Source: Halobacterium sp. DL1
GTDB taxonomy: Archaea; Halobacteriota; Halobacteria; Halobacteriales; Halobacteriaceae
Direction of reading: 5' to 3'
Assembly: GCA_000230955.3 (NCBI GenBank)
Contig: CP007060.1
Location: 186,001-250,000, forward strand
DNA length: 64,000 nucleotides
Of this stretch, positions 1-64,000 are shown one piece after another. The translations under genes were made by a program, and so were the position numbers. Each line of letters opens with the position of its first letter. The stretch's first letter is position 1. The notes beneath the pieces are model-generated. The model did not search any database. It was not told the DNA's origin and saw only the letters and a list, made by a program, of their open reading frames with translations.

Positions 1-2
1 CG

Positions 3-566
3 GACGGCGACGGCTACCACTCGCCGTGGGACGAGGACTTCGCGCGTGCGCTCGCGCTCCGCGGGCACACGACGAGCCTCACCGCTCGCTACCTCTCCGG
101 CGTCGCCGGCGAGGATATCGAGCCCCCGCAGCGCTACTTCAGCGTCGAGAAGGCCTACCGGAACGACACGCTGGACGCCACCCACCTCCTGGAGTTCTTC
201 CAGATCGAGGGCTGGGTGATGGCCGAGGACCTCTCGGTTCGGGACCTGATGGGGACGTTCCGGGAGTTCTACAGCCAGTTCGGTATCACCGACCTCGAAT
301 TCAAGCCGACGTACAACCCCTACACGGAGCCCAGCTTCGAACTGTTCGGCCGACACCCGGAGACCGGTGAACTCATCGAGATCGGGAACTCCGGCATCTT
401 CCGGCCGGAGATGCTCGAACCCCTGGGTGTGGAGGCCGACGTGATGGCGTGGGGGCTCGCCCTCGAGCGACTACTGATGCTTGTCACTGGCTTCGAGGAC
501 ATCCGGGACGTCCACGGGACGCTGTGTGACCTCGAATTCCTGCGGGACGCGGAGGTGGTGTACTGA
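3..566 (+). CDS. pheS: Phenylalanine--tRNA ligase alpha subunit, 3' part
   Basis: The reading frame is open from the window edge and ends at TGA 564-566. It is the C-terminal catalytic part of the class II synthetase alpha subunit, which charges tRNA-Phe as an alpha2beta2 enzyme in the cytoplasm. Class II motif 2 is visible in the stretch [18 protein letters not shown], and motif 3 in GLALERLLM near the end, which binds ATP. The 5' end lies outside the window. Its stop codon overlaps the start of pheT by one base, so the two subunits are translationally coupled in one operon. Confidence 0.95.
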
Positions 567-2275
567 TGCCCGTCGTCGACGTCGACCCCGACGAACTCCG
601 CACGCTCACCGGCCACACCGGGAAGAGCGACGACGAACTCAAGGACGACCTCTTCGGCCTCGGCATCGAGTACGAGGGCGAGACCGAGGACGGCGAGTTC
701 AAACTGGAGTTCGAGGCCGACCGCCTCGATCGCCTCTCCGTGGAGGGCATCGCGCGCAGCCTCCGCTACCACTACGGCGACACCCGGGGCGTCTACGTCC
801 CCGACACCAACAGCGCCGAGTGGACCATCGAGGTCGAAGACGTGCCCGAGGAACGGCCGTACGTCACCGGCGCCGTCGTCCGCGGCGTGGACCTCGACGA
901 GGACGCTCTCGACTCCCTCATCCAGCTCCAGGAGAAGCTCCACGCGACGATGGGCCGCAAGCGCGCGAAGGGCGCCATCGGCATCCACGACCTGACGATG
1001 CTGAAAGGCGAGTCCCAGACCGACGAGGGCGGCCCCGAGCGCTCCATCACGTACACGGGCATCGGCCCGGACGAGGACACGTTCGTCCCGCTCGACGACG
1101 ACGCCGAGCGCACGCCCGGCGAGGTGCTCACGGAACACCCGACCGGCGAGCAGTACGCCGACCTGCTCGCCGAGTACGAGTCGTTCCCCGCCATCTACGA
1201 CGACATCGGGCTGTTCAGCTTCCCGCCAGTCATCAACGGCCGCCGGACGGAGGTGTCCACCGAGTCCCGCGAACTGTTCGTGGAACTGACGGGCACCGAC
1301 CAGTGGACCATCGACCGGATGTGCGCCATCGTCTGCTACGCGCTCGACGCCCGCGGCGCCACCGTCGAGGACGTCACCGTCGAGTACCCCGACCGGGAAC
1401 TCGTCCGGCCGGACTTCGAGGTGCGGGAGAAGCGCGTCGGCCACGACCGCATCGAGACGCTGCTCGGCATCGACCTCGCGTCCGACGACGTGGTCGACCT
1501 CGCGGAGCGCGCCGGTCTGGACGCCGAACCGGTTGGCGAGGAGTACCGCGTCGAGATTCCGCCGTACCGCGTCGACGTGCTCCACCCGGTGGACGTCGTC
1601 GACGACGTCGGCCGCGCGTACGGGTTCAACGAACTCGTCCCGCGCTACCCCGACGTGAGCACCATCGGTGGCCGCACCGAGGAGTCGCGCCTCGAGTCCG
1701 CCGCCCGCCAGGCCCTCGTCGGCGCCGGCTTCGAGGACCTCCTGAACTTCAACATGACCAGCGAGGCCGAGAACTTCGAGAGCATGCGGATCTCGCCCGG
1801 GTCCGGCGACTCCGTCGTCGGCGCCGCCGAACCAGCGACCATCTCCGAACCGTACAGCGAGGACTTCACCATCCTCCGCACGTGGGCGCTGCCGTCGCTC
1901 GCGACCGTGCTGGAGAACAACACCCATCGGTCGTACCCCCAGAACCTCGCGGAGATCGGGTTCGCCGCGCACGTCGACGACAGCGAGGAGACAGGCGTCG
2001 CCGAGCGCCGCACCGTCGCCGCCGCCCTCGCGGACCACGACGCCTCCTACGAGGACGCGAAGGCACGCCTGCAGGCGCTCTGCGACGAGTTCCACGTCGA
2101 CCTGGAGACGCCGCCGACCGACCACCCCTCGTTCATCGACGGTCGCACCGCGAGCGTGGTGGTCGACGGTGAGAATGTCGGGGTCATCGGCGAACTCCAC
2201 CCCGCGGTCATCGTCGACCACGACGTCGAGGTGCCGGTCGCCGGCTTCGAGTTCGAACTCGACGCGCTGCGCTGA
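566..2275 (+). CDS. pheT: Phenylalanine--tRNA ligase beta subunit
   Basis: This 569-residue protein matches the short archaeal PheT form, which lacks the N-terminal EMAP-like domain and the C-terminal anticodon-binding domain of bacterial PheT. It starts [18 protein letters not shown]3/B4 editing-type domain spans roughly residues 80-250 and a B5 DNA-binding-like domain roughly 270-350. The C-terminal half is a catalytically inactive synthetase-like domain that supports PheS. The ATG overlaps the pheS stop (TGATG), which fixes the start. Length and context agree with a functional pair. Confidence 0.95.
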   Translation: MPVVDVDPDELRTLTGHTGKSDDELKDDLFGLGIEYEGETEDGEFKLEFEADRLDRLSVEGIARSLRYHYGDTRGVYVPDTNSAEWTIEVEDVPEERPYVTGAVVRGVDLDEDALDSLIQLQEKLHATMGRKRAKGAIGIHDLTMLKGESQTDEGGPERSITYTGIGPDEDTFVPLDDDAERTPGEVLTEHPTGEQYADLLAEYESFPAIYDDIGLFSFPPVINGRRTEVSTESRELFVELTGTDQWTIDRMCAIVCYALDARGATVEDVTVEYPDRELVRPDFEVREKRVGHDRIETLLGIDLASDDVVDLAERAGLDAEPVGEEYRVEIPPYRVDVLHPVDVVDDVGRAYGFNELVPRYPDVSTIGGRTEESRLESAARQALVGAGFEDLLNFNMTSEAENFESMRISPGSGDSVVGAAEPATISEPYSEDFTILRTWALPSLATVLENNTHRSYPQNLAEIGFAAHVDDSEETGVAERRTVAAALADHDASYEDAKARLQALCDEFHVDLETPPTDHPSFIDGRTASVVVDGENVGVIGELHPAVIVDHDVEVPVAGFEFELDALR

Positions 2276-2287
2276 CTGCGACCGTCT

Positions 2288-2791
2288 CTACGCCGCGATT
2301 CGCTTCTCGTACTGGTACCGGTTGCAGTCGAACTCGTCGTCACGAACGGTGTCGACGCGCTCGAACCCCCGTGCCTCGTAGAACGCGACGGCGTCCTCGT
2401 TCGGTGCCACGACCGACAGCCGCAATCGGGTCCTCCCACGCTCAGCGGCCGCCGCCTCCGCGCGCTCCAGCAGCGCCGTTCCGACACCGTCGCCGTGCGC
2501 GTCGGGAGCAACGTAGATGCGGTAGAGGACCGCCGTCTCGTCGCCGTCCAGTGTCGTCTCCGCGAACCCGATGACTTCGTCCGCCCCTTCGGCCACGAAC
2601 AGGTCCCGGTCAGCCGGCTCGACGTCGTCGGCGACCACCTTCTCGGGGTCGAACCACGCGTTCACGTACTCGGTGACGGTGTCCTCGCCCAGCAGGTCGT
2701 CGTACGCCGTGTGCCATGACGCACGCGCGACGGCTTGAATCGCGGCTGCGTCCTCGGCCACCGCCTCCCGAATCTCGAACGAATCGGCCAT
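2288..2791 (-). CDS. GNAT family N-acetyltransferase
   Basis: This 167-residue protein has the GNAT fold. The acetyl-CoA pyrophosphate-binding segment is VAPDAHGDGVGTALLERA (about residues 92-109), followed by the C-terminal VAPNEDAVAFYEARGFERV segment typical of the family. GNAT enzymes transfer an acetyl group from acetyl-CoA to an amine; the substrate cannot be read from sequence. The gene converges on pheT with 12 bases between them. The start at 2791 is the first methionine before the conserved FEIREA beta strand. Confidence 0.88.
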   Translation of the reverse strand: MADSFEIREAVAEDAAAIQAVARASWHTAYDDLLGEDTVTEYVNAWFDPEKVVADDVEPADRDLFVAEGADEVIGFAETTLDGDETAVLYRIYVAPDAHGDGVGTALLERAEAAAAERGRTRLRLSVVAPNEDAVAFYEARGFERVDTVRDDEFDCNRYQYEKRIAA

Positions 2792-2835
2792 CTAGTCAGT
2801 ACTCGCACGACCGAACGCGAAAAATGCTGTGGCGA

Positions 2836-3885
2836 CTACAGGTCTGCGCCGACCGCGTCCTCGACGGAGTCGAAGCCGTCGCGCTCCAGCAAGTCGAGCA
2901 GCCCCTCGTTGATGCTCCGTGCGACCGAGGGCCCGCGGTAGACGAGACCGGTGTACAGCTGGACGACCGAGGCGCCCGCGCGGATCTTCTCGTAGGCGTC
3001 CTCGGCGGTGAAGACGCCGCCCACGCCGACGACAGGCCGGTCGGTGCGCTCCGCGACGAAGCGCACCTGGTCGGTCGCACGGTCGCGAATCGGTCTCCCG
3101 GAGAGGCCACCGCCCTCCGCTGCGTTCGGACTCCGCAGGGAATCGGGACGTTCGGTGGTCGTGTTCGTCGCGACGATCCCGTCCAACCCGAGTTCGTTCA
3201 CCAGGTCGATGGCGTCCGTCACGGCCTCCCGGTGGAGGTCCGGGGAGAGTTTCACGAGCAGCGGCGCCGCGCCAGCGTCCTGGAGCGCGTCGAGAATCGC
3301 CGCCAGCTGTTCCCGGTTCTGGAGTTCCCGGAGGCCGGGCGTGTTCGGGCTGGAGACGTTCACCACGAAGTAGTCTCCCGCGTCTGCGACGCGCTCGTAC
3401 GTGTAGCGGTAGTCCTCGGGGGCCTCCTCCAGGGGCGTGACCTTCGACTTCCCCACGTTCACGCCGAGGGGGACGTCCGGGAGCGTCGCCCCGTCCAGGC
3501 GGCGGCCGACAGCGTCCGCGCCGTGGTTGTTGAACCCCATGCGGTTGACCAGCGCCTCGTCCTCGGGGAGGCGGAACAGCCGCGGCCGTGGGTTCCCCGG
3601 CTGTCGCTCGGCCGTCACGGCGCCGACCTCGACGTGACCGAAGCCCAGCGCGACGAGTGCACGCGGCGCCTCGGCGTTCTTGTCGAAGCCGGCGGCCAAG
3701 CCCACCGGGTTTGCGAACGACTGGCCGAACGCATCGACGGCGAGTCGCTCATCGTGGACGGTGTACTGCTTCGCGTACGCGTGGTGAATGCCTGTGCGCT
3801 CGGCGACGCGAAGCAGTCCCATGGTGGCGTCGTGAACGCGCTCGGGTGGGAGACGAAGCAGTGCCGGCTTCAGCAGCTCGTACAT
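2836..3885 (-). CDS. pyrD: Dihydroorotate dehydrogenase, class 2 (quinone)
   Basis: This enzyme oxidises dihydroorotate to orotate in pyrimidine synthesis and passes electrons from FMN to membrane quinone. The 349-residue product starts MYELLKPALLRLPPERVHDA; this N-terminal helical segment is the membrane-associated part found only in class 2 enzymes. The active-site stretch NVSSPNTPGLRELQ carries the serine base of class 2. FMN-binding segments AAGFDKNA, NTTTERP and GVGGVFTAEDA are present. An upstream extension of the frame to 4116 covers the neighbouring gene in another frame and is not used. It sits 5 bases downstream of the AbrB-like gene, so the two are probably co-transcribed. pyrC lies far away at 55 kb. 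Confidence 0.94.
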   Translation of the reverse strand: MYELLKPALLRLPPERVHDATMGLLRVAERTGIHHAYAKQYTVHDERLAVDAFGQSFANPVGLAAGFDKNAEAPRALVALGFGHVEVGAVTAERQPGNPRPRLFRLPEDEALVNRMGFNNHGADAVGRRLDGATLPDVPLGVNVGKSKVTPLEEAPEDYRYTYERVADAGDYFVVNVSSPNTPGLRELQNREQLAAILDALQDAGAAPLLVKLSPDLHREAVTDAIDLVNELGLDGIVATNTTTERPDSLRSPNAAEGGGLSGRPIRDRATDQVRFVAERTDRPVVGVGGVFTAEDAYEKIRAGASVVQLYTGLVYRGPSVARSINEGLLDLLERDGFDSVEDAVGADL

Positions 3886-3890
3886 CCGGC

Positions 3891-4088
3891 TCAGAAGTCG
3901 TGCTCGACGTCCTCGGGGTCGGCTTTCTGGATGATTATCTTGTCCTCCCTGACGCGAACGAACACTTCGTCGCCGATGCCGAGGCCGGCGACGGAGAGTT
4001 CGTCCTCGTGGAGGTTGACGTGGGCGTTGTGATACTCGCCGTCCTCGCCTTTCGCGCCACTCGGACTGAGCTTCTTCTTGCGAACCAT
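3891..4088 (-). CDS. Small AbrB/SpoVT-like domain protein
   Basis: This 65-residue protein begins MVRKKKLSPSGAKGEDGEYHNAHVNLHEDELSVAGLGIGDEVFVRV with a basic start and then a swapped-hairpin-like pattern (LGIGDEVFVRVREDKIIIQK). That pattern is typical of AbrB/SpoVT DNA-binding domains, but only one copy is present, so a dimer would be needed for DNA binding. The gene lies immediately upstream of pyrD on the same strand. Its role is not known; regulation of the pyrD transcript is possible, but adjacency is the only support. The start is the ATG at 4088. Confidence 0.75.
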   Translation of the reverse strand: MVRKKKLSPSGAKGEDGEYHNAHVNLHEDELSVAGLGIGDEVFVRVREDKIIIQKADPEDVEHDF

Positions 4089-4227
4089 CGCGGGTTTCTA
4101 CGTTGTCCTTCGCCACAGGCCATACTTAAGTTCTTTCGACCACGGGAGCGACGCCCCCCTCCGGCGGGCGTTCCAGCCAGATCACGGCCGTAGGCCGACG
4201 CTTTCCCCGAACCACGGAGGAAACCTC

Positions 4228-4261
4228 ATAAATATATCGCCTCAAACGCCGATATATTTAT
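4228..4261. promoter_or_regulatory. Symmetrical TATA dyad upstream of MC1
   Basis: A perfect 12-base inverted repeat (ataaatatatcg at 4228-4239 and cgatatatttat at 4250-4261) is separated by 10 bases. Each arm contains an archaeal TATA-like core, so the dyad could be two back-to-back promoters. One would serve MC1 on the plus strand, with a predicted transcript start near 4283. The other would serve the AbrB-pyrD pair on the minus strand. It could equally be an operator overlapping one promoter. The AT-rich block stands out sharply in a GC-rich region. Confidence 0.65.
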
Positions 4262-4298
4262 CATGGGGCCTTGTGTTGCCATGGCATGGAGGAAAACC

Positions 4299-4610
4299 AT
4301 GGTACGCGAGGACGGTAAGCGCAATTTCGCGCTACGAGAGGCGAACGGTGACGAAACCAGTGTCTTCAGTGGGAACACACCACGACAGGCCGCCCTCAAG
4401 GCTGCCCGTCGCCTCGACGGCACAGGCGTCAGCGAGGACGAGGCCGACCGGGAGGATATCCGTCTCCGCGAGAAGGGGACGGACAAAGTCCACATCTACG
4501 AAGGCTGGGCGTGGGAGGAAGACGCTCCCGACGACAAGCCGGACTGGATGCCTGGCGACATCACGAAGGCGAACGTATCCAAGCAGGGCATCGAGCACAT
4601 CGAGGAGTAA
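4299..4610 (+). CDS. Chromosomal protein MC1
   Basis: This small DNA-binding protein bends and compacts archaeal DNA and is known from methanogens and haloarchaea. The product is 103 residues from ATG 4299, the family's usual size. Family hallmarks are KRNFALREANG, the segment NTPRQAALKAARR, LREKGTDKVHIYEGW, and the C-terminal PDWMPGDITKANVSKQGIEH. An earlier in-frame ATG exists at 4263, but 4299 has a GGAGG ribosome-binding site 6 bases before it and begins exactly where the family begins. The gene stands alone between pyrD and the rRNA operon and has a strong TATA dyad upstream. Confidence 0.93.
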   Translation: MVREDGKRNFALREANGDETSVFSGNTPRQAALKAARRLDGTGVSEDEADREDIRLREKGTDKVHIYEGWAWEEDAPDDKPDWMPGDITKANVSKQGIEHIEE

Positions 4611-4820
4611 TCTGCGCGTTCGCCGGTCCCGGCAGACACATTTTGTCCGCGTTCGCGACGCGTAAGCGCTTAGTCACCGACGCGAGTAGTTCGGGCCACG
4701 TGGGTACCACTCGGCCCGACCGCACGCACTCGCGCGGGACGACCGGCCGACCTCCGCCCACGTGACACCACGCTGTCGAGCGAATTTCTGGTATGCGGTG
4801 GCGTGTCGAAGCGCCTCTGA

Positions 4821-4866
4821 TTCGACGGGGTTTTACGTAACCCACCACTCGGATAGATTGCGAACG
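4821..4866 (+). promoter_or_regulatory. rRNA promoter P1
   Basis: This is the first unit of a tandem rRNA promoter array. The upstream element is TTCGAC at 4821, with a TATA-like core ttttacgtaa at 4831-4840. The haloarchaeal rRNA start octamer TGCGAACG lies at 4859-4866, exactly 38 bases from the start of the upstream element. The 210 bases between the MC1 stop and this unit show no gene. Confidence 0.75.
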
Positions 4867-4953
4867 ACGTGAGGTGGCTCGGTGACCCCGACGCCACTGA
4901 TTGACGCCTCCGCACCCGTTCGGCGTCGACCGCCTCGCTTCTGGCGAGCCCGG

Positions 4954-4999
4954 TTCGATGCCCTTAAGTAATAACGGGGCGTTCGGATTAATGCGAACG
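4954..4999 (+). promoter_or_regulatory. rRNA promoter P2
   Basis: Second promoter unit. It has TTCGATGCCCTTAAGTAATA at 4954-4973 and the start octamer TGCGAACG at 4992-4999, again 38 bases after the upstream element. A small hairpin (ctcgc ttctg gcgag) lies just before it. It is almost identical to P3. Confidence 0.85.
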
Positions 5000-5084
5000 A
5001 CAACGAGGTCGCCCGGTTCCCCCGGGCGATTGACGCATGATCCTCTGCCCCGTTTCGGCGACGAACTCGCTCTCACGAGCTGGG

Positions 5085-5130
5085 TTCGATGCCCTTAAGT
5101 AATAATGGGGCGTCGGAGGTAATGCGAACG
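5085..5130 (+). promoter_or_regulatory. rRNA promoter P3
   Basis: Third unit, 131 bases after P2, with the same TTCGATGCCCTTAAGTAATA core at 5085-5104 and TGCGAACG at 5123-5130. A CTCG...CGAG hairpin again precedes it. The repeat suggests duplication of a complete promoter module. Confidence 0.85.
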
Positions 5131-5150
5131 TCGTCTCGGACCGAGTGTGG

Positions 5151-5190
5151 TTCGATGGGTTTATACCCGTCTGCGAACTACGTTCAGGTC
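5151..5190 (+). promoter_or_regulatory. rRNA promoter P4, variant
   Basis: TTCGATGGGTTTATACC at 5151-5167 resembles the other rRNA promoters. Its TGCGAAC copy (5172-5178) is only 21 bases away instead of 38, so it cannot be the start site in the same way. If the TATA-like core tttatacc is used, transcription would start near 5187-5190. It is the promoter nearest to 16S. Confidence 0.55.
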
Positions 5191-5242
5191 CGAAGGAATG
5201 AGGATTCCACCCCTGCGGTCCGCCGTACAGATGGAATCTGAT

Positions 5243-5275
5243 GTTAGCCTTGATGGTTTGGTGACATCCAACTGG
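5243..5275 (+). other. 16S processing stem, 5' arm
   Basis: The sequence from gttagccttgatggtttgg to the last bases of catccaactgg pairs with 6891-6923 downstream of 16S. The interrupted middle of the duplex fits the bulge-helix-bulge cut by archaeal splicing endonuclease to release pre-16S. The rest of the leader up to 5366 forms further short hairpins and holds no gene. Confidence 0.85.
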
Positions 5276-5366
5276 CCACGACGGAGTGTCGTGGTCTTAG
5301 GAACACACCTTGTGTTCCCGCCAAACCAGGACTTATTAGTTCTGGTCGCTGGGTTTATCCCAGCAC

Positions 5367-6839
<1,473 letters not shown>

Positions 6840-6890
6840 AACGTACGGGATTGGGGCGACGCCCCAACCCACATTTCGACGCCGTCGTGA

Positions 6891-6923
6891 CCAGTTGGAC
6901 ACCTACAAACCATCAAGGCTAAC
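6891..6923 (+). other. 16S processing stem, 3' arm
   Basis: This segment runs from ccagttgga to aaccatcaaggctaac. It is the reverse complement of 5243-5275 apart from the interrupted centre. Together the arms enclose the whole 16S gene, as expected for the haloarchaeal pre-16S processing duplex. Confidence 0.85.
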
Positions 6924-6947
6924 GCAACCGCCTCCCACCCGGGAGGT

Positions 6948-7019
6948 GGGCCCATAGCTCAGTGGTAGAGTGCCTCCTTTGCAAGGAGGATGCCCTGGGT
7001 TCGAATCCCAGTGGGTCCA
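6948..7019 (+). tRNA. tRNA-Ala (anticodon TGC)
   Basis: A 72-nt cloverleaf in the 16S-23S spacer. The acceptor stem GGGCCCA pairs with TGGGTCC and includes the G3-U70 wobble pair that identifies tRNA-Ala. The anticodon stem CCTCC/GGAGG encloses the loop TTTGCAA with anticodon TGC. The T arm has GGTTCGAATCC. There is no encoded CCA and no intron. tRNA-Ala(TGC) in this position is the normal haloarchaeal arrangement. Confidence 0.97.
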
Positions 7020-7050
7020 TCCCGCTCGGGAGTCAACGTGAACCGTGTCC

Positions 7051-7080
7051 CTTAAGTGGGAGACGGGGCTACGATGATTC
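7051..7080 (+). promoter_or_regulatory. Candidate internal promoter in the 16S-23S spacer
   Basis: The sequence CCCTTAAGT ending near 7057 repeats the core of the upstream rRNA promoters, and a start would fall near 7080. No TGCGAACG octamer follows. Internal spacer promoters before 23S are known in haloarchaeal rRNA operons, so this is plausible but weaker than P2 and P3. Confidence 0.4.
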
Positions 7081-7172
7081 CCGAGAGAAGACTGATGCAC
7101 CGTCCCGCGAGAGCGAGGATGGGAAGGGTCTATGTACGCTCCTCAGTCACCATGAGGACGTGCGATGACGAC

Positions 7173-7213
7173 CGTGTGTACGTGCAATCCAGGCGCTCAC
7201 TGGACTCGACCAC
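7173..7213 (+). other. 23S processing stem, 5' arm
   Basis: The stretch from cgtgtgta through gcaatccaggcg to ggactcgaccac pairs with 10327-10367 after 23S, with an interrupted centre at ggcgctcac. This is the expected bulge-helix-bulge duplex for release of pre-23S. Confidence 0.85.
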
Positions 7214-7390
7214 CGTGGTCGAGTACCGACTGTTGGTCACATCCGTGACTCAACAGCGCTCACCCATTGTGTGGTGAGCATCGTTGACTGCTCTGCAGTC
7301 AACATTCATCGTCGTTGGCTGCTCTGCAGCCAACAGCTCGACCACCTCGTGTGGTTGAGTACCATATTCGTCGACTGCTTTGCAGTCGAC
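7205..7390 (+). repeat. Array of hairpins in the 23S leader
   Basis: Between the processing stem and mature 23S there are six inverted repeats in a row: ctcgaccac/gtggtcgag (7205-7223), tgttg.gtcac/gtgac.caaca (7231-7255), gctcacc/ggtgagc (about 7258-7279), gttgactgc/gcagtcaac (7283-7303), gttggctgc/gcagccaac (7314-7334) and gtcgactgc/gcagtcgac (7370-7390). A further one, ctcgaccac/gtggttgag, lies at 7337-7359. Two families of related hairpins alternate, which suggests duplication. They account for most of the 377-base spacer after tRNA-Ala, which holds no protein gene. Confidence 0.8.
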
Positions 7391-7396
7391 TACCAA

Positions 7397-10303
<2,907 letters not shown>

Positions 10304-10326
10304 CACTCATGCACTTAACCACATAC

Positions 10327-10367
10327 GTGGTCGAGTCCAGGCGTTAACTGGATTGCACATACACACG
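10327..10367 (+). other. 23S processing stem, 3' arm
   Basis: This segment (gtggtcgagtccaggcg to cacatacacacg) is the partner of 7173-7213. The pair closes a duplex around the whole 23S gene with an internal asymmetric region suited to splicing endonuclease. Confidence 0.85.
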
Positions 10368-10415
10368 GACGTCCGCCGACGTCGGCGTACAACGGTTCGA
10401 TTCCGTTGGTCGGTA

Positions 10416-10537
10416 TTAAGGCGGCCATAGCGGCGGGGCCACTCCCGTACCCATCCCGAACACGGAAGATAAGCCCGCCTGCGTTCCGATCAGTACTGGA
10501 GTGCGCGAGCCTCTGGGAAATTCGGTTCGCCGCCTGC
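10416..10537 (+). rRNA. rrf: 5S ribosomal RNA
   Basis: The gene has the haloarchaeal 5S core CCCGTACCCATCCCGAACACGG and the later GAAGATAAGCCCGCC and TACTGGAGTGCGCGAGCCTCTGGGAAA. The ends ttaaggcggc and gccgcct pair as helix I, giving about 122 nt. It closes the rRNA part of the operon. The 120 bases that follow contain a T-rich stretch (actttcatag, then atttatttcg) that could end transcription, and the tRNA-Cys promoter. Confidence 0.95.
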
Positions 10538-10623
10538 CATTCATACTTTCATAGCCTCGAACAGCAACAGCGCTGTTCGGGGCTTTCTGCATTTATTTCG
10601 CGGAGTAGCGACACTGTGGACCG

Positions 10624-10634
10624 CTACGTTTAAG
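10624..10634 (+). promoter_or_regulatory. Candidate tRNA-Cys promoter
   Basis: TACGTTTAAGC contains a TATA-like tttaag about 30 bases before the tRNA-Cys 5' end. This suggests that the tRNA can be transcribed on its own as well as by read-through from the rRNA operon. Confidence 0.5.
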
Positions 10635-10660
10635 CGAGCGAACCAAGTACGACGAACTGC

Positions 10661-10736
10661 GCCAAGGTGGCAGAGTCCGGCCTAACGCAGCGGCCTGCAG
10701 AGCCGCCCATCGCCGGTTCGAATCCGGCCCTTGGCT
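10661..10736 (+). tRNA. tRNA-Cys (anticodon GCA)
   Basis: A 76-nt cloverleaf. The acceptor GCCAAGG pairs with CCTTGGC, and the discriminator base is T, the main identity element of tRNA-Cys. The anticodon stem GCGGC/GCCGC encloses CTGCAGA with anticodon GCA. The T arm reads CCGGTTCGAATCCGG. There is no encoded CCA. tRNA-Cys at the end of the rRNA operon is the typical haloarchaeal layout. A TTTT run follows directly. Confidence 0.97.
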
Positions 10737-10860
10737 TTTCGCGAGGACGAAGACGACCGCCGAGAGACATCACTAGTCGGCCGCGACGAGCGCGCCGACC
10801 TTGCGGCTGCAGCCCACAGGCTAAGTCGCTGTTCGCCCAACTAGGAATCGAGGCGGAACG

Positions 10861-11670
10861 ATGACCAACGACACCAACCTGGCGACGTTCCGCGTAGTAA
10901 CGGCCCACGACCAGATCCGGGAGCTGGCCGACAGTCACGGTGCGAGTCCGAACGTCGTCGAGCGCTCAGACGGCCGTCGTCAACTCAGCATCGAGAGGCC
11001 GACGAACGGGTCGGCGGAGGCGCTTTCCTGGGAGCAGTTCTTCGAGCGTTTCGAGAGCACGGACCAGGTGCTCGTCTACCGGCCGGCCGAACCGAACGAG
11101 CGAGACAACCCAATTTTCGACGTGGTCGACCGTGACGCGGTGGGCATCGGTGACGGCGACGAACCACCGGGCGAGTCGGTCGAAGACCACACCGAGCCGT
11201 TGGCGACTAGCGACACGGGCGACCACGAACCGGTCGCGTACGACCACGGAGAGAGCGTGGACCACGGCGACGACGAACCCGAGGACGCGTCGGTCGCACC
11301 GGCGGCCGACACCGAGCACGGGCCAACGGCTGCGACGGAGGGACTGGTGCTGGACGAGATTCACGGCGCCCAGTCGGGGATGGGTCGAGACGTCGACGAC
11401 GAGTTCCTCGTCTTCGAGAACGACGGCGACCAGCGCCTCGACCTCTCCGGGTGGGTCGTCCACAACGACGAGGGGCGGTCCTACCGGTTCCCGGAAGGAA
11501 CGACGCTCGCACCCAGGGAGCAGGTAACTCTCCATAGCGGGGACGAGCGAGACACGGAGGACCACTACTACTGGGGCGCCGGAGACCCCGTCTGGGGAGA
11601 CCAGCGGGACACGGTAACCGTCGAGACGCCGGCCGGCGAGCGCGTCCTGAGCGTCTCCTACGAGGTCTGA
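10861..11670 (+). CDS. Lamin-tail domain protein with acidic linker
   Basis: A 269-residue protein in three parts. Residues 1-80 form a small globular domain (FRVVTAHDQIRELADSHG to SWEQFFERFESTDQVLVYRP) of unknown role. Residues 85-160 are a highly acidic low-complexity linker rich in D, E and H. Residues 162-269 form a lamin-tail domain: LVLDEIHGAQ, FLVFENDGDQRLDLSGWVVHNDEG, FPEGTTLAPREQVTLHSG and WGDQRDTVTVETPAGE are the immunoglobulin-like strands of that family. There is no signal peptide, unlike many lamin-tail proteins, which are secreted. The function is unknown. The start is the ATG after the GGCGGAACG leader. Confidence 0.8.
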   Translation: MTNDTNLATFRVVTAHDQIRELADSHGASPNVVERSDGRRQLSIERPTNGSAEALSWEQFFERFESTDQVLVYRPAEPNERDNPIFDVVDRDAVGIGDGDEPPGESVEDHTEPLATSDTGDHEPVAYDHGESVDHGDDEPEDASVAPAADTEHGPTAATEGLVLDEIHGAQSGMGRDVDDEFLVFENDGDQRLDLSGWVVHNDEGRSYRFPEGTTLAPREQVTLHSGDERDTEDHYYWGAGDPVWGDQRDTVTVETPAGERVLSVSYEV

Positions 11671-11771
11671 CACCGACGGGGCGCTGACAGGAGGGCGGCT
11701 GCACGACCCGCCCGCGGCTGTCTCGGCCGCGGAAAGTAACGATTATACGCCGCCCACTACACGCTTCGAGT

Positions 11772-12572
11772 ATGCAACGACGTGCTGCAGCGATATCCGT
11801 CGCTATTCTGGTTCTGCTGGCGGCCGGTTCGTTCGCACTCATCGGCGCCGCAGAGCAGCCGGCGGTGTCGCTGGAGGACCCGGACTACTCTGTCGCATCG
11901 AACGAGACCCGGACTGTCGGTGGAACGGAGTACCAGTTCGGTGAGGTCTCCGAGGGTTCGGCGTCGGCGACGTGGGTCAACGAGTCCGCCCAGTACACAG
12001 AGACCTGGAGCGAGAACGATACGGTCGCCTACCAGGGTGCGAACTACACGGTCGTGATTCCGGACGGAGAGGACCCGACGACGTTCACGCTCGAGGAGAA
12101 CCAGACGGTCGACCGCCCCACCGTCGAGCAGAACGGCACGACGTACGTGGTCATCGAGGACGGCGAGAACCGCACGCTCGTGCCCCGCGACGACTACCTC
12201 CCGGAGCCGAGCGTCTTCGAGTTCAGCGAGGGGGACGTCGTCGACTACGAGGGCAACGACAACGAGACCACCGTGGCCTCGGTCAGCCCGAGCGAGGTGA
12301 CCATCGAGTGGTTCGCGCCGATGACGAACGACCTCTCGTTCAGCGAGGGCGAGAACACCACATTCGGTGAGACCGACTACAGGGCGCACTTCGCCCAGCA
12401 AGACGGCACCACCGTCCTCCAGCTGACGACCGACTACGCGGACTACAGCGACGACGTCGACGCCCAGCAGTTCTTCAACGAGCGCGTCAACGGCCTCTGG
12501 GGCGTCGTCATCCTGACGCTGTCCGCGGCGGCGCTGATCGCGATGCTCGCGTTCCTCCCCTCCCGGTACTGA
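11772..12572 (+). CDS. Secreted, membrane-anchored protein of unknown function
   Basis: The 266-residue product has an N-terminal hydrophobic signal or anchor segment (AAAISVAILVLLAAGSFALIGAA, residues 5-27). A long extracellular acidic region of beta character carries many N-x-S/T sites (NETRT, NESAQ, NYTVV, NQTVD, NGTTY, NRTLV), compatible with S-layer-type N-glycosylation. A C-terminal transmembrane helix (LWGVVILTLSAAALIAMLAFL) ends in SRY. This suggests a surface domain held between two membrane segments or anchored at the C-terminus. I recognise no catalytic motif. A small membrane protein gene follows on the same strand. Confidence 0.75.
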   Translation: MQRRAAAISVAILVLLAAGSFALIGAAEQPAVSLEDPDYSVASNETRTVGGTEYQFGEVSEGSASATWVNESAQYTETWSENDTVAYQGANYTVVIPDGEDPTTFTLEENQTVDRPTVEQNGTTYVVIEDGENRTLVPRDDYLPEPSVFEFSEGDVVDYEGNDNETTVASVSPSEVTIEWFAPMTNDLSFSEGENTTFGETDYRAHFAQQDGTTVLQLTTDYADYSDDVDAQQFFNERVNGLWGVVILTLSAAALIAMLAFLPSRY

Positions 12573-12626
12573 GCCGACGACTCTCGATTCGTCAGCGTTA
12601 ACGTCTTCCGCGGCGACCGCTCCTCC

Positions 12627-12827
12627 ATGCAACAGCTGTTCGCGGACAGGCTGGACGTGTTCGGCGTCCTCGTCGGCGCGTTCCTCGCGCTCGTCGGTCT
12701 CGGAACGCTCGTCGGGATGCCGTGGCAGTACGGCGCCAGCGGCGTGGTGACGGTCCTCCAGATCTTCGGCGCGCTGGCGGCAGTCGCCGTCGGCGTCGGT
12801 CTCGCCTGGCTCACGCACACACAGTAG
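12627..12827 (+). CDS. Small two-helix membrane protein
   Basis: A 66-residue protein with two predicted membrane helices (FGVLVGAFLALVGLGTLVGM and GVVTVLQIFGALAAVAVGVGLAWL) joined by the short PWQYGAS loop. It begins at ATG 12627. The size and the PW motif in the loop suggest a conserved haloarchaeal family of unknown role. It follows the membrane-anchored protein gene by 54 bases and may be in the same transcript. Confidence 0.7.
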   Translation: MQQLFADRLDVFGVLVGAFLALVGLGTLVGMPWQYGASGVVTVLQIFGALAAVAVGVGLAWLTHTQ

Positions 12828-12899
12828 ATATCGAATATCTTTCACGAAGCTCCTACGCGGCTACTAGCCGCGGTTGCGTTGCCGTCGTCTTCCACGCTT

Positions 12900-13111
12900 G
12901 ACAGCACCCCCGAATGGTCGATAGTCTGGAACGATCTCGGGTCGGGAGAGTCATTGCACGTTATATCCTCCATTTTGTTTACCGCAGTATATTCCGTCAC
13001 TCTCGCCCTCTAGTGGATCATTTCGTGGATTTATTGCTATATTTTCCAGGCCGTTATCAGATACGAATCCAATCACATAACGTATTTATAACATTACTGT
13101 CATTGTCTGCC
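12900..13111 (+). promoter_or_regulatory. AT-rich upstream region and promoter of the chemotaxis transducer
   Basis: About 170 bases upstream of the transducer are unusually AT-rich for this genome (gttatatcctccattttgtttaccg and similar). A clear TATA element, gtatttataac, lies at 13082-13092, about 27 bases before ATG 13112, so the transcript is probably leaderless. A frame open from 12914 runs through this region, but its codons are unlike the gene and it would bury the promoter. I see no other gene here. Confidence 0.65.
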
Positions 13112-14035
13112 ATGGCCGAGAGCAATACCACGACTATCGAGGACGATCTCGACGAAGATGTCGTTGACGACGTTGACGGCGACGCCGACGAGGAGATCGT
13201 TGAGATACAGGAGTCGCTGGCGGAGTTACACCGGTCCTCCGTCGAGATTGCCGGATCCATCGACGAGATCACCGAACTGTCCGATGGACAGGCAGAGAAC
13301 ATGGCGGAGGTCTCCAGCGAAGTGTCGGAGCTGAGCGCCGCCATCGAGGAGGTAGCGGCGTCCGCTGACCAGGTATCGTCTGCTGGCGAGGAAGCCCGCG
13401 CGAGTGCCGAATCCGGCCAGGAGTCCGCCGACGAAGTCATCGACGCTATGGAGAGCATACAGAGCGCCTCCGACACCGTTGCCGAGGACGTCCGGACGAT
13501 CCAGCGTGGCGTCGAGAAAATCGACGAGATCACCGAGGTCATCAACGACATTGCCGACCAGACGAACTTGCTGGCGCTCAACGCCAGTATCGAGGCCGCA
13601 CGCGCAGGTGAAGCTGGTAGCGGGTTCGCTGTGGTCGCGGACGAGATTAAGGAACTCGCTAGCGACTCTCAGGACCAGGCCGCCGAAATTGAGGTTATGG
13701 TCTCGGAGATTCAGACCGACGCTGAGAACGCTGTCGAGAACCTCGAGACGAACACAGTCGAAGTGGAGGACGGTCTCGAGAAAGTAGAGGAGGCGATGCA
13801 CACGCTGAACGAGATCTCGGAGGCCGTCGACGAGGTCTCCCACGGCATCGAGGAGGTCGCAAGCGCCAGCGACCAGCAGGCCGCCAGCGCGGAGGAGGTG
13901 TCCGCGATGGTTCGGGAGACCTCGGAGCACGCGGCCGACGTCAGCGACGAAACGCGGGATATCGCCGCTGCCGTCGAGGAACAGACCGCGATGGTGAAGG
14001 ATATCGACGACGCTGTCAACAGTCTAACTGACTGA
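13112..14035 (+). CDS. Soluble methyl-accepting chemotaxis transducer (Htr)
   Basis: The 307-residue protein has the signalling domain of archaeal transducers. The hairpin tip at about residues 143-185 is highly conserved ([20 protein letters not shown], then [13 protein letters not shown]) and binds CheW and CheA. The heptad-rich flanks with E/Q/A pairs are the methylation helices. There is no transmembrane segment and no sensor domain beyond a roughly 30-residue acidic tail at the N-terminus, so input must come from the tail, the cytoplasm or a partner. The start at 13112 agrees with a TATA box 27 bases upstream. A cheW gene follows 6 bases after its stop. Confidence 0.92.
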
Positions 14036-14041
14036 CTGACG

Positions 14042-14464
14042 ATGTCCGTCACCACTACACAGGGCGACGAGCAGGTTCTCACGTTCCAGCTTGACGGCCA
14101 GGAATACTGCGTGTCGATCACGGCGGTGGACGAGATCGTGGACTACAACCAGGCGGTCACCGCCCTTCCGGAGACTGACACCCACGTCGCAGGCGTCATG
14201 GACCTGCGTGGTCGCACTACCACCGTCGTCGACCCGAAGGAGGTACTCGACACCGAGGGCGACGGCGACGGTGACCACGTCGTCGTCTTCGACAGCGAGG
14301 GAGAAGACGCCAACCCTGTCGGCTGGATCGTCGACTCTGTCAGTCAGGTCATCGGGTTCGACCTGGAGGACATCAGCGAGGACGTCGAGAGTTCGCTCGC
14401 CCGCGGGGTCGTTCGCAACGACGACGACCGATTTATCGTCTGGCTGGATCCCACTGCGTTCTAA
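14042..14464 (+). CDS. cheW: CheW-like chemotaxis coupling protein
   Basis: A 140-residue CheW domain protein that couples transducers to the kinase CheA. The two SH3-like lobes are visible (VLTFQLDGQEYCVSITAVDEIV at about residues 12-33, then HVAGVMDLRGRTTTVVDPKEVL, and WIVDSVSQVIGFDLEDI). The gene is 6 bases behind the transducer, so the pair is one operon. No cheA, cheY or cheB lies nearby, so the main chemotaxis cluster must be elsewhere and this may be a second, dedicated CheW. Confidence 0.92.
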   Translation: MSVTTTQGDEQVLTFQLDGQEYCVSITAVDEIVDYNQAVTALPETDTHVAGVMDLRGRTTTVVDPKEVLDTEGDGDGDHVVVFDSEGEDANPVGWIVDSVSQVIGFDLEDISEDVESSLARGVVRNDDDRFIVWLDPTAF

Positions 14465-14524
14465 CTGGCGGCTTGTTGTCGGCTGTCTCACGCCCGACAC
14501 TCTCCGTTCTGGGTCACCGAAAAG

Positions 14525-14550
14525 CGAGCCGGGCGCGATGTTGAATCGCC
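14525..14550 (-). repeat. Partial degenerate copy of the tRNA-Lys 3' end
   Basis: The bases gcgagccgggcgcgat at 14525-14540 match gcgggccgggcgcgat at the 3' end of tRNA-Lys (14664-14679) with one mismatch. The match continues more weakly into the T arm (gttgaatcgc against ttgaacacgc). Such 3'-end copies are what integrases leave at attachment sites. Only about 120 bases separate the two copies, and no integrase gene remains. Confidence 0.5.
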
Positions 14551-14664
14551 GGAACTTCGCTCCCACAGGTCGCTCGTTCCGTACTTCAAATCGCTGGCCC
14601 GCGGCACGACTACGAAACGACGCGAGCGACATCGCAGTCGCTCGCGGTCGTTGTCTAAGAGTAG

Positions 14665-14738
<74 letters not shown>

Positions 14739-14830
14739 TCGGTTACACGTCTCTTGGCGCGACGTTAAACGTTTACCATCCCCGGAACTCGCCCGGAAGG
14801 CTTAGGCCGCCGTCGGTGGACGCCTCTGCC

Positions 14831-16075
14831 ATGGACGACCTCCAGGAGTTCGCGTCGCGCCTCGTCGGCTTCGCCTCCACGACGGGCGACGAGGCTGCCG
14901 TGGCGGCGTGGTTCGAGTCACGACTCGCCGGTTGCGGTTTCGAGACGTACACGTGGCAGCCGGACGCCGATCGCCTGGCGTCCCATCCGTCGTTCCCGGA
15001 CGAGCCCCGGGAGATCGACACGGACGACCGCCCGAGCGTCGGTGGCGTCCTCGAGTTCGGCGACCCGGACGCGGGGCCGACGGTCGTGCTCAACGGCCAC
15101 CTCGACGTCGTGCCCGCCGACCCCGAGGTGTGGTCGGCGCCGCCGTTCGAGGCGACGTGGAATGGAACCGAACTCACCGGTCGGGGCGCCGCGGACATGA
15201 AGGGCGGGCTGGCGGCGTGCGTGTTCGCGGCGTGCGTGTTCGCGGCGAAGCGACTCGCTGCGGACGGCGCAGGCGACCTTGACGGCAGGGTGGTCGTCGA
15301 GGGCGTCGCCGGCGAGGAGGAGGGCGGTGTCGGCGCGGCGGCTGCGGCACTCGACAACCCCTACCCATTCGAACGCGACGCCGCGGTCGTCGCCGAACCG
15401 ACCGAACTCACGCCGGTCGTCGCCTCGGAGGGGAGCCTGATGAAGCGTCTCCGGATCACCGGCCGGTCCTCGCACGCGGCGACGCCGTGGCGCGGCGAGT
15501 CCGTCCTTCCCCACTTCGAGGCCATCGAGCGGGCGTTCGAGGAACTCGCGGCCGAGCGCGAGGACCGGGTCACCCACCCGCTGTACGAGGCGTTCCCGAC
15601 GAAGTGGCCCGTCGTCTGCGGCACCGTCGACGCGGGCGACTGGGCGTCGACCGTTCCGGCGTCGCTGACCGCCGAGTGGCGCATCGGCGTCGCGCCCGGA
15701 GAGACAGTCGCGGATGTAGAGGCCGAGTTCGACGCCGCGCTCGAATCGGTCGTCGCGGACAGCGATTGGCTCCGCGAGCACCCGCCCGCGTTCGAGCGGT
15801 TCTCCGTGCAGTTCGAACCCTCCGAGGTCGACCCGGACGAACCGGTCGTGCGCGCGGTCCAGGGCGCGATGACGGCCAACGGTTTCGACGACACCGAGGC
15901 CCGGGGCGTGACCTACGGCGCGGACGCCCGCCACTACGTCGACGCCGGCATCCCGACGGTCATCTTCGGACCGGGGAGCATCGACCAGGCGCACTTCCCC
16001 GACGAAACAATCGACTTCCGGGAGGTCGAGGCAGCCGTCGACGTGCTCGCGGCCACCCTGCGTCGTCTACTCTGA
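14831..16075 (+). CDS. M20 family metallopeptidase or deacylase
   Basis: A 414-residue zinc hydrolase of the ArgE/DapE/aminoacylase family. Metal ligands appear in the usual order: LNGHLDVVP (about residue 78), GRGAADMKGG, the catalytic GEEEGG, VVAEPTEL, and a late His in DQAHFPDE. The dimerisation insert (LRITGRSSHAATPWRGESV) is present. The exact substrate is unclear; N-acyl amino acids or small peptides are likely. ATG 14831 is preferred over GTG 14816 because a cttagg TATA-like element lies about 27 bases upstream. Residues around 130-140 contain ACVFA twice, from a tandem 15-base duplication. The 3' end overlaps the convergent gene by 9 bases. Confidence 0.88.
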   Translation: MDDLQEFASRLVGFASTTGDEAAVAAWFESRLAGCGFETYTWQPDADRLASHPSFPDEPREIDTDDRPSVGGVLEFGDPDAGPTVVLNGHLDVVPADPEVWSAPPFEATWNGTELTGRGAADMKGGLAACVFAACVFAAKRLAADGAGDLDGRVVVEGVAGEEEGGVGAAAAALDNPYPFERDAAVVAEPTELTPVVASEGSLMKRLRITGRSSHAATPWRGESVLPHFEAIERAFEELAAEREDRVTHPLYEAFPTKWPVVCGTVDAGDWASTVPASLTAEWRIGVAPGETVADVEAEFDAALESVVADSDWLREHPPAFERFSVQFEPSEVDPDEPVVRAVQGAMTANGFDDTEARGVTYGADARHYVDAGIPTVIFGPGSIDQAHFPDETIDFREVEAAVDVLAATLRRLL

Positions 16076-16729
16076 GAAGTACTCGCGGAGCGCGTCAGCG
16101 ACGACGTCGTCCGGGTCGCGGTCCAGGTCGCTGGCGTGGCGCCGCAGGTCGCGGTACACCGTCGGGGGGAGTCTGAGACGGAGTTCGCCGGGCGTCACCC
16201 CGAGGTCCGCGAGCACGTCCCCGACGTCGCGGCCGTCGTTGACCTCGCTGGCGGCCGCCCGGACGTCCCGGACCGTGAGGTCGGTGTCGACGACGGCCCA
16301 CGCGAGCAGGTACCGGTCGTCGCCGTCGATGCGCGCGATGTGCTTGGCGGCCGACGGCGGGATGGCGCCGCGGGCGACGTGCTCGCGGACCGCCCGCGGC
16401 AGGTCGTGGACGCGCGCCCACTTCCGGATGAACGAGACGCCGACGCCCTCGCCGGCGCGCTCCGCGGCGGCCTTGTACGACCCCACCGCGCGCACGAGCG
16501 CGGCGCAGGCCGCGGCGCCCCGGAGCACGTGCAGGTGGCTGTCTTCGAGTTCGTTGCGCGCGAACGCGGCGACGGTGTCGGCGGCCTCGGCGACGCTCTC
16601 GGGGTTGCCGGGGTCGAACGCGACGGCGTCCCTGGCGTGGTCACCGGTCACCCGCTCGTCGCCGCGAACGACGGGTTCGCCGACGGGTGACTCGCGGTCC
16701 GTCGGCGGCCGGCCGTCGTCCTCAGTCAT
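16067..16729 (-). CDS. ParB/KorB-like HTH protein of unknown function
   Basis: The 220-residue protein has an acidic N-terminus followed by a helical region. Residues around 85-135 (SYKAAAERAGEGVGVSFIRKWARVHDLP, then REHVARGAIPPSAAKHIARI) resemble the helix-turn-helix and repeated helical part of ParB/KorB proteins. There is no ParB CTPase box. The C-terminal LRLPPTVYRDLRRHASDLDRDPDDVVADALREYF looks like a ribbon-helix-helix segment. This suggests DNA binding with two motifs; the target is unknown. It converges on the M20 peptidase gene with a 9-base overlap. Confidence 0.7.
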   Translation of the reverse strand: MTEDDGRPPTDRESPVGEPVVRGDERVTGDHARDAVAFDPGNPESVAEAADTVAAFARNELEDSHLHVLRGAAACAALVRAVGSYKAAAERAGEGVGVSFIRKWARVHDLPRAVREHVARGAIPPSAAKHIARIDGDDRYLLAWAVVDTDLTVRDVRAAASEVNDGRDVGDVLADLGVTPGELRLRLPPTVYRDLRRHASDLDRDPDDVVADALREYFSE

Positions 16730-16778
16730 GACGTTCTGTAGCGGTGGCGGCGTAAAGTCCCTGTTGCTCGTCGCAGCG

Positions 16779-16892
16779 TTACTCCTCGGCCTCTTCGCGG
16801 CGCTCGGAGAGGTACTCCCAGATTTCCGTGCAGCCGGCGCCGGGTTCGACGTCCGCGAGGTGGTCGTCGTCGCGGTCTGTGCGGTCGCTCAC
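16779..16892 (-). CDS. Very small acidic protein (37 residues)
   Basis: It starts with GTG at 16892, which overlaps the stop of the preceding 29-residue ORF (GTGA). The product starts VSDRTDRDDDHLADVEPGAG and ends CTEIWEYLSERREEAEE. The central GAGCTEIWEYLSE looks like a conserved motif rather than random sequence, and the stop/start overlap suggests coupled translation. The function is unknown. Without a comparison to other genomes this remains a moderate-confidence gene. Confidence 0.5.
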   Translation of the reverse strand: MSDRTDRDDDHLADVEPGAGCTEIWEYLSERREEAEE

Positions 16893-16978
16893 TCGCCGTC
16901 CCCCTCCGTCGGGACGAACAGTTCCGGGGCGACGTCGGCGGACGCGTGCTGGCGGCGGCCGCGTGGTCGTTCTGACAT
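16889..16978 (-). CDS. Very small protein (29 residues)
   Basis: ATG 16976-16978 is preceded by a GAGGAG ribosome-binding site (read on the minus strand). The product runs from MSERPRGRRQHASADV to APELFVPTEGDGE. The TGA stop overlaps the GTG of the next tiny ORF by the usual 4 bases of a coupled pair. A basic head is followed by an acidic tail. The longer open frame in which it sits (to 17512) has no support upstream. Function unknown. Confidence 0.45.
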   Translation of the reverse strand: MSERPRGRRQHASADVAPELFVPTEGDGE

Positions 16979-17132
16979 ACTCCTCGCTAGGGGAGGGTAG
17001 CGCATAACAGTCGCTTCCCCCGCAACGCCCGCCAGTGCTGACCGGTACCGGCGAGCCCTGACGGTGTCCGTGACGACTGGCAGGCGTTGCCCGCGCCGAC
17101 GAGGGGAGGGGGACGCGGCCCCGAGTAGTGGC

Positions 17133-17462
17133 ATGGCGACGCGACTGCGACTGCTCGACGACGCCGCGTGGGTCAGCGTGAACGACGACCGCGCGGCGGG
17201 CGCCAGCGAGGTGTGGCCGGTCGCGGACTCGTTCTGTGCGTGCCCGCTGGCGTGGCTGGCCGTCGAAGCGTTCGTCGAGGTCGGTGCCGACGGCCGTCGC
17301 GTGGACGCCCGGGCGACCGGCCACTGCGTGACGTGCGGCGAGGCCGGGACGACGTCCTGGCTCCCGGTCGGGCGCGTGACCGACGACGGGTTTTCGACCG
17401 CGACGGGGGTTCGTCGGTCCCGGCAGGGCTCGCCGACATCGGCCTGCCGCACGGAACCTTGA
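17133..17462 (+). CDS. Small cysteine-containing haloarchaeal protein
   Basis: A 109-residue protein from ATG 17133 (MATRLRLLDDAAWVSVND). Cysteine pairs appear as FCACPLAW (about residues 32-39) and HCVTCGEAGTTSWLPVG (about 70-86), so four cysteines could bind one zinc ion. The last 20 residues are basic and less like haloarchaeal protein; they precede the nitrite reductase promoter. The function is unknown. An upstream in-frame start at 17064 would add a basic stretch that looks non-coding. Confidence 0.55.
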   Translation: MATRLRLLDDAAWVSVNDDRAAGASEVWPVADSFCACPLAWLAVEAFVEVGADGRRVDARATGHCVTCGEAGTTSWLPVGRVTDDGFSTATGVRRSRQGSPTSACRTEP

Positions 17463-17504
17463 CACCAAACGCGGCTTGGTAAGGGTGAGACTCGACTAGT
17501 CGGT

Positions 17505-19265
17505 ATGGCCACGGACGTCGAGCGCTGGAAAGACGAAGTTTACGGCAACGACATCCGCGAGCACCTGTTCAGGTTCGCGGAGGAGGGGTGGGACGCCATC
17601 CCCGAGGACGAGCACGACGAGTGGTTCGAGCGGTTCAAGTGGTGGGGGCTGTACCACCAGCGGAAGGGTCAGGAGTCCTACTTCATGATGCGCATCGGGA
17701 CGCCCAACGGCGTCCTCGAACCTGGCCAGCTCCGCACCGTCGCGGAGGTGGCCGACGAGTACGCCCGCGGTCCCGTCGACAATCCGGAGTTCGGCGCGGC
17801 GTACTGCGACTGGACGACCCGCCAGTCCATCCAGCTCCACTGGATCAAACTCGAGGACATCCCGGACATCTTCGAGAAACTGGAGGCCGACGGCCTCTCC
17901 ACGCAGCAGGCGTGTGGTGACTCCTGGCGCAACATCGTCGGCTGCCCGGTCGCCGGCAAGGACACCCACGAGCATATCGACGCGTGGCCGGTCGCCGAGG
18001 AACTCCACGAGACGTTCAAGGGCAACGACGAGCACTCGAATCTCCCGCGGAAGTGGAAGGTGTCGGTCACCGGCTGCGACCAGGGCTGCGGCCAGGGCGA
18101 CATCAACGACCTCGCGTTCGAACCCGCCGAGAAGCACGGCGAACTCGGCTTCAACGTCCGCATCGGCGGGGGTCTCGCGCGCAAGGAGCCGCGGTTCGCC
18201 CGCGACGTCGACGTCTGGGTACCCGAGGAGAAGGTCGTCGACATCGCGGACGCGGCGACGCGGCTGTTCCACGACCACGGCGACCGCGACAACCGCTTCA
18301 ACGCCCGCATCAAGTTCCTCGTTGACGAGTGGGGCGCCGAGAAGGTGCGCCGCGTCCTCGACGAGGAGTACGCCGACTGGGACCTGGAGACCGCGGGCGA
18401 GGACCTCCGCGACCAGTACACGTACAACGCGGGCGGCGACGAGCACGGCGACCACGTCGGCGTCCACGAGCAACCCGACGGCAACTACTACGTCGGGCTG
18501 AACGTCCTCGTCGGCCGGCAGGGCGTCGACGACGTCATCGAACTTGCGGACCTCGCCGACGAGTACGGCTCCGGAGAGGCCAGGCTGACCCAGCGCCAGA
18601 ACATCATCGTCACCGACGTCCCCGAGAGCGACCTCGACGACTTCCTCGCCGAGGACCTGCTCGAGGACTACTCGCCTGACCCCCACCCGTTCATGCGCGG
18701 GTCCATCGCGTGCACGGGGACGGAGTTCTGCTCGCTGTCCATCGTGGAGACGAAGAACCGCCAGGTGCGCTACGCGCGCTGGCTGAAGGAGAACGTCGAT
18801 GTCCCCGACGGCGTGACGGACTTCCACATCCACCTCTCGGGCTGCACCGCCTCCTGCGCCCAGCCCCAGATCGCGGACGTCAGCCTCCGCGGGATGAAGA
18901 CCCGGAAGGACGGCGAACCAGTCGAGGCCCTCGACGTCGGCCTCGGCGGCGGCCTCGGTGAACACCCGCAGTTCGCGGACTGGGTGGAGATGCGCGTGGC
19001 CGCCGACGAGGTGCCGGGCTACATCCAGAACCTGCTCGCCGCCTTCGACGAACAGCGGGAAGGCGAGGAGACGTTCCGGGAGTTCGTCGCCGCACGCGAC
19101 GAGGACGCGCTCGGTGACCTCGCGGACCCCGAGGAGACGGACTACGAGGACCCCTACATGCACAACACGAAGATGACGTGGTACCCGTACGCCGACGAGG
19201 ACGACCTGGACGCGAGCCCCGCCCCGACGGACGGCGACGGCGAGACCATCTCGGCGGACGACTGA
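17505..19265 (+). CDS. Ferredoxin-dependent nitrite/sulfite reductase (siroheme)
   Basis: A 586-residue enzyme with the two-fold repeated nitrite/sulfite reductase architecture. Two ferredoxin-like half domains (about residues 50-130 and 310-380) alternate with two siroheme/4Fe-4S domains. The cluster cysteines are in CTGTEFC (about residues 403-409) and CTASC (about 447-451), as needed to bind the siroheme-bridged cluster. It reduces nitrite to ammonia, or sulfite to sulfide, with six electrons from ferredoxin. In haloarchaea this family is usually the assimilatory nitrite reductase; the DUF6360 gene after it supports that, but no nitrate reductase is in the window to prove it. Confidence 0.88.
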   Translation: MATDVERWKDEVYGNDIREHLFRFAEEGWDAIPEDEHDEWFERFKWWGLYHQRKGQESYFMMRIGTPNGVLEPGQLRTVAEVADEYARGPVDNPEFGAAYCDWTTRQSIQLHWIKLEDIPDIFEKLEADGLSTQQACGDSWRNIVGCPVAGKDTHEHIDAWPVAEELHETFKGNDEHSNLPRKWKVSVTGCDQGCGQGDINDLAFEPAEKHGELGFNVRIGGGLARKEPRFARDVDVWVPEEKVVDIADAATRLFHDHGDRDNRFNARIKFLVDEWGAEKVRRVLDEEYADWDLETAGEDLRDQYTYNAGGDEHGDHVGVHEQPDGNYYVGLNVLVGRQGVDDVIELADLADEYGSGEARLTQRQNIIVTDVPESDLDDFLAEDLLEDYSPDPHPFMRGSIACTGTEFCSLSIVETKNRQVRYARWLKENVDVPDGVTDFHIHLSGCTASCAQPQIADVSLRGMKTRKDGEPVEALDVGLGGGLGEHPQFADWVEMRVAADEVPGYIQNLLAAFDEQREGEETFREFVAARDEDALGDLADPEETDYEDPYMHNTKMTWYPYADEDDLDASPAPTDGDGETISADD

Positions 19266-19267
19266 CG

Positions 19268-19531
19268 ATGGCCGACCGCGTCCTCAAGGTCAACGCGTTC
19301 ACGACGTTCACGCTGCTCGACGGTGAGGTCGAGGGCCACGGCTGGCAGACCGACGCTCCCGCCGTGCTGAACGTGACGACCGGCGACGGCGACGTGATCC
19401 TCGAACTCGAACTCGACAACACCGAGACCGACGAGGTCCAGTCCCACGCCGACCGCGCTAGCCTCTCGCCCGACGAGGCCCGCGAACTCGCCGCGGAACT
19501 CGAATCGTACGCCGACCGCGCCGAGGAGTAA
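19268..19531 (+). CDS. DUF6360 family protein
   Basis: An 87-residue acidic protein (MADRVLKVNAFTTFTLLDGEVEGHGWQTD to LAAELESYADRAEE), with a predicted beta sandwich followed by one helix. ATG 19268 lies 2 bases after the reductase stop, so the genes are one transcript. It resembles the haloarchaeal family called DUF6360, which I recall beside nitrite/sulfite reductases. It could be an accessory or regulatory subunit, but no activity is established. Confidence 0.75.
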   Translation: MADRVLKVNAFTTFTLLDGEVEGHGWQTDAPAVLNVTTGDGDVILELELDNTETDEVQSHADRASLSPDEARELAAELESYADRAEE

Positions 19532-19568
19532 CCGTCCTCGCGGTGCTCCGTCTCGGTGCACACCCCTT

Positions 19569-19967
19569 CTATTCGGTGTCGCCCTCCCAGTCCGCGCGCT
19601 CGCGCCACTCCCGTTGCTGGCGGCGCTCGGTGACGTGTTCCTCGCCGCCAGCGAGTTCGTCGCGGACCGCGGTCTCGAACTGCGTGACATCCGTGAGCAG
19701 GCCGTGCCGGAACGCCTCGACGAGTTCGTAGCTCCACTGGTCGCCGACGGCGCCGGCGGGCAGGTGGTCGTCCCGGAGCGCGTCCGCGAACTCATCGTGA
19801 CCGGTCTCCCGCAGCAACTGCTCGGCCTCGTCGAGGTGGTCGACGCCGCGGCCGAGGCTGTGGTGGAAGCCGAGGAGGCGTCCGTACGCGCGGTAGACGT
19901 GCTCGACGCCCAACTGGAGTTCGTGGAGCGCATCGCGCTCGTCGGGGGTGGGGTCGTCCATGTACAT
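19569..19967 (-). CDS. Conserved helical protein of unknown function
   Basis: A 132-residue, mostly helical acidic protein. ELQLGVEHVYRAYGRLLGFHHSLGRGVDHLDEAEQLLRETGH forms an amphipathic bundle that could hold a metal through its H/E residues. The C-terminus is charged. It converges on the DUF6360 gene. Three possible starts lie close together (19976, 19967, 19961); 19967 is chosen arbitrarily among them. No function is recognised. Confidence 0.7.
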   Translation of the reverse strand: MYMDDPTPDERDALHELQLGVEHVYRAYGRLLGFHHSLGRGVDHLDEAEQLLRETGHDEFADALRDDHLPAGAVGDQWSYELVEAFRHGLLTDVTQFETAVRDELAGGEEHVTERRQQREWRERADWEGDTE

Positions 19968-20060
19968 TCGTAGCACGGCGACCCGGTTATTCCTGCGGGC
20001 ACCCCGGCACCGAACGCCTCATGCAGTGGCTGTTTGCGCGCCCCGGCCGACCACCCCGGA

Positions 20061-20135
20061 ATGTCGGCTGCGTCCGCGTCCCGCGGCTCCCGCTGGTTCG
20101 TCGTCGTGGGCGGCGGCTTCCTGGTCGCGTTCTAG
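20061..20135 (+). CDS. Candidate 24-residue hydrophobic peptide
   Basis: A short ORF, MSAASASRGSRWFVVVGGGFLVAF, has a small polar and basic head followed by a single hydrophobic segment, the layout of a one-helix membrane peptide. It lies in the gap between two convergent genes. There is no clear ribosome-binding site, and it could be chance. Confidence 0.25.
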   Translation: MSAASASRGSRWFVVVGGGFLVAF

Positions 20136-20158
20136 TCCGCCGCGCTCGCGGGCCGTAA

Positions 20159-21436
20159 TTAGACGGTGACGCGCTCGCCGAGTTCGGGCGCGCTCGCCGC
20201 GAAGCCGTCGGCGCGCAGCTCCTCGGCGAAGTCGGCGCAGCGGTCGCCGTGGTTGACGAGCAGTTCGCTCCCGCGGTACTCGTCGAGGAACGCCAGCAGA
20301 CCGTCGCGGTCGGCGTGCGCGGAGAAGTCGTGGCTCTCGACCTGCGCGGCGACGCGACGGTGGCGGCCGTCGAGTTCCGCGCTCCCCGTCTCGAGGAGCT
20401 CTCTGCCCGGCGTTCCCTCGACCTGGTAGCCCGTGAACGCGACCTTGTGCTGGGGGTTGCCGGCGATGGCGGGGACGTAGGTCATCGCCGGGCCGCCCGC
20501 GAGCATCCCGGCGGTGGTGACGATGGCGGTCTGCTTCTCCGCGATGCGGCGGCGCTGGCCGTTCCGCGTGCTCGCGTCGACGAAGCGCGCGTGGCCGCAG
20601 GCCCGCCCGAAGGCGTCGGGGTCCCGGAGGAACTCGGGGGTCTCCCGGAACCGCTCGGTGACCGCGACGCCCATCCCGTCGACGTAGCACGGGACGTCGT
20701 AGGCGTCACAGACGAGCATCGCCTCCTGGGTGCGCCCGATGGCGAACGCGGGGACGACGACGGTGCCGCCCTCGTGGATGGTCTGGGTCACGGAGCGCGC
20801 GAACCCCTCCTCGACCGTCGCGCGGTCGGGCCGGGTCACGTCCGCGTACGTCGACTCGCAGAGCACCACGTCGGCGTCCGGGCGCGCGGTCGTCCCGGAG
20901 AGCAAGCGCTGGTCCTCGGTGTTGAAGTCCGCGGTGTACAGCAGGCTCGTCTCGCCGTCGTCGACGAGGACGTGGGCGCTTCCGGGGATGTGGCCGGCGT
21001 CGAAGAACGTCACCTCGTGGCCAGCGGCGTCGAACGGCTCCCCGTAGCCGTGGGTCTCCGAGACTTCGCCGAGGCGCGCGACCTCGGTGTGCGTGAACGG
21101 GCAGTCGTAGCGCCCGCCGCGGTCGTTCCACTTGTGGTGGTCGCCGGGCGCCATCCCCTGGAGTTTGAGTGTGTCCTGCGCGAGGAGGCGCGTGAGGTCC
21201 CGCGTGGGCGGCGTCCAGTGGATGGGCGGGCGGCGGTCCCCGGAGAGGAGCGCGGGCAGCAGGCCGACGTGGTCGAGGTGGCCGTGGCTCGCGACCACGG
21301 CGTCGGGGTCCACCGAGTCGACGGGGAACTGCGGCGGGGTGCCGGACTGCATCCCGTAGTCCAGCAGGAGGCTGTCGTTGACGAGGATGGCGCTCCGGCC
21401 GACCTCCCGGGCGCCGCCGAGGAACCGAATCTGCAT
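20159..21436 (-). CDS. MBL-fold, beta-CASP ribonuclease (aCPSF2-like)
   Basis: A 425-residue RNA nuclease of the archaeal CPSF family without KH domains. The metallo-beta-lactamase motif 2 is SHGHLDHVG (about residue 50), motif 3 is in GHIPGSAHVL and motif 4 in YTADFN. The beta-CASP insertion follows (GGTVVVPAFAIGRTQEAML to TTAGMLAGGPAM), and the C-terminal motifs VESHDFSAHAD and NHGD are present. These enzymes trim or cut RNA ends using two zinc ions. The lack of a KH domain separates it from the transcription-termination factor aCPSF1. It begins at ATG 21436, MQIRFLGGAREVG. Confidence 0.88.
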   Translation of the reverse strand: MQIRFLGGAREVGRSAILVNDSLLLDYGMQSGTPPQFPVDSVDPDAVVASHGHLDHVGLLPALLSGDRRPPIHWTPPTRDLTRLLAQDTLKLQGMAPGDHHKWNDRGGRYDCPFTHTEVARLGEVSETHGYGEPFDAAGHEVTFFDAGHIPGSAHVLVDDGETSLLYTADFNTEDQRLLSGTTARPDADVVLCESTYADVTRPDRATVEEGFARSVTQTIHEGGTVVVPAFAIGRTQEAMLVCDAYDVPCYVDGMGVAVTERFRETPEFLRDPDAFGRACGHARFVDASTRNGQRRRIAEKQTAIVTTAGMLAGGPAMTYVPAIAGNPQHKVAFTGYQVEGTPGRELLETGSAELDGRHRRVAAQVESHDFSAHADRDGLLAFLDEYRGSELLVNHGDRCADFAEELRADGFAASAPELGERVTV

Positions 21437-21502
21437 TGGCGGGGTGTAGTGCGCCGGCGCGTTTGACGCCGTCGGTCGACCGGTCCCGGTAGCGGGGCGC
21501 CG

Positions 21503-22213
21503 CTACCCGAGGACGCCGACCAGCAGCGACGCGGCGAGCGCTACGACGGCGACGCCGGCGACCGTCTGCGCGGCGGCGTGGGTGCGGGCGCTGACGCCGC
21601 GGGTCGCGCTGAACAGGGCGCCCGCGCCAGCACCGAGCGCGCTCATTGTCGCCGTGATGGCGACGGCGTAGGTAGCGACGGCGGCCGCGACGACGCCGGG
21701 GCCGTAGTTCCCGAGCAGCGTGGAGGCGAAGACGAGCATGGAGACGGGCGGGGAGAGCGTGAACAGCGCGCCGACGGCGCCCGTCCTGAGGTAGGCGACG
21801 GTGTCGTGGTCGTGGTCGCTGGCGTCGAACCCCGGGAGCGGGAGGGCGACGTGGGGGTGGCTGTGCGTGGTGTCGCCGTGGTCGTGTTCGGCCGTCGAGA
21901 GGGCGCGTCGCGCGCCGCCGATAGCCATCGCGGCGCCGAGCGCGCCGAGGACGACGCCGACGCCGGCGGTGCCGACGGCGTCGAGGACGGCGGGGAAGTC
22001 GGTCTGGCCGAGCAGGACGGAGGCGGCGGCGAGCCACGCGACGACGAGCGCGACGTGGCCGAGGCTGAAGCACGCGCCGGCGAGCGCCGACAGCCGCGAG
22101 TCGCCGTACTCGCCGGTGAGTGACGCGATGCCGGCGACGTGGTCGGGTTCGATGGCGTGGGTGACGCCGAGGACGCCGGCGGTGGCGAGCGCGCCGAGGG
22201 CGGTGGCGCTCAC
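21503..22213 (-). CDS. Nickel permease of the NicO/UreH type
   Basis: A polytopic membrane protein of about 236 residues with six or so hydrophobic segments. GVTHAIEPDHVAGI near the N-terminus contains the H-x4-D-H signature of nickel/cobalt permeases, and a His-rich loop (AEHDHGDTTHSHPH, then SDHDHD) fits metal capture. It is transcribed divergently from the urease operon, whose enzyme needs nickel, so nickel import for urease is the natural role. The GTG at 22213 is chosen because the conserved part begins just after it; the open frame extends to 22348 with a basic, non-membrane stretch that looks non-coding. Confidence 0.8.
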   Translation of the reverse strand: MSATALGALATAGVLGVTHAIEPDHVAGIASLTGEYGDSRLSALAGACFSLGHVALVVAWLAAASVLLGQTDFPAVLDAVGTAGVGVVLGALGAAMAIGGARRALSTAEHDHGDTTHSHPHVALPLPGFDASDHDHDTVAYLRTGAVGALFTLSPPVSMLVFASTLLGNYGPGVVAAAVATYAVAITATMSALGAGAGALFSATRGVSARTHAAAQTVAGVAVVALAASLLVGVLG

Positions 22214-22387
22214 GGCCCCCGAGTCACCCGCGCTATCGTGGCCGACGCAACTGGCTCGCCGGACAGGGTTCGTTCGACGTCGACGGCTGGTGGGGCGTCG
22301 CGGTCGCGGACTCGACTCATCGAACCGATGTAGACGAACGGACACCAAATGAGTTCCCGACTGCGCAAATTTTGTGCTGCTCGCGCG

Positions 22388-22399
22388 AGTTTATTACAT
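22388..22399 (+). promoter_or_regulatory. Urease operon promoter
   Basis: AGTTTATTACAT holds a TATA element (tttattac) in an otherwise GC-rich gap. Transcription would start near 22418-22423, at or just before the leader ORF ATG. The nickel permease is transcribed the other way. Confidence 0.6.
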
Positions 22400-22422
22400 T
22401 GCCGGTGGAATAGGGGCGCACG

Positions 22423-22482
22423 ATGAAAGAAAACGAAGTACGCAACTCGGGCGCGGTCGGGGGTGTCGACGGCGATGGCTGA
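22423..22482 (+). CDS. Candidate leader peptide overlapping the ureB start
   Basis: A 19-codon ORF ([19 protein letters not shown]) starts about 30 bases after the TATA box, where a leaderless message would begin. It ends at TGA 22480-22482, just inside the ureB start codon region (ATGGCTGA). A ribosome finishing it would stop on the ureB start, a layout that could couple or tune ureB translation. It may also be a chance ORF in the 5' untranslated region. Confidence 0.35.
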
Positions 22483-22888
22483 GGACCTCGTGCCGGGCGA
22501 ACTGCTGGCCGGTGAGGGGAGCGTGACGCTGAACGAGGGCCGCGAGACGGTCGACGTGACCGTCGCGAACACCGGCGACCGGCCGGTGCAGGTCGGCTCG
22601 CACTTCCACTTCTTCGAGGCGAACGCGGCGCTCGCCTTCGACCGCGAGGCGGCGTTCGGCACCCGACTGAACGTTCCTGCGGGGACCGCCGTTCGCTTCG
22701 AACCCGGCGACGAGCAGCGCGTCGAACTCGTCGACATCGGCGGGAACCGCCGCGCACACGGAATGAACGGCCTCGTGAACGGGAGCGTCGACGGTGACCC
22801 GGGCGAGGCGCTGGAACGCCTGCGCGAGGCGGGGTTCGCGGACACCGGTGCGGAGCAGGCCGGTGAGGGGGGTGGGAAGGCCGAATGA
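22475..22888 (+). CDS. ureB: Urease beta subunit
   Basis: A 137-residue structural subunit of urease. It starts [22 protein letters not shown], and the core [43 protein letters not shown] is nearly invariant in urease beta chains. The C-terminal [18 protein letters not shown] is also typical. ATG 22475 fits the family start; an in-frame GTG at 22463 is less likely. It is the first gene of ureBCAGDEF and overlaps ureC by 4 bases. Confidence 0.96.
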
Positions 22889-24591
22889 CGCGGGATATCG
22901 ACCGCGAGGCGTACGCCGAACTGTACGGCCCGACGGCGGGAGACCGGGTGCGTCTCGGGGACACGGAGTTGCTCGTCGAGGTGGAGGAAGACCGCCGGAC
23001 GCCGGGCGACGAAGCAGTGTTCGGCGGCGGGAAGACGCTCCGGGACGGCCTCGGGCAGTCCCCGGACACCACGCAGGCCGGGGGCGCGCTGGACTGGGTC
23101 ATCACGAACGCGACGGTGCTCGACCCAGTCGTTGGAATCGTGGCCGCCGACATCGGCATCCGGAACGGGGAGATCGCGGGCATCGGGAGCGCCGGCAACC
23201 CGGACACGATGGACGGCGTGGATATGGTCGTCGGCCCGTCGACGGACGTCTACCCCGCAGAGGGGAAGATCGCGACTGCGGGCGCCCTCGACGTCCACGT
23301 CCACTGGAACTCCGCGCAACTCCACGAGCACGCCCTGGCATCGGGCATTACGACGATGCTTGGCGGCGGGTTCGGCGGCGGCGCGACCACCTGCACGCCA
23401 GGCCCCGAGAACGTGAAGAGGTTCCTCCAGGCGGCCGAGGCGTGGCCGGTGAACGTCGGCTTCTACGGGAAGGGGAACGCCTCCGACCCCGAACCGCTCC
23501 GCGAGCAGGTCGAGGCGGGCGTCTGCGGGCTGAAACTCCACGAGGACTTCGGGTCGACGCCCGCGGCCATCGACACCTGCCTCTCCGTCGCCGACGATGA
23601 GGACGTCCAGGTCTGCATGCACACGGACACGCTCAACGAAGCCGGGTTCGTGGAGACAACCTTCGACGCCGTCGAGGGGCGGACGATGCACCTCTTCCAC
23701 ATCGAGGGCGCGGGCGGCGGCCACGCGCCGGACATCATGGAACTCGTCGGGGAGTCGAACATGCTGCCGTCCTCGACGAACCCCTCGATGCCGTACACCG
23801 ACAACACGTTCGACGAGCACCTCGACATGGTGATGGTCTGTCACCACCTCAACCCGGACGTCCCCGAGGACGTGGCGTTCGCGGAGTCACGGGTGCGCGC
23901 GGAGACCATCGCCGCCGAGGACGTGCTCCACGACGTCGGCGCCATCTCGATGATGACCTCCGACTCGCAGGCGATGGGGCGGGTCGCGGAGGTGGTCTCC
24001 CGGACGTGGCAGACCGCCTCGAAGCTGAAGGGCCAGCGCGGCCCGCTTCCCGAGGACGAGGGGCGGGGCGCGGACAACCACCGCGTGAAGCGCTACCTCG
24101 CGAAGTACACCGTCAACCCCGCCATCGCGGCGGGCATCGACGACTACGTCGGCACCCTTGAACCCGGGAAACTCGCCGACGTGGTGCTGTGGGACCCCGC
24201 GTTCTTCGGTGTGAAGCCCGCGATGACGTTCAAGGGCGGCTTCCCCGTGCACTCCGAGATGGGGGAGGCCAACGGCTCGCTGATGACCTGTGAACCCATC
24301 AAGCAGCGCGAACGCGCGGGCGCCGTCGGCAAGGCGAAACACGCGCTCTCGCTCTCCTTCGTCTCGCCGGCCGCCGCGGCGGCGGACGTCGGCGCCGAGT
24401 ACGGCCTCGACACGCCCGTGGTGCCGGTCTCTGGCACGCGGGACCTCGGGAAGGCGGACATGCTGTACAACGACTACTGTCCCGACGACATCGAGGTCGA
24501 CCCGGAGACCTTCGAGGTGCGCGTCGACGGCGACATCGTCACCTGCGAACCGGCCTCGGAACTACCACTCGCCCAGCGCTACATGCTATGA
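22885..24591 (+). CDS. ureC: Urease alpha (catalytic) subunit
   Basis: The 568-residue catalytic subunit hydrolyses urea to ammonia and carbamate at a two-nickel site. Nickel ligands are visible: DVHVHW (about residue 133), the carbamylated lysine in [17 protein letters not shown] and [12 protein letters not shown]. The flap segment with the catalytic His is [24 protein letters not shown], and the late Asp lies in [11 protein letters not shown]. The length equals that of bacterial UreC. It starts with ATG in the 4-base overlap with ureB and ends in a 4-base overlap with ureA. Confidence 0.98.
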
Positions 24592-24977
24592 AACTCACGC
24601 CAAAGGAGGAGGAACGGCTCACGGTGTTCACCGCCGCAGAGGTCGCGCGGCGCCGCAAGGACCGCGGCGTCCTGCTGAACCACCCGGAAGCGGTCGCGTA
24701 CGTCAGCGACTGGTGCATCGAACGCGCCCGCGAGGGCGAGTCAGTCGCCGAGATTCGCGCCGGCGCCTCCCAGCTGCTCGGCCGCGACGACGTGATGGAC
24801 GGCGTCCCCGAGATGGTCGGGATGATACAGGTCGAACCGGTGTTCCCGGACGGCACGAAACTCGTCACCGTCCACGACCCCATCCGCTCGGACTGCGTCG
24901 GAACCGCCGAGGCGGAGGAGGCCGCCGACGCCGAGACCGACGACGACGAACCGACCGGGACGGAGGACGAGCAGTGA
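24588..24977 (+). CDS. ureA: Urease gamma subunit
   Basis: A 129-residue structural subunit. It begins [37 protein letters not shown], the normal UreA start. The core [22 protein letters not shown] is conserved. About 30 extra residues at the C-terminus are almost entirely acidic ([14 protein letters not shown]), an adaptation common in haloarchaea. ureA follows ureC here, the reverse of the bacterial ureABC order. Confidence 0.96.
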
Positions 24978-25597
24978 CCCCCACCCACCGCGACGTCGCG
25001 ACGGTCGGCGTCGGCGGCCCGGTCGGGTCCGGGAAGACGTCGCTGTTGATGGAACTCGTCCCGCGACTCCGCGAGGCTGGCCTCGACGTCGGCGTCGTGG
25101 CCAACGACATCCTCACGCAGGCGGACGCCGACCGCCTCCGGGACCGGTTCGCGGGCATCGTCCCCGAGGACCTCGTCGCGGGGGTCGAGACGGGCGCCTG
25201 TCCGCACACGGGCATCCGCGAGGACCCCTCGATGAACCTCCGGCAAATCGACGCGTTCCTCGAGGCCCACCCGGACCTCGACCTCGTGCTCGTCGAGAGC
25301 GGCGGCGACAACCTCGCGGCGACGTTCAACCCCGAACTCGCGGACTACTCGCTGTACGTCATCTCGGTCGCGGAGGGCGACGACATCCCGCGCAAGCGCG
25401 GCCCCGGCGTGGTGGACTGTGACCTCCTGGTCGTGAACAAGACGGACCTCGCGCCCCACGTCGGCGCGGACTTAGACGTGCTGGAGCAGGACGCCCGCGA
25501 GGTCCGCGACGGCCCCTTCGAGTTCACCGACTGCAAGGCCGGCGACGGCGTCGACGCCGTCCTCGACCACGTCCGCGAGGGGGTGTTGTTCGCCTGA
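24974..25597 (+). CDS. ureG: Urease accessory GTPase UreG
   Basis: The 207-residue SIMIBI-class GTPase powers nickel delivery to urease. The P-loop is GPVGSGKTS (about residue 14). The nickel-binding CPH motif is in [29 protein letters not shown] follows, and the guanine-specificity NKTDL is near residue 155. It starts with GTG 24974, overlapping the ureA stop, which the reading frame and family start both require. The ureD start overlaps its stop by one base. Confidence 0.97.
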
Positions 25598-26496
25598 TGG
25601 CGGCCGACGCGCCGCACCCGGCGTTCGAACCGTACGCCGCCGAAGCGGTCCCGCAGGCCCCCGTTGGGTCGCCCGGGAAGGACGGCGTCCTCGACCTCCG
25701 CTTCGCGGCGACGGCCGACGGCACGGCGCTCGTCCGTGACTACGCGACGGCGCCGTTCCACGTCTCCGGGACGCTGGGCCACGACCCGCACCCGCGCGCG
25801 ACGACGGTGTTCGTCCAGTCCTCGACCGGCGGCGTCGCCCAGGGCGACCGCCGCGAGGTCACCGTCGCCGCCGAAGACGACGCCGTCGCCGTCGTCACCA
25901 CCGGGAGCGCGACGAAGGTCCAGTCGATGACGCGCAACTACGCGGCCGAGTCCGTGCGCCTCGAAGTGGGGGCGGATGCCCACCTCGACTACGTCCCGGA
26001 ACCGACCATCCTCCACGCCGACACCCGGTTCTGCCAGGACCTCTCGCTGGACGTCGCGCCGGGCGGGACGGCCGTCGTCGGCGACGTCGTCGTGCCCGGA
26101 CGACTCGCCCGCGGCGAGCGCTTCGCCTTCGAGCGCTACCTCTCCCGTGTCGAGGCGACCGGCCCGGAGGGCCTGCTGTTCGCGGACGCGACGCACCTCG
26201 CGCCCGCGGACGCCGACCCCTCCGCCCCGGGCGTCCTCGGCGAGTTCGCCGTCTACGGGACGCTGTTCGTCGTCGCTCCAGACGCGGACACCGACGCCCT
26301 GAGCGACGACCTGCACGCGGCGGTCACGGACGCGGACGGACGCGCCGCAGCGACCGAACTGCCGAACAGTGCGGGGGTCGTCGTGCGCGCGCTCGGCGAC
26401 CGTGCTGCGGACGTCGAGAGCGCCGTCCACACCGCCTGGGACGCCGCGCGCCGCGAACTGCTGGACGCCCCGGCGCCGTCCGGGAGGCGGTTCTGA
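25597..26496 (+). CDS. ureD: Urease accessory protein UreD
   Basis: A 299-residue scaffold that binds apo-urease and passes nickel with UreF and UreG. It has the UreD pattern HVSGTLGHDPHPRATTVFVQSSTGGVAQGD, then TTGSATKVQSMTRNYAAE, YVPEPTILHADTRFCQD and GERFAFERYLSRVE. The start overlaps the ureG stop (TGATG). UreD is the most divergent accessory factor, but position and motifs agree. Confidence 0.94.
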   Translation: MAADAPHPAFEPYAAEAVPQAPVGSPGKDGVLDLRFAATADGTALVRDYATAPFHVSGTLGHDPHPRATTVFVQSSTGGVAQGDRREVTVAAEDDAVAVVTTGSATKVQSMTRNYAAESVRLEVGADAHLDYVPEPTILHADTRFCQDLSLDVAPGGTAVVGDVVVPGRLARGERFAFERYLSRVEATGPEGLLFADATHLAPADADPSAPGVLGEFAVYGTLFVVAPDADTDALSDDLHAAVTDADGRAAATELPNSAGVVVRALGDRAADVESAVHTAWDAARRELLDAPAPSGRRF

Positions 26497-27119
26497 TGCT
26501 GGTCGCAGACAGCTACCTCGGCCACCGCGACGACCCGATTGTCGCCGACCGACTGGCCGGCGCCGATCCCCACCGCGTCGTCCTCTCGGAGACCGAGCGG
26601 CGCCGCTCGCGAGTCCGCACGGAGACCGCCGACGGGCGGGAACTCGGCGTCGTCGTCGGGCACGTGCTCGCCGACGGCGACGTCCTCGAGACCACCGACG
26701 GCGACCTCGTCGTGGTCGAACTCGCGGCCGTGGAGGCGCTCGTCCTCGACTTCGCGGACGCCGAGATAGCGCCGGCCGAGGCCCTCGAACTCGGCCACAC
26801 CGCGGGGAACCGCCACTGGGTACTCGCTGTGCAGGACTCCACGGCGCTGTTCCCGGTGACGGAGTCCCGCGAGCGCATGGAGGCGACGCTCGCCGACGTG
26901 CTCCCGGCCGACGTGGAACTCGGCTACGAGGACGTGCCGCCGACCACGTTCGACGACGCGGGTGGGCACGGTCACTCGCACGACCACCAGCACGCCGACG
27001 GCCACTCGCACGACCACGGCCACAGCCACCAGCACTCCCACGACGGGACACACTCGGACCACAGCCACGGAGCGGACGGCGAAGCGGACCACACTCACGG
27101 AGGAGGTGGCGCCGAGTGA
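26496..27119 (+). CDS. ureE: Urease accessory nickel metallochaperone UreE
   Basis: A 207-residue protein. Residues 1-150 form the usual UreE two-domain fold, with the segment ELGHTAGNRHWVLAVQD carrying the conserved metal-binding histidine. Residues 153-207 are a histidine-rich tail (about 17 His in GHGHSHDHQHADGHSHDHGH and the repeats after it), able to store several nickel ions. The tail is longer than in many UreE proteins. It starts in a one-base overlap with ureD. Confidence 0.95.
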   Translation: MLVADSYLGHRDDPIVADRLAGADPHRVVLSETERRRSRVRTETADGRELGVVVGHVLADGDVLETTDGDLVVVELAAVEALVLDFADAEIAPAEALELGHTAGNRHWVLAVQDSTALFPVTESRERMEATLADVLPADVELGYEDVPPTTFDDAGGHGHSHDHQHADGHSHDHGHSHQHSHDGTHSDHSHGADGEADHTHGGGGAE

Positions 27120-27802
27120 GCGACGACGCGGCGCTCGAGGCGTTCCGGCTGGCGGACTCGTTCCTCCCCGTCGGGACGAACAGCGTCTCCTACGGCCTCG
27201 AGCAGTTCGTCGCGGACGACCGCGTAGCCGACGCCGACGACGTCGAGGCGCTGCTGGCGACCCACCTCCGCCGGCTGTTCGGTCCGGGTGAACTGGTCGC
27301 GCTGCGGGCCGCCCACGCCAGCGCACTCGACGAGGACCTCGAGGGCGTCTGTGAAGCCGACCGCCGACTCGCCGCGGTGACGCTTCCGGCGGAGTTCCGC
27401 GAGAGCGCCGCACACGCGGGCGCGCGCCTGCTCGACGTCCAGCGCGAGGTCCGCGACGACGCGTTCCTCGCGGCCTACGCCGAGCGCGTCCCAGGCGAAG
27501 CGCCCGGCTTCCACGCGGTCGTGCTGGGCGCGACGGCGGCCCGGGCCGACATCTCCGAGCGCGAGGCGTGCCTGGTCTGCTGTCACGGCTTCGTCACCGG
27601 CTTGCTCGGCGCGGCCCAGCGGCTGCTCTCGCTGGGGCACAGCGACGTCCAGCGGGTGCTCGCCGACCTCCAGTCGACCATCGCCGACGCGGTCGAGGAC
27701 AGCGCCGACCGCTCGCTCGCGGAGCTGACGCCGTTCGCGCCGCTCGTCGACGTGCTCGCGGCCGACCACGAGCGCGCCGACCGCCGGCTGTTCCTGAGCT
27801 GA
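27116..27802 (+). CDS. ureF: Urease accessory protein UreF
   Basis: The 228-residue helical protein works with UreD and UreG in urease activation. It starts with GTG 27116 (VSDDAALEAFRLADSFLPVGTNSVSYGLEQF), and the SFLPVG..S.S.GLE pattern is the UreF signature. RADISEREACLVCCHGFVTGLLGAAQRLLSLGHSD is the conserved C-terminal half. It is the last gene of the operon; halocyanin begins 51 bases later under its own promoter. Confidence 0.95.
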   Translation: MSDDAALEAFRLADSFLPVGTNSVSYGLEQFVADDRVADADDVEALLATHLRRLFGPGELVALRAAHASALDEDLEGVCEADRRLAAVTLPAEFRESAAHAGARLLDVQREVRDDAFLAAYAERVPGEAPGFHAVVLGATAARADISEREACLVCCHGFVTGLLGAAQRLLSLGHSDVQRVLADLQSTIADAVEDSADRSLAELTPFAPLVDVLAADHERADRRLFLS

Positions 27803-27853
27803 CCCTCCGTATCCTGCGCGGGGTTTAGGGAGTTCGCAGACGTACCTACGAAC

Positions 27854-28390
27854 ATGAACGAGTCCTATTCGAGGCGACAGTTTGTCGCTGGCGTCAGCGT
27901 CGCCAGCGCAGTCGCACTCGCGGGCTGCGGAGGTACCGGCGACGACGGTGACGGTGGCGGCGAGACGACCGAACCGGCGGACGGCGGTGGTGGGGGGACG
28001 ACGGAGGCGACGACCGAGGCCGGCGGTGGCGAGGAGACGACGACGGAGTCGGGCGGCGGTGGGGGTGGCGGCGAGAACCTCGTCGCCGCAGGCCCGAACG
28101 CGGAACTCGTGTTCGAGCCCGAGGAGATCACCATCTCCAGCGGCGAGACGGTGACCTGGGAGTTCGAGAGTGCCGGACACAACGTCTCCGCGTGGCCGGA
28201 GATGAACGAGGAGATAGCCATCCCGGAGGGCGCCGAGGGGTTCGGCACGATGGAACAGGGCGGCGACGAGTTCGCCGTCGTCCCCCAGGGTGAGACGTAC
28301 GAGCACACCTTCGAGACGACGGGCGAGTACACCTACATCTGCGTCCCCCACGTCGCGTCCGGGATGATCGGCACCGTCGTCGTCGAGTGA
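27854..28390 (+). CDS. Halocyanin-type blue copper lipoprotein 1
   Basis: A 178-residue secreted electron carrier. The Tat motif is in SRRQFVAGVSVAS (residues 6-18) and the lipobox in ALAGCG (Cys 26), so it is anchored by lipid outside the cell. A low-complexity Gly/Thr/Glu linker runs to about residue 73. The plastocyanin-like domain follows, with copper ligands His in AGHNVSAW and Cys and His in YICVPHVASGM, with Met as axial ligand. Placed directly before the nos genes, it probably delivers electrons to N2O reductase. A TATA-like gggtttaggg lies about 30 bases before the ATG. Confidence 0.93.
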   Translation: MNESYSRRQFVAGVSVASAVALAGCGGTGDDGDGGGETTEPADGGGGGTTEATTEAGGGEETTTESGGGGGGGENLVAAGPNAELVFEPEEITISSGETVTWEFESAGHNVSAWPEMNEEIAIPEGAEGFGTMEQGGDEFAVVPQGETYEHTFETTGEYTYICVPHVASGMIGTVVVE

Positions 28391-28593
28391 CGCGCGCCAA
28401 CCGCCACGACGCCTCCAGACGGGGTAACGTCCCCTCTGCGGGGTTCCTTCTCGCCGGGTAGCCCGTTCGACTGCCGGCCCGGAGCACCGGCCGTCAACGG
28501 TTGTCCTCACATGTTCGGCCGCGTTCCCGGCTCCCTGTACTCTGCTCGCCGGTTTACGTAGAACCCTCCCCGAGCCCCAGTCGAGGCAACAGT

Positions 28594-29085
28594 ATGAGGA
28601 AACACTCACGACGCACGTTCCTGGCATCGGTCGGCACGGCGAGCGCACTCGCGCTCGCGGGCTGCTCCTCCGGGTCGGGACAGAGCGAGGACGATGGTGG
28701 CGACACGACCACCGAGTCCGACGACTCCGGGGGCGGTGGCGACTCGGGGTCGTTCACGGAGACCAGCACCATCGAGATGAACGACGAACTCGCGTTCGCA
28801 CCCAAGCAGGTCCAGGTCTCGGCGGGGACCACGGTCACGTGGGAGAACGTCGGTGCGGTCGCCCACTCCGTCACCGCCTACGAGGACGAGATTCCCGACG
28901 GGGCGGCGTACTTCGCCTCGGGCGGGTTCGACGCGGAGCAGGCCGCCAACGAGGCCTACCCCGACGAGGGGAGCATTCCGGAGGGCGAGACCTACGAGCA
29001 CACGTTCGAGACGACCGGCACGTACGAGTACTACTGCATCCCCCACGAGATGAGCGGGATGGTCGGCACCATCAAGGTGGTCTGA
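28594..29085 (+). CDS. Halocyanin-type blue copper lipoprotein 2
   Basis: A 163-residue protein of the same layout as its neighbour: Tat motif HSRRTFLASVGTAS, lipobox ALAGCS, acidic and glycine-rich linker, and cupredoxin domain with AVAHSVTAYEDE (His) and YYCIPHEMSGM (Cys, His, Met). ATG 28594 is the start that gives the Tat motif near the N-terminus; the longer frame to 28501 is non-coding. It lies one base before nosZ, so it is co-transcribed with it and is the closest candidate electron donor. Confidence 0.93.
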   Translation: MRKHSRRTFLASVGTASALALAGCSSGSGQSEDDGGDTTTESDDSGGGGDSGSFTETSTIEMNDELAFAPKQVQVSAGTTVTWENVGAVAHSVTAYEDEIPDGAAYFASGGFDAEQAANEAYPDEGSIPEGETYEHTFETTGTYEYYCIPHEMSGMVGTIKVV

Positions 29086-29086
29086 G

Positions 29087-31093
29087 ATGACAGAAACACC
29101 GTCCGACGGCACCGACAGCACCGACCTCGACCCGGAGGCGGTCGTCGAGCGACACGAGCGCCAGATCGAGGACCTCCTCGCCGAGGTCGACGAACCGACC
29201 CCGCGCGACGACGACTCGCCGACGCTCGAGCTCGCTGGCCTGGAGCTCAACCGCCGGGACTTCGTGAAGGCCGGCGTCGCGACCGGCGCGATGGCCGGGC
29301 TCGCGGGCTGTTCCGGCGACATCATCAATCGCGGTGGCTCCGGTGGGGGCTCCGGCGGTGGGAGCAAGAGCGGGTCGGCGCCCGACCACAAGGTCCCGCC
29401 GGGCGAACACGACGAGTACTACGGCTTCTGGTCGGGCGGCCAGTCCGGCGAGATCCGCGTCGTCGGCATCCCGTCGATGCGTGAACTGATGCGCATCCCG
29501 GTGTTCAACAAGGAGGCCTCCCGCGGCTACGGCTTCGACGACGAGACCAGGGAGATGCTGGAGGGCGCCGGCGACTACACGTGGGGTGACAACCACCACC
29601 CCGTGCTCTCCGAGACGGACGGCGACTACGACGGCGAGTACCTCTGGGTGAACGACAAGGCCAACGGCCGCATCGCCCGGGTGAGCCTGAAGTACTTCGA
29701 GACGGACGCCATCACGGACGTCCCGAACGTCCAGTCCGTCCACGGCTGCGCCGTCCAGAGTCCCGACACGGGCTACATCTTCGGCAACGGGGAGTTCCGC
29801 GTGCCGCTGCCGAACGACGGCCGCGACGTCCACAGCCCCGAGAACTACGCGTCGCTGTTCTCGGCGGTCAACCCCGAGACGATGGAGACGGAGTGGCAGG
29901 TGAGAGTTGACGGCAACCTCGACATCGTCGACACCGACAAGGACGGCCGCTGGGCCATCGCGTCGGCGTACAACTCCGAGGAGGCCACGGAGGCCTCCGG
30001 GATGACCCACGACGACCGCGACTTCGTGAAGGCGTTCGACGTCCCTCGTATCGAGAAGGCCGTCGAGGCCGGCGAGTACGAGGAGGTCAACGGCGTCCCC
30101 GTCGTCGACGGGACCAAGGACAGCCCGCTGAACAGCGGCGGTAGCCCCATCGTGCGGTATATCCCGACGCCGAAGAGCCCGCACTGCGTCGAGGTCGGGC
30201 CGAACGGGAAGTACGCGTTCATCGCCGGGAAGCTGTCGCCGACAGTGACGATGCTCGACATCGAGGCGCTCGACTCCTCGAGTGACCCCGACGACGTCGT
30301 CGCCGGCCGCCCGAAGGTCGGCCTCGGGCCGCTGCACACGACCTTCGACGGGAACGGCCACGCGTACACGTCGCTGTTCATCGACTCGCAGGCCGTCAAG
30401 TGGGACATCGAGGCGGCCGTCGACGCGGACGCGGGCTCGACGGACCCGGTGATGGAGAAGGTCGACGTCCACTACAATCCGGGCCACATCCAGGCCGTCG
30501 AGGCGATGACCACCGACCCGGACGGCGAGTGGCTGGTCAGCCTCAACAAGCTCTCGAAGGACCGGTTCCTGCCGGTCGGCCCGATCCACCCGGACAACGA
30601 CCAGCTCATCCACATCGGGCAGGGCGAGACGGAGATGGAGGTCGTGGCCGACCACCCGGCCTACCCCGAGCCCCACGACTGCGTGTTCGCCCACCGGGAC
30701 AAACTCGACCCCGCGACGACGTACGACAAGGCCGACTACGAGGGCGAGAAGCCGTTCGTCAAGCAGTCCGACTCGGGCATCGAGCGCACGGGCGAGCGCT
30801 CCGTCGACGTGAAGATGTCCTCGATGCGGTCGGAGTTCGGCCTCAAGGAGTTCACGGTGACGGAGGGCGACGAGGTCACGTTCACCGTCACGAACATCGA
30901 GGGTGTGCGCGACATCATCCACGGCGTCGCCATCCCCGAGTACGACATCCACCTCGCCATCGCGCCCCAGGACACCCGGGAGGTCACGTTCACCGCGGAC
31001 GAGCCCGGCGTGTACTGGTTCTACTGCACGTACTTCTGCAGCGCGCTCCACCTGGAGATGCGCTCGCGGATGATCGTGGAACCGCGCGAGTAG
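29087..31093 (+). CDS. nosZ: Nitrous-oxide reductase, lipoprotein type
   Basis: A 668-residue copper enzyme that reduces N2O to N2 outside the membrane. The Tat motif NRRDFVKAG is at residues 55-63, preceded by an unusual 54-residue charged, helical N-terminal extension. A lipobox-like GLAGC gives Cys 75, so the enzyme may be lipid-anchored. The CuZ propeller contains GDNHHP and VHGCAVQ, among others. The C-terminal cupredoxin domain has the CuA site CTYFCSALHLEM (about residues 647-658), preceded by DIIHGVAIPEY. All key copper residues that I checked are present. Confidence 0.95.
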   Translation: MTETPSDGTDSTDLDPEAVVERHERQIEDLLAEVDEPTPRDDDSPTLELAGLELNRRDFVKAGVATGAMAGLAGCSGDIINRGGSGGGSGGGSKSGSAPDHKVPPGEHDEYYGFWSGGQSGEIRVVGIPSMRELMRIPVFNKEASRGYGFDDETREMLEGAGDYTWGDNHHPVLSETDGDYDGEYLWVNDKANGRIARVSLKYFETDAITDVPNVQSVHGCAVQSPDTGYIFGNGEFRVPLPNDGRDVHSPENYASLFSAVNPETMETEWQVRVDGNLDIVDTDKDGRWAIASAYNSEEATEASGMTHDDRDFVKAFDVPRIEKAVEAGEYEEVNGVPVVDGTKDSPLNSGGSPIVRYIPTPKSPHCVEVGPNGKYAFIAGKLSPTVTMLDIEALDSSSDPDDVVAGRPKVGLGPLHTTFDGNGHAYTSLFIDSQAVKWDIEAAVDADAGSTDPVMEKVDVHYNPGHIQAVEAMTTDPDGEWLVSLNKLSKDRFLPVGPIHPDNDQLIHIGQGETEMEVVADHPAYPEPHDCVFAHRDKLDPATTYDKADYEGEKPFVKQSDSGIERTGERSVDVKMSSMRSEFGLKEFTVTEGDEVTFTVTNIEGVRDIIHGVAIPEYDIHLAIAPQDTREVTFTADEPGVYWFYCTYFCSALHLEMRSRMIVEPRE

Positions 31094-31285
31094 CGACGAC
31101 GAACGACCAGTAGTCGGCCAGGGCGACCGACTCGGACGCCGGCCGCGGTCGGCCGGCACCGACGACGACCGGCGGTCGTGCGGGGTGCGAGTGGGGCGGC
31201 GTGTCAGTATCTGGCGTCGCTCCGCCCGCGGCCCGCGCGGCCGACACCGGTGGTTCGTCACGACGGACCCCGGCCAGGTGACACC

Positions 31286-32035
31286 ATGGACTACGAATTC
31301 CCAGGCACGTCGGCGTTCGCACAACTGCGCCGTGGGCTCCCGGTGGTAGCGGCAGTGCTGTTCGTCGCCGCGCTGCTGTTCCCCATGTGGCGCATCGAGG
31401 TACACGCCGTCCAGTACCCGAGCACGGTCCTCGAGCTCCAGCTCTACGCCTATCCGCGCATCACGGGCGACTACGTGGAGATGGCGAACCTCAACAAGTA
31501 CATCGGCTTCTACTACCCCGACCCGGTCTACTGGCAGCCGAACTTCGAGCCACACCCCCGGGCCATCGACGTGCCCGAGTGGTCGCTGGGTCCGCTGGCG
31601 TTCGTCGTCGTCTCGGCGTGCAGCCTCTTCGTCGCGCTCGCGCCCGACGTGCGGCGACTCAAGCGCGGACTCGTCGCGCAGTTCGCGGGGACGGCGGTCG
31701 TGTTCGGCGTGCTGCTCGCCGACATCCAGTACCGTCTCTACCAGGCGGGACACACGCTCGACCCGGACGCGCCGGTGATGGGCGTCGACGGGTTCACGCC
31801 GCCGCTGTGGGGGCGCTACGACGTGGCGAACATCACGAGCTACTCCCGGTTCGGGACGGGCGCGTACCTCTCGGTACTCGCCGTCGCCCTGCTCGCCGTC
31901 GCGTTCTACTACCGCGACCGCGACACCACGTTCGGCGACCTCGCGGCCGCCGCGAAGCGCCGAATCGGCGCGGGCGATGGGGGCGACGAGCCGGACGACG
32001 ACCCCGTGCGCGCCGACGAGACGGGTGGGAGGTGA
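31286..32035 (+). CDS. Nos-cluster membrane protein of unknown function
   Basis: A 249-residue protein with about four membrane helices. The first is VVAAVLFVAALLFPMW, and the next follow the motif-rich external loop YPRITGDYVEMANLNKYIGFYYPDPVYWQP. Its place between nosZ and nosD resembles the membrane protein (NosB) found in non-proteobacterial (clade II) nos clusters. It could anchor the complex or pass electrons from quinol. It lacks heme-binding CxxCH motifs. The start is ATG 31286; the 190 bases before it hold no gene that I can see. Confidence 0.75.
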   Translation: MDYEFPGTSAFAQLRRGLPVVAAVLFVAALLFPMWRIEVHAVQYPSTVLELQLYAYPRITGDYVEMANLNKYIGFYYPDPVYWQPNFEPHPRAIDVPEWSLGPLAFVVVSACSLFVALAPDVRRLKRGLVAQFAGTAVVFGVLLADIQYRLYQAGHTLDPDAPVMGVDGFTPPLWGRYDVANITSYSRFGTGAYLSVLAVALLAVAFYYRDRDTTFGDLAAAAKRRIGAGDGGDEPDDDPVRADETGGR

Positions 32036-32041
32036 CCGCCC

Positions 32042-33421
32042 GTGCGTGACCGACGCGTCGAGCGCTGGTTCGCGGTCGCGGCCGCCGTGCTGCTCGTCGT
32101 GAGTGTCGGCGCCGTCGTCGCCACGCCGGCGGAGAACCCCAGCCGGGACCAGACCGTCGACTTCGACGCGTCGGTCCCCGCGGAGTACGAGTTCGCCGCC
32201 CCACCGGCCGACGGCCACGCGACCGTCGACGACCAGCGCTACGACACCCTCGACGGCGCGCTCGCCGCCGCCGCTCCCGGCGACACCGTCCGCGTGACGG
32301 GCACCGTCGAGGGCCCGGTGACCCTCGACACCCCCGGCGTCACCGTCGTCGGCACCTCTCCCTCGGAGTCGGTCGTCCGCGGACAGGGCGAGGGGACGGT
32401 GCTGACGGTGAACGCCAGCGACGTGACCGTCCGCGACGTCTGGGTCACGGACGCTGGCTACAGCACCACCGACAACGACGCCGCCGTCTGGGTGGCCGGT
32501 GCGAATGCGACCGTGGACGGCGTCCGCGTCACGAACACCACGTTCGGCGTCTGGGTCGACGGCGCGTCCGGGGCCACGATTCGCGACTCGGCCATCGTCG
32601 GCCGGGAGTCGATCGCCCGGCTCTCGGACCGCGGCAACGGCATCCAGCTCTGGGAGGCCGACGGCGCCGTCGTCGCCAACAACACCATCACAGACGCCCG
32701 CGACGGCATCTACTTCTCCTGGAGCACGGACGTGCTCGCGCGGAACAACACGATGTGGGACCTCCGCTACGGCGTCCACTACATGTACTCCGACCACAAC
32801 CGCCTGGCGAACAACACCGCGTTCGACAACGACGTCGGCTACGCGCTGATGGTCTCCGACGACATCGACGTCGTCGACAACGTCGCCGTCAACAACTCGG
32901 GGACCAGCGGGCACGGCGTCCTCCTGAAGGAGGTCGACCACTCACGCGTCGCCCGCAACGACCTGGTCGGCAACGGCAACGGGCTGTTCGTCTACAACTC
33001 CATGGACAACGACGTCGTGGACAACCTCGTGCTCGCCAACGACGTCGGCGTCCACCTCACCGCGGGGAGTACCGACGCCCGCGCCAGCGGCAACTCCTTC
33101 GTCGACAACGGCGACGCGATGAAGGCCGTCCTCGGCGAGCAGGTCGCCTGGAACGGCAGCGACCGCGGGAACTACTGGGACGGCGCCCGGCCCGTGGACG
33201 TCGACCACGACGGCGTCAGCGAGGTCCGGTTCCAGGCGACCGGCGTGCTCGACGAGATGAGTCACAGACAGCCGGAGGTGGAGGTGTTCGCGTCGAGTCC
33301 CGCCTTCGACGCGGTGCGACTGGCGACGCGCTCCGTGCCGCTGCTCGAGACACCGGGCGTCGTCGACCACCACCCCCTGGCGAGACCGGCACACGACGAC
33401 TGGAGGCGATACTATGAGTGA
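32042..33421 (+). CDS. nosD: Copper-maturation protein NosD
   Basis: A 459-residue exported protein starting with GTG 32042. Its signal-like segment (FAVAAAVLLVVSVGAVVATPA) precedes a right-handed beta-helix built of parallel repeats (DGIYFSWSTDVLARNNTMWDLRYGVHYMYSDHNRLANNTAFDN and others, residues 70-370). This is the CASH/NosD fold. NosD works with the NosFY ABC transporter to supply the sulfur and copper of the CuZ centre. It overlaps nosF by 8 bases. Confidence 0.92.
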   Translation: MRDRRVERWFAVAAAVLLVVSVGAVVATPAENPSRDQTVDFDASVPAEYEFAAPPADGHATVDDQRYDTLDGALAAAAPGDTVRVTGTVEGPVTLDTPGVTVVGTSPSESVVRGQGEGTVLTVNASDVTVRDVWVTDAGYSTTDNDAAVWVAGANATVDGVRVTNTTFGVWVDGASGATIRDSAIVGRESIARLSDRGNGIQLWEADGAVVANNTITDARDGIYFSWSTDVLARNNTMWDLRYGVHYMYSDHNRLANNTAFDNDVGYALMVSDDIDVVDNVAVNNSGTSGHGVLLKEVDHSRVARNDLVGNGNGLFVYNSMDNDVVDNLVLANDVGVHLTAGSTDARASGNSFVDNGDAMKAVLGEQVAWNGSDRGNYWDGARPVDVDHDGVSEVRFQATGVLDEMSHRQPEVEVFASSPAFDAVRLATRSVPLLETPGVVDHHPLARPAHDDWRRYYE

Positions 33422-34367
33422 AATCGAAATCAGCGACGTGGAGAAACGCTACGGCACCGTCACCGCCCTCGACGGCGTCTCCCTCACCGTCGACCGCGGG
33501 GAGACGTTCGGCCTCGTCGGCCGCAACGGGGCCGGCAAGACGACGCTGTTCAAGATGCTCGTCGGCCACGCGACGCCGGACGCCGGCAGCGTCTCGGTCG
33601 GCGGGCTCTCGCCGACGGCGGGCACCGCGCTTCGCGAGCGCGTCGGCTACCTCCCCGAGCAGGCCGGCTTCCCGCCGTCGTTCACGGGACGGGAGGTGCT
33701 CGGGTTCCACGCCCGCGTCCGCGACGTCCCCGGCGACGTCCGCGACCAGCGCGTCCAGCGCGTGCTCCAGACCGTGGGGCTCGCGGACGCCGCCGACCGC
33801 CACGTCGGGGGGTACTCCAACGGGATGAACCGACGGCTCGGGCTCGCGACCACGCTCGTCGGCAACCCCGCGGTGCTCCTGCTGGACGAACCGACCGCCG
33901 GCCTCGACCCCGCGGGCGTCGCCGACTTCCACGACATCGTGGAGACGCTCTCCCGGGAGACCGACGTCACCATCGTCGTCACCTCCCACGTGCTCGGCGA
34001 GATCGAACGCCTCTGCGACCGCGTCGCCATCCTCGACGAGGGACGGGTCACCGTGGAGGGCGACGTCACCGACCTCCGGCGGTCCGCCGGCGACACCGTC
34101 TCCGTGGTCGCGACGGTCGAGGACGCCGAGGGCGCCGCCGACTACCTGGCAGACAGCGCGGGCGTCGTCGCCGTCGCCGCGGACCCGCCACAGGTCCGCC
34201 TGGAGTGCGAGCGCGCCGCCGTCTTCGACGTGCTCGACGACCTGCGGAACGCCGCCGAGGTGGCGGACGTCGAGGTCGCCGAGCCGGGCCTCGACGCCGT
34301 GTTCCGGGACGCGGTCGCCGCAGGACGCGGTGTCGACTTCGGACTCGCCGGAGGTGAGCGCCGATGA
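33414..34367 (+). CDS. nosF: ABC transporter ATPase NosF
   Basis: A 317-residue ABC ATPase. Walker A is GRNGAGKTT (about residue 38), the signature is in GGYSNGMNRRLGLA, Walker B is VLLLDEPTAGLD and the H-loop is VVTSHVLGE. A C-terminal extension of about 90 residues follows, as in NosF-type exporters. It pairs with NosY. The start overlaps nosD and the end overlaps nosY by 4 bases. Confidence 0.93.
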   Translation: MSEIEISDVEKRYGTVTALDGVSLTVDRGETFGLVGRNGAGKTTLFKMLVGHATPDAGSVSVGGLSPTAGTALRERVGYLPEQAGFPPSFTGREVLGFHARVRDVPGDVRDQRVQRVLQTVGLADAADRHVGGYSNGMNRRLGLATTLVGNPAVLLLDEPTAGLDPAGVADFHDIVETLSRETDVTIVVTSHVLGEIERLCDRVAILDEGRVTVEGDVTDLRRSAGDTVSVVATVEDAEGAADYLADSAGVVAVAADPPQVRLECERAAVFDVLDDLRNAAEVADVEVAEPGLDAVFRDAVAAGRGVDFGLAGGERR

Positions 34368-35278
34368 GCGACGACGAGCCCGCTACCGACGGCAGCGGCG
34401 TTACGACCGCCGGCGTCGAACTCGGACTCGAGACCGAGGCCCGGACCGGCACCGGGTCGGTGTCGGCGCTCCGCGCGGCCGCCGTCGACACCGGTCTCGT
34501 CGCCGTCAGGGAGTACCGTCTCGCGGTCCGGCGGCGCTGGGCGCTCGGCGTCGCGGTGCTGTTCGCGCTGTTCTCGGTCGCGCTCGTCTTCCTCGGCGGC
34601 TCCGCGGTCGGCCCCACGCGGGTGGCCGCCGTTCTCGCGAGCTTCGCGCAGCTCGGCGTCTACGTCGTGCCGCTGGCCGCGCTCGCGGTCGGCTTCGACA
34701 CCATCGTCGGCGCCGACGAGAGCGGCTCCCTGGAGATGCTGCTCGCGCTCCCGCTGTCGAACGCCGCCGTCGTCGTCGGGACGTATCTCGGGCGGGCGGC
34801 CGCGCTCGGCGGCGGGATGCTCGTCGGCTTCGCCGTCGGTGGCGCGCTCCTCGTCCGGTTCGCTGGCGTCGGCGTGGTCGGCTCGTACGCGAGCGTCGTC
34901 CTCACGGCAGTCGCCACTGCGCTCGCGTTCCTCGGAGTGAGCGTCCTCGCGTCCACGCTCGCCAGCGAGAAGACCCACGCGCTCGGCGCCGCGCTCGCCG
35001 CGTGGGTGTGGTTCGTGCTCGTCCACGACCTCGTCGCGCTCGGCCTCGTCGCGACCCTCGACCTCCCCGAGTGGGTCGTCGGCGCCGCCGTGCTCGCGAA
35101 CCCCGCGGACCTCTTCCGCGTGTTCGTGCTGCGCGGCGTCTCCACCACAGCCGGGGGCATCGCGGGCGTGCTCACCGGCACCGGCCTGACGACGCCCGTC
35201 CTGCTCGCCGCGCTCGCAGCCTGGATCGTCCTGCCCGTCGCCGGCGCGGTGCTCGCGTTCCGCCGCCGGTCGGTCTGA
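34364..35278 (+). CDS. nosY: ABC permease NosY
   Basis: A 304-residue integral membrane protein with about six helices (for example ALGVAVLFALFSVALVFLGG, FAQLGVYVVPLAALAVGF, SVVLTAVATALAFLGVSVLA). SGSLEMLLALPLSNAAVVVG is the coupling helix region typical of ABC-2 permeases. The first 60 residues are acidic and cytoplasmic. It forms the transmembrane part of the NosDFY complex that assembles CuZ. Confidence 0.92.
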   Translation: MSDDEPATDGSGVTTAGVELGLETEARTGTGSVSALRAAAVDTGLVAVREYRLAVRRRWALGVAVLFALFSVALVFLGGSAVGPTRVAAVLASFAQLGVYVVPLAALAVGFDTIVGADESGSLEMLLALPLSNAAVVVGTYLGRAAALGGGMLVGFAVGGALLVRFAGVGVVGSYASVVLTAVATALAFLGVSVLASTLASEKTHALGAALAAWVWFVLVHDLVALGLVATLDLPEWVVGAAVLANPADLFRVFVLRGVSTTAGGIAGVLTGTGLTTPVLLAALAAWIVLPVAGAVLAFRRRSV

Positions 35279-35306
35279 CCTCCGGCGGCCTGCCGTCTCC
35301 CCGAAT

Positions 35307-35897
35307 ATGACACGATACCCAACTCGTCGCACGTTCGTCGCGACCGGTGTTGCAACGCTCACGACCGCGATCGCCGGCTGTACCGCCCTCGGCGGTGCCT
35401 CCGGGAGTGACGACTCGGGCCCGAAACCGGGCCCTATCGACCTCTCGGGCGGCAAGTCCGACGACCAGGGCGGGATGCTCATCGGCGAGCACTTCGGGCC
35501 GAACGGCCAGGTGTTCTACGCCGACAACAGTCCGGAGGGTCACGACAACCCCGCGTGGTTCCACACGCTCGCCGTCGGCCTGTTCCCGTACCACCTCGCG
35601 CGCGAGCAGCAGGGGTGGACCGCCGAAGCGGTCTACGTGACGGACTACTCGGCGGTGGACTACGACCTCACCGAGCGCAAGGGACAGCAGTACATCAGCA
35701 CGCACACCGCCGCAGACACGTTCGGCGACGCCGAGACGCTGACGTACGTCGCCGGCAGCCGCGTCCACGGCGGCATGGGCACGGAACTCGTCCCGTTCTC
35801 CGACGACAGCGACGCGTCGGCGTTCGTCAGCACCCACGGCGGCCGGACGCTGTCGTTCGACGAGGTCGACCGGGCGTTCCTCCAGTCCTACCGGTAG
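35307..35897 (+). CDS. nosL: Copper chaperone lipoprotein NosL
   Basis: A 196-residue lipoprotein. The Tat motif is PTRRTFVATG and the lipobox is AIAGCT (Cys 24). The NosL domain shows the copper-related GGMLIGEHFGPNGQVFYAD segment, the WFHTLAVGLFPYH region and GSRVHGGMGTELVPFSD with FVSTHGG near the C-terminus. NosL binds Cu(I) outside the cell and loads NosZ. It ends the nos cluster; NosR and NosX are absent here. Confidence 0.9.
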   Translation: MTRYPTRRTFVATGVATLTTAIAGCTALGGASGSDDSGPKPGPIDLSGGKSDDQGGMLIGEHFGPNGQVFYADNSPEGHDNPAWFHTLAVGLFPYHLAREQQGWTAEAVYVTDYSAVDYDLTERKGQQYISTHTAADTFGDAETLTYVAGSRVHGGMGTELVPFSDDSDASAFVSTHGGRTLSFDEVDRAFLQSYR

Positions 35898-35901
35898 CCG
35901 G

Positions 35902-36180
35902 TCACGCCTCCCCGTCCCACGCCGTCACGCGGAACTGGCGGTAGCCGCCGTGGGACGCCTCCAGGGCGCCCATCCACCAGTTCCAGCGCTCCGCGGGCGT
36001 CCCCCGCGGCGCGTCCGAGAGGTGTTCGAGGACCACCTCTGCCGTCAACTCCACGTCGAGGTCACCCTCCAGTTTTCCCGCGTCCACGAGGTCCCCCGCC
36101 GCCCGTGCGACCGTGCGCCGCTCGGCTGCCGTTCCGCCGAACGCCTGTCGCAGGTGCAGCATGAGGACTTCGCGGTCCAT
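35902..36180 (-). CDS. Small conserved haloarchaeal protein
   Basis: A 92-residue acidic helical protein starting MDREVLMLHLRQAFGGTAAERRTVARAAGDLVDAG. It ends WNWWMGALEASHGGYRQFRVTAWDGEA. The GTG at 36189 is possible, but ATG 36180 begins with the conserved-looking MDRE. It converges on nosL with 4 bases between them. No function is recognised. Confidence 0.7.
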   Translation of the reverse strand: MDREVLMLHLRQAFGGTAAERRTVARAAGDLVDAGKLEGDLDVELTAEVVLEHLSDAPRGTPAERWNWWMGALEASHGGYRQFRVTAWDGEA

Positions 36181-36268
36181 CGTCGGCACCTACGATGTCC
36201 CGCGGCTTCAACACTCGGGTGGGGCGATTGGGGTAACGTTACGAGCGTGGACATCCAAGCCCACACCG

Positions 36269-37738
36269 ATGTCCGACCTCGACCTCACCGACGTCGACTG
36301 GACCGCACAGTACATCGACGGCGAGTACGTCGCACCCGACGACGGCGACACCATCTCCGTCGAGGACCCGTCGACGCGCGAGCAGTTCGCCGAGGTGCCC
36401 GCGGGCACCACTGGCGACGTCGACGCCGCCTACGAGGCGGCCGCCGCCGCGCAGGACGAGTGGGCTTCCCGCCCGCCCCAGCAGCGAGCCTCCGTCGTCC
36501 GGACCGCACGCGACCTCCTCAAGGAGAACCGCGACGAGATTCTCGACCTCCTCGCCGCCGAGTCCGGGTCGACGCGCACGAAGGGGATGGCGGAGTTCTA
36601 CACCTCCGTCGGCATCACGGGCGAGGCCGCCTCCTTCCCCACGCGGATGTCCGGCGACCGCCGCGACTCCACGGTCGCGGGCAAGGAGAACATCGTCGTC
36701 CGCGAACCGAAGGGCGTCGTCGGCGTCATCTCCCCGTGGAACTTCCCGCTGAACCTCTCCATCCGCGCCGTCGCCCCCGCCATCGCCACCGGCAACAGCG
36801 TCGTCCTGAAGCCCGCGACGAACACACCCGTCACGGGCGGCCTGCTGCTCGCCAAACTGTTCGAGGCCGCCGGCCTCCCCGAGGGCGTGCTCAACGTCGT
36901 CACCGGCCACGGGTCGGAGGTCGGCGACCGCATCGCCGGCCACCCCGAGGCCGACGTCGTCGCGTTCACTGGCTCCACTGAGGTCGGCAAGCAGGTCGCC
37001 GGCACCGCCGCCACGAACCTCGCGACGCCCGCGATGGAGCTCGGCGGCAACAACGTCCACATCGTCACCGAGGACGCAGACCTCGACCGCGCCATCGACG
37101 GCGGCGTCTTCGGCTCTTTCCTCCACTCCGGGCAGGTCTGCATCTCCGTCAACCGCCACCTCGTCCACGAGGACGTCTACGACGAGTACGTCCACCGACT
37201 CACCGAACGCGCCGAGGAACTCCCGACTGGGACTGCCCACGAACCCCAGACCGTGGTCGGCCCCATCATCGACGAGTCCCAGCGCGACCAGATCCTCGAC
37301 TTCGTCGAGCAGACGGTCGACGCAGGCGCCACCGTCGAAACCGGCGGCGGCCACGACGGCCTCGTCGTCGAACCCACGGTCCTCTCGGACGCCACCAACG
37401 ACATGGCCGCCGCGTGCAACGAGCACTTCGGCCCGGTCGCTCCGGTCATCCCGTTCTCGGACGACGACGAGGCCGTCGAGATGGCCAACTCGACTGACTA
37501 CGGCCTCTCCGGCTCCGTCCACTCGGGCGACGTCGGGCGCGCCCGCGACATCGCCGACCGCATCGACACCGGGATGATTCACATCAACGACCAGCCCATC
37601 AACGACGAACCCCACGTCCCCTTCGGCGGCGTCGGCGACTCCGGCATGGGCCGCTACAACGGCGAAGCGGTTCTCGAAGAGTTCACCGAGCAGAAGTGGA
37701 TCAGCGTGCAGCGCGAGGAGCGGGACTACCCGTTCTGA
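36269..37738 (+). CDS. NAD(P)-dependent aldehyde dehydrogenase
   Basis: A 489-residue enzyme oxidising an aldehyde to a carboxylate. The cofactor-binding PWNFPLNLSIRAVAPAIATGNSVVLKPA is at about residues 155-182. GSTEVGKQVAG follows, then the general base Glu in MELGGNN (about 256), the catalytic Cys in SGQVCISVNRH (about 290) and HFGPVAPVIPF. The substrate cannot be read; semialdehydes are plausible for this subfamily. ATG 36269 is chosen because it yields the family's usual N-terminus; a longer frame overlaps the neighbour. Confidence 0.9.
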   Translation: MSDLDLTDVDWTAQYIDGEYVAPDDGDTISVEDPSTREQFAEVPAGTTGDVDAAYEAAAAAQDEWASRPPQQRASVVRTARDLLKENRDEILDLLAAESGSTRTKGMAEFYTSVGITGEAASFPTRMSGDRRDSTVAGKENIVVREPKGVVGVISPWNFPLNLSIRAVAPAIATGNSVVLKPATNTPVTGGLLLAKLFEAAGLPEGVLNVVTGHGSEVGDRIAGHPEADVVAFTGSTEVGKQVAGTAATNLATPAMELGGNNVHIVTEDADLDRAIDGGVFGSFLHSGQVCISVNRHLVHEDVYDEYVHRLTERAEELPTGTAHEPQTVVGPIIDESQRDQILDFVEQTVDAGATVETGGGHDGLVVEPTVLSDATNDMAAACNEHFGPVAPVIPFSDDDEAVEMANSTDYGLSGSVHSGDVGRARDIADRIDTGMIHINDQPINDEPHVPFGGVGDSGMGRYNGEAVLEEFTEQKWISVQREERDYPF

Positions 37739-37743
37739 CGCAC

Positions 37744-37790
37744 GTTTTACGCTGCGCTCGGCGGCCTCCGGCCGCCTCACTCGGTAAAAC
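37744..37790 (+). terminator. Nested inverted repeat after aldehyde dehydrogenase
   Basis: Outer arms gttttac (37744-37750) and gtaaaac (37784-37790) enclose an inner perfect hairpin ggcggcc-tcc-ggccgcc (37760-37776). The hairpin starts 6 bases after the stop codon. It may end the transcript or be a mobile palindrome; there is no long T run after it. Confidence 0.45.
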
Positions 37791-38164
37791 CTGCACTAAA
37801 AGCACTCCTCCTTCGGTCCGCTTCGCATCCCTCAGTCGTCGGCCTGCGCTCCCTCGCTTCGCTCGTTCGCGCAGTGAACCGCTTCGCTCGGGTCCGTTGG
37901 ACCGCTCGCTTGCGGATGCTGGCCGTTGACGGCTGTTCCACCGCCTGGTTCCTGCGCAGGTTCAAGTACGAGAGCGGGACCAACCCGGACTATGCACTGA
38001 ATTCGGCCGCAGGGCGTCAGCGGTAGTGCGACCATCGCCCTGCGAACCGCCGGGTCGCCTGCTCGCTCCTACCGCCTCGAAGCCGGATTCTCCCGGGAAG
38101 CGCGTCAGCGTCGCTGCTCGGTCGCTTCGACGGGTTTTTGAATAGCGCCCGACTCGTTTCACGC
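37791..38164. other. Gene-free stretch with GCTTCGCTCG-type repeats
   Basis: No convincing gene lies here. The sequence repeats short palindromic words (ctcgcttcgctcgttcgcg at about 37853-37871, accgcttcgctcgggtccgttggaccg at about 37879-37905) like those at 46.5 kb. The middle (ggttcctgcgcaggttcaagtacgagagcggg) has RNA-like pairing but does not fold as a tRNA. The last 35 bases hold the S6e promoter (gtttttgaatagc near 38133). Confidence 0.5.
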
Positions 38165-38584
38165 ATGGCTACGTTCCAGGTCGTCGTCGCCGACCCCGAG
38201 TCGGGGCGAACCTACCAGCGCGAGGTAGACGGACAGGACGCGAACCGCTTCCTCGGTCTCGACATCGGTGACGAGGTCGACGGCGAGGCAGTCGGCCTCG
38301 ACGGCTACACCGTCGAGATCACCGGCGGCAGCGACGCCGCCGGCCGACCGATGCGCCCGGACGTCGACGGCGCCGGACTGCAGGACGTCCTGCTGTCGGG
38401 GGGCCCCGGCTTCAAGCCGACCACCGACGGCGAGCGCAAGCGCGTCAGCGTCCGCGGGAAGGAAGTCTCCGACGCCACCGTCCAGCTCAACGTCGCCGTC
38501 GCCGAGCGCGGCGACGAGTCCGTCGCCTCCCTCTACGGTGAGGGCGAGGACGAGGAGGCCGACGAGGAAGCGGCCGAAGCCTGA
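38165..38584 (+). CDS. rps6e: 30S ribosomal protein S6e
   Basis: A 139-residue protein starting [40 protein letters not shown]. The core [18 protein letters not shown] and the later [10 protein letters not shown] and [13 protein letters not shown] match archaeal S6e, a small-subunit protein shared with eukaryotes. The C-terminus is acidic ([14 protein letters not shown]). A tttttgaatag TATA element lies about 30 bases before the ATG, so the message is probably leaderless. Confidence 0.95.
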
Positions 38585-38625
38585 GTAACGCCACGCTTTT
38601 TCGCGGCGGTCGCGTACCCGGTGTC

Positions 38626-39063
38626 GTGAGCGACTACGACGCCTATCTCGCCGGCGACCGAACCGACCACGTCGCGCTCTACCTCTCCGAATCCTACGTC
38701 TCAGACGTCGACTCACTCGCCGACCGTGACGACGCCGAGCGCGTCGGGGAGGGCGTCATCCTCGTCGTCGACGGTGAACGCGGCCGCAGCGTCTTCCAGA
38801 CGATCACGGGGATGGCCGCGATGGAGTTCGGCTCGACAGCGATGGACAACCCCGGCCAGGTCGACGCGGACCTCGTCGGCGGGGACTGCCCGGCGGCCGA
38901 CGACGACTCCGAGGACCATCACGCCGAGTTCGTCTTCTCCTTCGCGGAGGCCCAGAACGATGAGGTCGGCGGACTCTACGCCGAGGGCGACGTCATCCAC
39001 GCCTACGTCTACTGTTCCTGTGGCACCGCGTACTCCGAGAAGTGGGTGGCCGGGGAGCGCTGA
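38626..39063 (+). CDS. DUF5807 family haloarchaeal protein
   Basis: A 145-residue acidic protein starting with GTG 38626 (VSDYDAYLAGDRTDHVALYLSESYV). It resembles the haloarchaeal family named DUF5807. GERGRSVFQTITGMAAMEFGSTAM is the central segment, and two late cysteines (VYCSCGTAYSEKW) with the earlier GDCPAADD may bind zinc. Its stop overlaps the start of the kinase gene by one base, which points to a common transcript. Function unknown. Confidence 0.75.
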   Translation: MSDYDAYLAGDRTDHVALYLSESYVSDVDSLADRDDAERVGEGVILVVDGERGRSVFQTITGMAAMEFGSTAMDNPGQVDADLVGGDCPAADDDSEDHHAEFVFSFAEAQNDEVGGLYAEGDVIHAYVYCSCGTAYSEKWVAGER

Positions 39064-39971
39064 TGGCCACCGTCGTCGCCGTCGGGAGCGCGGTGCTCGA
39101 CCGCGTCTACGGCCTCTCGAATCTCCCGGAACCCGACGGCGGCGCGTTCGTCCGCGACTACGAAGAGCGCGCAGGCGGCGTGGCCGCGAACGTCGCCTGC
39201 GCGCTCTCGGCGCTCGACCACGACGCGAGCGTCGTCTCCCGGGTCGGTGACGACGACGCGGCCGACCGCGTGTTCGCTTCGCTGGCCGATTGGGGCGTCG
39301 ACGTGTCGGGCGTCCGCCGAGGCGACGACGAGTCCTCGTACTGCCTGATTCTCCGCGGTCCTGACGGCGACCGGATGATCGTCGCGGGCGGCGACAGCGT
39401 CCCGCAACTCCGACTCACGGACGCCGACCGAGAGCGCTGTCGAGACGCAGACTGCGTGTTCACGAGCGCATACGCCCCCGACGTGGTCGTCCGTGATCTT
39501 GTAGAGATGCGACAGACCGGCGAGATTGCGGCGCTCGCGTTCGACCTCGCCGGCCCGATTTCGGAACTCGAAGGCCGGGGCGCGACCCGCGAGACCATCG
39601 ACGCAGCGGCGACGGCCGCGGACCTGTTCGTCACGAACGAGGTGGCCGCGCGCTCCTATCTGGACTGCGACCCGAGCGCGGCCGTCGAGTCGCTGTCCCG
39701 TGCGGGCGCCGACCGGGTCGCTGTGACTGTGGGAAGTGACGGCGCGTACCTCGGCGACGGCGAGGTGGTCCAGGTCGACGCCCACGAGCGCGCCGTCGTG
39801 GACACCACCGGCGCCGGCGACGCGTTCACCGCGGCGCTGATTCACGCGTGGCTGCTCGGCGACAGACCGGCAGAAGCAGCGGGAGAAACGGCCGCCGCGG
39901 CCGCCGCGCAGAACTGTACTGCGGCGGGCGCACGGGGTGCGCTCGCTGTCCGTGACGACCTCCCCGACTAG
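39063..39971 (+). CDS. PfkB family carbohydrate or nucleoside kinase
   Basis: A 302-residue ribokinase-like enzyme. GSAVLDRVYGLSNLPEPDGG is the N-terminal substrate region, and ERAGGVAANVACALSAL is PfkB signature 1. DTTGAGDAFTAALIHAWL is signature 2, with the catalytic Asp and the anion hole. ATP and a sugar or nucleoside are the substrates, but which sugar is not evident. It converges with a BtpA/SgcQ-family gene, an association also seen for other PfkB kinases. Confidence 0.9.
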   Translation: MATVVAVGSAVLDRVYGLSNLPEPDGGAFVRDYEERAGGVAANVACALSALDHDASVVSRVGDDDAADRVFASLADWGVDVSGVRRGDDESSYCLILRGPDGDRMIVAGGDSVPQLRLTDADRERCRDADCVFTSAYAPDVVVRDLVEMRQTGEIAALAFDLAGPISELEGRGATRETIDAAATAADLFVTNEVAARSYLDCDPSAAVESLSRAGADRVAVTVGSDGAYLGDGEVVQVDAHERAVVDTTGAGDAFTAALIHAWLLGDRPAEAAGETAAAAAAQNCTAAGARGALAVRDDLPD

Positions 39972-40765
39972 CGGGCTTCCTCGACGAGGCGCCGGACGCG
40001 CTGCTCGTCGACGGATGCGGTCGTCTCCTCGTTCTCCTTCAGCGCCGTGCCGACGATGACGCAATCCGCGACGTCCAGTGCCTCGCCGACCGTCTCCCTT
40101 GTCACGCCGCTGCCGACGAACACCGAGGCGTCCGTGTCGAGTTCGTCGCGGGCCGCCACCACGTTCCGGAGGTGGTCGAGGCTCGTCGCGTGGCCGGTGC
40201 CGCTGCCGCTGGCGACGAGGCCGTCGGCCCAGCCGCGCTCGACTAATTCCGCGACCTCCTCGGAGAGCGGTCGCTCCGCGAGTGGGGCGGAGTGTTTCAC
40301 GTCGACGTCGGCGAGAATCGAGACATCCGCGCCGAGGCGCTCGCGGAGGCGGACCGTCTCGGCCGCCGCGCCGGTGACGATGCCCTGGTCGGTGAGGCGC
40401 GCGGCGGCGTGGACGTTCACGCGCACGAACTGCGCGCCGGCCGCGGCCGCGACGGAGACGGCGGCGTCGGCGTCGTTCCGGAGTACGTTGACGCCGAGGG
40501 GGAGATTCGTCTCGCGGCGCAGGTCGGCGGCGAGCGCGGCCATCGACGCCACGACGTGTTTGGGGACGTCGTCGGCGTAGAACGGCGCGTCGCCGAAGTT
40601 CTCCAGCATGAGAGCGTCCACGCCGCCCGATTCGAGGCGACGTGCGTCCCGCAGCATGGCATCCCTGATGGCTTCCCGGTCGCCGTCGAACCCCGGGGCG
40701 CCGGGGAGCGCGTCGAGGTGGACCATCCCGACGACGGGACGGCCAGCATCGAAGTCGAGGCTCAT
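39968..40765 (-). CDS. BtpA/SgcQ family TIM-barrel protein
   Basis: A 265-residue protein with the pattern GMVHLDALPGAPGF at the N-terminus. The family strands DALMLENFGDAPFY, LGVNVLRNDADAAVSVAAAAGAQFVRVN, ILADVDVKHSAPL, ADGLVASGSGTG and VFVGSGVTRETV follow as barrel strands. The family is named for a photosystem I biogenesis factor but is widespread in organisms without photosynthesis, where its reaction is unproven; sugar metabolism is likely from its neighbours. It overlaps the PfkB gene tail to tail by 4 bases. Confidence 0.88.
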   Translation of the reverse strand: MSLDFDAGRPVVGMVHLDALPGAPGFDGDREAIRDAMLRDARRLESGGVDALMLENFGDAPFYADDVPKHVVASMAALAADLRRETNLPLGVNVLRNDADAAVSVAAAAGAQFVRVNVHAAARLTDQGIVTGAAAETVRLRERLGADVSILADVDVKHSAPLAERPLSEEVAELVERGWADGLVASGSGTGHATSLDHLRNVVAARDELDTDASVFVGSGVTRETVGEALDVADCVIVGTALKENEETTASVDEQRVRRLVEEAR

Positions 40766-40804
40766 ACCCCGGGCGACGGCTGGTGTCCGGATAAACGCGG
40801 CGGG

Positions 40805-41884
40805 CTAGTCGTCGGCCGGTTCGTCCTCGAGGTTGCGGAACGCGTCGAGGATGACCTGCTTGGTCGTCGCGCCCTGGGAGGTCCAGTGGTTCGCGTAGTC
40901 CATCATGTCCTCGTAGATGTCGGGCTTGCAGCCCGCGGCCTTCGGGTGACCGCCGCCGTTGACCTGGCGGGCGACCTCGTGGGCGCGCTCGAAGCCCTCG
41001 GTGCCGCGAATGCTCGCGCTCCCGGAGGGCTTGACGACGACAGCGGCGTCGGCGCCCTGCTCGCGGAGCGCCTCGGCAACCTCGTTCTGCGAGCAGCGGC
41101 CGTACGTGACGCCGACCGTCCACTCGTCGATCTCCTTCATCGCCGCGCGGGCGACCGCCCGGTCGATGAGGTCGTTCTTCTCGACGCGGCGCTCCGCGAG
41201 GAACTCCAGGACGTCCTCGGGGAGGTCGGCGCCGTGTTCCTGGACGGTGTCCATGTACTCCTCGGCGTCCGTCCAGTAGGAGTAGTCCGCCAGATCGTCG
41301 CTGCGGGGGTCCTCCTTCAGCCAGAGGTCGTGGTCACGGGTGACGACGGCGAGTTCACGGAGGTACTCCGGGACGTCCCCGTCGAGGCTCCGGACCGCGA
41401 CGTCGGCGGTGCACTCCTCCTCGGAGTCGCCGACGACGAGGTCGACGCCCGCATCGCGGACGGCGTCGGCCGTCTCCTCGGTCCACTGGTGGTGGTCGAA
41501 CCACCGGACCTCACTGGCGTGCTCGACGGCGTACGCGAGTTCGTCGTCGACGTACCGGAACTTGTCCGGGCAGAGGTCGCAGACGAAGATGCGACAATCG
41601 TCGGCGCCGAACTCAGCAGCGCGGCGCAGGCCGTCCTCGATCTCGTGGGGGCCGGCGGGCACGAGCGCCGCCTCGCCGTACACCTCGCGGATGGTGGCCG
41701 CACACGCCAGGCCGTCGGCGTCGGGGTCCGCCACCACGACGACGTTCGCGCCCTCGATGCGCTCTCTGATCTCCCGGTCCTTCTGCTCCTCGCGGACGTC
41801 GTCCGGGACGAAAAAGCCCTTTCCGGGCAGCAGTGACTTGCGTTCGAGCGGCAAGCCCTCGTCCTCGATGACCCAGTCTTCCAT
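40805..41884 (-). CDS. DHH family phosphoesterase (RecJ-like)
   Basis: A 359-residue protein with the DHH domain. Motif I is VVVADPDADGLACAATI (Asp ligands, about residue 53) and motif III is VRWFDHHQWTEE. The DHHA1 C-terminal domain has NGGGHPKAAGCKPD. Such enzymes are manganese-dependent phosphodiesterases or nucleases; archaeal relatives are RecJ-like or nanoRNases. ATG 41884 (MEDWVIEDEGLPLERKSLLPGKGFF) is preferred over a longer frame to 42103, which runs into the neighbour's 3' end. Confidence 0.88.
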   Translation of the reverse strand: MEDWVIEDEGLPLERKSLLPGKGFFVPDDVREEQKDREIRERIEGANVVVVADPDADGLACAATIREVYGEAALVPAGPHEIEDGLRRAAEFGADDCRIFVCDLCPDKFRYVDDELAYAVEHASEVRWFDHHQWTEETADAVRDAGVDLVVGDSEEECTADVAVRSLDGDVPEYLRELAVVTRDHDLWLKEDPRSDDLADYSYWTDAEEYMDTVQEHGADLPEDVLEFLAERRVEKNDLIDRAVARAAMKEIDEWTVGVTYGRCSQNEVAEALREQGADAAVVVKPSGSASIRGTEGFERAHEVARQVNGGGHPKAAGCKPDIYEDMMDYANHWTSQGATTKQVILDAFRNLEDEPADD

Positions 41885-41942
41885 ACCGGCAGGTGGGCCG
41901 GACGCGCAAAGAACCCCGCGATTGGGGGCGAACAGTCGCCGC

Positions 41943-42971
41943 TCAGGTTCCGAGGTGCCACTCGCCGCGACCCGTCCCGCCACCGTAGTGGCGGTCGGCA
42001 CCGAGCAGGTCGTCGCGCTTCCACTGGAAACTGGTCCGGTGGTCGTAGGCGATGCTCCCCTCCGTCTGCAGGCCGCCACAGCCGGTGAGCGCGCTCCTTG
42101 CACGCGCGTTCTTAGGCGTCAACTCGATTTCGAACGTGCTCCGGGTCGTGTCCGAGACGTTCGCGACCTGCACGCCGTTTCGCGTGTGCGCGTTCGGGAA
42201 GACGTCGTGGAGGCGCTGGTCGTCCGGGAAGTCCGCCTCCCTCACGCCATCCTCGACGGCGAACCCGTCGTTCGCCTCGGCGTGCAGCGTCGTCCGCAGG
42301 CGGACGTACTGGCCGGTGTCCTGGTGGCTGACCGACGCGACCGTCCGGGACGCGTAGGCCTCCCCCTCGTCGAGGCGACCGACGACGTTCGTGGCACCCG
42401 CGTAGTCGTACAGCTCGTCCGCCGATGACTCCGGGACGAACGTCTCGCACTCGGGGACGCGCCCGACGAGCGCCCAGCCGAGCGGGTCGAGGACCGGGTC
42501 GTCCCAGCCGCCCTCGTCGACGAACGTGTACGTCTCGACGGTCTCGTTCCCCGGTACCGCCACGACCACGCTGACGGGGCGTGCCCGGACCGCCTCGACG
42601 CCGAACGTGTACTCCTGGCGGACGCTCTCAAGCAGCCCCACCATCGCGTCGAAGCCACTCCCCGTCGCGAACGCCACGGGCCTGTGCGTGCGGAACGCCT
42701 GTACGAGGGTCGCCCGGTCCGCACTCGGGGTGGCGAGCACGGCGTCCGCGTCTTCGAGGGTCTCTGCGATGTTCGGTGGGGTCGGCAGGTCGTCGGTGTC
42801 GCCCGCGAGGTAGACGGCGTCGTTCTCGAGGGCCTGGCTCGTGTCCTCGCTCAGGCCACTCCCGGTGTTCACCTCGGGGTGGCCGCTCCCCAGCGCGTTA
42901 CAGCCGGCGAGTGCGGCGACGCTGGCGGCACCCGCGGTCGCGAGAAAGCGGCGTCGGTTCGTGGAGGGCAT
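41943..42971 (-). CDS. Tat lipoprotein of unknown function
   Basis: A 342-residue exported protein. The Tat motif is TNRRRFLATAGAAS at residues 4-17, and the lipobox AALAGCN gives Cys 24. The mature part has a Rossmann-like or periplasmic-binding pattern (DAVYLAGDTDDLP, DADAVLATPSADRATLVQAFRTHRPVAFATGSGFDAMVGLLESV). Cysteines lie in VPECETF and LTGCGG. No family is recognised. It stands alone, upstream of the DHH gene on the same strand but 58 bases away. Confidence 0.8.
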   Translation of the reverse strand: MPSTNRRRFLATAGAASVAALAGCNALGSGHPEVNTGSGLSEDTSQALENDAVYLAGDTDDLPTPPNIAETLEDADAVLATPSADRATLVQAFRTHRPVAFATGSGFDAMVGLLESVRQEYTFGVEAVRARPVSVVVAVPGNETVETYTFVDEGGWDDPVLDPLGWALVGRVPECETFVPESSADELYDYAGATNVVGRLDEGEAYASRTVASVSHQDTGQYVRLRTTLHAEANDGFAVEDGVREADFPDDQRLHDVFPNAHTRNGVQVANVSDTTRSTFEIELTPKNARARSALTGCGGLQTEGSIAYDHRTSFQWKRDDLLGADRHYGGGTGRGEWHLGT

Positions 42972-43010
42972 CGTCGCAGAACTCTTCGCGGAACCGGAAT
43001 AAATCTCCTG

Positions 43011-43442
43011 TTAGGTCTCTGCCTCGAGTTGGCGGACCGTCAGCACGGGAACCGGGCAGGTCCGAACGACGCGCTCGGCGACGCTCCCGATGAAGAAGCG
43101 GTTCTCGCCGTGCCGGCCCCGGGTCCCGGTGGCGACCACGTCCGCGTCCACGTCCCGGGCGTACTGGCTAATCTCCGCGGGTGGCCGCCCCTCGCGGACC
43201 GCCGTCGTGACGTTCTTCTCTGCCGCCTCGGCCACCTTCGCCACCGCGTCCTCGCCGCGCTCCGCGAGGGCCGCGTGCATCTCGTCGCGGACCGCCTCGG
43301 GCGCGGTCTCCACCTCGCTCTCCTCGAGGACGTAGAGGGCGTGGACCGCGGCGTCGAACCGCGTGGCGACGTCGAGGGCCACGTCCACCGCGCGCCCGAC
43401 GCTCTCGGAGCCGTCGGTCGCGATGACAACCGTCTCTATCAT
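43011..43442 (-). CDS. Universal stress protein, UspA family
   Basis: A 143-residue protein from ATG 43442 (MIETVVIATDGSESVGRAVDVALDVATRF). The ATP-binding motif G-x2-G-x9-G-S/T appears as GTRGRHGENRFFIGSVAERVVRTCPVPVLTV. The DADVVATG strand is normal. It is read divergently from a second UspA gene, with only 75 bases and two TATA-like elements between them. Confidence 0.92.
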   Translation of the reverse strand: MIETVVIATDGSESVGRAVDVALDVATRFDAAVHALYVLEESEVETAPEAVRDEMHAALAERGEDAVAKVAEAAEKNVTTAVREGRPPAEISQYARDVDADVVATGTRGRHGENRFFIGSVAERVVRTCPVPVLTVRQLEAET

Positions 43443-43517
43443 AGGTGGTCGTTCCGGGCCGGACACCTTAAAGCCACACGCGGAGCGCTTTAGTAGCCCC
43501 GCGGCGCAGTCCAATCC

Positions 43518-43961
43518 ATGAGCCTCGAAGTGGACACCGTCCTCGTCCCGGTGGACGGCACGGAGGCCTCCGCCACGGCCGTCGAGTACGCCGTCGCCGT
43601 CGCGGAGCGCTACGGCGCCGACGTGCACGCGCTGTACGTCCTCGGCGAGACCGTCACGCGGAGCATCGACGCCGGCAACGTCGCCGAGGAAGAGGTCGTC
43701 GAGGACACGAACACGTTCCTCGCGGAGATAGCGTCGTTCGCGCCCGAGGAGGTCAGCGTGGACTCCTCCATCGCGTACGGCTTCTCCACGTCTCGGAAGC
43801 TTCAGCACCCGGGGAGCGTCATCCTCGACTGCGCGGACGACGTGGACGCGGACTTCCTCGCCATCCCCCGCGAGGGGCTGCGCGGCGACGCGGGCGACGT
43901 TCTCGAGAAGGCCGCCGAGTACGTCCTGCTGTACGCCAGCCAGCCCGTCCTGTCAGTTTAG
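43518..43961 (+). CDS. UspA-like protein lacking the ATP motif
   Basis: A 147-residue protein with the UspA fold: VDTVLVPVDGTEASATAVEYAVAVAERYGADVHALYVLGE at the start and QPVLSV at the end. The G-x2-G-x9-G-S/T loop is not preserved; it is replaced by REGLRGDAGDVLEKAAEYVLLYAS. It is probably a non-ATP-binding member. It overlaps the next gene tail to tail by 4 bases. Confidence 0.85.
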   Translation: MSLEVDTVLVPVDGTEASATAVEYAVAVAERYGADVHALYVLGETVTRSIDAGNVAEEEVVEDTNTFLAEIASFAPEEVSVDSSIAYGFSTSRKLQHPGSVILDCADDVDADFLAIPREGLRGDAGDVLEKAAEYVLLYASQPVLSV

Positions 43962-44545
43962 TTTAGACGAATCGACATCTCCATCTCGAAGCTCTCCGCG
44001 GACGCCGTCTCGAAGCCCACCTTCTCGTACAGCGCGACCGCCGGCCGGTTCCACCGCTCGACGGTGAGCCAGACGTACTCCACGCCGTGTTCCTGACCGT
44101 GACCGAGCAGCGCCTCGATGAGTCGCGTGCCGACGCCCGCGCCCTGGTAATCCTGGTGGACGAAGATGGCGAGCTCGTACGTCGACGCCGAGTCCGGCAC
44201 GAGCGTCGCGTGGCCGGCCACGATGTCGCCGTTCCACGCCAGCACGTCGAAGCCCTCCCGCGCGAGCAGCGTGTCGAGCCACTCCCGGATGCGCGTCTCG
44301 CCGACCGGTGGCACGCCCTGGGCGCGGTCCGCCGGGTCGAAGGTGGCGTACATCTCCACGACCGCCTCGAACGCCCTCTCCGCCGGTGGTGGATCGCTCT
44401 CGTCGTGCGCCGGTGCCGCGCCCGGGGGGACCGGTTGCTCGTACGCCCCCACCTCGACCGCACGCCCCTCGCCGTCGGTGAACGAGACGGGTGGTCGCGG
44501 GAACTCGGCGGCGACCGTCTCGGGGTAGACGCGTTCGCCCACCAT
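43958..44545 (-). CDS. GNAT family N-acetyltransferase
   Basis: A 195-residue protein. The GNAT core is in the C-terminal two thirds: VLAWNGDIVAGHATLV, ELAIFVHQDYQGAGVGTRLIEALLGHG (the acetyl-CoA Q-x-x-G-x-G/A loop at about residues 134-141) and WLTVERWNRPAVALYEKVGFE. The N-terminal 55 residues are an extra acidic and proline-rich segment (VSFTDGEGRAVEVGAYEQPVPPG). The substrate is unknown. A UspA-like gene follows after one base on the same strand. Confidence 0.88.
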   Translation of the reverse strand: MVGERVYPETVAAEFPRPPVSFTDGEGRAVEVGAYEQPVPPGAAPAHDESDPPPAERAFEAVVEMYATFDPADRAQGVPPVGETRIREWLDTLLAREGFDVLAWNGDIVAGHATLVPDSASTYELAIFVHQDYQGAGVGTRLIEALLGHGQEHGVEYVWLTVERWNRPAVALYEKVGFETASAESFEMEMSIRLN

Positions 44546-44546
44546 C

Positions 44547-44915
44547 TTATCGCACCAGTTTCACGGACACCCGGGAGTTCAACAGCACGAACTCCGAGAT
44601 GTGACCGAGTCGTATCTTCCCCATCGGACTCCGCTGGCCGCCGCCCAGCACGACCTGGTCGAACCCCTCGGACTCCGCGAGTTCCACGATGGCGCTCCCC
44701 GGGTCTCCGGAGAGGCGGCGGACGTCCACCGGGAGCCCCGCGTCCTCGAGTGCGGCCCTGGCGGCGTCCACCAGCTCCTCGGGGACGCGGTCGCTCTCGG
44801 GGTTCTCCACGACCGCGACCATGAGGTCGTCGCCCGCGTCCACGGCGCGCGCGACGGTCTCGTCGAGGGCGTCCAGGGAGTCGTCGGCGCCCCCGATTCC
44901 CAGCAGCACGTTCAT
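44547..44915 (-). CDS. Universal stress protein, UspA family
   Basis: A 122-residue, short UspA domain from ATG 44915 (MNVLLGIGGADDSLDALDETVARAVDAGDDLMVAVVENP). The nucleotide motif is partly kept as GGGQRSPMGKIRLGHISEFVLLNSRVSVKLVR. It lies on the same strand as the GNAT gene, one base upstream of it, so the two may be co-transcribed. The codons before 44915 in the longer frame are not supported. Confidence 0.85.
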   Translation of the reverse strand: MNVLLGIGGADDSLDALDETVARAVDAGDDLMVAVVENPESDRVPEELVDAARAALEDAGLPVDVRRLSGDPGSAIVELAESEGFDQVVLGGGQRSPMGKIRLGHISEFVLLNSRVSVKLVR

Positions 44916-44963
44916 GCTCGGAGTGTCACCACCGTCGGGCAAAAGCGTTCGGTAGCAAGCCGC

Positions 44964-45359
44964 CTACTCGCTGCCCGCTCCCCGCTCGTCGCCCGACTGC
45001 TCCACTGCGGGCGGGCGGACCGCGATGATGCCGTAGCTGTGGACGGTCAGCGTACAGCCGGCGTACTCGAAGGAGACGTGGACGTCGCTCGCCGAGGCGG
45101 AGCGGTCTCGCCGCTCGACCAGGTTGTCGAGGGCCTCGGGGTCGATTACGTCGTTGAGCGTCGGTAGCTCCGTCGGCCCGGTCTGCGTGACGACCGCGAC
45201 CGTCGCGACGACAGCCATGCTCACCGACTCGGTGTTCCCGTCGAAGGACGCTCGATACGTGTCCGTCTCCGGGCTGTAATCGACCGCTTCGCTCCGTTCT
45301 ATCGAATCGACGTCGAGCTCTGACACATCGGGGGGAGCCGGAGGAGGGTCGTTTGCCAC
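44964..45359 (-). CDS. HalOD1 output-domain protein
   Basis: A protein of about 131 residues with the halobacterial output domain HalOD1 (SMAVVATVAVVTQTGPTELPTLNDVIDPEALDNLV, then DVHVSFEYAGCTLTVHSYGIIAVRP). The domain often ends haloarchaeal response regulators, but here it stands alone without receiver or kinase. GTG 45359 is chosen because a TATA box (aagtatatcc on the minus strand, about 45383-45392) lies about 29 bases upstream, giving a leaderless message. The longer frame to 45488 would place the promoter inside the gene. Confidence 0.8.
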   Translation of the reverse strand: MANDPPPAPPDVSELDVDSIERSEAVDYSPETDTYRASFDGNTESVSMAVVATVAVVTQTGPTELPTLNDVIDPEALDNLVERRDRSASASDVHVSFEYAGCTLTVHSYGIIAVRPPAVEQSGDERGAGSE

Positions 45360-45634
45360 AGCGGGCGTAGGGAGGTTGGGGGGATATACTTTGTTTAGGA
45401 GCGATTTGATAGCTTGTGGAATCCGGGGGGCTGCTCTGCTGTTCGCACCGTCCAGTTCGCTCGCTGTCGGCCACTGTGCGTGGGTCACCGGGTCTTCCGT
45501 GGTGGGTCTCCCCTATCATCGGGTTGCAGTGGCAAGCAGAACTGACTCCGAAACGTGCGTGGAACTCCTACCCGTGTCTGTAGTGGCGGGTTTCGGAGCG
45601 GTCCGTTAGTAGCGCGCAACTCGGGTTCACAGCT

Positions 45635-46492
45635 ATGAGAAACGGTAACCAGGACCGATATCGACGTGGACGGGGCGAGGGTCGGGACCGGGAGGAGCGC
45701 CAGCCAGCCCGGGCCCAGCAACGCGCGGAACGGGGACAGGTCCCCCGCCAGAGCGGCCGACGGCACGACGCCCGACGCGGAGCACAGTGGCAGGGCGGCC
45801 AGGCAAGCCCGGGCGACGAGCGACGGGAGGGGGGTCGGCGCTGGCACCGCCAGCAAGGCAGTCCACCACAGGCCGGTCAGTCAGGCGGGCAGCAGCCAGG
45901 TGCTTCTGGAGGAAACGGACCGCCGACCAACTCGGGCCCACGGGGCCAACCGCGCGGCCAGGGTGTCGCGGGCGGACACTCCCCGCAGGGCCAGCAGCCA
46001 GTCGAGCAGGGCGAGTTCCACGGGCAGCGAGGCGACCAGTGGCCCCAGACTGGCGGCGGCCAGCAGCGCGGTGGGGGCGGGCAGCACCCGACAGGAAGCG
46101 GCCCGAATCACCAGCAGGGCGGCCCACAGCACGGCCAGCGACAGCGACGACAGCAGCAGTCGGCCCGGCCACCCGCCGACCAGTGGAGCAACACCAATGC
46201 GGAGCGAGGCGGTCAGCAGCCCGGGCGGCAGTCCGGCGGTCGAGCAGGAGTCAGCGGCGGCGGAAACCACGTACGGAACCAGCAGCGCGACCAGCCGAGC
46301 CAGTTCGTCGACCCCCAGGGCGGCCAGCGGAGCGCTCCCCAGCAGGTCGGTCGGGGGCGCGGCCAGCAGCGGGCCCCCAAGCTCTACCGGGTCCCGTTCG
46401 AGAACAACGACGAGGAGGCGGATGGCGACCAGCAGGCGGAAGACAGCCAGACGCCGGCCCGCGACGAGCGGGGCCGGTTCACGAGCAACTGA
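45635..46492 (+). CDS. Gln/Gly/Arg-rich intrinsically disordered protein
   Basis: A 285-residue low-complexity protein. By hand count it has about 52 Gln, 58 Gly, 42 Arg and 1 Lys against about 27 Asp plus Glu, so it is net basic, opposite to normal haloarchaeal proteins. RG and RGG-like units and QQ pairs occur throughout (RRGRGEGRDRE, GGQQRGGGGQ, GRGRGQQRAP). Only the C-terminal 37 residues look ordinary (KLYRVPFENNDEEADGDQQ, then a final DERGRFTSN). ATG 45635 has a TATA-like gttagtagc about 28 bases upstream. The region is open in other frames as well, but this one gives the coherent repeat language. RNA or DNA binding or condensate formation is an inference only. Confidence 0.65.
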   Translation: MRNGNQDRYRRGRGEGRDREERQPARAQQRAERGQVPRQSGRRHDARRGAQWQGGQASPGDERREGGRRWHRQQGSPPQAGQSGGQQPGASGGNGPPTNSGPRGQPRGQGVAGGHSPQGQQPVEQGEFHGQRGDQWPQTGGGQQRGGGGQHPTGSGPNHQQGGPQHGQRQRRQQQSARPPADQWSNTNAERGGQQPGRQSGGRAGVSGGGNHVRNQQRDQPSQFVDPQGGQRSAPQQVGRGRGQQRAPKLYRVPFENNDEEADGDQQAEDSQTPARDERGRFTSN

Positions 46493-46730
46493 CCGCGAAG
46501 GTCGCCGTTCTTGGTTCTCCGCGCCTGACGGCTCGCTTCGCTCGCCGTTCGGACTGGCCGAGGGTCCTCGCGCCTCGCGGGTCGCTTCGCTCACGGCTGG
46601 CGCCGTTCGCGTTCTCGTGGCCTCCCGCTGGTCGGCCACGCACTCCCCGCTCGGACAGGCCGAGGATTCTCCCTCTGCTCGAACCCTCGCGCCCGACACG
46701 CTTTTGCGACCCCCCCGGCAATCCCCGGGC
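46493..46730. other. Gene-free spacer with repeated GCTTCGCTC words
   Basis: No gene is evident. cggctcgcttcgctcgccg (46526-46544) and gggtcgcttcgctcac (46580-46595) repeat a palindromic word also found at 37.8 kb. Two imperfect direct repeats (gactggccgagggtcctcgcgcc and the later ggacaggccgagg with ccctcgcgcc) are visible. The cttttgcgac before 46715 may be the DUF5806 promoter. Confidence 0.5.
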
Positions 46731-47348
46731 ATGCCCGAACAGCGTGCTCCGCCGGCCGAGTGGGACCTCGCCCCCGCGGTCGAACCGGTCGTCGAGGCGT
46801 CCGCCCCCGAACCCGACTCCGACGTGCCGCGGGACGTCCGGGAGTACAAGCGGTTCTCGAAGATGGACGGCGCGCAGTACGACCGCGTCAACGAGTTCCT
46901 GCGGGACCGCACGTACATCACCGCCCGCGAGTGGGCCATCGCGCGGCTCTGTGCCGACTTCCGCACGGAGACGGGCGTGGAGATGACGAAGATCGGGGAG
47001 AACCTCCCGGAACTCGTCCCGTTCATGACCGACACGTACAGCCCGCAGGCCGTCAACCAGGCGCGGTCTGCGTTCGAGGACAAGGTGCGGAAGGCCGGCG
47101 CGACGTTCCTCTACGGCGCGATGTGTGACTTCTTCACGGCGGACGAACTCGACGACCTGATGTACGAGGTGACGGAGGTGGCGAAGTTCCTGCTGGAGGT
47201 CGAGGGCGTCGACCTGGCCGTCGAGGAGGAACTGGCCGCCGAGGAACGCATCTCGACGGTGATGCGGGACGTGCGATCGGCGAGCGACGAACTCCGCCAC
47301 GACGGCACCGAGTGCCCGAACTGCGGGCACGAGTTCGGCGGCGACTGA
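46731..47348 (+). CDS. DUF5806 family haloarchaeal protein
   Basis: A 205-residue protein with an acidic and proline-rich N-terminus to about residue 40. A helical core follows: YKRFSKMDGAQYDRVNEFLRDRTYITAREWAIARLCADFRTETGVEMTKIGENLPELVPFM, then NQARSAFEDKVRKAGATFLYGAMCDFF. The C-terminus is a half zinc-ribbon (CPNCGHEFGGD). It resembles the conserved haloarchaeal family DUF5806, of unknown role. ATG 46731 is used; an open extension upstream runs through the disordered-protein gene in a different frame and is not coding. Confidence 0.8.
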   Translation: MPEQRAPPAEWDLAPAVEPVVEASAPEPDSDVPRDVREYKRFSKMDGAQYDRVNEFLRDRTYITAREWAIARLCADFRTETGVEMTKIGENLPELVPFMTDTYSPQAVNQARSAFEDKVRKAGATFLYGAMCDFFTADELDDLMYEVTEVAKFLLEVEGVDLAVEEELAAEERISTVMRDVRSASDELRHDGTECPNCGHEFGGD

Positions 47349-47374
47349 CGCGCGGTCCGCGCCACACTTTCTGC

Positions 47375-47872
47375 TTACGCTTCGGGGAGGAACAGCGACG
47401 GGTCTTCGTGGGTGAACGTGAGCACGCGGCGTTCGTCGAGCGGTCGGACGTGCGTGCGCACCTCGCCCTCTTCCTCGACCATCTCCACGAACTCCTCGTG
47501 CTCGGTGGGGCTGAAGTACGCGGGGTAGAGCACGGCCGTCTCCGCCTCCGGGTCCTCGAGCGCGACGACCACGTAGACGGTGCCGGCGGTGTCCGCGCGG
47601 AACACCTGGGCGTTGTCGAAGCCGCCGGCCTCGTCGAACGCCTCGACGGCGGGGTCGAACTCGTTGTCCGGCGCGAGCAACTCGATGCCCGTGCGGTCGA
47701 CGTCGCCCGTCAGGATGGCGACGTCGCCCGGGTGGATCTCGTGAGCGTCCCAGCCGCGCTCGCGGTACTCCGCGGCGGTCGCGGCCATGTCGTCGACGAC
47801 TTGCTCCCAGCGGGGCATCGCGTCCGCCGCGGGGTTGTCGGGTTCCCCGATGGGGTCGGAGTCGTTGGGCAT
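47375..47872 (-). CDS. Conserved haloarchaeal protein of unknown function
   Basis: A 165-residue acidic protein from ATG 47872 (MPNDSDPIGEPDNPAADAMPRWEQVVDDMAATAAEYRERGWDAHEIHPGDVAIL). The later part VYVVVALEDPEAETAVLYPAYFSPTEHEEFVEMVEEEGEVRTHVRPLDERRVLTFTHEDPSLF looks like a single alpha/beta domain. No catalytic motif is seen. It converges on the DUF5806 gene with 26 bases between them and is divergent from the peptide-transporter operon. Confidence 0.75.
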   Translation of the reverse strand: MPNDSDPIGEPDNPAADAMPRWEQVVDDMAATAAEYRERGWDAHEIHPGDVAILTGDVDRTGIELLAPDNEFDPAVEAFDEAGGFDNAQVFRADTAGTVYVVVALEDPEAETAVLYPAYFSPTEHEEFVEMVEEEGEVRTHVRPLDERRVLTFTHEDPSLFLPEA

Positions 47873-47925
47873 GCGTCGTGAACCGGCAGCCACCCGCAAA
47901 AGCCTTCCTTCTCGGCCGGTGGTGC

Positions 47926-47936
47926 GGAAGCTATAT
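47926..47936 (+). promoter_or_regulatory. Promoter of the peptide ABC operon
   Basis: AAGCTATATGC is a good archaeal TATA element about 27 bases before 47957-47963, where both a GTG and an ATG are found. The transcript would be nearly leaderless. Confidence 0.6.
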
Positions 47937-47962
47937 GCCTCCCGTGTCACCAGTTTGTGGCA

Positions 47963-50900
47963 ATGAGTGGTCTCCTCTCCATCTCGAATCTACGGACGCA
48001 GTTCGACACGGACCGCGGGGCAGTGAAGGCGGTCGACGGCCTCGACCTCGACATCGAGGAAGGCCAGACGGTCGGCCTGGTCGGCGAGAGCGGCTCCGGG
48101 AAGAGCGTCACCGCGCTCTCCGCGATGAAACTCGTCGACGACCCGGGAAGCGTCGTCGGCGGCGAGATGACGCTGAACGACCCCGGCCTGGCCGCCGAAC
48201 TCGCGGCGGACCACGCCGGCGCCGTCGCTACCTACCCTTACGACCTCGTGGCTGCGTGCCGGGAACTCGCCGGTGACCTGCGCGGGGACGCCGAAGTCGG
48301 GTCGATGCCGGCCGAACTCCGTGGCATCGCCGAGGACCTGGCGGCCCGCGACGACCCGAACGACCTCGCGGCGGACCTCCGCGAGTTCGCCGACCGGCTG
48401 GACGACGGCGACGACCCCGACGAGGTCGGCGCCGAACTCGACCACGCCGTCGCCGACGCCCTCGACGGCTTCATCTTCGTCGAGGACGCCCGGGTCGCGT
48501 CCGTGCCGGACAGCGACGTCGACCCGTCGGCCGACCCGTGGGACGTCCTTCGGAACCGCGAGAACGGCCCCGAGAACGTCTGCCTGGAGGGCGCCCGCAT
48601 CGACCTCACGACAGCGCCCGAGCACGTGATGCGTGACATCCGGGGCGGGGAGATGAGCATGATCTTCCAGGACCCGATGACGTCGCTCAACCCCGCGCTC
48701 ACCGTCGGCGAGCAGATCGCCGAGAGCCTGCGTCTCCACCGCCACGGCGGGAAGAAGAAGGACTCGTGGCTCAACGGCATCCGCGAGGCGCTCTCCAGGG
48801 GTGACACCGACGAGGAGATCGTCCAGGAGACCGTCGACATTCTCGACGAGGTCGGCATCCCCGAACCCGAGGCACGCCTCGACGAGTATCCCCACGAGTT
48901 CTCCGGGGGGATGCGCCAGCGCGTCCTCATCGCCATCGCGCTCGCCTGCCGCCCGAAAATCCTCATCGCGGACGAGCCGACCACCGCACTGGACGTCACC
49001 ATCCAGGCCCAGATTCTCGACCTCATCAACGACCTCCAGGACGAGTTCGGGATGAGCGTCCTGTTCATCACCCACGACCTCGGCGTCGTCGCGGAGACCT
49101 GCGACCGCGTCGCCGTGATGTACGCCGGCGAGGTCGTCGAGGAGGGGCCGGTGGACGACATCTTCCACGACCCCAGCCACCCGTACACGTACGCGCTCCT
49201 GGAGTCCATCCCGCGGGAGGACACCGAGCGCCTCCAGCCCATCGAGGGCAACGTCCCGGACCTCATCGACCTCCCCGACGGCTGCCACTTCGCGCCCCGC
49301 TGTCCGTGGGCCCACGAGGAGTGCACCGAGGGCGAGATTCCGTACCTCCAGCACGGCCCGGAGGACGTCGACCACCGCTCGAAGTGCGTCCTCGAGGAGT
49401 TCGACACCACCGAGTACGGCGCCGAGCGGGGGATGGCCGCCGAGTCCGAGACGTTCACCGGCGAACCGCTGATGCACGTCGAGGACCTTCGGAAGTACTT
49501 CTCGCGCGCGGACGGCTGGCTCGACCGGTGGCTCGCCGACGAGCCCCAGACCGTGAAGGCCGTCGACGGCGTCGACTTCGACATCTACGAGGGCGAGACG
49601 CTCGGCCTCGTCGGCGAGTCCGGCTGCGGGAAGTCGACCACGGGACGATCCATCCTCCGCCTGCTGGAACCGACGGACGGCCGCGTGCTGTACGCGGGCG
49701 AGGACGTCGCGGACCTCGACGACGACGAACTCCGCGCGAAGCGCCGGGACATGCAGATGATCTTCCAGGACCCGCTGTCCTCCCTCGACCCCCGGCAGAG
49801 CGCGGGACAGACGATCATGGAGCCGCTGAAGATCCACGGCCTCCCGGAGAGCGACCCCGCGGTCACGGCCCGCGCCGACGTGACCGTCGAGGGCATCCAG
49901 CGGGACGCGGTCACGGTCGACGTCGCGGACGACGTCGACGCGCTCGTCACCAGCACGGACGGAGAGGCAGTCGTCCCGGTCACTGTCACCGTCACTGGCG
50001 ACGAGGTGGACGTCGACACCGCGACCTACCTGGACGTCGACACCACCGTCACGCGTGAGGACGGCCGCGTCACGGGCGTCCGCGTCGACGTGGGGGCAGG
50101 GGACTCGAAGCGCGCGAAGCGCCGCAATCGGGTCGCCCAGCTCCTGACGGCCGTCGGCCTCGAACCCGCGCAGTACGACCGCTACCCCCACGAGCTCTCG
50201 GGCGGGCAGCGCCAGCGCGTCGGCATCGCCCGCGCGCTCGCGGTCGACCCCGACTTCATCGTGGCCGACGAACCGGTGAGCGCGCTCGACGTGAGCGTGC
50301 AGGCCCAGATTCTGAATCTGATGGAGGACCTCCAGGAGGAGTTCGACCTCACCTACCTGTTCATCGCCCACGACCTCTCCGTCGTCCGGCACATCTGCGA
50401 CCGCGTCGCCGTGATGTACCTCGGCAAGGTCGTGGAGACGGCGCCCACCGAACTGCTGTTCGACGACCCGAAACACCCGTACACGAACGCGCTGCTCTCC
50501 TCCATCCCCGACCCGGACCCACGGGCCACCAACGAGGACCGCATCCTCCTCGAGGGCGACGTGCCGAGCCCCATCGACCCGCCCTCTGGCTGCCGGTTCC
50601 GGACGCGCTGCCCGGAGGTCATCCCGCCCGCGGAGATGGACGTCGACCAGGACGTGTTCCGCGAGGTGATGGACCTCCGGGAGGCCGTCGAGAACCGCGA
50701 CATCCCGCTCGACGCCGTCTGGGAGGACGCGACGACCGACGGGCCGGACGCCGGCGGCGAACCGGCGGAGGCCCAGGCGGACGGAGGCCGCGAAGCCGAC
50801 CGCGAGGCGTTCGTCGAGGAACTGTGGGACCGCGAGTTCAGCACCGACCCGTCGGGTGAGGTCCGCGACGTCGTCGACCGGGCGTTCGACGCGCTCGCCA

Positions 50901-51031
50901 CCGAGGACTGGGACGAGGCGGCAGAGATTCTCCAGGAGGCGTTCGAGAGTCCCTGCGAACTAGAGGAACCGCCGCTGGAGGGCGACCAGCAGACGGTCGC
51001 CTGCCACCTTTTCGACGACCACGCCGGGTAA
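47963..51031 (+). CDS. Fused dipeptide/oligopeptide ABC transporter ATPases (DppD-DppF type)
   Basis: A 1022-residue protein joining two ABC ATPases. Half 1: Walker A GESGSGKS (residues 41-48), Q-loop [12 protein letters not shown] (about 233), signature FSGGMRQRV (about 312), Walker B ILIADEPT, and the oligopeptide cysteine motif [14 protein letters not shown]. Half 2: Walker [10 protein letters not shown] (about 550), Q-loop [12 protein letters not shown], signature LSGGQRQRV (about 744), and [11 protein letters not shown]. Half 1 has about 130 extra residues between Walker A and Q-loop. Half 2 has an 80-residue beta-rich insert (about 632-713). A 130-residue tail follows. The ATPases energise uptake with the permeases at 52.9 kb. 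Confidence 0.9.
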
Positions 51032-51128
51032 CCTGGGCCCAGCCGCCCCCTTTTAGCCAGCCCATACCATGTTAATCGTTATCGTATTTAGTCGTTGGTG
51101 CTCGTCCAGTATTCTCCGGTATTATTAA

Positions 51129-52826
51129 GTGAAGGACACCTGCATACCCAAATTGGCAGGCGATAACGTAAGCCGACGAAGCTTCTTGAAGGCAGCGGGG
51201 ACCGCCACGGTCGCCGCGACATCGACCGCAGGTTGTACCAGTCTCATGGGCGGCGACGGCGGTGGCGGCGGGACACTCGTCTACTCCCGCGGCGACCACC
51301 CGAGCAACTACGACCCCCAGCAGACCACCAGCGGCGAGGTGGCGAAGGTCACGAACCAGGTCTTCGACACGACCGTCGACTTCAAGCCGGGCAGCGGTGG
51401 CGCGCTCACCGACGGCCTCGCCAAGGAGTGGTCCCTGGACGGGAAGACGGCCACCATCACGCTCAAGGAGGGCGTCAACTTCCACAACGGCGAGGAACTC
51501 ACGTCCGCGGACGTCCGCGCGACGATTCGCCGCTTCATCGACGAGGACTACAAGTATTTCCTCGGCGAGAACCGCTCGGGCTACTCCTCGGTCACCTTCG
51601 GTGACTGGATCGCGAGCATGGAGGAGAGCGGCAAGTACGAGCTCACCATCAACCTGAGCCAGCGCTACGCGCCGTTCGTCCGGAACCTCGCGATGTTCGC
51701 AGCCGCCATCCTCTCGAAGGCGCAGATCGAGTCGGTGGGCGAGGGTGCGGACGCCCAGGCCGAACTCGGCACGGACCCGAAGGGCACCGGCCCGTTCGTC
51801 TTCGAGGAACTCGACAACGACAACGAGCGCATCCGGTTCACCGCGCACGGCGACTTCTGGGGCAAGGGCCCGAAGGTCGACGAACTCATCATCAAGACGA
51901 TCAAGTCCAACCAGACGCGCGCCCAGGACCTCATCAACGGTGACAGCCACCTCACCGACAACCTCAGCGCGCAGGCCATCCAGCAGATCGACAACTCCGA
52001 CTCCGCGTCCTCCAAGCTGAAGGACGGCATCAACGTGGGTTACATGGCGTTCAACCAGTCCCGGAAGGAGGCCTTCCGGAAGCCGAAGGTCCGCCGCGCC
52101 ATCAGCTACGCAGTGGACACGAAGGCCATCGTGGACTCCATCTACCAGGGCTTCGCGTCGCAGGCCGACCAGCCGCTCCCGCCGAACGTCCTCGGTCACA
52201 ACGACGACCTGGACCCGTACCCCCACGACCCCGACGAGGCGTCCCAGCTCCTCGAAGAGGCCGGCGAGACGGATCTCACGTTCGAACTCGCGACGTTCTC
52301 GAACCCGCGTGGCTACAACCCGAGCCCCGTCGCGACCGCGAACCAGATCAAGTCGAACCTCGAGGAGATCGGTATCACCGTCGAGATCAACCAGTTCTCC
52401 TCGTTCGGCCCGTACATCGACTACACGTACGGCGGCAAGCACGACGCGGCGCTGCTCGGCTGGTACACCGACAACGCCGACCCGGACAACTTCCTCTACG
52501 TGCTCCTGCACCCCGGCGTGTCCGTCGACGACGTGCCGAGCGGCCAGGACTACGTGAGCTGGGATACGAAGGCCAACGCCTCCAACATCTCCGCGTGGGC
52601 GAACACGGACTACATGGAGCTCGTCAACCAGGGTCAGACGACCTACGACGAGGGCGAGCGTGAAGACCTCTACCTCGAGGCGACCAAGCTGGCCCACGAG
52701 CAGGCCCCGTGGGTGTACCTCGACTACGCACAGACCACGCGTGGCGTGCACGAGTCGGTGAAGTCCGACACGTTCATCGTGAGTTCCGTCGGTCAGCCGT
52801 ACCTGGAACTCGTCGAACTGAAGTGA
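51129..52826 (+). CDS. Peptide ABC transporter substrate-binding lipoprotein
   Basis: A 565-residue extracellular binding protein of the SBP_bac_5 (DppA/OppA) family. It starts with GTG 51129. The Tat motif is VSRRSFLKAAG (about residue 14), and the lipobox TAGCTS gives a lipid-anchored Cys 37. Family segments include YDPQQTTSGEVAKVTNQVFDTTVDF, LKEGVNFHNGEELTSADV, TGPFVFEELD and the C-terminal YMELVNQGQTTYDEGEREDLY. It binds peptides, or possibly other solutes such as nickel complexes, outside the membrane. Two hairpins follow before the permease gene. Confidence 0.9.
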   Translation: MKDTCIPKLAGDNVSRRSFLKAAGTATVAATSTAGCTSLMGGDGGGGGTLVYSRGDHPSNYDPQQTTSGEVAKVTNQVFDTTVDFKPGSGGALTDGLAKEWSLDGKTATITLKEGVNFHNGEELTSADVRATIRRFIDEDYKYFLGENRSGYSSVTFGDWIASMEESGKYELTINLSQRYAPFVRNLAMFAAAILSKAQIESVGEGADAQAELGTDPKGTGPFVFEELDNDNERIRFTAHGDFWGKGPKVDELIIKTIKSNQTRAQDLINGDSHLTDNLSAQAIQQIDNSDSASSKLKDGINVGYMAFNQSRKEAFRKPKVRRAISYAVDTKAIVDSIYQGFASQADQPLPPNVLGHNDDLDPYPHDPDEASQLLEEAGETDLTFELATFSNPRGYNPSPVATANQIKSNLEEIGITVEINQFSSFGPYIDYTYGGKHDAALLGWYTDNADPDNFLYVLLHPGVSVDDVPSGQDYVSWDTKANASNISAWANTDYMELVNQGQTTYDEGEREDLYLEATKLAHEQAPWVYLDYAQTTRGVHESVKSDTFIVSSVGQPYLELVELK

Positions 52827-52831
52827 GGTCG

Positions 52832-52898
52832 CGGGGGTAACCCCGGACTCACCGCCGTCGCGAAGTAACGTTCATACGGCCGGACGTCTCACGTCCGG
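52832..52898 (+). terminator. Two hairpins between binding protein and permease genes
   Basis: A small hairpin cgggg-gtaa-ccccg (about 52834-52846) is followed by a perfect one, ccggacgt-ctc-acgtccgg (52880-52898), 17 bases before the permease start. They could attenuate transcription or protect the upstream message, so that the binding protein is made in excess, as is common in such operons. Confidence 0.5.
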
Positions 52899-52914
52899 AT
52901 ACTAACTCATATAC

Positions 52915-53958
52915 ATGGTCTCGAAGCGGTTCATCCTGAAACGGCTACTGTTGCTCGTGCCGGTACTGCTCGGCGTAGCGACGTTCGTCTTCGTCATTCT
53001 CCACCTCTCCGGTGGTGACCCCGCGCGGGTCATTCTCGGGCAGCGTGCGTCGGACGCACGCGTCCTCGAGTTACGCCAGAACCTCGGCTTGAACGACCCC
53101 CTCTACGTCCAGTACGGTCGCTTCCTGCTCGACGCTGCCCAGTTGGACTTCGGCCAGTCCTACAAGGTCGCCCAGGGCCAGTCGGTCCGCAGCGTCCTGG
53201 CCTCGCGGCTCCCCATCACCATCGAGCTCGCGCTGTACGGCCAGGTCATCGGCCTGCTGATCGGCCTGCCGCTGGGCGTCATCTCCGCGGTGAAACAGGA
53301 CTCCATCGTCGACCACCTTGGTCGCGTCGGCGCGCTGTCGGGCATCTCCATCCCCATCTACTGGTCGGGCCCGATGCTCATCCTGCTGTTCTCGACGTTC
53401 CTCGGCATCTTCCCGGCGAGCGGCCGCATCGACTCGACGATGTTCCTCGCCGACCACTGGACGCTGTTCGGCACGGAGCTGCCGCTCACCGGCATGGTCA
53501 CCGTCGACACGCTCCTGCTCGGGCGGCTCGAGGCGTGGTTCTCGGCGGTCCGGCACATGTTCCTGCCGGCGGCCACCATTGGCATCTACTCGCTCGCGCT
53601 CATCTCCCGCATGATGCGGTCGTCGATGCTGGAGGTCGTGCGCCAGGACTACATGCGGACGGCGCGCGCGAAGGGCCAGGGCTCGAAGATCACCATCATG
53701 AAACACGGCTTCCGGAACGCCCTCATCCCGGTCGTCACCGTCATCGGTATCCAGTTCGGCACGCTGCTCGGCGGCGCGGTCCTCACGGAGACGGTGTTCA
53801 GCATCAACGGCATCGGGACGACCATCGTCGCCGCCATCAACGCGACCGACTACCCGCTCGTTCAGGGCGCGGTTCTGACGTTCGCGCTGCTGTTCACGCT
53901 CGTGAACCTCGGCGTCGACATCACCTACAGCTACCTCGACCCCCGCATCCAACAGTGA
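52915..53958 (+). CDS. Peptide ABC transporter permease, DppB type
   Basis: A 347-residue membrane protein with six helices. It has the MetI-like permease domain and the N-terminal pattern of DppB (ILKRLLLLVPVLLGVATFVFVILHLSGGDPARVILG). The EAA loop is QDYMRTARAKGQGSKITIMKHGFRNALIPVVTVIG, which contacts the ATPase. ATG 52915. It is followed after one base by the second permease. Confidence 0.93.
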   Translation: MVSKRFILKRLLLLVPVLLGVATFVFVILHLSGGDPARVILGQRASDARVLELRQNLGLNDPLYVQYGRFLLDAAQLDFGQSYKVAQGQSVRSVLASRLPITIELALYGQVIGLLIGLPLGVISAVKQDSIVDHLGRVGALSGISIPIYWSGPMLILLFSTFLGIFPASGRIDSTMFLADHWTLFGTELPLTGMVTVDTLLLGRLEAWFSAVRHMFLPAATIGIYSLALISRMMRSSMLEVVRQDYMRTARAKGQGSKITIMKHGFRNALIPVVTVIGIQFGTLLGGAVLTETVFSINGIGTTIVAAINATDYPLVQGAVLTFALLFTLVNLGVDITYSYLDPRIQQ

Positions 53959-53959
53959 A

Positions 53960-54904
53960 ATGAGCACGGAAACGACCGAAAACCCGACCGAACCGGCGGA
54001 GCGCGGCCTGCTTGACCGCCTACGCTCCTCGCAGTTCCTCTCGGAACTGTTCTCGAACCGCATCGCGCTCACCGGCATCGTCATCATCGCCACGATGGTG
54101 CTCGTGGCGCTGTACGCGCGCGTCTTCCTCGACGTCGGTGTGCTGGCCGACTCGCGACTCGGCGGCACGATTCCGGACCGCGCACCGCCGGGCTGGGTCG
54201 GCCCCGCGCCGGCGGACACGTACCTTTTCGGCACCGACGCGGCCGCCCGCGACATCTTCAAGCGGACGCTGTACGGCGCCTGGATTGCGATGAAGTTCGG
54301 CACCATCGCGGTCGGCGTCTCGACGGTCGCCGGCATCGCGCTGGGAACGGTCGCGGCGTACTACAGCGACCTCACCGACAACGTCATCATGCGGACGATG
54401 GACGTGCTGCTGGCGTTCCCGTCGCTGCTGCTCGCGCTCGCGCTGGTCTCCATCTTCGGGGCGGGGCTCTGGAAGGCCACCGCCGCGCTCATCCTCGTCT
54501 ACACGCCGCGGTTCGCCCGCGTCGTGCGCGGCGCCGCGCTGAAAGTGCTCGAGGACGAGTACATCGAGGCGACGGAAGCTCTCGGCGCGACGGACCCGCG
54601 GGTCCTCGTTCGGCACGTCGTCCCGAACTCGCTGGCGCCCATCACGGTGCAGTCGACGCTGAACTTCGGGCTCGCCATCATCGACATCGCGGCGCTGTCG
54701 TTCCTCGGCTTCGGCGCGCAGGCCGGCATGCCGTCGTGGGGGAAGATGCTCGCGAACGGCGTGTCGAACGGCCTCCTCACCGGGAAGTGGTGGATGTCCG
54801 TCTTCCCGGGACTGTTCCTGGCTATCACGGTGCTGGGCTTCAACCTCCTGGGTGACGGGATGCGTGACGCCCTCGACCCCCGGATGCGGGAGACCGTCGA
54901 CTGA
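53960..54904 (+). CDS. Peptide ABC transporter permease, DppC type
   Basis: A 314-residue partner permease. The N-terminal cytoplasmic segment is followed by SNRIALTGIVIIATMVLVALYARVF. The EAA loop is EDEYIEATEALGATDPRVLVRHVVPNSLAPITV. The family strand LGTDAAARDIFKRTLYGAW is present in the form FGTDAAARDIFKR. It forms the channel with the DppB-type subunit. Confidence 0.93.
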   Translation: MSTETTENPTEPAERGLLDRLRSSQFLSELFSNRIALTGIVIIATMVLVALYARVFLDVGVLADSRLGGTIPDRAPPGWVGPAPADTYLFGTDAAARDIFKRTLYGAWIAMKFGTIAVGVSTVAGIALGTVAAYYSDLTDNVIMRTMDVLLAFPSLLLALALVSIFGAGLWKATAALILVYTPRFARVVRGAALKVLEDEYIEATEALGATDPRVLVRHVVPNSLAPITVQSTLNFGLAIIDIAALSFLGFGAQAGMPSWGKMLANGVSNGLLTGKWWMSVFPGLFLAITVLGFNLLGDGMRDALDPRMRETVD

Positions 54905-54907
54905 CCG

Positions 54908-55264
54908 ATGCAGGAGGGCGTCGAAGCACAGGGCCGCGACTGGGGGTTGCTCGCCCGCTTCGCCGCCGCCGGCTTCGCCGCCGCCTTCCTCCTCTTCTAC
55001 GCGCTCGTCTTCGCCCTCGGCTACGCGCCGCGGTCAGCCAGTTCGCTGGCGTTCCCTCTCGCCGCGATTCCGTTCGCGTTCGGCCTCCTCGGCTGGTCGG
55101 CGGTGCTGCTGTCCGGCGAAGCCGTCGAGAACTACTCCAGGGAACTCGGTCTCAGCGAGGGCTGGACCGTCGAGAGCGGGCGGCAGGCGATGGCCGTGCT
55201 TGTCGTCTTCGGACTCGGTGGCATGGTGGGCGCCGCCGTCGCTGGCGCGCCCTACGGCGTCTAA
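54908..55264 (+). CDS. Small membrane protein at the end of the peptide operon
   Basis: A 118-residue protein with three or four helices (FAAAGFAAAFLLFYALVFALGY, LAFPLAAIPFAFGLLGWSAVLLSG, QAMAVLVVFGLGGMVGAAVAG) and a short cytoplasmic head. It starts 4 bases after the DppC-type stop, so it is in the same transcript, but it is not a known transporter subunit. The function is unknown. It converges on pyrC. Confidence 0.8.
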   Translation: MQEGVEAQGRDWGLLARFAAAGFAAAFLLFYALVFALGYAPRSASSLAFPLAAIPFAFGLLGWSAVLLSGEAVENYSRELGLSEGWTVESGRQAMAVLVVFGLGGMVGAAVAGAPYGV

Positions 55265-55279
55265 CCCCGAGGGACCAGT

Positions 55280-56545
55280 TCACTCCCGGACGTTTTCGCC
55301 GTCGTGGTCCGCGAACGAGTCGCCGTCCCAGACGACCGTTCCCCGGACCATCGTCCACTCCGGGAACACCCCCTGTTCCCCCTCGAACGGCGTCCACTCG
55401 CAGTTCGAGTGGAGGTCGGCGCCTCTGATCTCCCGGGAGTCCTCGGGGTCGACGAGCACGAGGTCGGCGTCCCGGCCCGCCTCGACCCTCCCTTTTTGCG
55501 GCAGGTCGAAGATAGCGGCGGGGTTCGCGGCGGTCACGTCCCGCACGCGCTCGTGCGTGAGTTCCCCCTCGCTGGCAGCCTGCAACAGCAGCGGAAGCGC
55601 CGTCTCGACACCCGGAACGCCCGACGGCGCGTCCCAGATACTCGCCTCCTTCTCCCCGCGGGTGTGGGGCGCGTGGTCGGTCGCGACCACGTCGATTCGG
55701 CCGTCGGCCAGTCGCTCGAACAGCGCCTCCTGGCGCTCCTCGCTGCGCAGCGGCGGGTTCATCCGCCCGAACGTTCCGAGTTCGTCGAGGTCATCCCGCG
55801 AGAGGAAGAGGTGGTGTGGTGTCGCCTCGCAGGTAGCGCCGCCCGCGTTCGCCGCGTCGACGCCCTCCGGCGTGGAGGTGTGCGCGACGTGGACGGTCGC
55901 ACCCGCCTCGTTCCCCACCCTCACGGCGCGCTCGACGGCGGCCTCCTCGGCCTCGGCGGTGCGGTAGGCGCTCCAGGCGTCGGCGTCCTCGCGCTCTTTC
56001 GCCGTCGTATCGAACAGGTCGGCGTCCTCCGCGTGGACCGTGACGACGACGTCCTCGCTGGCCGCAATACCACAGGCCTCGCGGAACAGTTCGGCCTCGA
56101 TGCCCATGTCGCCCGTGGAGTCGGCGAGGAACACCTCGCCGAGCGCGAACAGCGGCCGGTCGAACAGCGTCTCGGGGTCCCAGTCGGCCGTCACGCCGCC
56201 GTTGATGCCCCAGTCGACGAGTGAGTCGGCGGCGAAGTCGGCCTTCTCGTCGAACGCCGCGCCGGTCACCGTCGCCGGGTCAGTGTTCGGCTGGTCGACG
56301 ACGGTGGTGACGCCGCCCGCCGCCGCGCTACGCGACCCCGACCCCCACGTCTCCTTGTGGCCGTAGCCCGGCTGCCGGAAGTGGACGTGGACGTCGATCA
56401 TCCCCGGGAGGAGTAGGTTGCCGGCCGCGTCGACGAACGTCTCACCGTCGAGGCTCTCGCCGACGGCGTCGATGCGTCCGTGGTCGCCGACGCGCACGTC
56501 CCGCGTCCGGCCGTCCGCGAGCGTGGCGTTCCGGATAACTTTCAT
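55280..56545 (-). CDS. pyrC: Dihydroorotase
   Basis: A 421-residue zinc enzyme of the amidohydrolase superfamily that closes carbamoyl-aspartate to dihydroorotate. The metal-binding HVHFRQPGYGHKETWG is at about residues 53-68. VTVHAEDADL and VHVAHTSTPEG carry metal histidines and VVATDHAPHT the catalytic Asp. The position normally held by the carbamylated Lys was not identified with certainty, so a type I archaeal enzyme is assumed. ATG 56545 gives MKVIRNATLADGRTRDV, the usual start. It supplies the substrate of PyrD, encoded at 2.8 kb. Confidence 0.92.
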   Translation of the reverse strand: MKVIRNATLADGRTRDVRVGDHGRIDAVGESLDGETFVDAAGNLLLPGMIDVHVHFRQPGYGHKETWGSGSRSAAAGGVTTVVDQPNTDPATVTGAAFDEKADFAADSLVDWGINGGVTADWDPETLFDRPLFALGEVFLADSTGDMGIEAELFREACGIAASEDVVVTVHAEDADLFDTTAKEREDADAWSAYRTAEAEEAAVERAVRVGNEAGATVHVAHTSTPEGVDAANAGGATCEATPHHLFLSRDDLDELGTFGRMNPPLRSEERQEALFERLADGRIDVVATDHAPHTRGEKEASIWDAPSGVPGVETALPLLLQAASEGELTHERVRDVTAANPAAIFDLPQKGRVEAGRDADLVLVDPEDSREIRGADLHSNCEWTPFEGEQGVFPEWTMVRGTVVWDGDSFADHDGENVRE

Positions 56546-56569
56546 ACGCGGACTCTCTCGGCAGCGCGC

Positions 56570-57247
56570 CTAAGTGCTGCGGACCCACCGAACGTCCGGG
56601 TCGGCGTCCCCGACGAGCGCGTCCTCCAGTTCGTCGCGGACGCGTTCGGTGTCGCCGCCGCTGGCCGCGACACTCCCCACGGATTCGGGGTCGAAGGCCA
56701 CGCCGAGCGCCGGGTAGACGTCTGCGAGCACGCGCGCTATCTCCTCGTGGTCGTCGACGACGAGGACGCCCGAGGTGAGCGCCGCGCCCTTCGTCACGCG
56801 CTGGGCGACGCCCGCCAGTTTCCCGTCTGCGGAGACGGAGTGGTCGCCCGGGCAGAACGAGTCCGGTGGTTCGCCCTCGCTAGCGTCGACGCCAACGGCG
56901 TCGAGGGCGTCGACGACGTCCGCGACCATCGCGTCGTAGCGCTCGCCCAGCCCTGTCCGGACGTCCGCGACTGGCTCGATGCGCGCGAACGCCAGCGTCG
57001 TCTCCGTGTACGCGACGGCCCGCCCGCCGACGCCGCGCTCCTCCGGCGGGAAGCCGTGCTCGCGGGCGGCCGCTCTCGCGTCGTCGTAGCCGTCCTCGTT
57101 CGCGTCCCGCCGCCCGAAGGCGAGCTGCCGGCCCGGCGCCCAGACGCGGACCGCGGGCTCCCCGTGCTCGCGCACGAACTCCATGAGGTCCCGGGTCGCC
57201 TCCCGGTCGGCTTCGCGGTCAGCGGCACGCCCTCGCAGAACTCGCAT
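56570..57247 (-). CDS. Lipoate--protein ligase A family protein
   Basis: A 225-residue protein of the biotin/lipoate ligase fold. The segment PAVRVWAPGRQLAFGRRDAN fits the lipoate ligase start, with a GVGGRAVAYTETTLAFA strand. The lipoyl-adenylate lysine lies in SADGKLAGVAQRVTKGA, close to the K-I-A-G-S-A-Q consensus. It probably attaches lipoate or octanoate to 2-oxoacid dehydrogenase or glycine-cleavage proteins, but no such gene is nearby. It lies upstream of pyrC on the same strand, 24 bases away. Confidence 0.82.
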   Translation of the reverse strand: MRVLRGRAADREADREATRDLMEFVREHGEPAVRVWAPGRQLAFGRRDANEDGYDDARAAAREHGFPPEERGVGGRAVAYTETTLAFARIEPVADVRTGLGERYDAMVADVVDALDAVGVDASEGEPPDSFCPGDHSVSADGKLAGVAQRVTKGAALTSGVLVVDDHEEIARVLADVYPALGVAFDPESVGSVAASGGDTERVRDELEDALVGDADPDVRWVRST

Positions 57248-57300
57248 TACCCCTCCCTACGGACCGACGCCCGTAACTCTACTCGGTTCCAACCCGGCGC

Positions 57301-58248
57301 ATGGTCACGCTGGACGGCGACGTGCTCCGCCGGTACCCGCGCGTCTCCCGCTACAACTCCCCGTACCCCGCTCACGACGCGGGGTGTGCGGTGGACCTGT
57401 ATCCGGACCGCGTGGCTGACCAGCGGGAAGCCACGGAATGGGCGAGTAGCGCGGAACGAAGCTCCGCGGACCATTCGAGCGGGCGGAGCCCGCGAGAAGA
57501 CGGTGAAACCGCGAGCAACGCTGCCGACCGGAGGGAGGCCGCGGAGCGAGCGCCGAGTCCCGTCGCTGGCGATGTCGTCGAAACGCGGACCGTGCGCTGC
57601 CCCGAGAAGCCGTACGCCGAGGACACCGACCACCTCGTCGTCGTGGACACGGGCGCGTACCTCGCGCGGATGCTCCACGTCGACCCGGCGGTCGAACCCG
57701 GCGACACCCTCGCGGTGGGCGACGACGTCGGCCGCCTCGTACGCTCGGGCTTCTTCGCGCCGTGGGTCGACAACCACATCCATCTCGGGTTCCGCGAGCG
57801 CGACCAGAACGCGGTTCGCGCCTCCGGGTCGCTCCCTCTCGACCTCGGGCTGTCAGTCGAGTCGGCTCCCTGGGACGGCCGGGGACGCGTCGTCGAGACG
57901 GGGGAGACCTGGGCGCGACTCGACGCCCCCGAGCACCCTGCGCCGGGCGAGACGTTCGCGGGGCTGGCGGCCGACGACGGGGGAGTCCTCGACGGCGGCC
58001 TCCCGCACTACGAGGCCGGCGGGGCGACGGGTGAGGCCGACCCCGTCTCGCTGCTCGGCACCGTCGTCGGGGACCGCATCGACGACCGGACCGTGGCGTG
58101 GCGGGACGTCACGCCGACCGCGAACGGCGACCCCGTCCGGGGGCTGTCGCTGTGGCTCGGCGCCGAGACTCTCGGCCTGAAACTCGTCTGCCCCGGCCAC
58201 GATCTCTCGGTCGGCGACCGCGTCGACGTGGGGTTCCGAGACCAGTAA
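57301..58248 (+). CDS. Conserved protein of unknown function with a palindromic insertion
   Basis: A 315-residue acidic protein. The N-terminus YPRVSRYNSPYPAHDAGCAVDLYPD (residues 12-36) and the later APSPVAGDVVETRTVRCPEKPYAEDTDHLVVVDTGAYLARMLHVDPAVEPGDTLAVGDDVGRLVRSGFFAPWVDNHIHLGFRE look like a conserved family with a barrel or biotinyl-like domain. Between them about 45 residues (roughly 38-82) are low-complexity and charged, encoded by palindromic DNA. I do not recognise the family and propose no function. ATG 57301 lies 54 bases from the divergent lipoate ligase gene. Confidence 0.75.
   Translation: MVTLDGDVLRRYPRVSRYNSPYPAHDAGCAVDLYPDRVADQREATEWASSAERSSADHSSGRSPREDGETASNAADRREAAERAPSPVAGDVVETRTVRCPEKPYAEDTDHLVVVDTGAYLARMLHVDPAVEPGDTLAVGDDVGRLVRSGFFAPWVDNHIHLGFRERDQNAVRASGSLPLDLGLSVESAPWDGRGRVVETGETWARLDAPEHPAPGETFAGLAADDGGVLDGGLPHYEAGGATGEADPVSLLGTVVGDRIDDRTVAWRDVTPTANGDPVRGLSLWLGAETLGLKLVCPGHDLSVGDRVDVGFRDQ
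57436..57493 (+). repeat. Palindromic insertion inside the 57301 gene
   Basis: Nested inverted repeats: gaatgg (57436-57441) with ccattc (57471-57476) around gcgga (57451-57455) and tccgc (57463-57467), then a second hairpin gcgggc-gga-gcccgc (57479-57493). The stretch is translated in frame, without a stop, as part of a low-complexity insert. It resembles the intergenic palindromic sequences at 37.8 and 46.5 kb in style, though not in exact sequence. Confidence 0.6.
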
Positions 58249-58262
58249 TCTCCGCCGGCGGC

Positions 58263-59660
58263 CTACGCGGTCGCGTCCGTCTCGGCTTTCGCGTCGACGT
58301 CTACGTCGTACCCCTCGGTGTGGAACGAGCCGAGGCAGTTGTAGAGACCGCGCTCGTAGATGTCGGGGACCTTGCTGATGCCGAGGTGGGAGCCGATCTT
58401 CGCGTCCGCCCAGTAGGCGCTGTGGGGCCCCTCGAAGAGTCGGCGCAGCAGGCGGGGATCGACGTCCATCTTCACCCAACCGTCGTAGTCGTCGGTGTCG
58501 ACGTCGTGGACGACGTCGTACCCCTCGCCGTTCATCGACAGTTCGAGGCAGGCGTCGTCGACGAGCGGAATCAGCACCGTCGTGTCGCTTTCGAAGCCGA
58601 TGCTCTCGCGCTTTCCCTCGAGTTTCTCGTAGGCGGGGGGGAAGTAGGCCTCCAGCTCGTCGAGGGTCGGCATCGGGTCCGCCTCGTAGTCGAACGAGCG
58701 CTCGGCGAGCACCTCGCCGATGTACTCCTGCCTGGCCTCCTTGTCGAGTGGCTCGAACGGCGCGGACACCTCCCCCGCGTCGAGGTCGACGTACTCGCCG
58801 GTGTTCAGGAAGACGCACTCGTGTTCCTCGCTCGTGTGCTCGTCGAAGAACGCCTTCGCCTGCTCGCGGGGCGGGTTCGCGGTGTACTGGTTCAGGTCCG
58901 CGAGGTCGCCCGCGAGGACGTACTCACCGGCGAACGGCATGTAGTAGTCCGGTTCGAAGAGGTCGACGAAGTTGAGCGCGAGTTCGTGTTTCTCCTGGAT
59001 GACCCGGTCGCGCTCGGAGATCATCTCCTCGTGCGTGTAGTTCGTGACCGCCTGCGGGTAGAACTGGGCGGCGCTGTACTGGTGACAGAGCAGGTCGACG
59101 CTCCCGTAGTCCTCCTTGACCTGCTCGCAGGTCGATTCGACGAGGGGGTAGGGGCAGTCGTTGGTGTTCACGACGACGTGGTCGCCGTCGTCGATGACCG
59201 CCATCGAGTCGACCTGGGTCGACCCCGTCTTCTCGGCCTCCGTGTCGTACCACGTGCAACCGAAGAAGTTCCCGCAGAGCTCCGGGTCGCAGCCGTCCGC
59301 CGCGAGCACGTTGATGTGGACGTCGCCCTTCAGTTGCGTGCGGTCGTCGTGGGCCAGTTCGATGACCTCGAAACCGAGGTCCTCGATGGCGTCACGGAGG
59401 TAGTCCCAGCGGTAGTCGTGGATGAGGACGGGGATGTCCGTGTCCATCCGGCGGAGCGTCGCGGGGTCGAAGTGGTCCGGGTGGATGTGCGAGATGTAGA
59501 TGTAGTCGAGGTCGTCGAAGTCCTCGGGCCCCTTCGCCGGTTCCGGGTAGTGGCACCACGATCCGTAGTACGCGCCGTCGACCAGCCACGGGTCACAGAG
59601 GATGTCCGCGTCCTCGGTCTCGATGTGGATGGCGGCAGACGACAGGTACGTGACTTGCAT
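58263..59660 (-). CDS. MBL-fold protein similar to CMP-sialate hydroxylase
   Basis: A 465-residue metallo-beta-lactamase-fold protein. The metal motif is ISHIHPDHFDPATLRRM (H-x-H-x-D-H, about residue 57). The overall plan resembles UlaG and the C-terminal part of CMP-Neu5Ac hydroxylase: DPWLVDGAYYGSWCHYP, AVIDDGDHVVVNTNDCPYP, LLCHQYSAAQFYP and a long C-terminal region with WVKMDVDPRLLRRLFEGPHSAYWADAKIGSHL. It lacks the Rieske 2Fe-2S domain of true hydroxylases. No sialic acid genes are nearby, so the substrate is unknown. Confidence 0.75.
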   Translation of the reverse strand: MQVTYLSSAAIHIETEDADILCDPWLVDGAYYGSWCHYPEPAKGPEDFDDLDYIYISHIHPDHFDPATLRRMDTDIPVLIHDYRWDYLRDAIEDLGFEVIELAHDDRTQLKGDVHINVLAADGCDPELCGNFFGCTWYDTEAEKTGSTQVDSMAVIDDGDHVVVNTNDCPYPLVESTCEQVKEDYGSVDLLCHQYSAAQFYPQAVTNYTHEEMISERDRVIQEKHELALNFVDLFEPDYYMPFAGEYVLAGDLADLNQYTANPPREQAKAFFDEHTSEEHECVFLNTGEYVDLDAGEVSAPFEPLDKEARQEYIGEVLAERSFDYEADPMPTLDELEAYFPPAYEKLEGKRESIGFESDTTVLIPLVDDACLELSMNGEGYDVVHDVDTDDYDGWVKMDVDPRLLRRLFEGPHSAYWADAKIGSHLGISKVPDIYERGLYNCLGSFHTEGYDVDVDAKAETDATA

Positions 59661-59824
59661 ACGTCCCGTTGAGGCCGTGTCGGGGCTTTGTTATCACTCG
59701 GGTACCACCCGGCAGGCGGAGACAGAACAGCCGTTATCGTCGGGCTTCGATCGGGTAGCGCTCCACTACGAGCGCGGTCCCAGTAGGCCCTCTCTACCGC
59801 GAGCTATCGGGGCTACGAGGGCGC

Positions 59825-60397
59825 TCAGGCGAACTCGACAGTCGCCCGTTCGACGCGCTCCCCGAACAGCCAGTCGGCGTGTTCGACGGCGTACTCGTGG
59901 TGGTCGGCTTCGATGAAGCCGACGGCGTCCTCGACGACCACCGGCCGGAAGTCACGGAGGCCGGCGGAGCTGGCGGTGTGGAGCACGCAGACGTTCGCCA
60001 GCGTGCCACAGAGCAGCAGGTCGTCGATAGCGTGGGCGTCGAGGTGGCCCTCGAGGTCAGTCTGGTAGAACGCGTCGTAGGTGTGCTTCTCGACGACGTG
60101 GTCCTCGTCGCGGACGTCCAGGTCGTCGTGGAGGTCGGCGTCCCACGTCCCCTCGACGACGTGCTCGCCCCAGCGCTCGAACTCGTCGTAGTAGTGGTTG
60201 CCGTCGAACTGCTCGGGCGGGTGGACGTCCCGCGTGTAGACGACGCTCGCTCCAGCGTCGCGCGCCCGCGAGACGAGGTCCGTGACGGGGTCGAGGGCTT
60301 CCTCGCTGGCGGGTGCGTGGAGGCTGCCGTCCGGGTGGCAGAAGCCGTTCTGCATGTCCACGACGACGACTGCGGTGCTGTCAGGGTCGACGTTCAT
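59825..60397 (-). CDS. Nicotinamidase/isochorismatase family hydrolase
   Basis: A 190-residue cysteine hydrolase. The catalytic Asp is in VVVVDMQNGFCHPDGSL (about residue 15). Metal or substrate residues lie in VYTRDVHPPEQF, the Lys in HVVEKHTYDAFYQTDLE, and the catalytic Cys in GTLANVCVLHTASSAGLRDF (about 140). This order matches PncA, which converts nicotinamide to nicotinate in NAD salvage. ATG 60397 (MNVDPDSTAVVVVD) is preferred over 60421. NAPRTase, the next step, is encoded at 62.7 kb. Confidence 0.87.
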   Translation of the reverse strand: MNVDPDSTAVVVVDMQNGFCHPDGSLHAPASEEALDPVTDLVSRARDAGASVVYTRDVHPPEQFDGNHYYDEFERWGEHVVEGTWDADLHDDLDVRDEDHVVEKHTYDAFYQTDLEGHLDAHAIDDLLLCGTLANVCVLHTASSAGLRDFRPVVVEDAVGFIEADHHEYAVEHADWLFGERVERATVEFA

Positions 60398-60457
60398 GTC
60401 CGGGCGTTCGTCCGGAGCCACAAAAGCAGTTGTGCGAACCGGTCTCGCTGCGTCCGG

Positions 60458-61045
60458 TCAGGCGACGGCGTCGCCGAAGTACGCGCTGCCGCCGCCAGCG
60501 ACGGCCGCACCGACCCCCATCAGGACGCTGTTGACGAGCACCTGCGCGTAGTCCAGGGAGATGGCGGACTGCCCCTCTATGCTCGGCGCCTGGGAGACCG
60601 CCAGAACGTCCGTGACGAAGACCAGGAAGACGGTGCCGACGAGCACGCCCGCGGCCGTCGCGATGACGGCCTTCCGCGTCGTCGCCTCGAAGTGGAGGCC
60701 GACGAGGATGCCCGCGCCCCCCGCGACGGCCAGCGCCACGTACGGCGCGACGCCGATGGCCGTGTTGACGAGGCCGAGTTTGTACTGCTGGCTGGACATC
60801 TGCCCGGAGAGTCCCGCCGTGTTCGGGGCGCTCCCGAACGCACCGAGGAGCACTACCATGACGCCGATGCCGGCACCGACGAAGGCCATCGCGCCGGCCA
60901 CCGTCCGCACGTACTGCTTCACCGCCGGCTCCTGGAGCACGTCGGTCACCGACTGCTGGTCAACTCCCTGCACGCCCGAGGCGTCAGCCGCAGTCGCGCT
61001 CGGGGCCGCGCTGTGCTCGTCCCGTTCGCTCTGTGAGTCTGACAT
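60458..61045 (-). CDS. Haloarchaeal membrane protein of unknown function
   Basis: A 195-residue protein with a hydrophilic N-terminus of about 45 residues and four hydrophobic segments (VAGAMAFVGAGIGVMVVLLGAF, IGVAPYVALAVAGGAGILVGLHF, VIATAAGVLVGTVFLVFVTDVLAV, VLVNSVLMGVGAAVAGGGSAYF). ATG 61045 gives MSDSQSERDEHSAAPS. It is divergent from the Hvo_1808-like gene. No known family motif is seen. Confidence 0.8.
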   Translation of the reverse strand: MSDSQSERDEHSAAPSATAADASGVQGVDQQSVTDVLQEPAVKQYVRTVAGAMAFVGAGIGVMVVLLGAFGSAPNTAGLSGQMSSQQYKLGLVNTAIGVAPYVALAVAGGAGILVGLHFEATTRKAVIATAAGVLVGTVFLVFVTDVLAVSQAPSIEGQSAISLDYAQVLVNSVLMGVGAAVAGGGSAYFGDAVA

Positions 61046-61160
61046 CACCTGCGACACTCTCCTGTCAGGAGTTAAACCCCCGGGTCGGCGGGCAGCGCCG
61101 ACGCTACACTGCTTCGACTGTGCGCAGGCTTTTACCTCCAGCAGCCCACAGTTGTACGCA

Positions 61161-62636
61161 ATGGCACGCCGCATTCTGGCCGTCGGCCTGGTCCTCCTCG
61201 TGGTGCTCGCTGGCTGTCAGTCCGTCTCGTTCTCGGGCGATACCACCACGGACGTGGAGACCACCCAGCAGGCCGACCAACCGACGACCACCGCGACCAA
61301 CGGGTCGACCGACGAGTCGGAGTTCGACTTCGCGGACCCCGAGTCGGACGTTCTGGGGTGGGAGAACGGTCTCTGGTACAACGAGTCGATAGGCGTCAGC
61401 GTCGAGGACGGCCTGAACGACTCCGAGCGGAACGCGACCATCGACCGCGCGATGGCGCGCGTCGAGCAGATCCGCGGCATCGAGTTCGAGAAGCGGGTCC
61501 CGGTCGAGGTCATCTCCCGGGACAAGTACCGCGAGCAGTACGCGGACACCGGCGACGCCAGCGACGCGCTGCGGACGTTCGACGACACGAAGTTCGAGGC
61601 GCTGTTCCTCGTCGGCGAGAACGAGGACTCCATCGAGGTCCAGGAGTCCAACCGCGGGGAGAACGTCCTCGGCTTCTACACGCCGAGGGACGACCGCATC
61701 GTCATCATCTCCGAATCGTCGACGCCGACCATCGAGGAGACGACGCTCGGCCACGAACTGGTCCACGCCCTCCAGTTCCGGAACTTCGACGCGAACTTCT
61801 CCTCGCCGACCCGTGACGCGTCGAACGCCCACAACGGCCTCATCGAGGGCGAGGCGCGCTTCGTCGACACCCGGTACAGCAACAACTGCGGGGCCAACTG
61901 GAGCTGTGTCAGCCCGCAGGCGGGCGGCGGTGGCGGCGGCGGTGACCTCCACCTCGGCATCTACATCATGAAGTACTTCCCGTACAGCGACGGTCCCGGC
62001 TTCGTGGAGCACTTCTACGAGCAGGACGGCTGGTCGGGCGTCGCGGACCTCTACTCGAACCCCGCGAAGACCTCCGAGCAGGTCGCCCAGCCCGAGAAGT
62101 ACGGCACCGACCAGCCCGCGGACGTCAGGCTCCCCGACCGCTCGTCGGCCGGCTGGGAGCGGGTCACCGTCGACGGCCGGGCACCGTACGGCGAAGTCGG
62201 CGTCGGCGGCCTCACGGCCATGCTCGCCTACCCGGCCTACCACGAGGGCCGCCAGGGGGTCGTGCTCAACCCCCAGGAGTTCCTGAACATCGAGGACGGT
62301 TCGGTCGACCGGAGCGACCCGTTCGACTACACCACCACGCCCGTCGAGGGCTGGGACGGTGAGCGGATGTGGATCTACGAGAGCGACGACGGCGAGACGG
62401 CGTACACGTGGCGCATCGCCTGGGACTCCCAGCGCGACGCCAAGCAGTTCGCGGAGACCTACCGCAACCTCCTCCAGTACTGGGGCGCCGAACAGCGCGA
62501 CAACGGCGTCTGGCGCATCCCCGAGGGGGAGAGCGAGTTCGCCGACGCGTTCCGCGTCACCGTCTCCGGCGACACGGTGACTATCGTGAACGCGCCGACC
62601 GTCGACCAGCTCGGCGACGTCCACGCGAGACAGTAG
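61161..62636 (+). CDS. Hvo_1808-type surface lipoprotein with a zincin motif
   Basis: A 491-residue exported lipoprotein. The signal ILAVGLVLLVVLAGCQ has a lipobox Cys 19 without an RR motif. A Thr/Asp-rich spacer follows, then an alpha-helical and beta domain with HELVH in TLGHELVHALQFRNF (about residue 201), a zinc metallopeptidase signature, and a later Glu in IEGEARFVDTRY. The C-terminal part (YPAYHEGRQGVVLN, AWDSQRDAKQFAETYRNLLQYWG) resembles the haloarchaeal Hvo_1808 surface protein family. Protease activity is not shown. ATG 61161 fits the signal. Confidence 0.82.
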   Translation: MARRILAVGLVLLVVLAGCQSVSFSGDTTTDVETTQQADQPTTTATNGSTDESEFDFADPESDVLGWENGLWYNESIGVSVEDGLNDSERNATIDRAMARVEQIRGIEFEKRVPVEVISRDKYREQYADTGDASDALRTFDDTKFEALFLVGENEDSIEVQESNRGENVLGFYTPRDDRIVIISESSTPTIEETTLGHELVHALQFRNFDANFSSPTRDASNAHNGLIEGEARFVDTRYSNNCGANWSCVSPQAGGGGGGGDLHLGIYIMKYFPYSDGPGFVEHFYEQDGWSGVADLYSNPAKTSEQVAQPEKYGTDQPADVRLPDRSSAGWERVTVDGRAPYGEVGVGGLTAMLAYPAYHEGRQGVVLNPQEFLNIEDGSVDRSDPFDYTTTPVEGWDGERMWIYESDDGETAYTWRIAWDSQRDAKQFAETYRNLLQYWGAEQRDNGVWRIPEGESEFADAFRVTVSGDTVTIVNAPTVDQLGDVHARQ

Positions 62637-62699
62637 GCGAGCCTTTTTCGCCCGTGCCGCAGTAGCCCCAGCTATGCACGCTCACAGGGAGGTCCAGTC

Positions 62700-63845
62700 G
62701 TGACCTTCGACATCGTCGGCCCCGACGCCATCGCCGACGGCCGCGCGACCGACGCCTACTTCCAGCGGACCGAGGCCACGCTCGACCACGCCGGAAAGAA
62801 CCCTCACGTAGTCGCGGAGGTGACCGCCGACCAGTTCCCGACCGGCGAGTTCGAACTGTTCGCGGGCGCGAAGGACGCCGCCCACCTCCTCGAGGGACTT
62901 CCCCTGGACGCCGACGCGCTCCCCGAGGGGACGCTGTTCGACGGCGGCCCAGTGATGCGAATCGAGGGCCAGTACCGCGACTTCGCGCGCTACGAGACGT
63001 CGCTGCTGGGCTTCCTCTCGCACGCCTCCGGCGTCGCCACCGCCGCTCTCGAAGTCCGGCGCGCCGCTCCCGACTCGCAGGTGTTGAGCTTCGGCGCGCG
63101 CCACGTCCACCCCTCCATCGCCGCGATGGTCGAACGCTCCGCGCTGCTGGCCGGTCTCGACGGCTTCTCGCACGTCGCCGCCGGGGAGATTCTCGGGCGG
63201 GAGGCCGGCGGCACGATGCCACACGCGCTGCTCATCTGTTTCGGGCGCGGCAACCAGGAGGCCGCGTGGCGGGCCTTCCACGAGGCCGTCCCGGCGGACG
63301 TCCCGCGCGTCGCGCTCTGTGACACGTACTCCGACGAGAAGGACGAGGTGCTGCGCGCCGTCGCGGAACTGGGCGACGACCTCGACGCCGTCCGCCTCGA
63401 CACCACCGGGTCGCGGCGCGGCGACTTCCGGCACATCGTCCGGGAGATACAGTGGGAACTCGACGTGCGCGGCCACGGCGACGTCGACGTCTTCCTCAGT
63501 GGCGGCCTCGGCCCCGAGGAGATCCGGCACCTCCGGGACGTCGCGGACGGCTTCGGCGTCGGCAGCCACGTCTCGAACGCCGACCCCGTTGACTTCGCGC
63601 TGGACATCGTCGAGGTGGACGGCGAACCAGCCGCCAAGCGCGGGAAGCTCTCGGGGAAGAAGGACGTCTACCGGACGCGGGACGGCGGCCACCACGTCGC
63701 GCTCGCAGGCCGGCCGGGCCCGACGGACGGCTCGGCGCTCATGGAACCGCTCGTCCGCGACGGCGAGATCGTCCAGGCGTTCGACGTGGACGCCGCTGCG
63801 GCGCGTGCGGTCGACGACGCAGAAACTGTCGGCTTCAGGCAGTGA
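62700..63845 (+). CDS. Nicotinate phosphoribosyltransferase
   Basis: A 381-residue enzyme that makes nicotinate mononucleotide from nicotinate and PRPP, in NAD salvage. It has the archaeal NAPRTase pattern: TDAYFQRTEATL at the start, VMRIEGQYRDFARYETSLLGFLSHASGVATAA, VLSFGARHVHPSIAAM, DTYSDEKDEVLRA, VRLDTTGSRRGDFRHIVREIQWELDVRGHGDVDVFLSGGLGPEEIRHL and GVGSHVSNADPVDFALDIVEVDG. It starts with GTG 62700. It completes the pathway of the nicotinamidase at 59.8 kb. Confidence 0.92.
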   Translation: MTFDIVGPDAIADGRATDAYFQRTEATLDHAGKNPHVVAEVTADQFPTGEFELFAGAKDAAHLLEGLPLDADALPEGTLFDGGPVMRIEGQYRDFARYETSLLGFLSHASGVATAALEVRRAAPDSQVLSFGARHVHPSIAAMVERSALLAGLDGFSHVAAGEILGREAGGTMPHALLICFGRGNQEAAWRAFHEAVPADVPRVALCDTYSDEKDEVLRAVAELGDDLDAVRLDTTGSRRGDFRHIVREIQWELDVRGHGDVDVFLSGGLGPEEIRHLRDVADGFGVGSHVSNADPVDFALDIVEVDGEPAAKRGKLSGKKDVYRTRDGGHHVALAGRPGPTDGSALMEPLVRDGEIVQAFDVDAAAARAVDDAETVGFRQ

Positions 63846-64000
63846 GCTCTTCGACCGGCTCCTCCTCGGCGTCCGTCTCCCGGAACACCTGCCCCTCGAA
63901 CAGCGTAACCATCACGTCGTCGTCCTCCCACGCGCCGTTCGGCAGGCCGGCCTTCCGGCACGTCCGGTCGAGATACTCGTAGACGCTCCAGTCGTTCTCC
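63835..64000 (-). CDS. 3' end of an unidentified gene
   Basis: The minus-strand frame open from the window edge gives the last 54 residues of a protein, beginning ENDWSVYEYLDRTCRKAG, with EDDDVMVTLFEGQVFRET and the end EEEPVEELTA, stop at 63835-63837. It overlaps the NAPRTase gene tail to tail by 11 bases. The codon use and acidic end look genuine. Too little is visible to name it. Confidence 0.7.
   Translation of the reverse strand, partial: ENDWSVYEYLDRTCRKAGLPNGAWEDDDVMVTLFEGQVFRETDAEEEPVEELTA

Follow-up and report, generated by a model that had tools for sequence, protein, structure and literature searches.

The open reading frame (ORF) at positions 45635–46492 (+) of the window, i.e., the 64,000-nucleotide stretch of Halobacterium sp. 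DL1 DNA analyzed as a whole, is an orphan rich in Gln, Gly, and Arg, whose composition exceeds chance. The explanation favored here, albeit tentatively, is a species-restricted, protein-coding gene for an intrinsically disordered polycation that would act by multivalent binding of low specificity. The ORF extends from an ATG at 45635 to a TGA at 46490–46492 and comprises 285 codons, and it is recognized by its composition, its compositional change points, and the phase lock of its CAG triplets. Its translation contains 58 Gly (20.4%), 52 Gln (18.2%), 42 Arg, a single Lys, and 27 acidic residues (Asp plus Glu), resulting in a net charge of about +16 and a predicted pI of 11.6, a recount that agrees with the figures of an earlier note (about 18% Gln, 20% Gly, and 42 Arg in 285 residues, with one Lys and a net positive charge). 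The residues VILMFYW account for only 7% of the protein, and aromatic residues are scarce (2 Tyr, 4 Phe, and 4 Trp). By composition, an Arg-rich N-terminal part (residues 1–57, 45635–45805, +), with 16 Arg plus Lys vs. 7 Asp plus Glu, is followed by a Q/G-rich middle (residues 58–228, 45806–46318, +) and a charge-balanced C-terminal part (residues 229–285, 46319–46489, +), which includes an acidic patch. Upstream, the hexamer TTAGTA (45606–45611, +), noticed by eye, could be a weak archaeal TATA-like element, located at −29 to −24 relative to a putatively leaderless ATG. Tandem repeats were looked for in the ORF and none were detected; hence, an origin by tandem repetition was rejected.

In the molar-salt cytoplasm of haloarchaea, proteins are normally acidic. 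In agreement, gene calling on 1.23 Mb of the genome (3.16 Mb in two contigs) gave 721 genes with a median pI of 4.50, only 4% of which exceed a pI of 9, and this bears out the description of the ORF product as a basic protein in an organism with an acidic proteome. The median Gln content of the same sample is 2.3%, with a 99th percentile of 6.1%. Moreover, the ORF tops by far the Gln ranking of 6,556 ORFs of at least 100 residues (17.7% vs. 10.9% for the next one) in a comparison set of 1.41 Mb of DNA consisting of the window and mostly haloarchaeal loci. Nevertheless, it is not the sole Q-rich protein of its genome. The 2.4 of 3.16 Mb scanned contain four ORFs that equal or exceed its Gln content. 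One, with 39% Gln, precedes an Hsp20 gene, another encodes a Dps-like ferritin whose tail is Q-rich, and the remaining two, named by eye, presumably resemble PDCD5 and prefoldin. None of these four combines Gln, Gly, and Arg with a strong positive charge.

The ORF is probably a real, translated gene. An open frame alone proves little, since 17% of dinucleotide shuffles also contain a stop-free frame. A three-segment fit to base composition, which makes no use of the reading frame, placed its best breakpoints at 45669 and 46499, near the ends of the ORF at 45635 and 46492. CAG triplets are distributed over the three phases of the ORF as 49/6/3, whereas no phase contained more than 26 in any of 1,000 dinucleotide shuffles. 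G or C occupies the third position of 97 of the 106 two-fold codons, and the CAG:CAA ratio (49:3) matches that of the genes of the genome (248:13). In six-frame scoring, the ORF frame is stop-free and obtains the top score, and no alternative frame or strand fits better.

It is most improbable that the ORF frame is non-coding and that the gene lies in the antisense or another frame or specifies an RNA. The high G+C content keeps long frames open on both strands, and the sense-minus-antisense codon margin of the ORF is small (0.067), while each of the nine calibration stretches from Q-rich genes shows at least 0.22. However, the aligned antisense frame is interrupted mid-way by a stop and would require CTG over CTC, opposite to the preference of the genome, and the remaining frames score lower. 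An Rfam search of the locus returned no match, and an RNA gene was rejected on this basis.

Codon usage also bears on a second alternative, namely that the ORF is young and devoid of selected function, an open frame, perhaps expressed, in unusual DNA that was recently inserted or has diverged. The synonymous-codon score of the ORF is about 0 per codon vs. 0.06 to 0.30 for 29 genes of the window, and it is worst, i.e., negative, in the N-terminal two fifths. A low score does not exclude a gene, since the nine Q-rich calibration stretches span −0.20 to 0.19. Furthermore, the strong phase lock of CAG, the genome-like choice among two-fold codons, and composition breakpoints so close to the start and stop codons argue against this alternative, which is considered unlikely. 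In turn, the C-terminal fifth reaches 0.155 per codon and is the most gene-like part of the ORF. The description of the C-terminus as ordinary is right with respect to its codon usage.

No homologue of the whole protein was found in 13 Halobacterium genomes, in 392 genomes of the order, or in collections of phages, plasmids, viral contigs, and genomes of 84,980 species, in searches that covered one genome per species and have weak sensitivity with low-complexity queries. Order-level matches with E values of 0.002 to 0.3 were discarded, as those that were translated looked like fortuitous hits, either to ordinary proteins or to a different frame. The last 47 and 39 residues, used as separate queries, retrieved only weak scattered matches (best 0.014), and the C-terminal 39 residues have no credible match elsewhere in the 392 genomes of the order. 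Thus, the conserved C-terminus with a variable middle that had been anticipated did not appear in these genomes. The motif DERGRFT was also rejected as a family mark, since the 9 of 293 genomes that carry it do so in no similar protein. Judging by these searches, the ORF is apparently an orphan restricted to one sampled species. This absence from all collections searched is also what a young ORF without selected function would show.

On the left of the ORF lies a divergently oriented HalOD1 (DdfA-like) gene of uncertain start (44964–45488, −; Pfam PF18545, E 3.7e-23; NCBIfam DdfA just below the cut-off) and, on its right, a DUF5806 gene assigned by Pfam (46731–47348, +) that is present in 13 of the 13 Halobacterium genomes searched and whose closest relatives, in a search of named genomes, belong to Halobacterium species. 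The interval between the ORF and the latter gene contains an intergenic repeat (46520–46653) that is dispersed in the genus, with many copies over the 13 genomes; this repeat is of the GCGGGTCGCTTCGCTCACGG type. A comparison of the flanks indicates that the stretch 45435–46660 has no counterpart in the sister species G010, where homology breaks off near 45435 and returns near 46660, and approximately 140 bp take the place of 1.2 kb. Both neighbors are kept in G010, with 99% identity for the DUF5806 gene and 80% for the HalOD1 gene, and the latter has a close counterpart at the same site only in this species, where an in-frame stop upstream casts doubt on its start. In the remaining Halobacterium genomes, alignment of the flanks puts DUF5806 close to the Usp gene, and neither the HalOD1 gene nor the ORF has an aligned counterpart. 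Relatives of the HalOD1 gene were also checked for a divergent Q-rich neighbor, and none convincing was found. The ORF either arrived together with the HalOD1 gene and was later lost in G010, or was inserted later in the source genome (G000). The ORF missing from the sister-species site again accords with a young ORF. The occurrence in one species only and the 1.2 kb that have no equivalent in the sister species would also fit a gene introduced by a virus or plasmid, e.g., for a protein that packages nucleic acid, and since left stranded in the chromosome. However, viral contigs, phages, plasmids, and PHROG yielded no match, and no integrase was recognized among the six neighboring genes run against Pfam, so that such an origin appears improbable.

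Regarding the nature of the protein, the expectation of disorder agrees with prediction. The mean hydropathy of 0.289 lies well inside the disordered range (boundary 0.433), and a single-sequence AlphaFold2 model, whose pLDDT is weak evidence in the absence of an alignment, shows no helices, a mean pLDDT of 50.8, and a pTM of 0.15. pLDDT increases only over the last 40 residues, reaching about 73 in the last 20. By low hydropathy for its charge and lack of a predicted fold, the protein would belong to the intrinsically disordered class. Disorder predictors overcall proteins of halophiles owing to their acidity (PMC6384707). This bias is not directly relevant to a protein that is basic and rich in Gln.

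The earlier note had also heard in the protein an RG/RGG/QQ language resembling that of eukaryotic RNA-binding proteins, a comparison that holds for composition and not for motifs. Eukaryotic RGG/FET-type RNA-binding proteins are disordered and rich in Gly, Gln, and Arg, and the ORF protein shares this general character. However, RGG occurs twice vs. 1.7 times expected from composition, RG 12 vs. 8.6 times (p 0.11), and QQ 13 vs. 9.3 times (p 0.11); thus, neither these motifs nor GR are enriched over shuffled sequence and the likeness is one of composition only. Moreover, the ORF protein differs from the RGG/FET type in having few Tyr or other aromatic residues and no folded RNA-binding domain such as an RRM, for which Pfam, NCBIfam, and the PDB were searched; the protein matched no entry in these three resources or in PHROG. 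In the literature library searched, no publication joined haloarchaea, RGG, and RNA binding. In a survey of low-complexity domains across life, Q-rich occupancy is uniquely high in eukaryotes and D-rich classes are enriched in archaea (PMC11132505). The ORF protein would fall among the Q- and G-rich domains of that survey and, as an Arg-rich, basic low-complexity protein in a haloarchaeon, it departs from the trend.

Contrary to what had been assumed for haloarchaea, Halobacterium does have Q-rich low-complexity proteins, which are encoded beside Hsp20. In the source genome, an ORF of 326 residues with 39% Gln and 24% Gly (G000:C1 2338518-2339498, −) lies directly upstream of an Hsp20 gene and overlaps its start. 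Q-rich ORFs (22–41% Gln) precede Hsp20 in G000, G010, and six further Halobacterium genomes (eight in total), and the same arrangement is found in G022, from another genus of the family. Most of these proteins contain a conserved VE-ADT-LLAETLARRLGLTSQQLAQVVPQL segment, which was not seen in those of G000 and G010. Two of them were run against Pfam and no family matched; they are possibly chaperone companions. In addition, a Dps-like ferritin of the source genome carries a long Q/P/S-rich C-terminal tail (G000:C1 876521-877879, −), and among the 13 Halobacterium genomes this protein with its Q-rich tail was matched only in G000 and G010 (E 1e-20).

These genes suggest, by analogy, that the ORF could encode a Q-rich stress-associated protein that, like those linked to Hsp20, would accompany stress assemblies as a low-complexity partner. 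The Hsp20-linked proteins are likewise of low complexity, rich in Gln, and poor in hydrophobic residues, and those of G000 and G010 are also Gly-rich and contain some Arg; the Dps-linked gene of the same genome is of similar low-complexity composition. However, the similarity is limited to composition. The Hsp20-linked proteins are kept beside Hsp20 across much of the genus, most of them with the conserved segment, whereas the ORF protein shows neither feature, is much more Arg-rich and basic, and is encoded at a separate locus, flanked by the HalOD1 and DUF5806 genes and not by hsp20 or another chaperone gene. Such a role therefore carries a low probability. Descent from the Hsp20-linked gene or the Dps tail was rejected, as the alignment score fell within the shuffled range. 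In favor of the explanation preferred here, the existence of other Q-rich low-complexity sequences tied to stress genes in the same genome indicates that the cell tolerates them.

Within the favored explanation of a species-restricted gene for a disordered polycation, the Arg-rich N-terminus and the Arg residues scattered elsewhere would make the contacts, either with nucleic acid or with acidic surfaces on haloarchaeal proteins. The Q/G-rich middle may serve as a spacer that is flexible and possibly associates with itself, and the short C-terminus of mixed charge is the sole part with slight predicted order. Molar intracellular salt screens charge attraction, which counts against a polycation that functions by binding. 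As a working idea, a polycation loosely bound to nucleic acid or acidic proteins is the most economical, and condensate formation by the protein is a possibility. The most far-reaching version, in which a strongly basic, disordered cytoplasmic protein arose within one Halobacterium lineage and, at molar salt, forms condensates that collect RNA, DNA, or acidic proteins, is quite improbable. If translated, the ORF would offer a natural means of testing whether disordered proteins that are driven by Arg and rich in Gln and Gly can work in a molar-salt cytoplasm. Moreover, together with the Q-rich proteins linked to Hsp20, it indicates that low-complexity sequence rich in Gln is a recurrent feature of Halobacterium.
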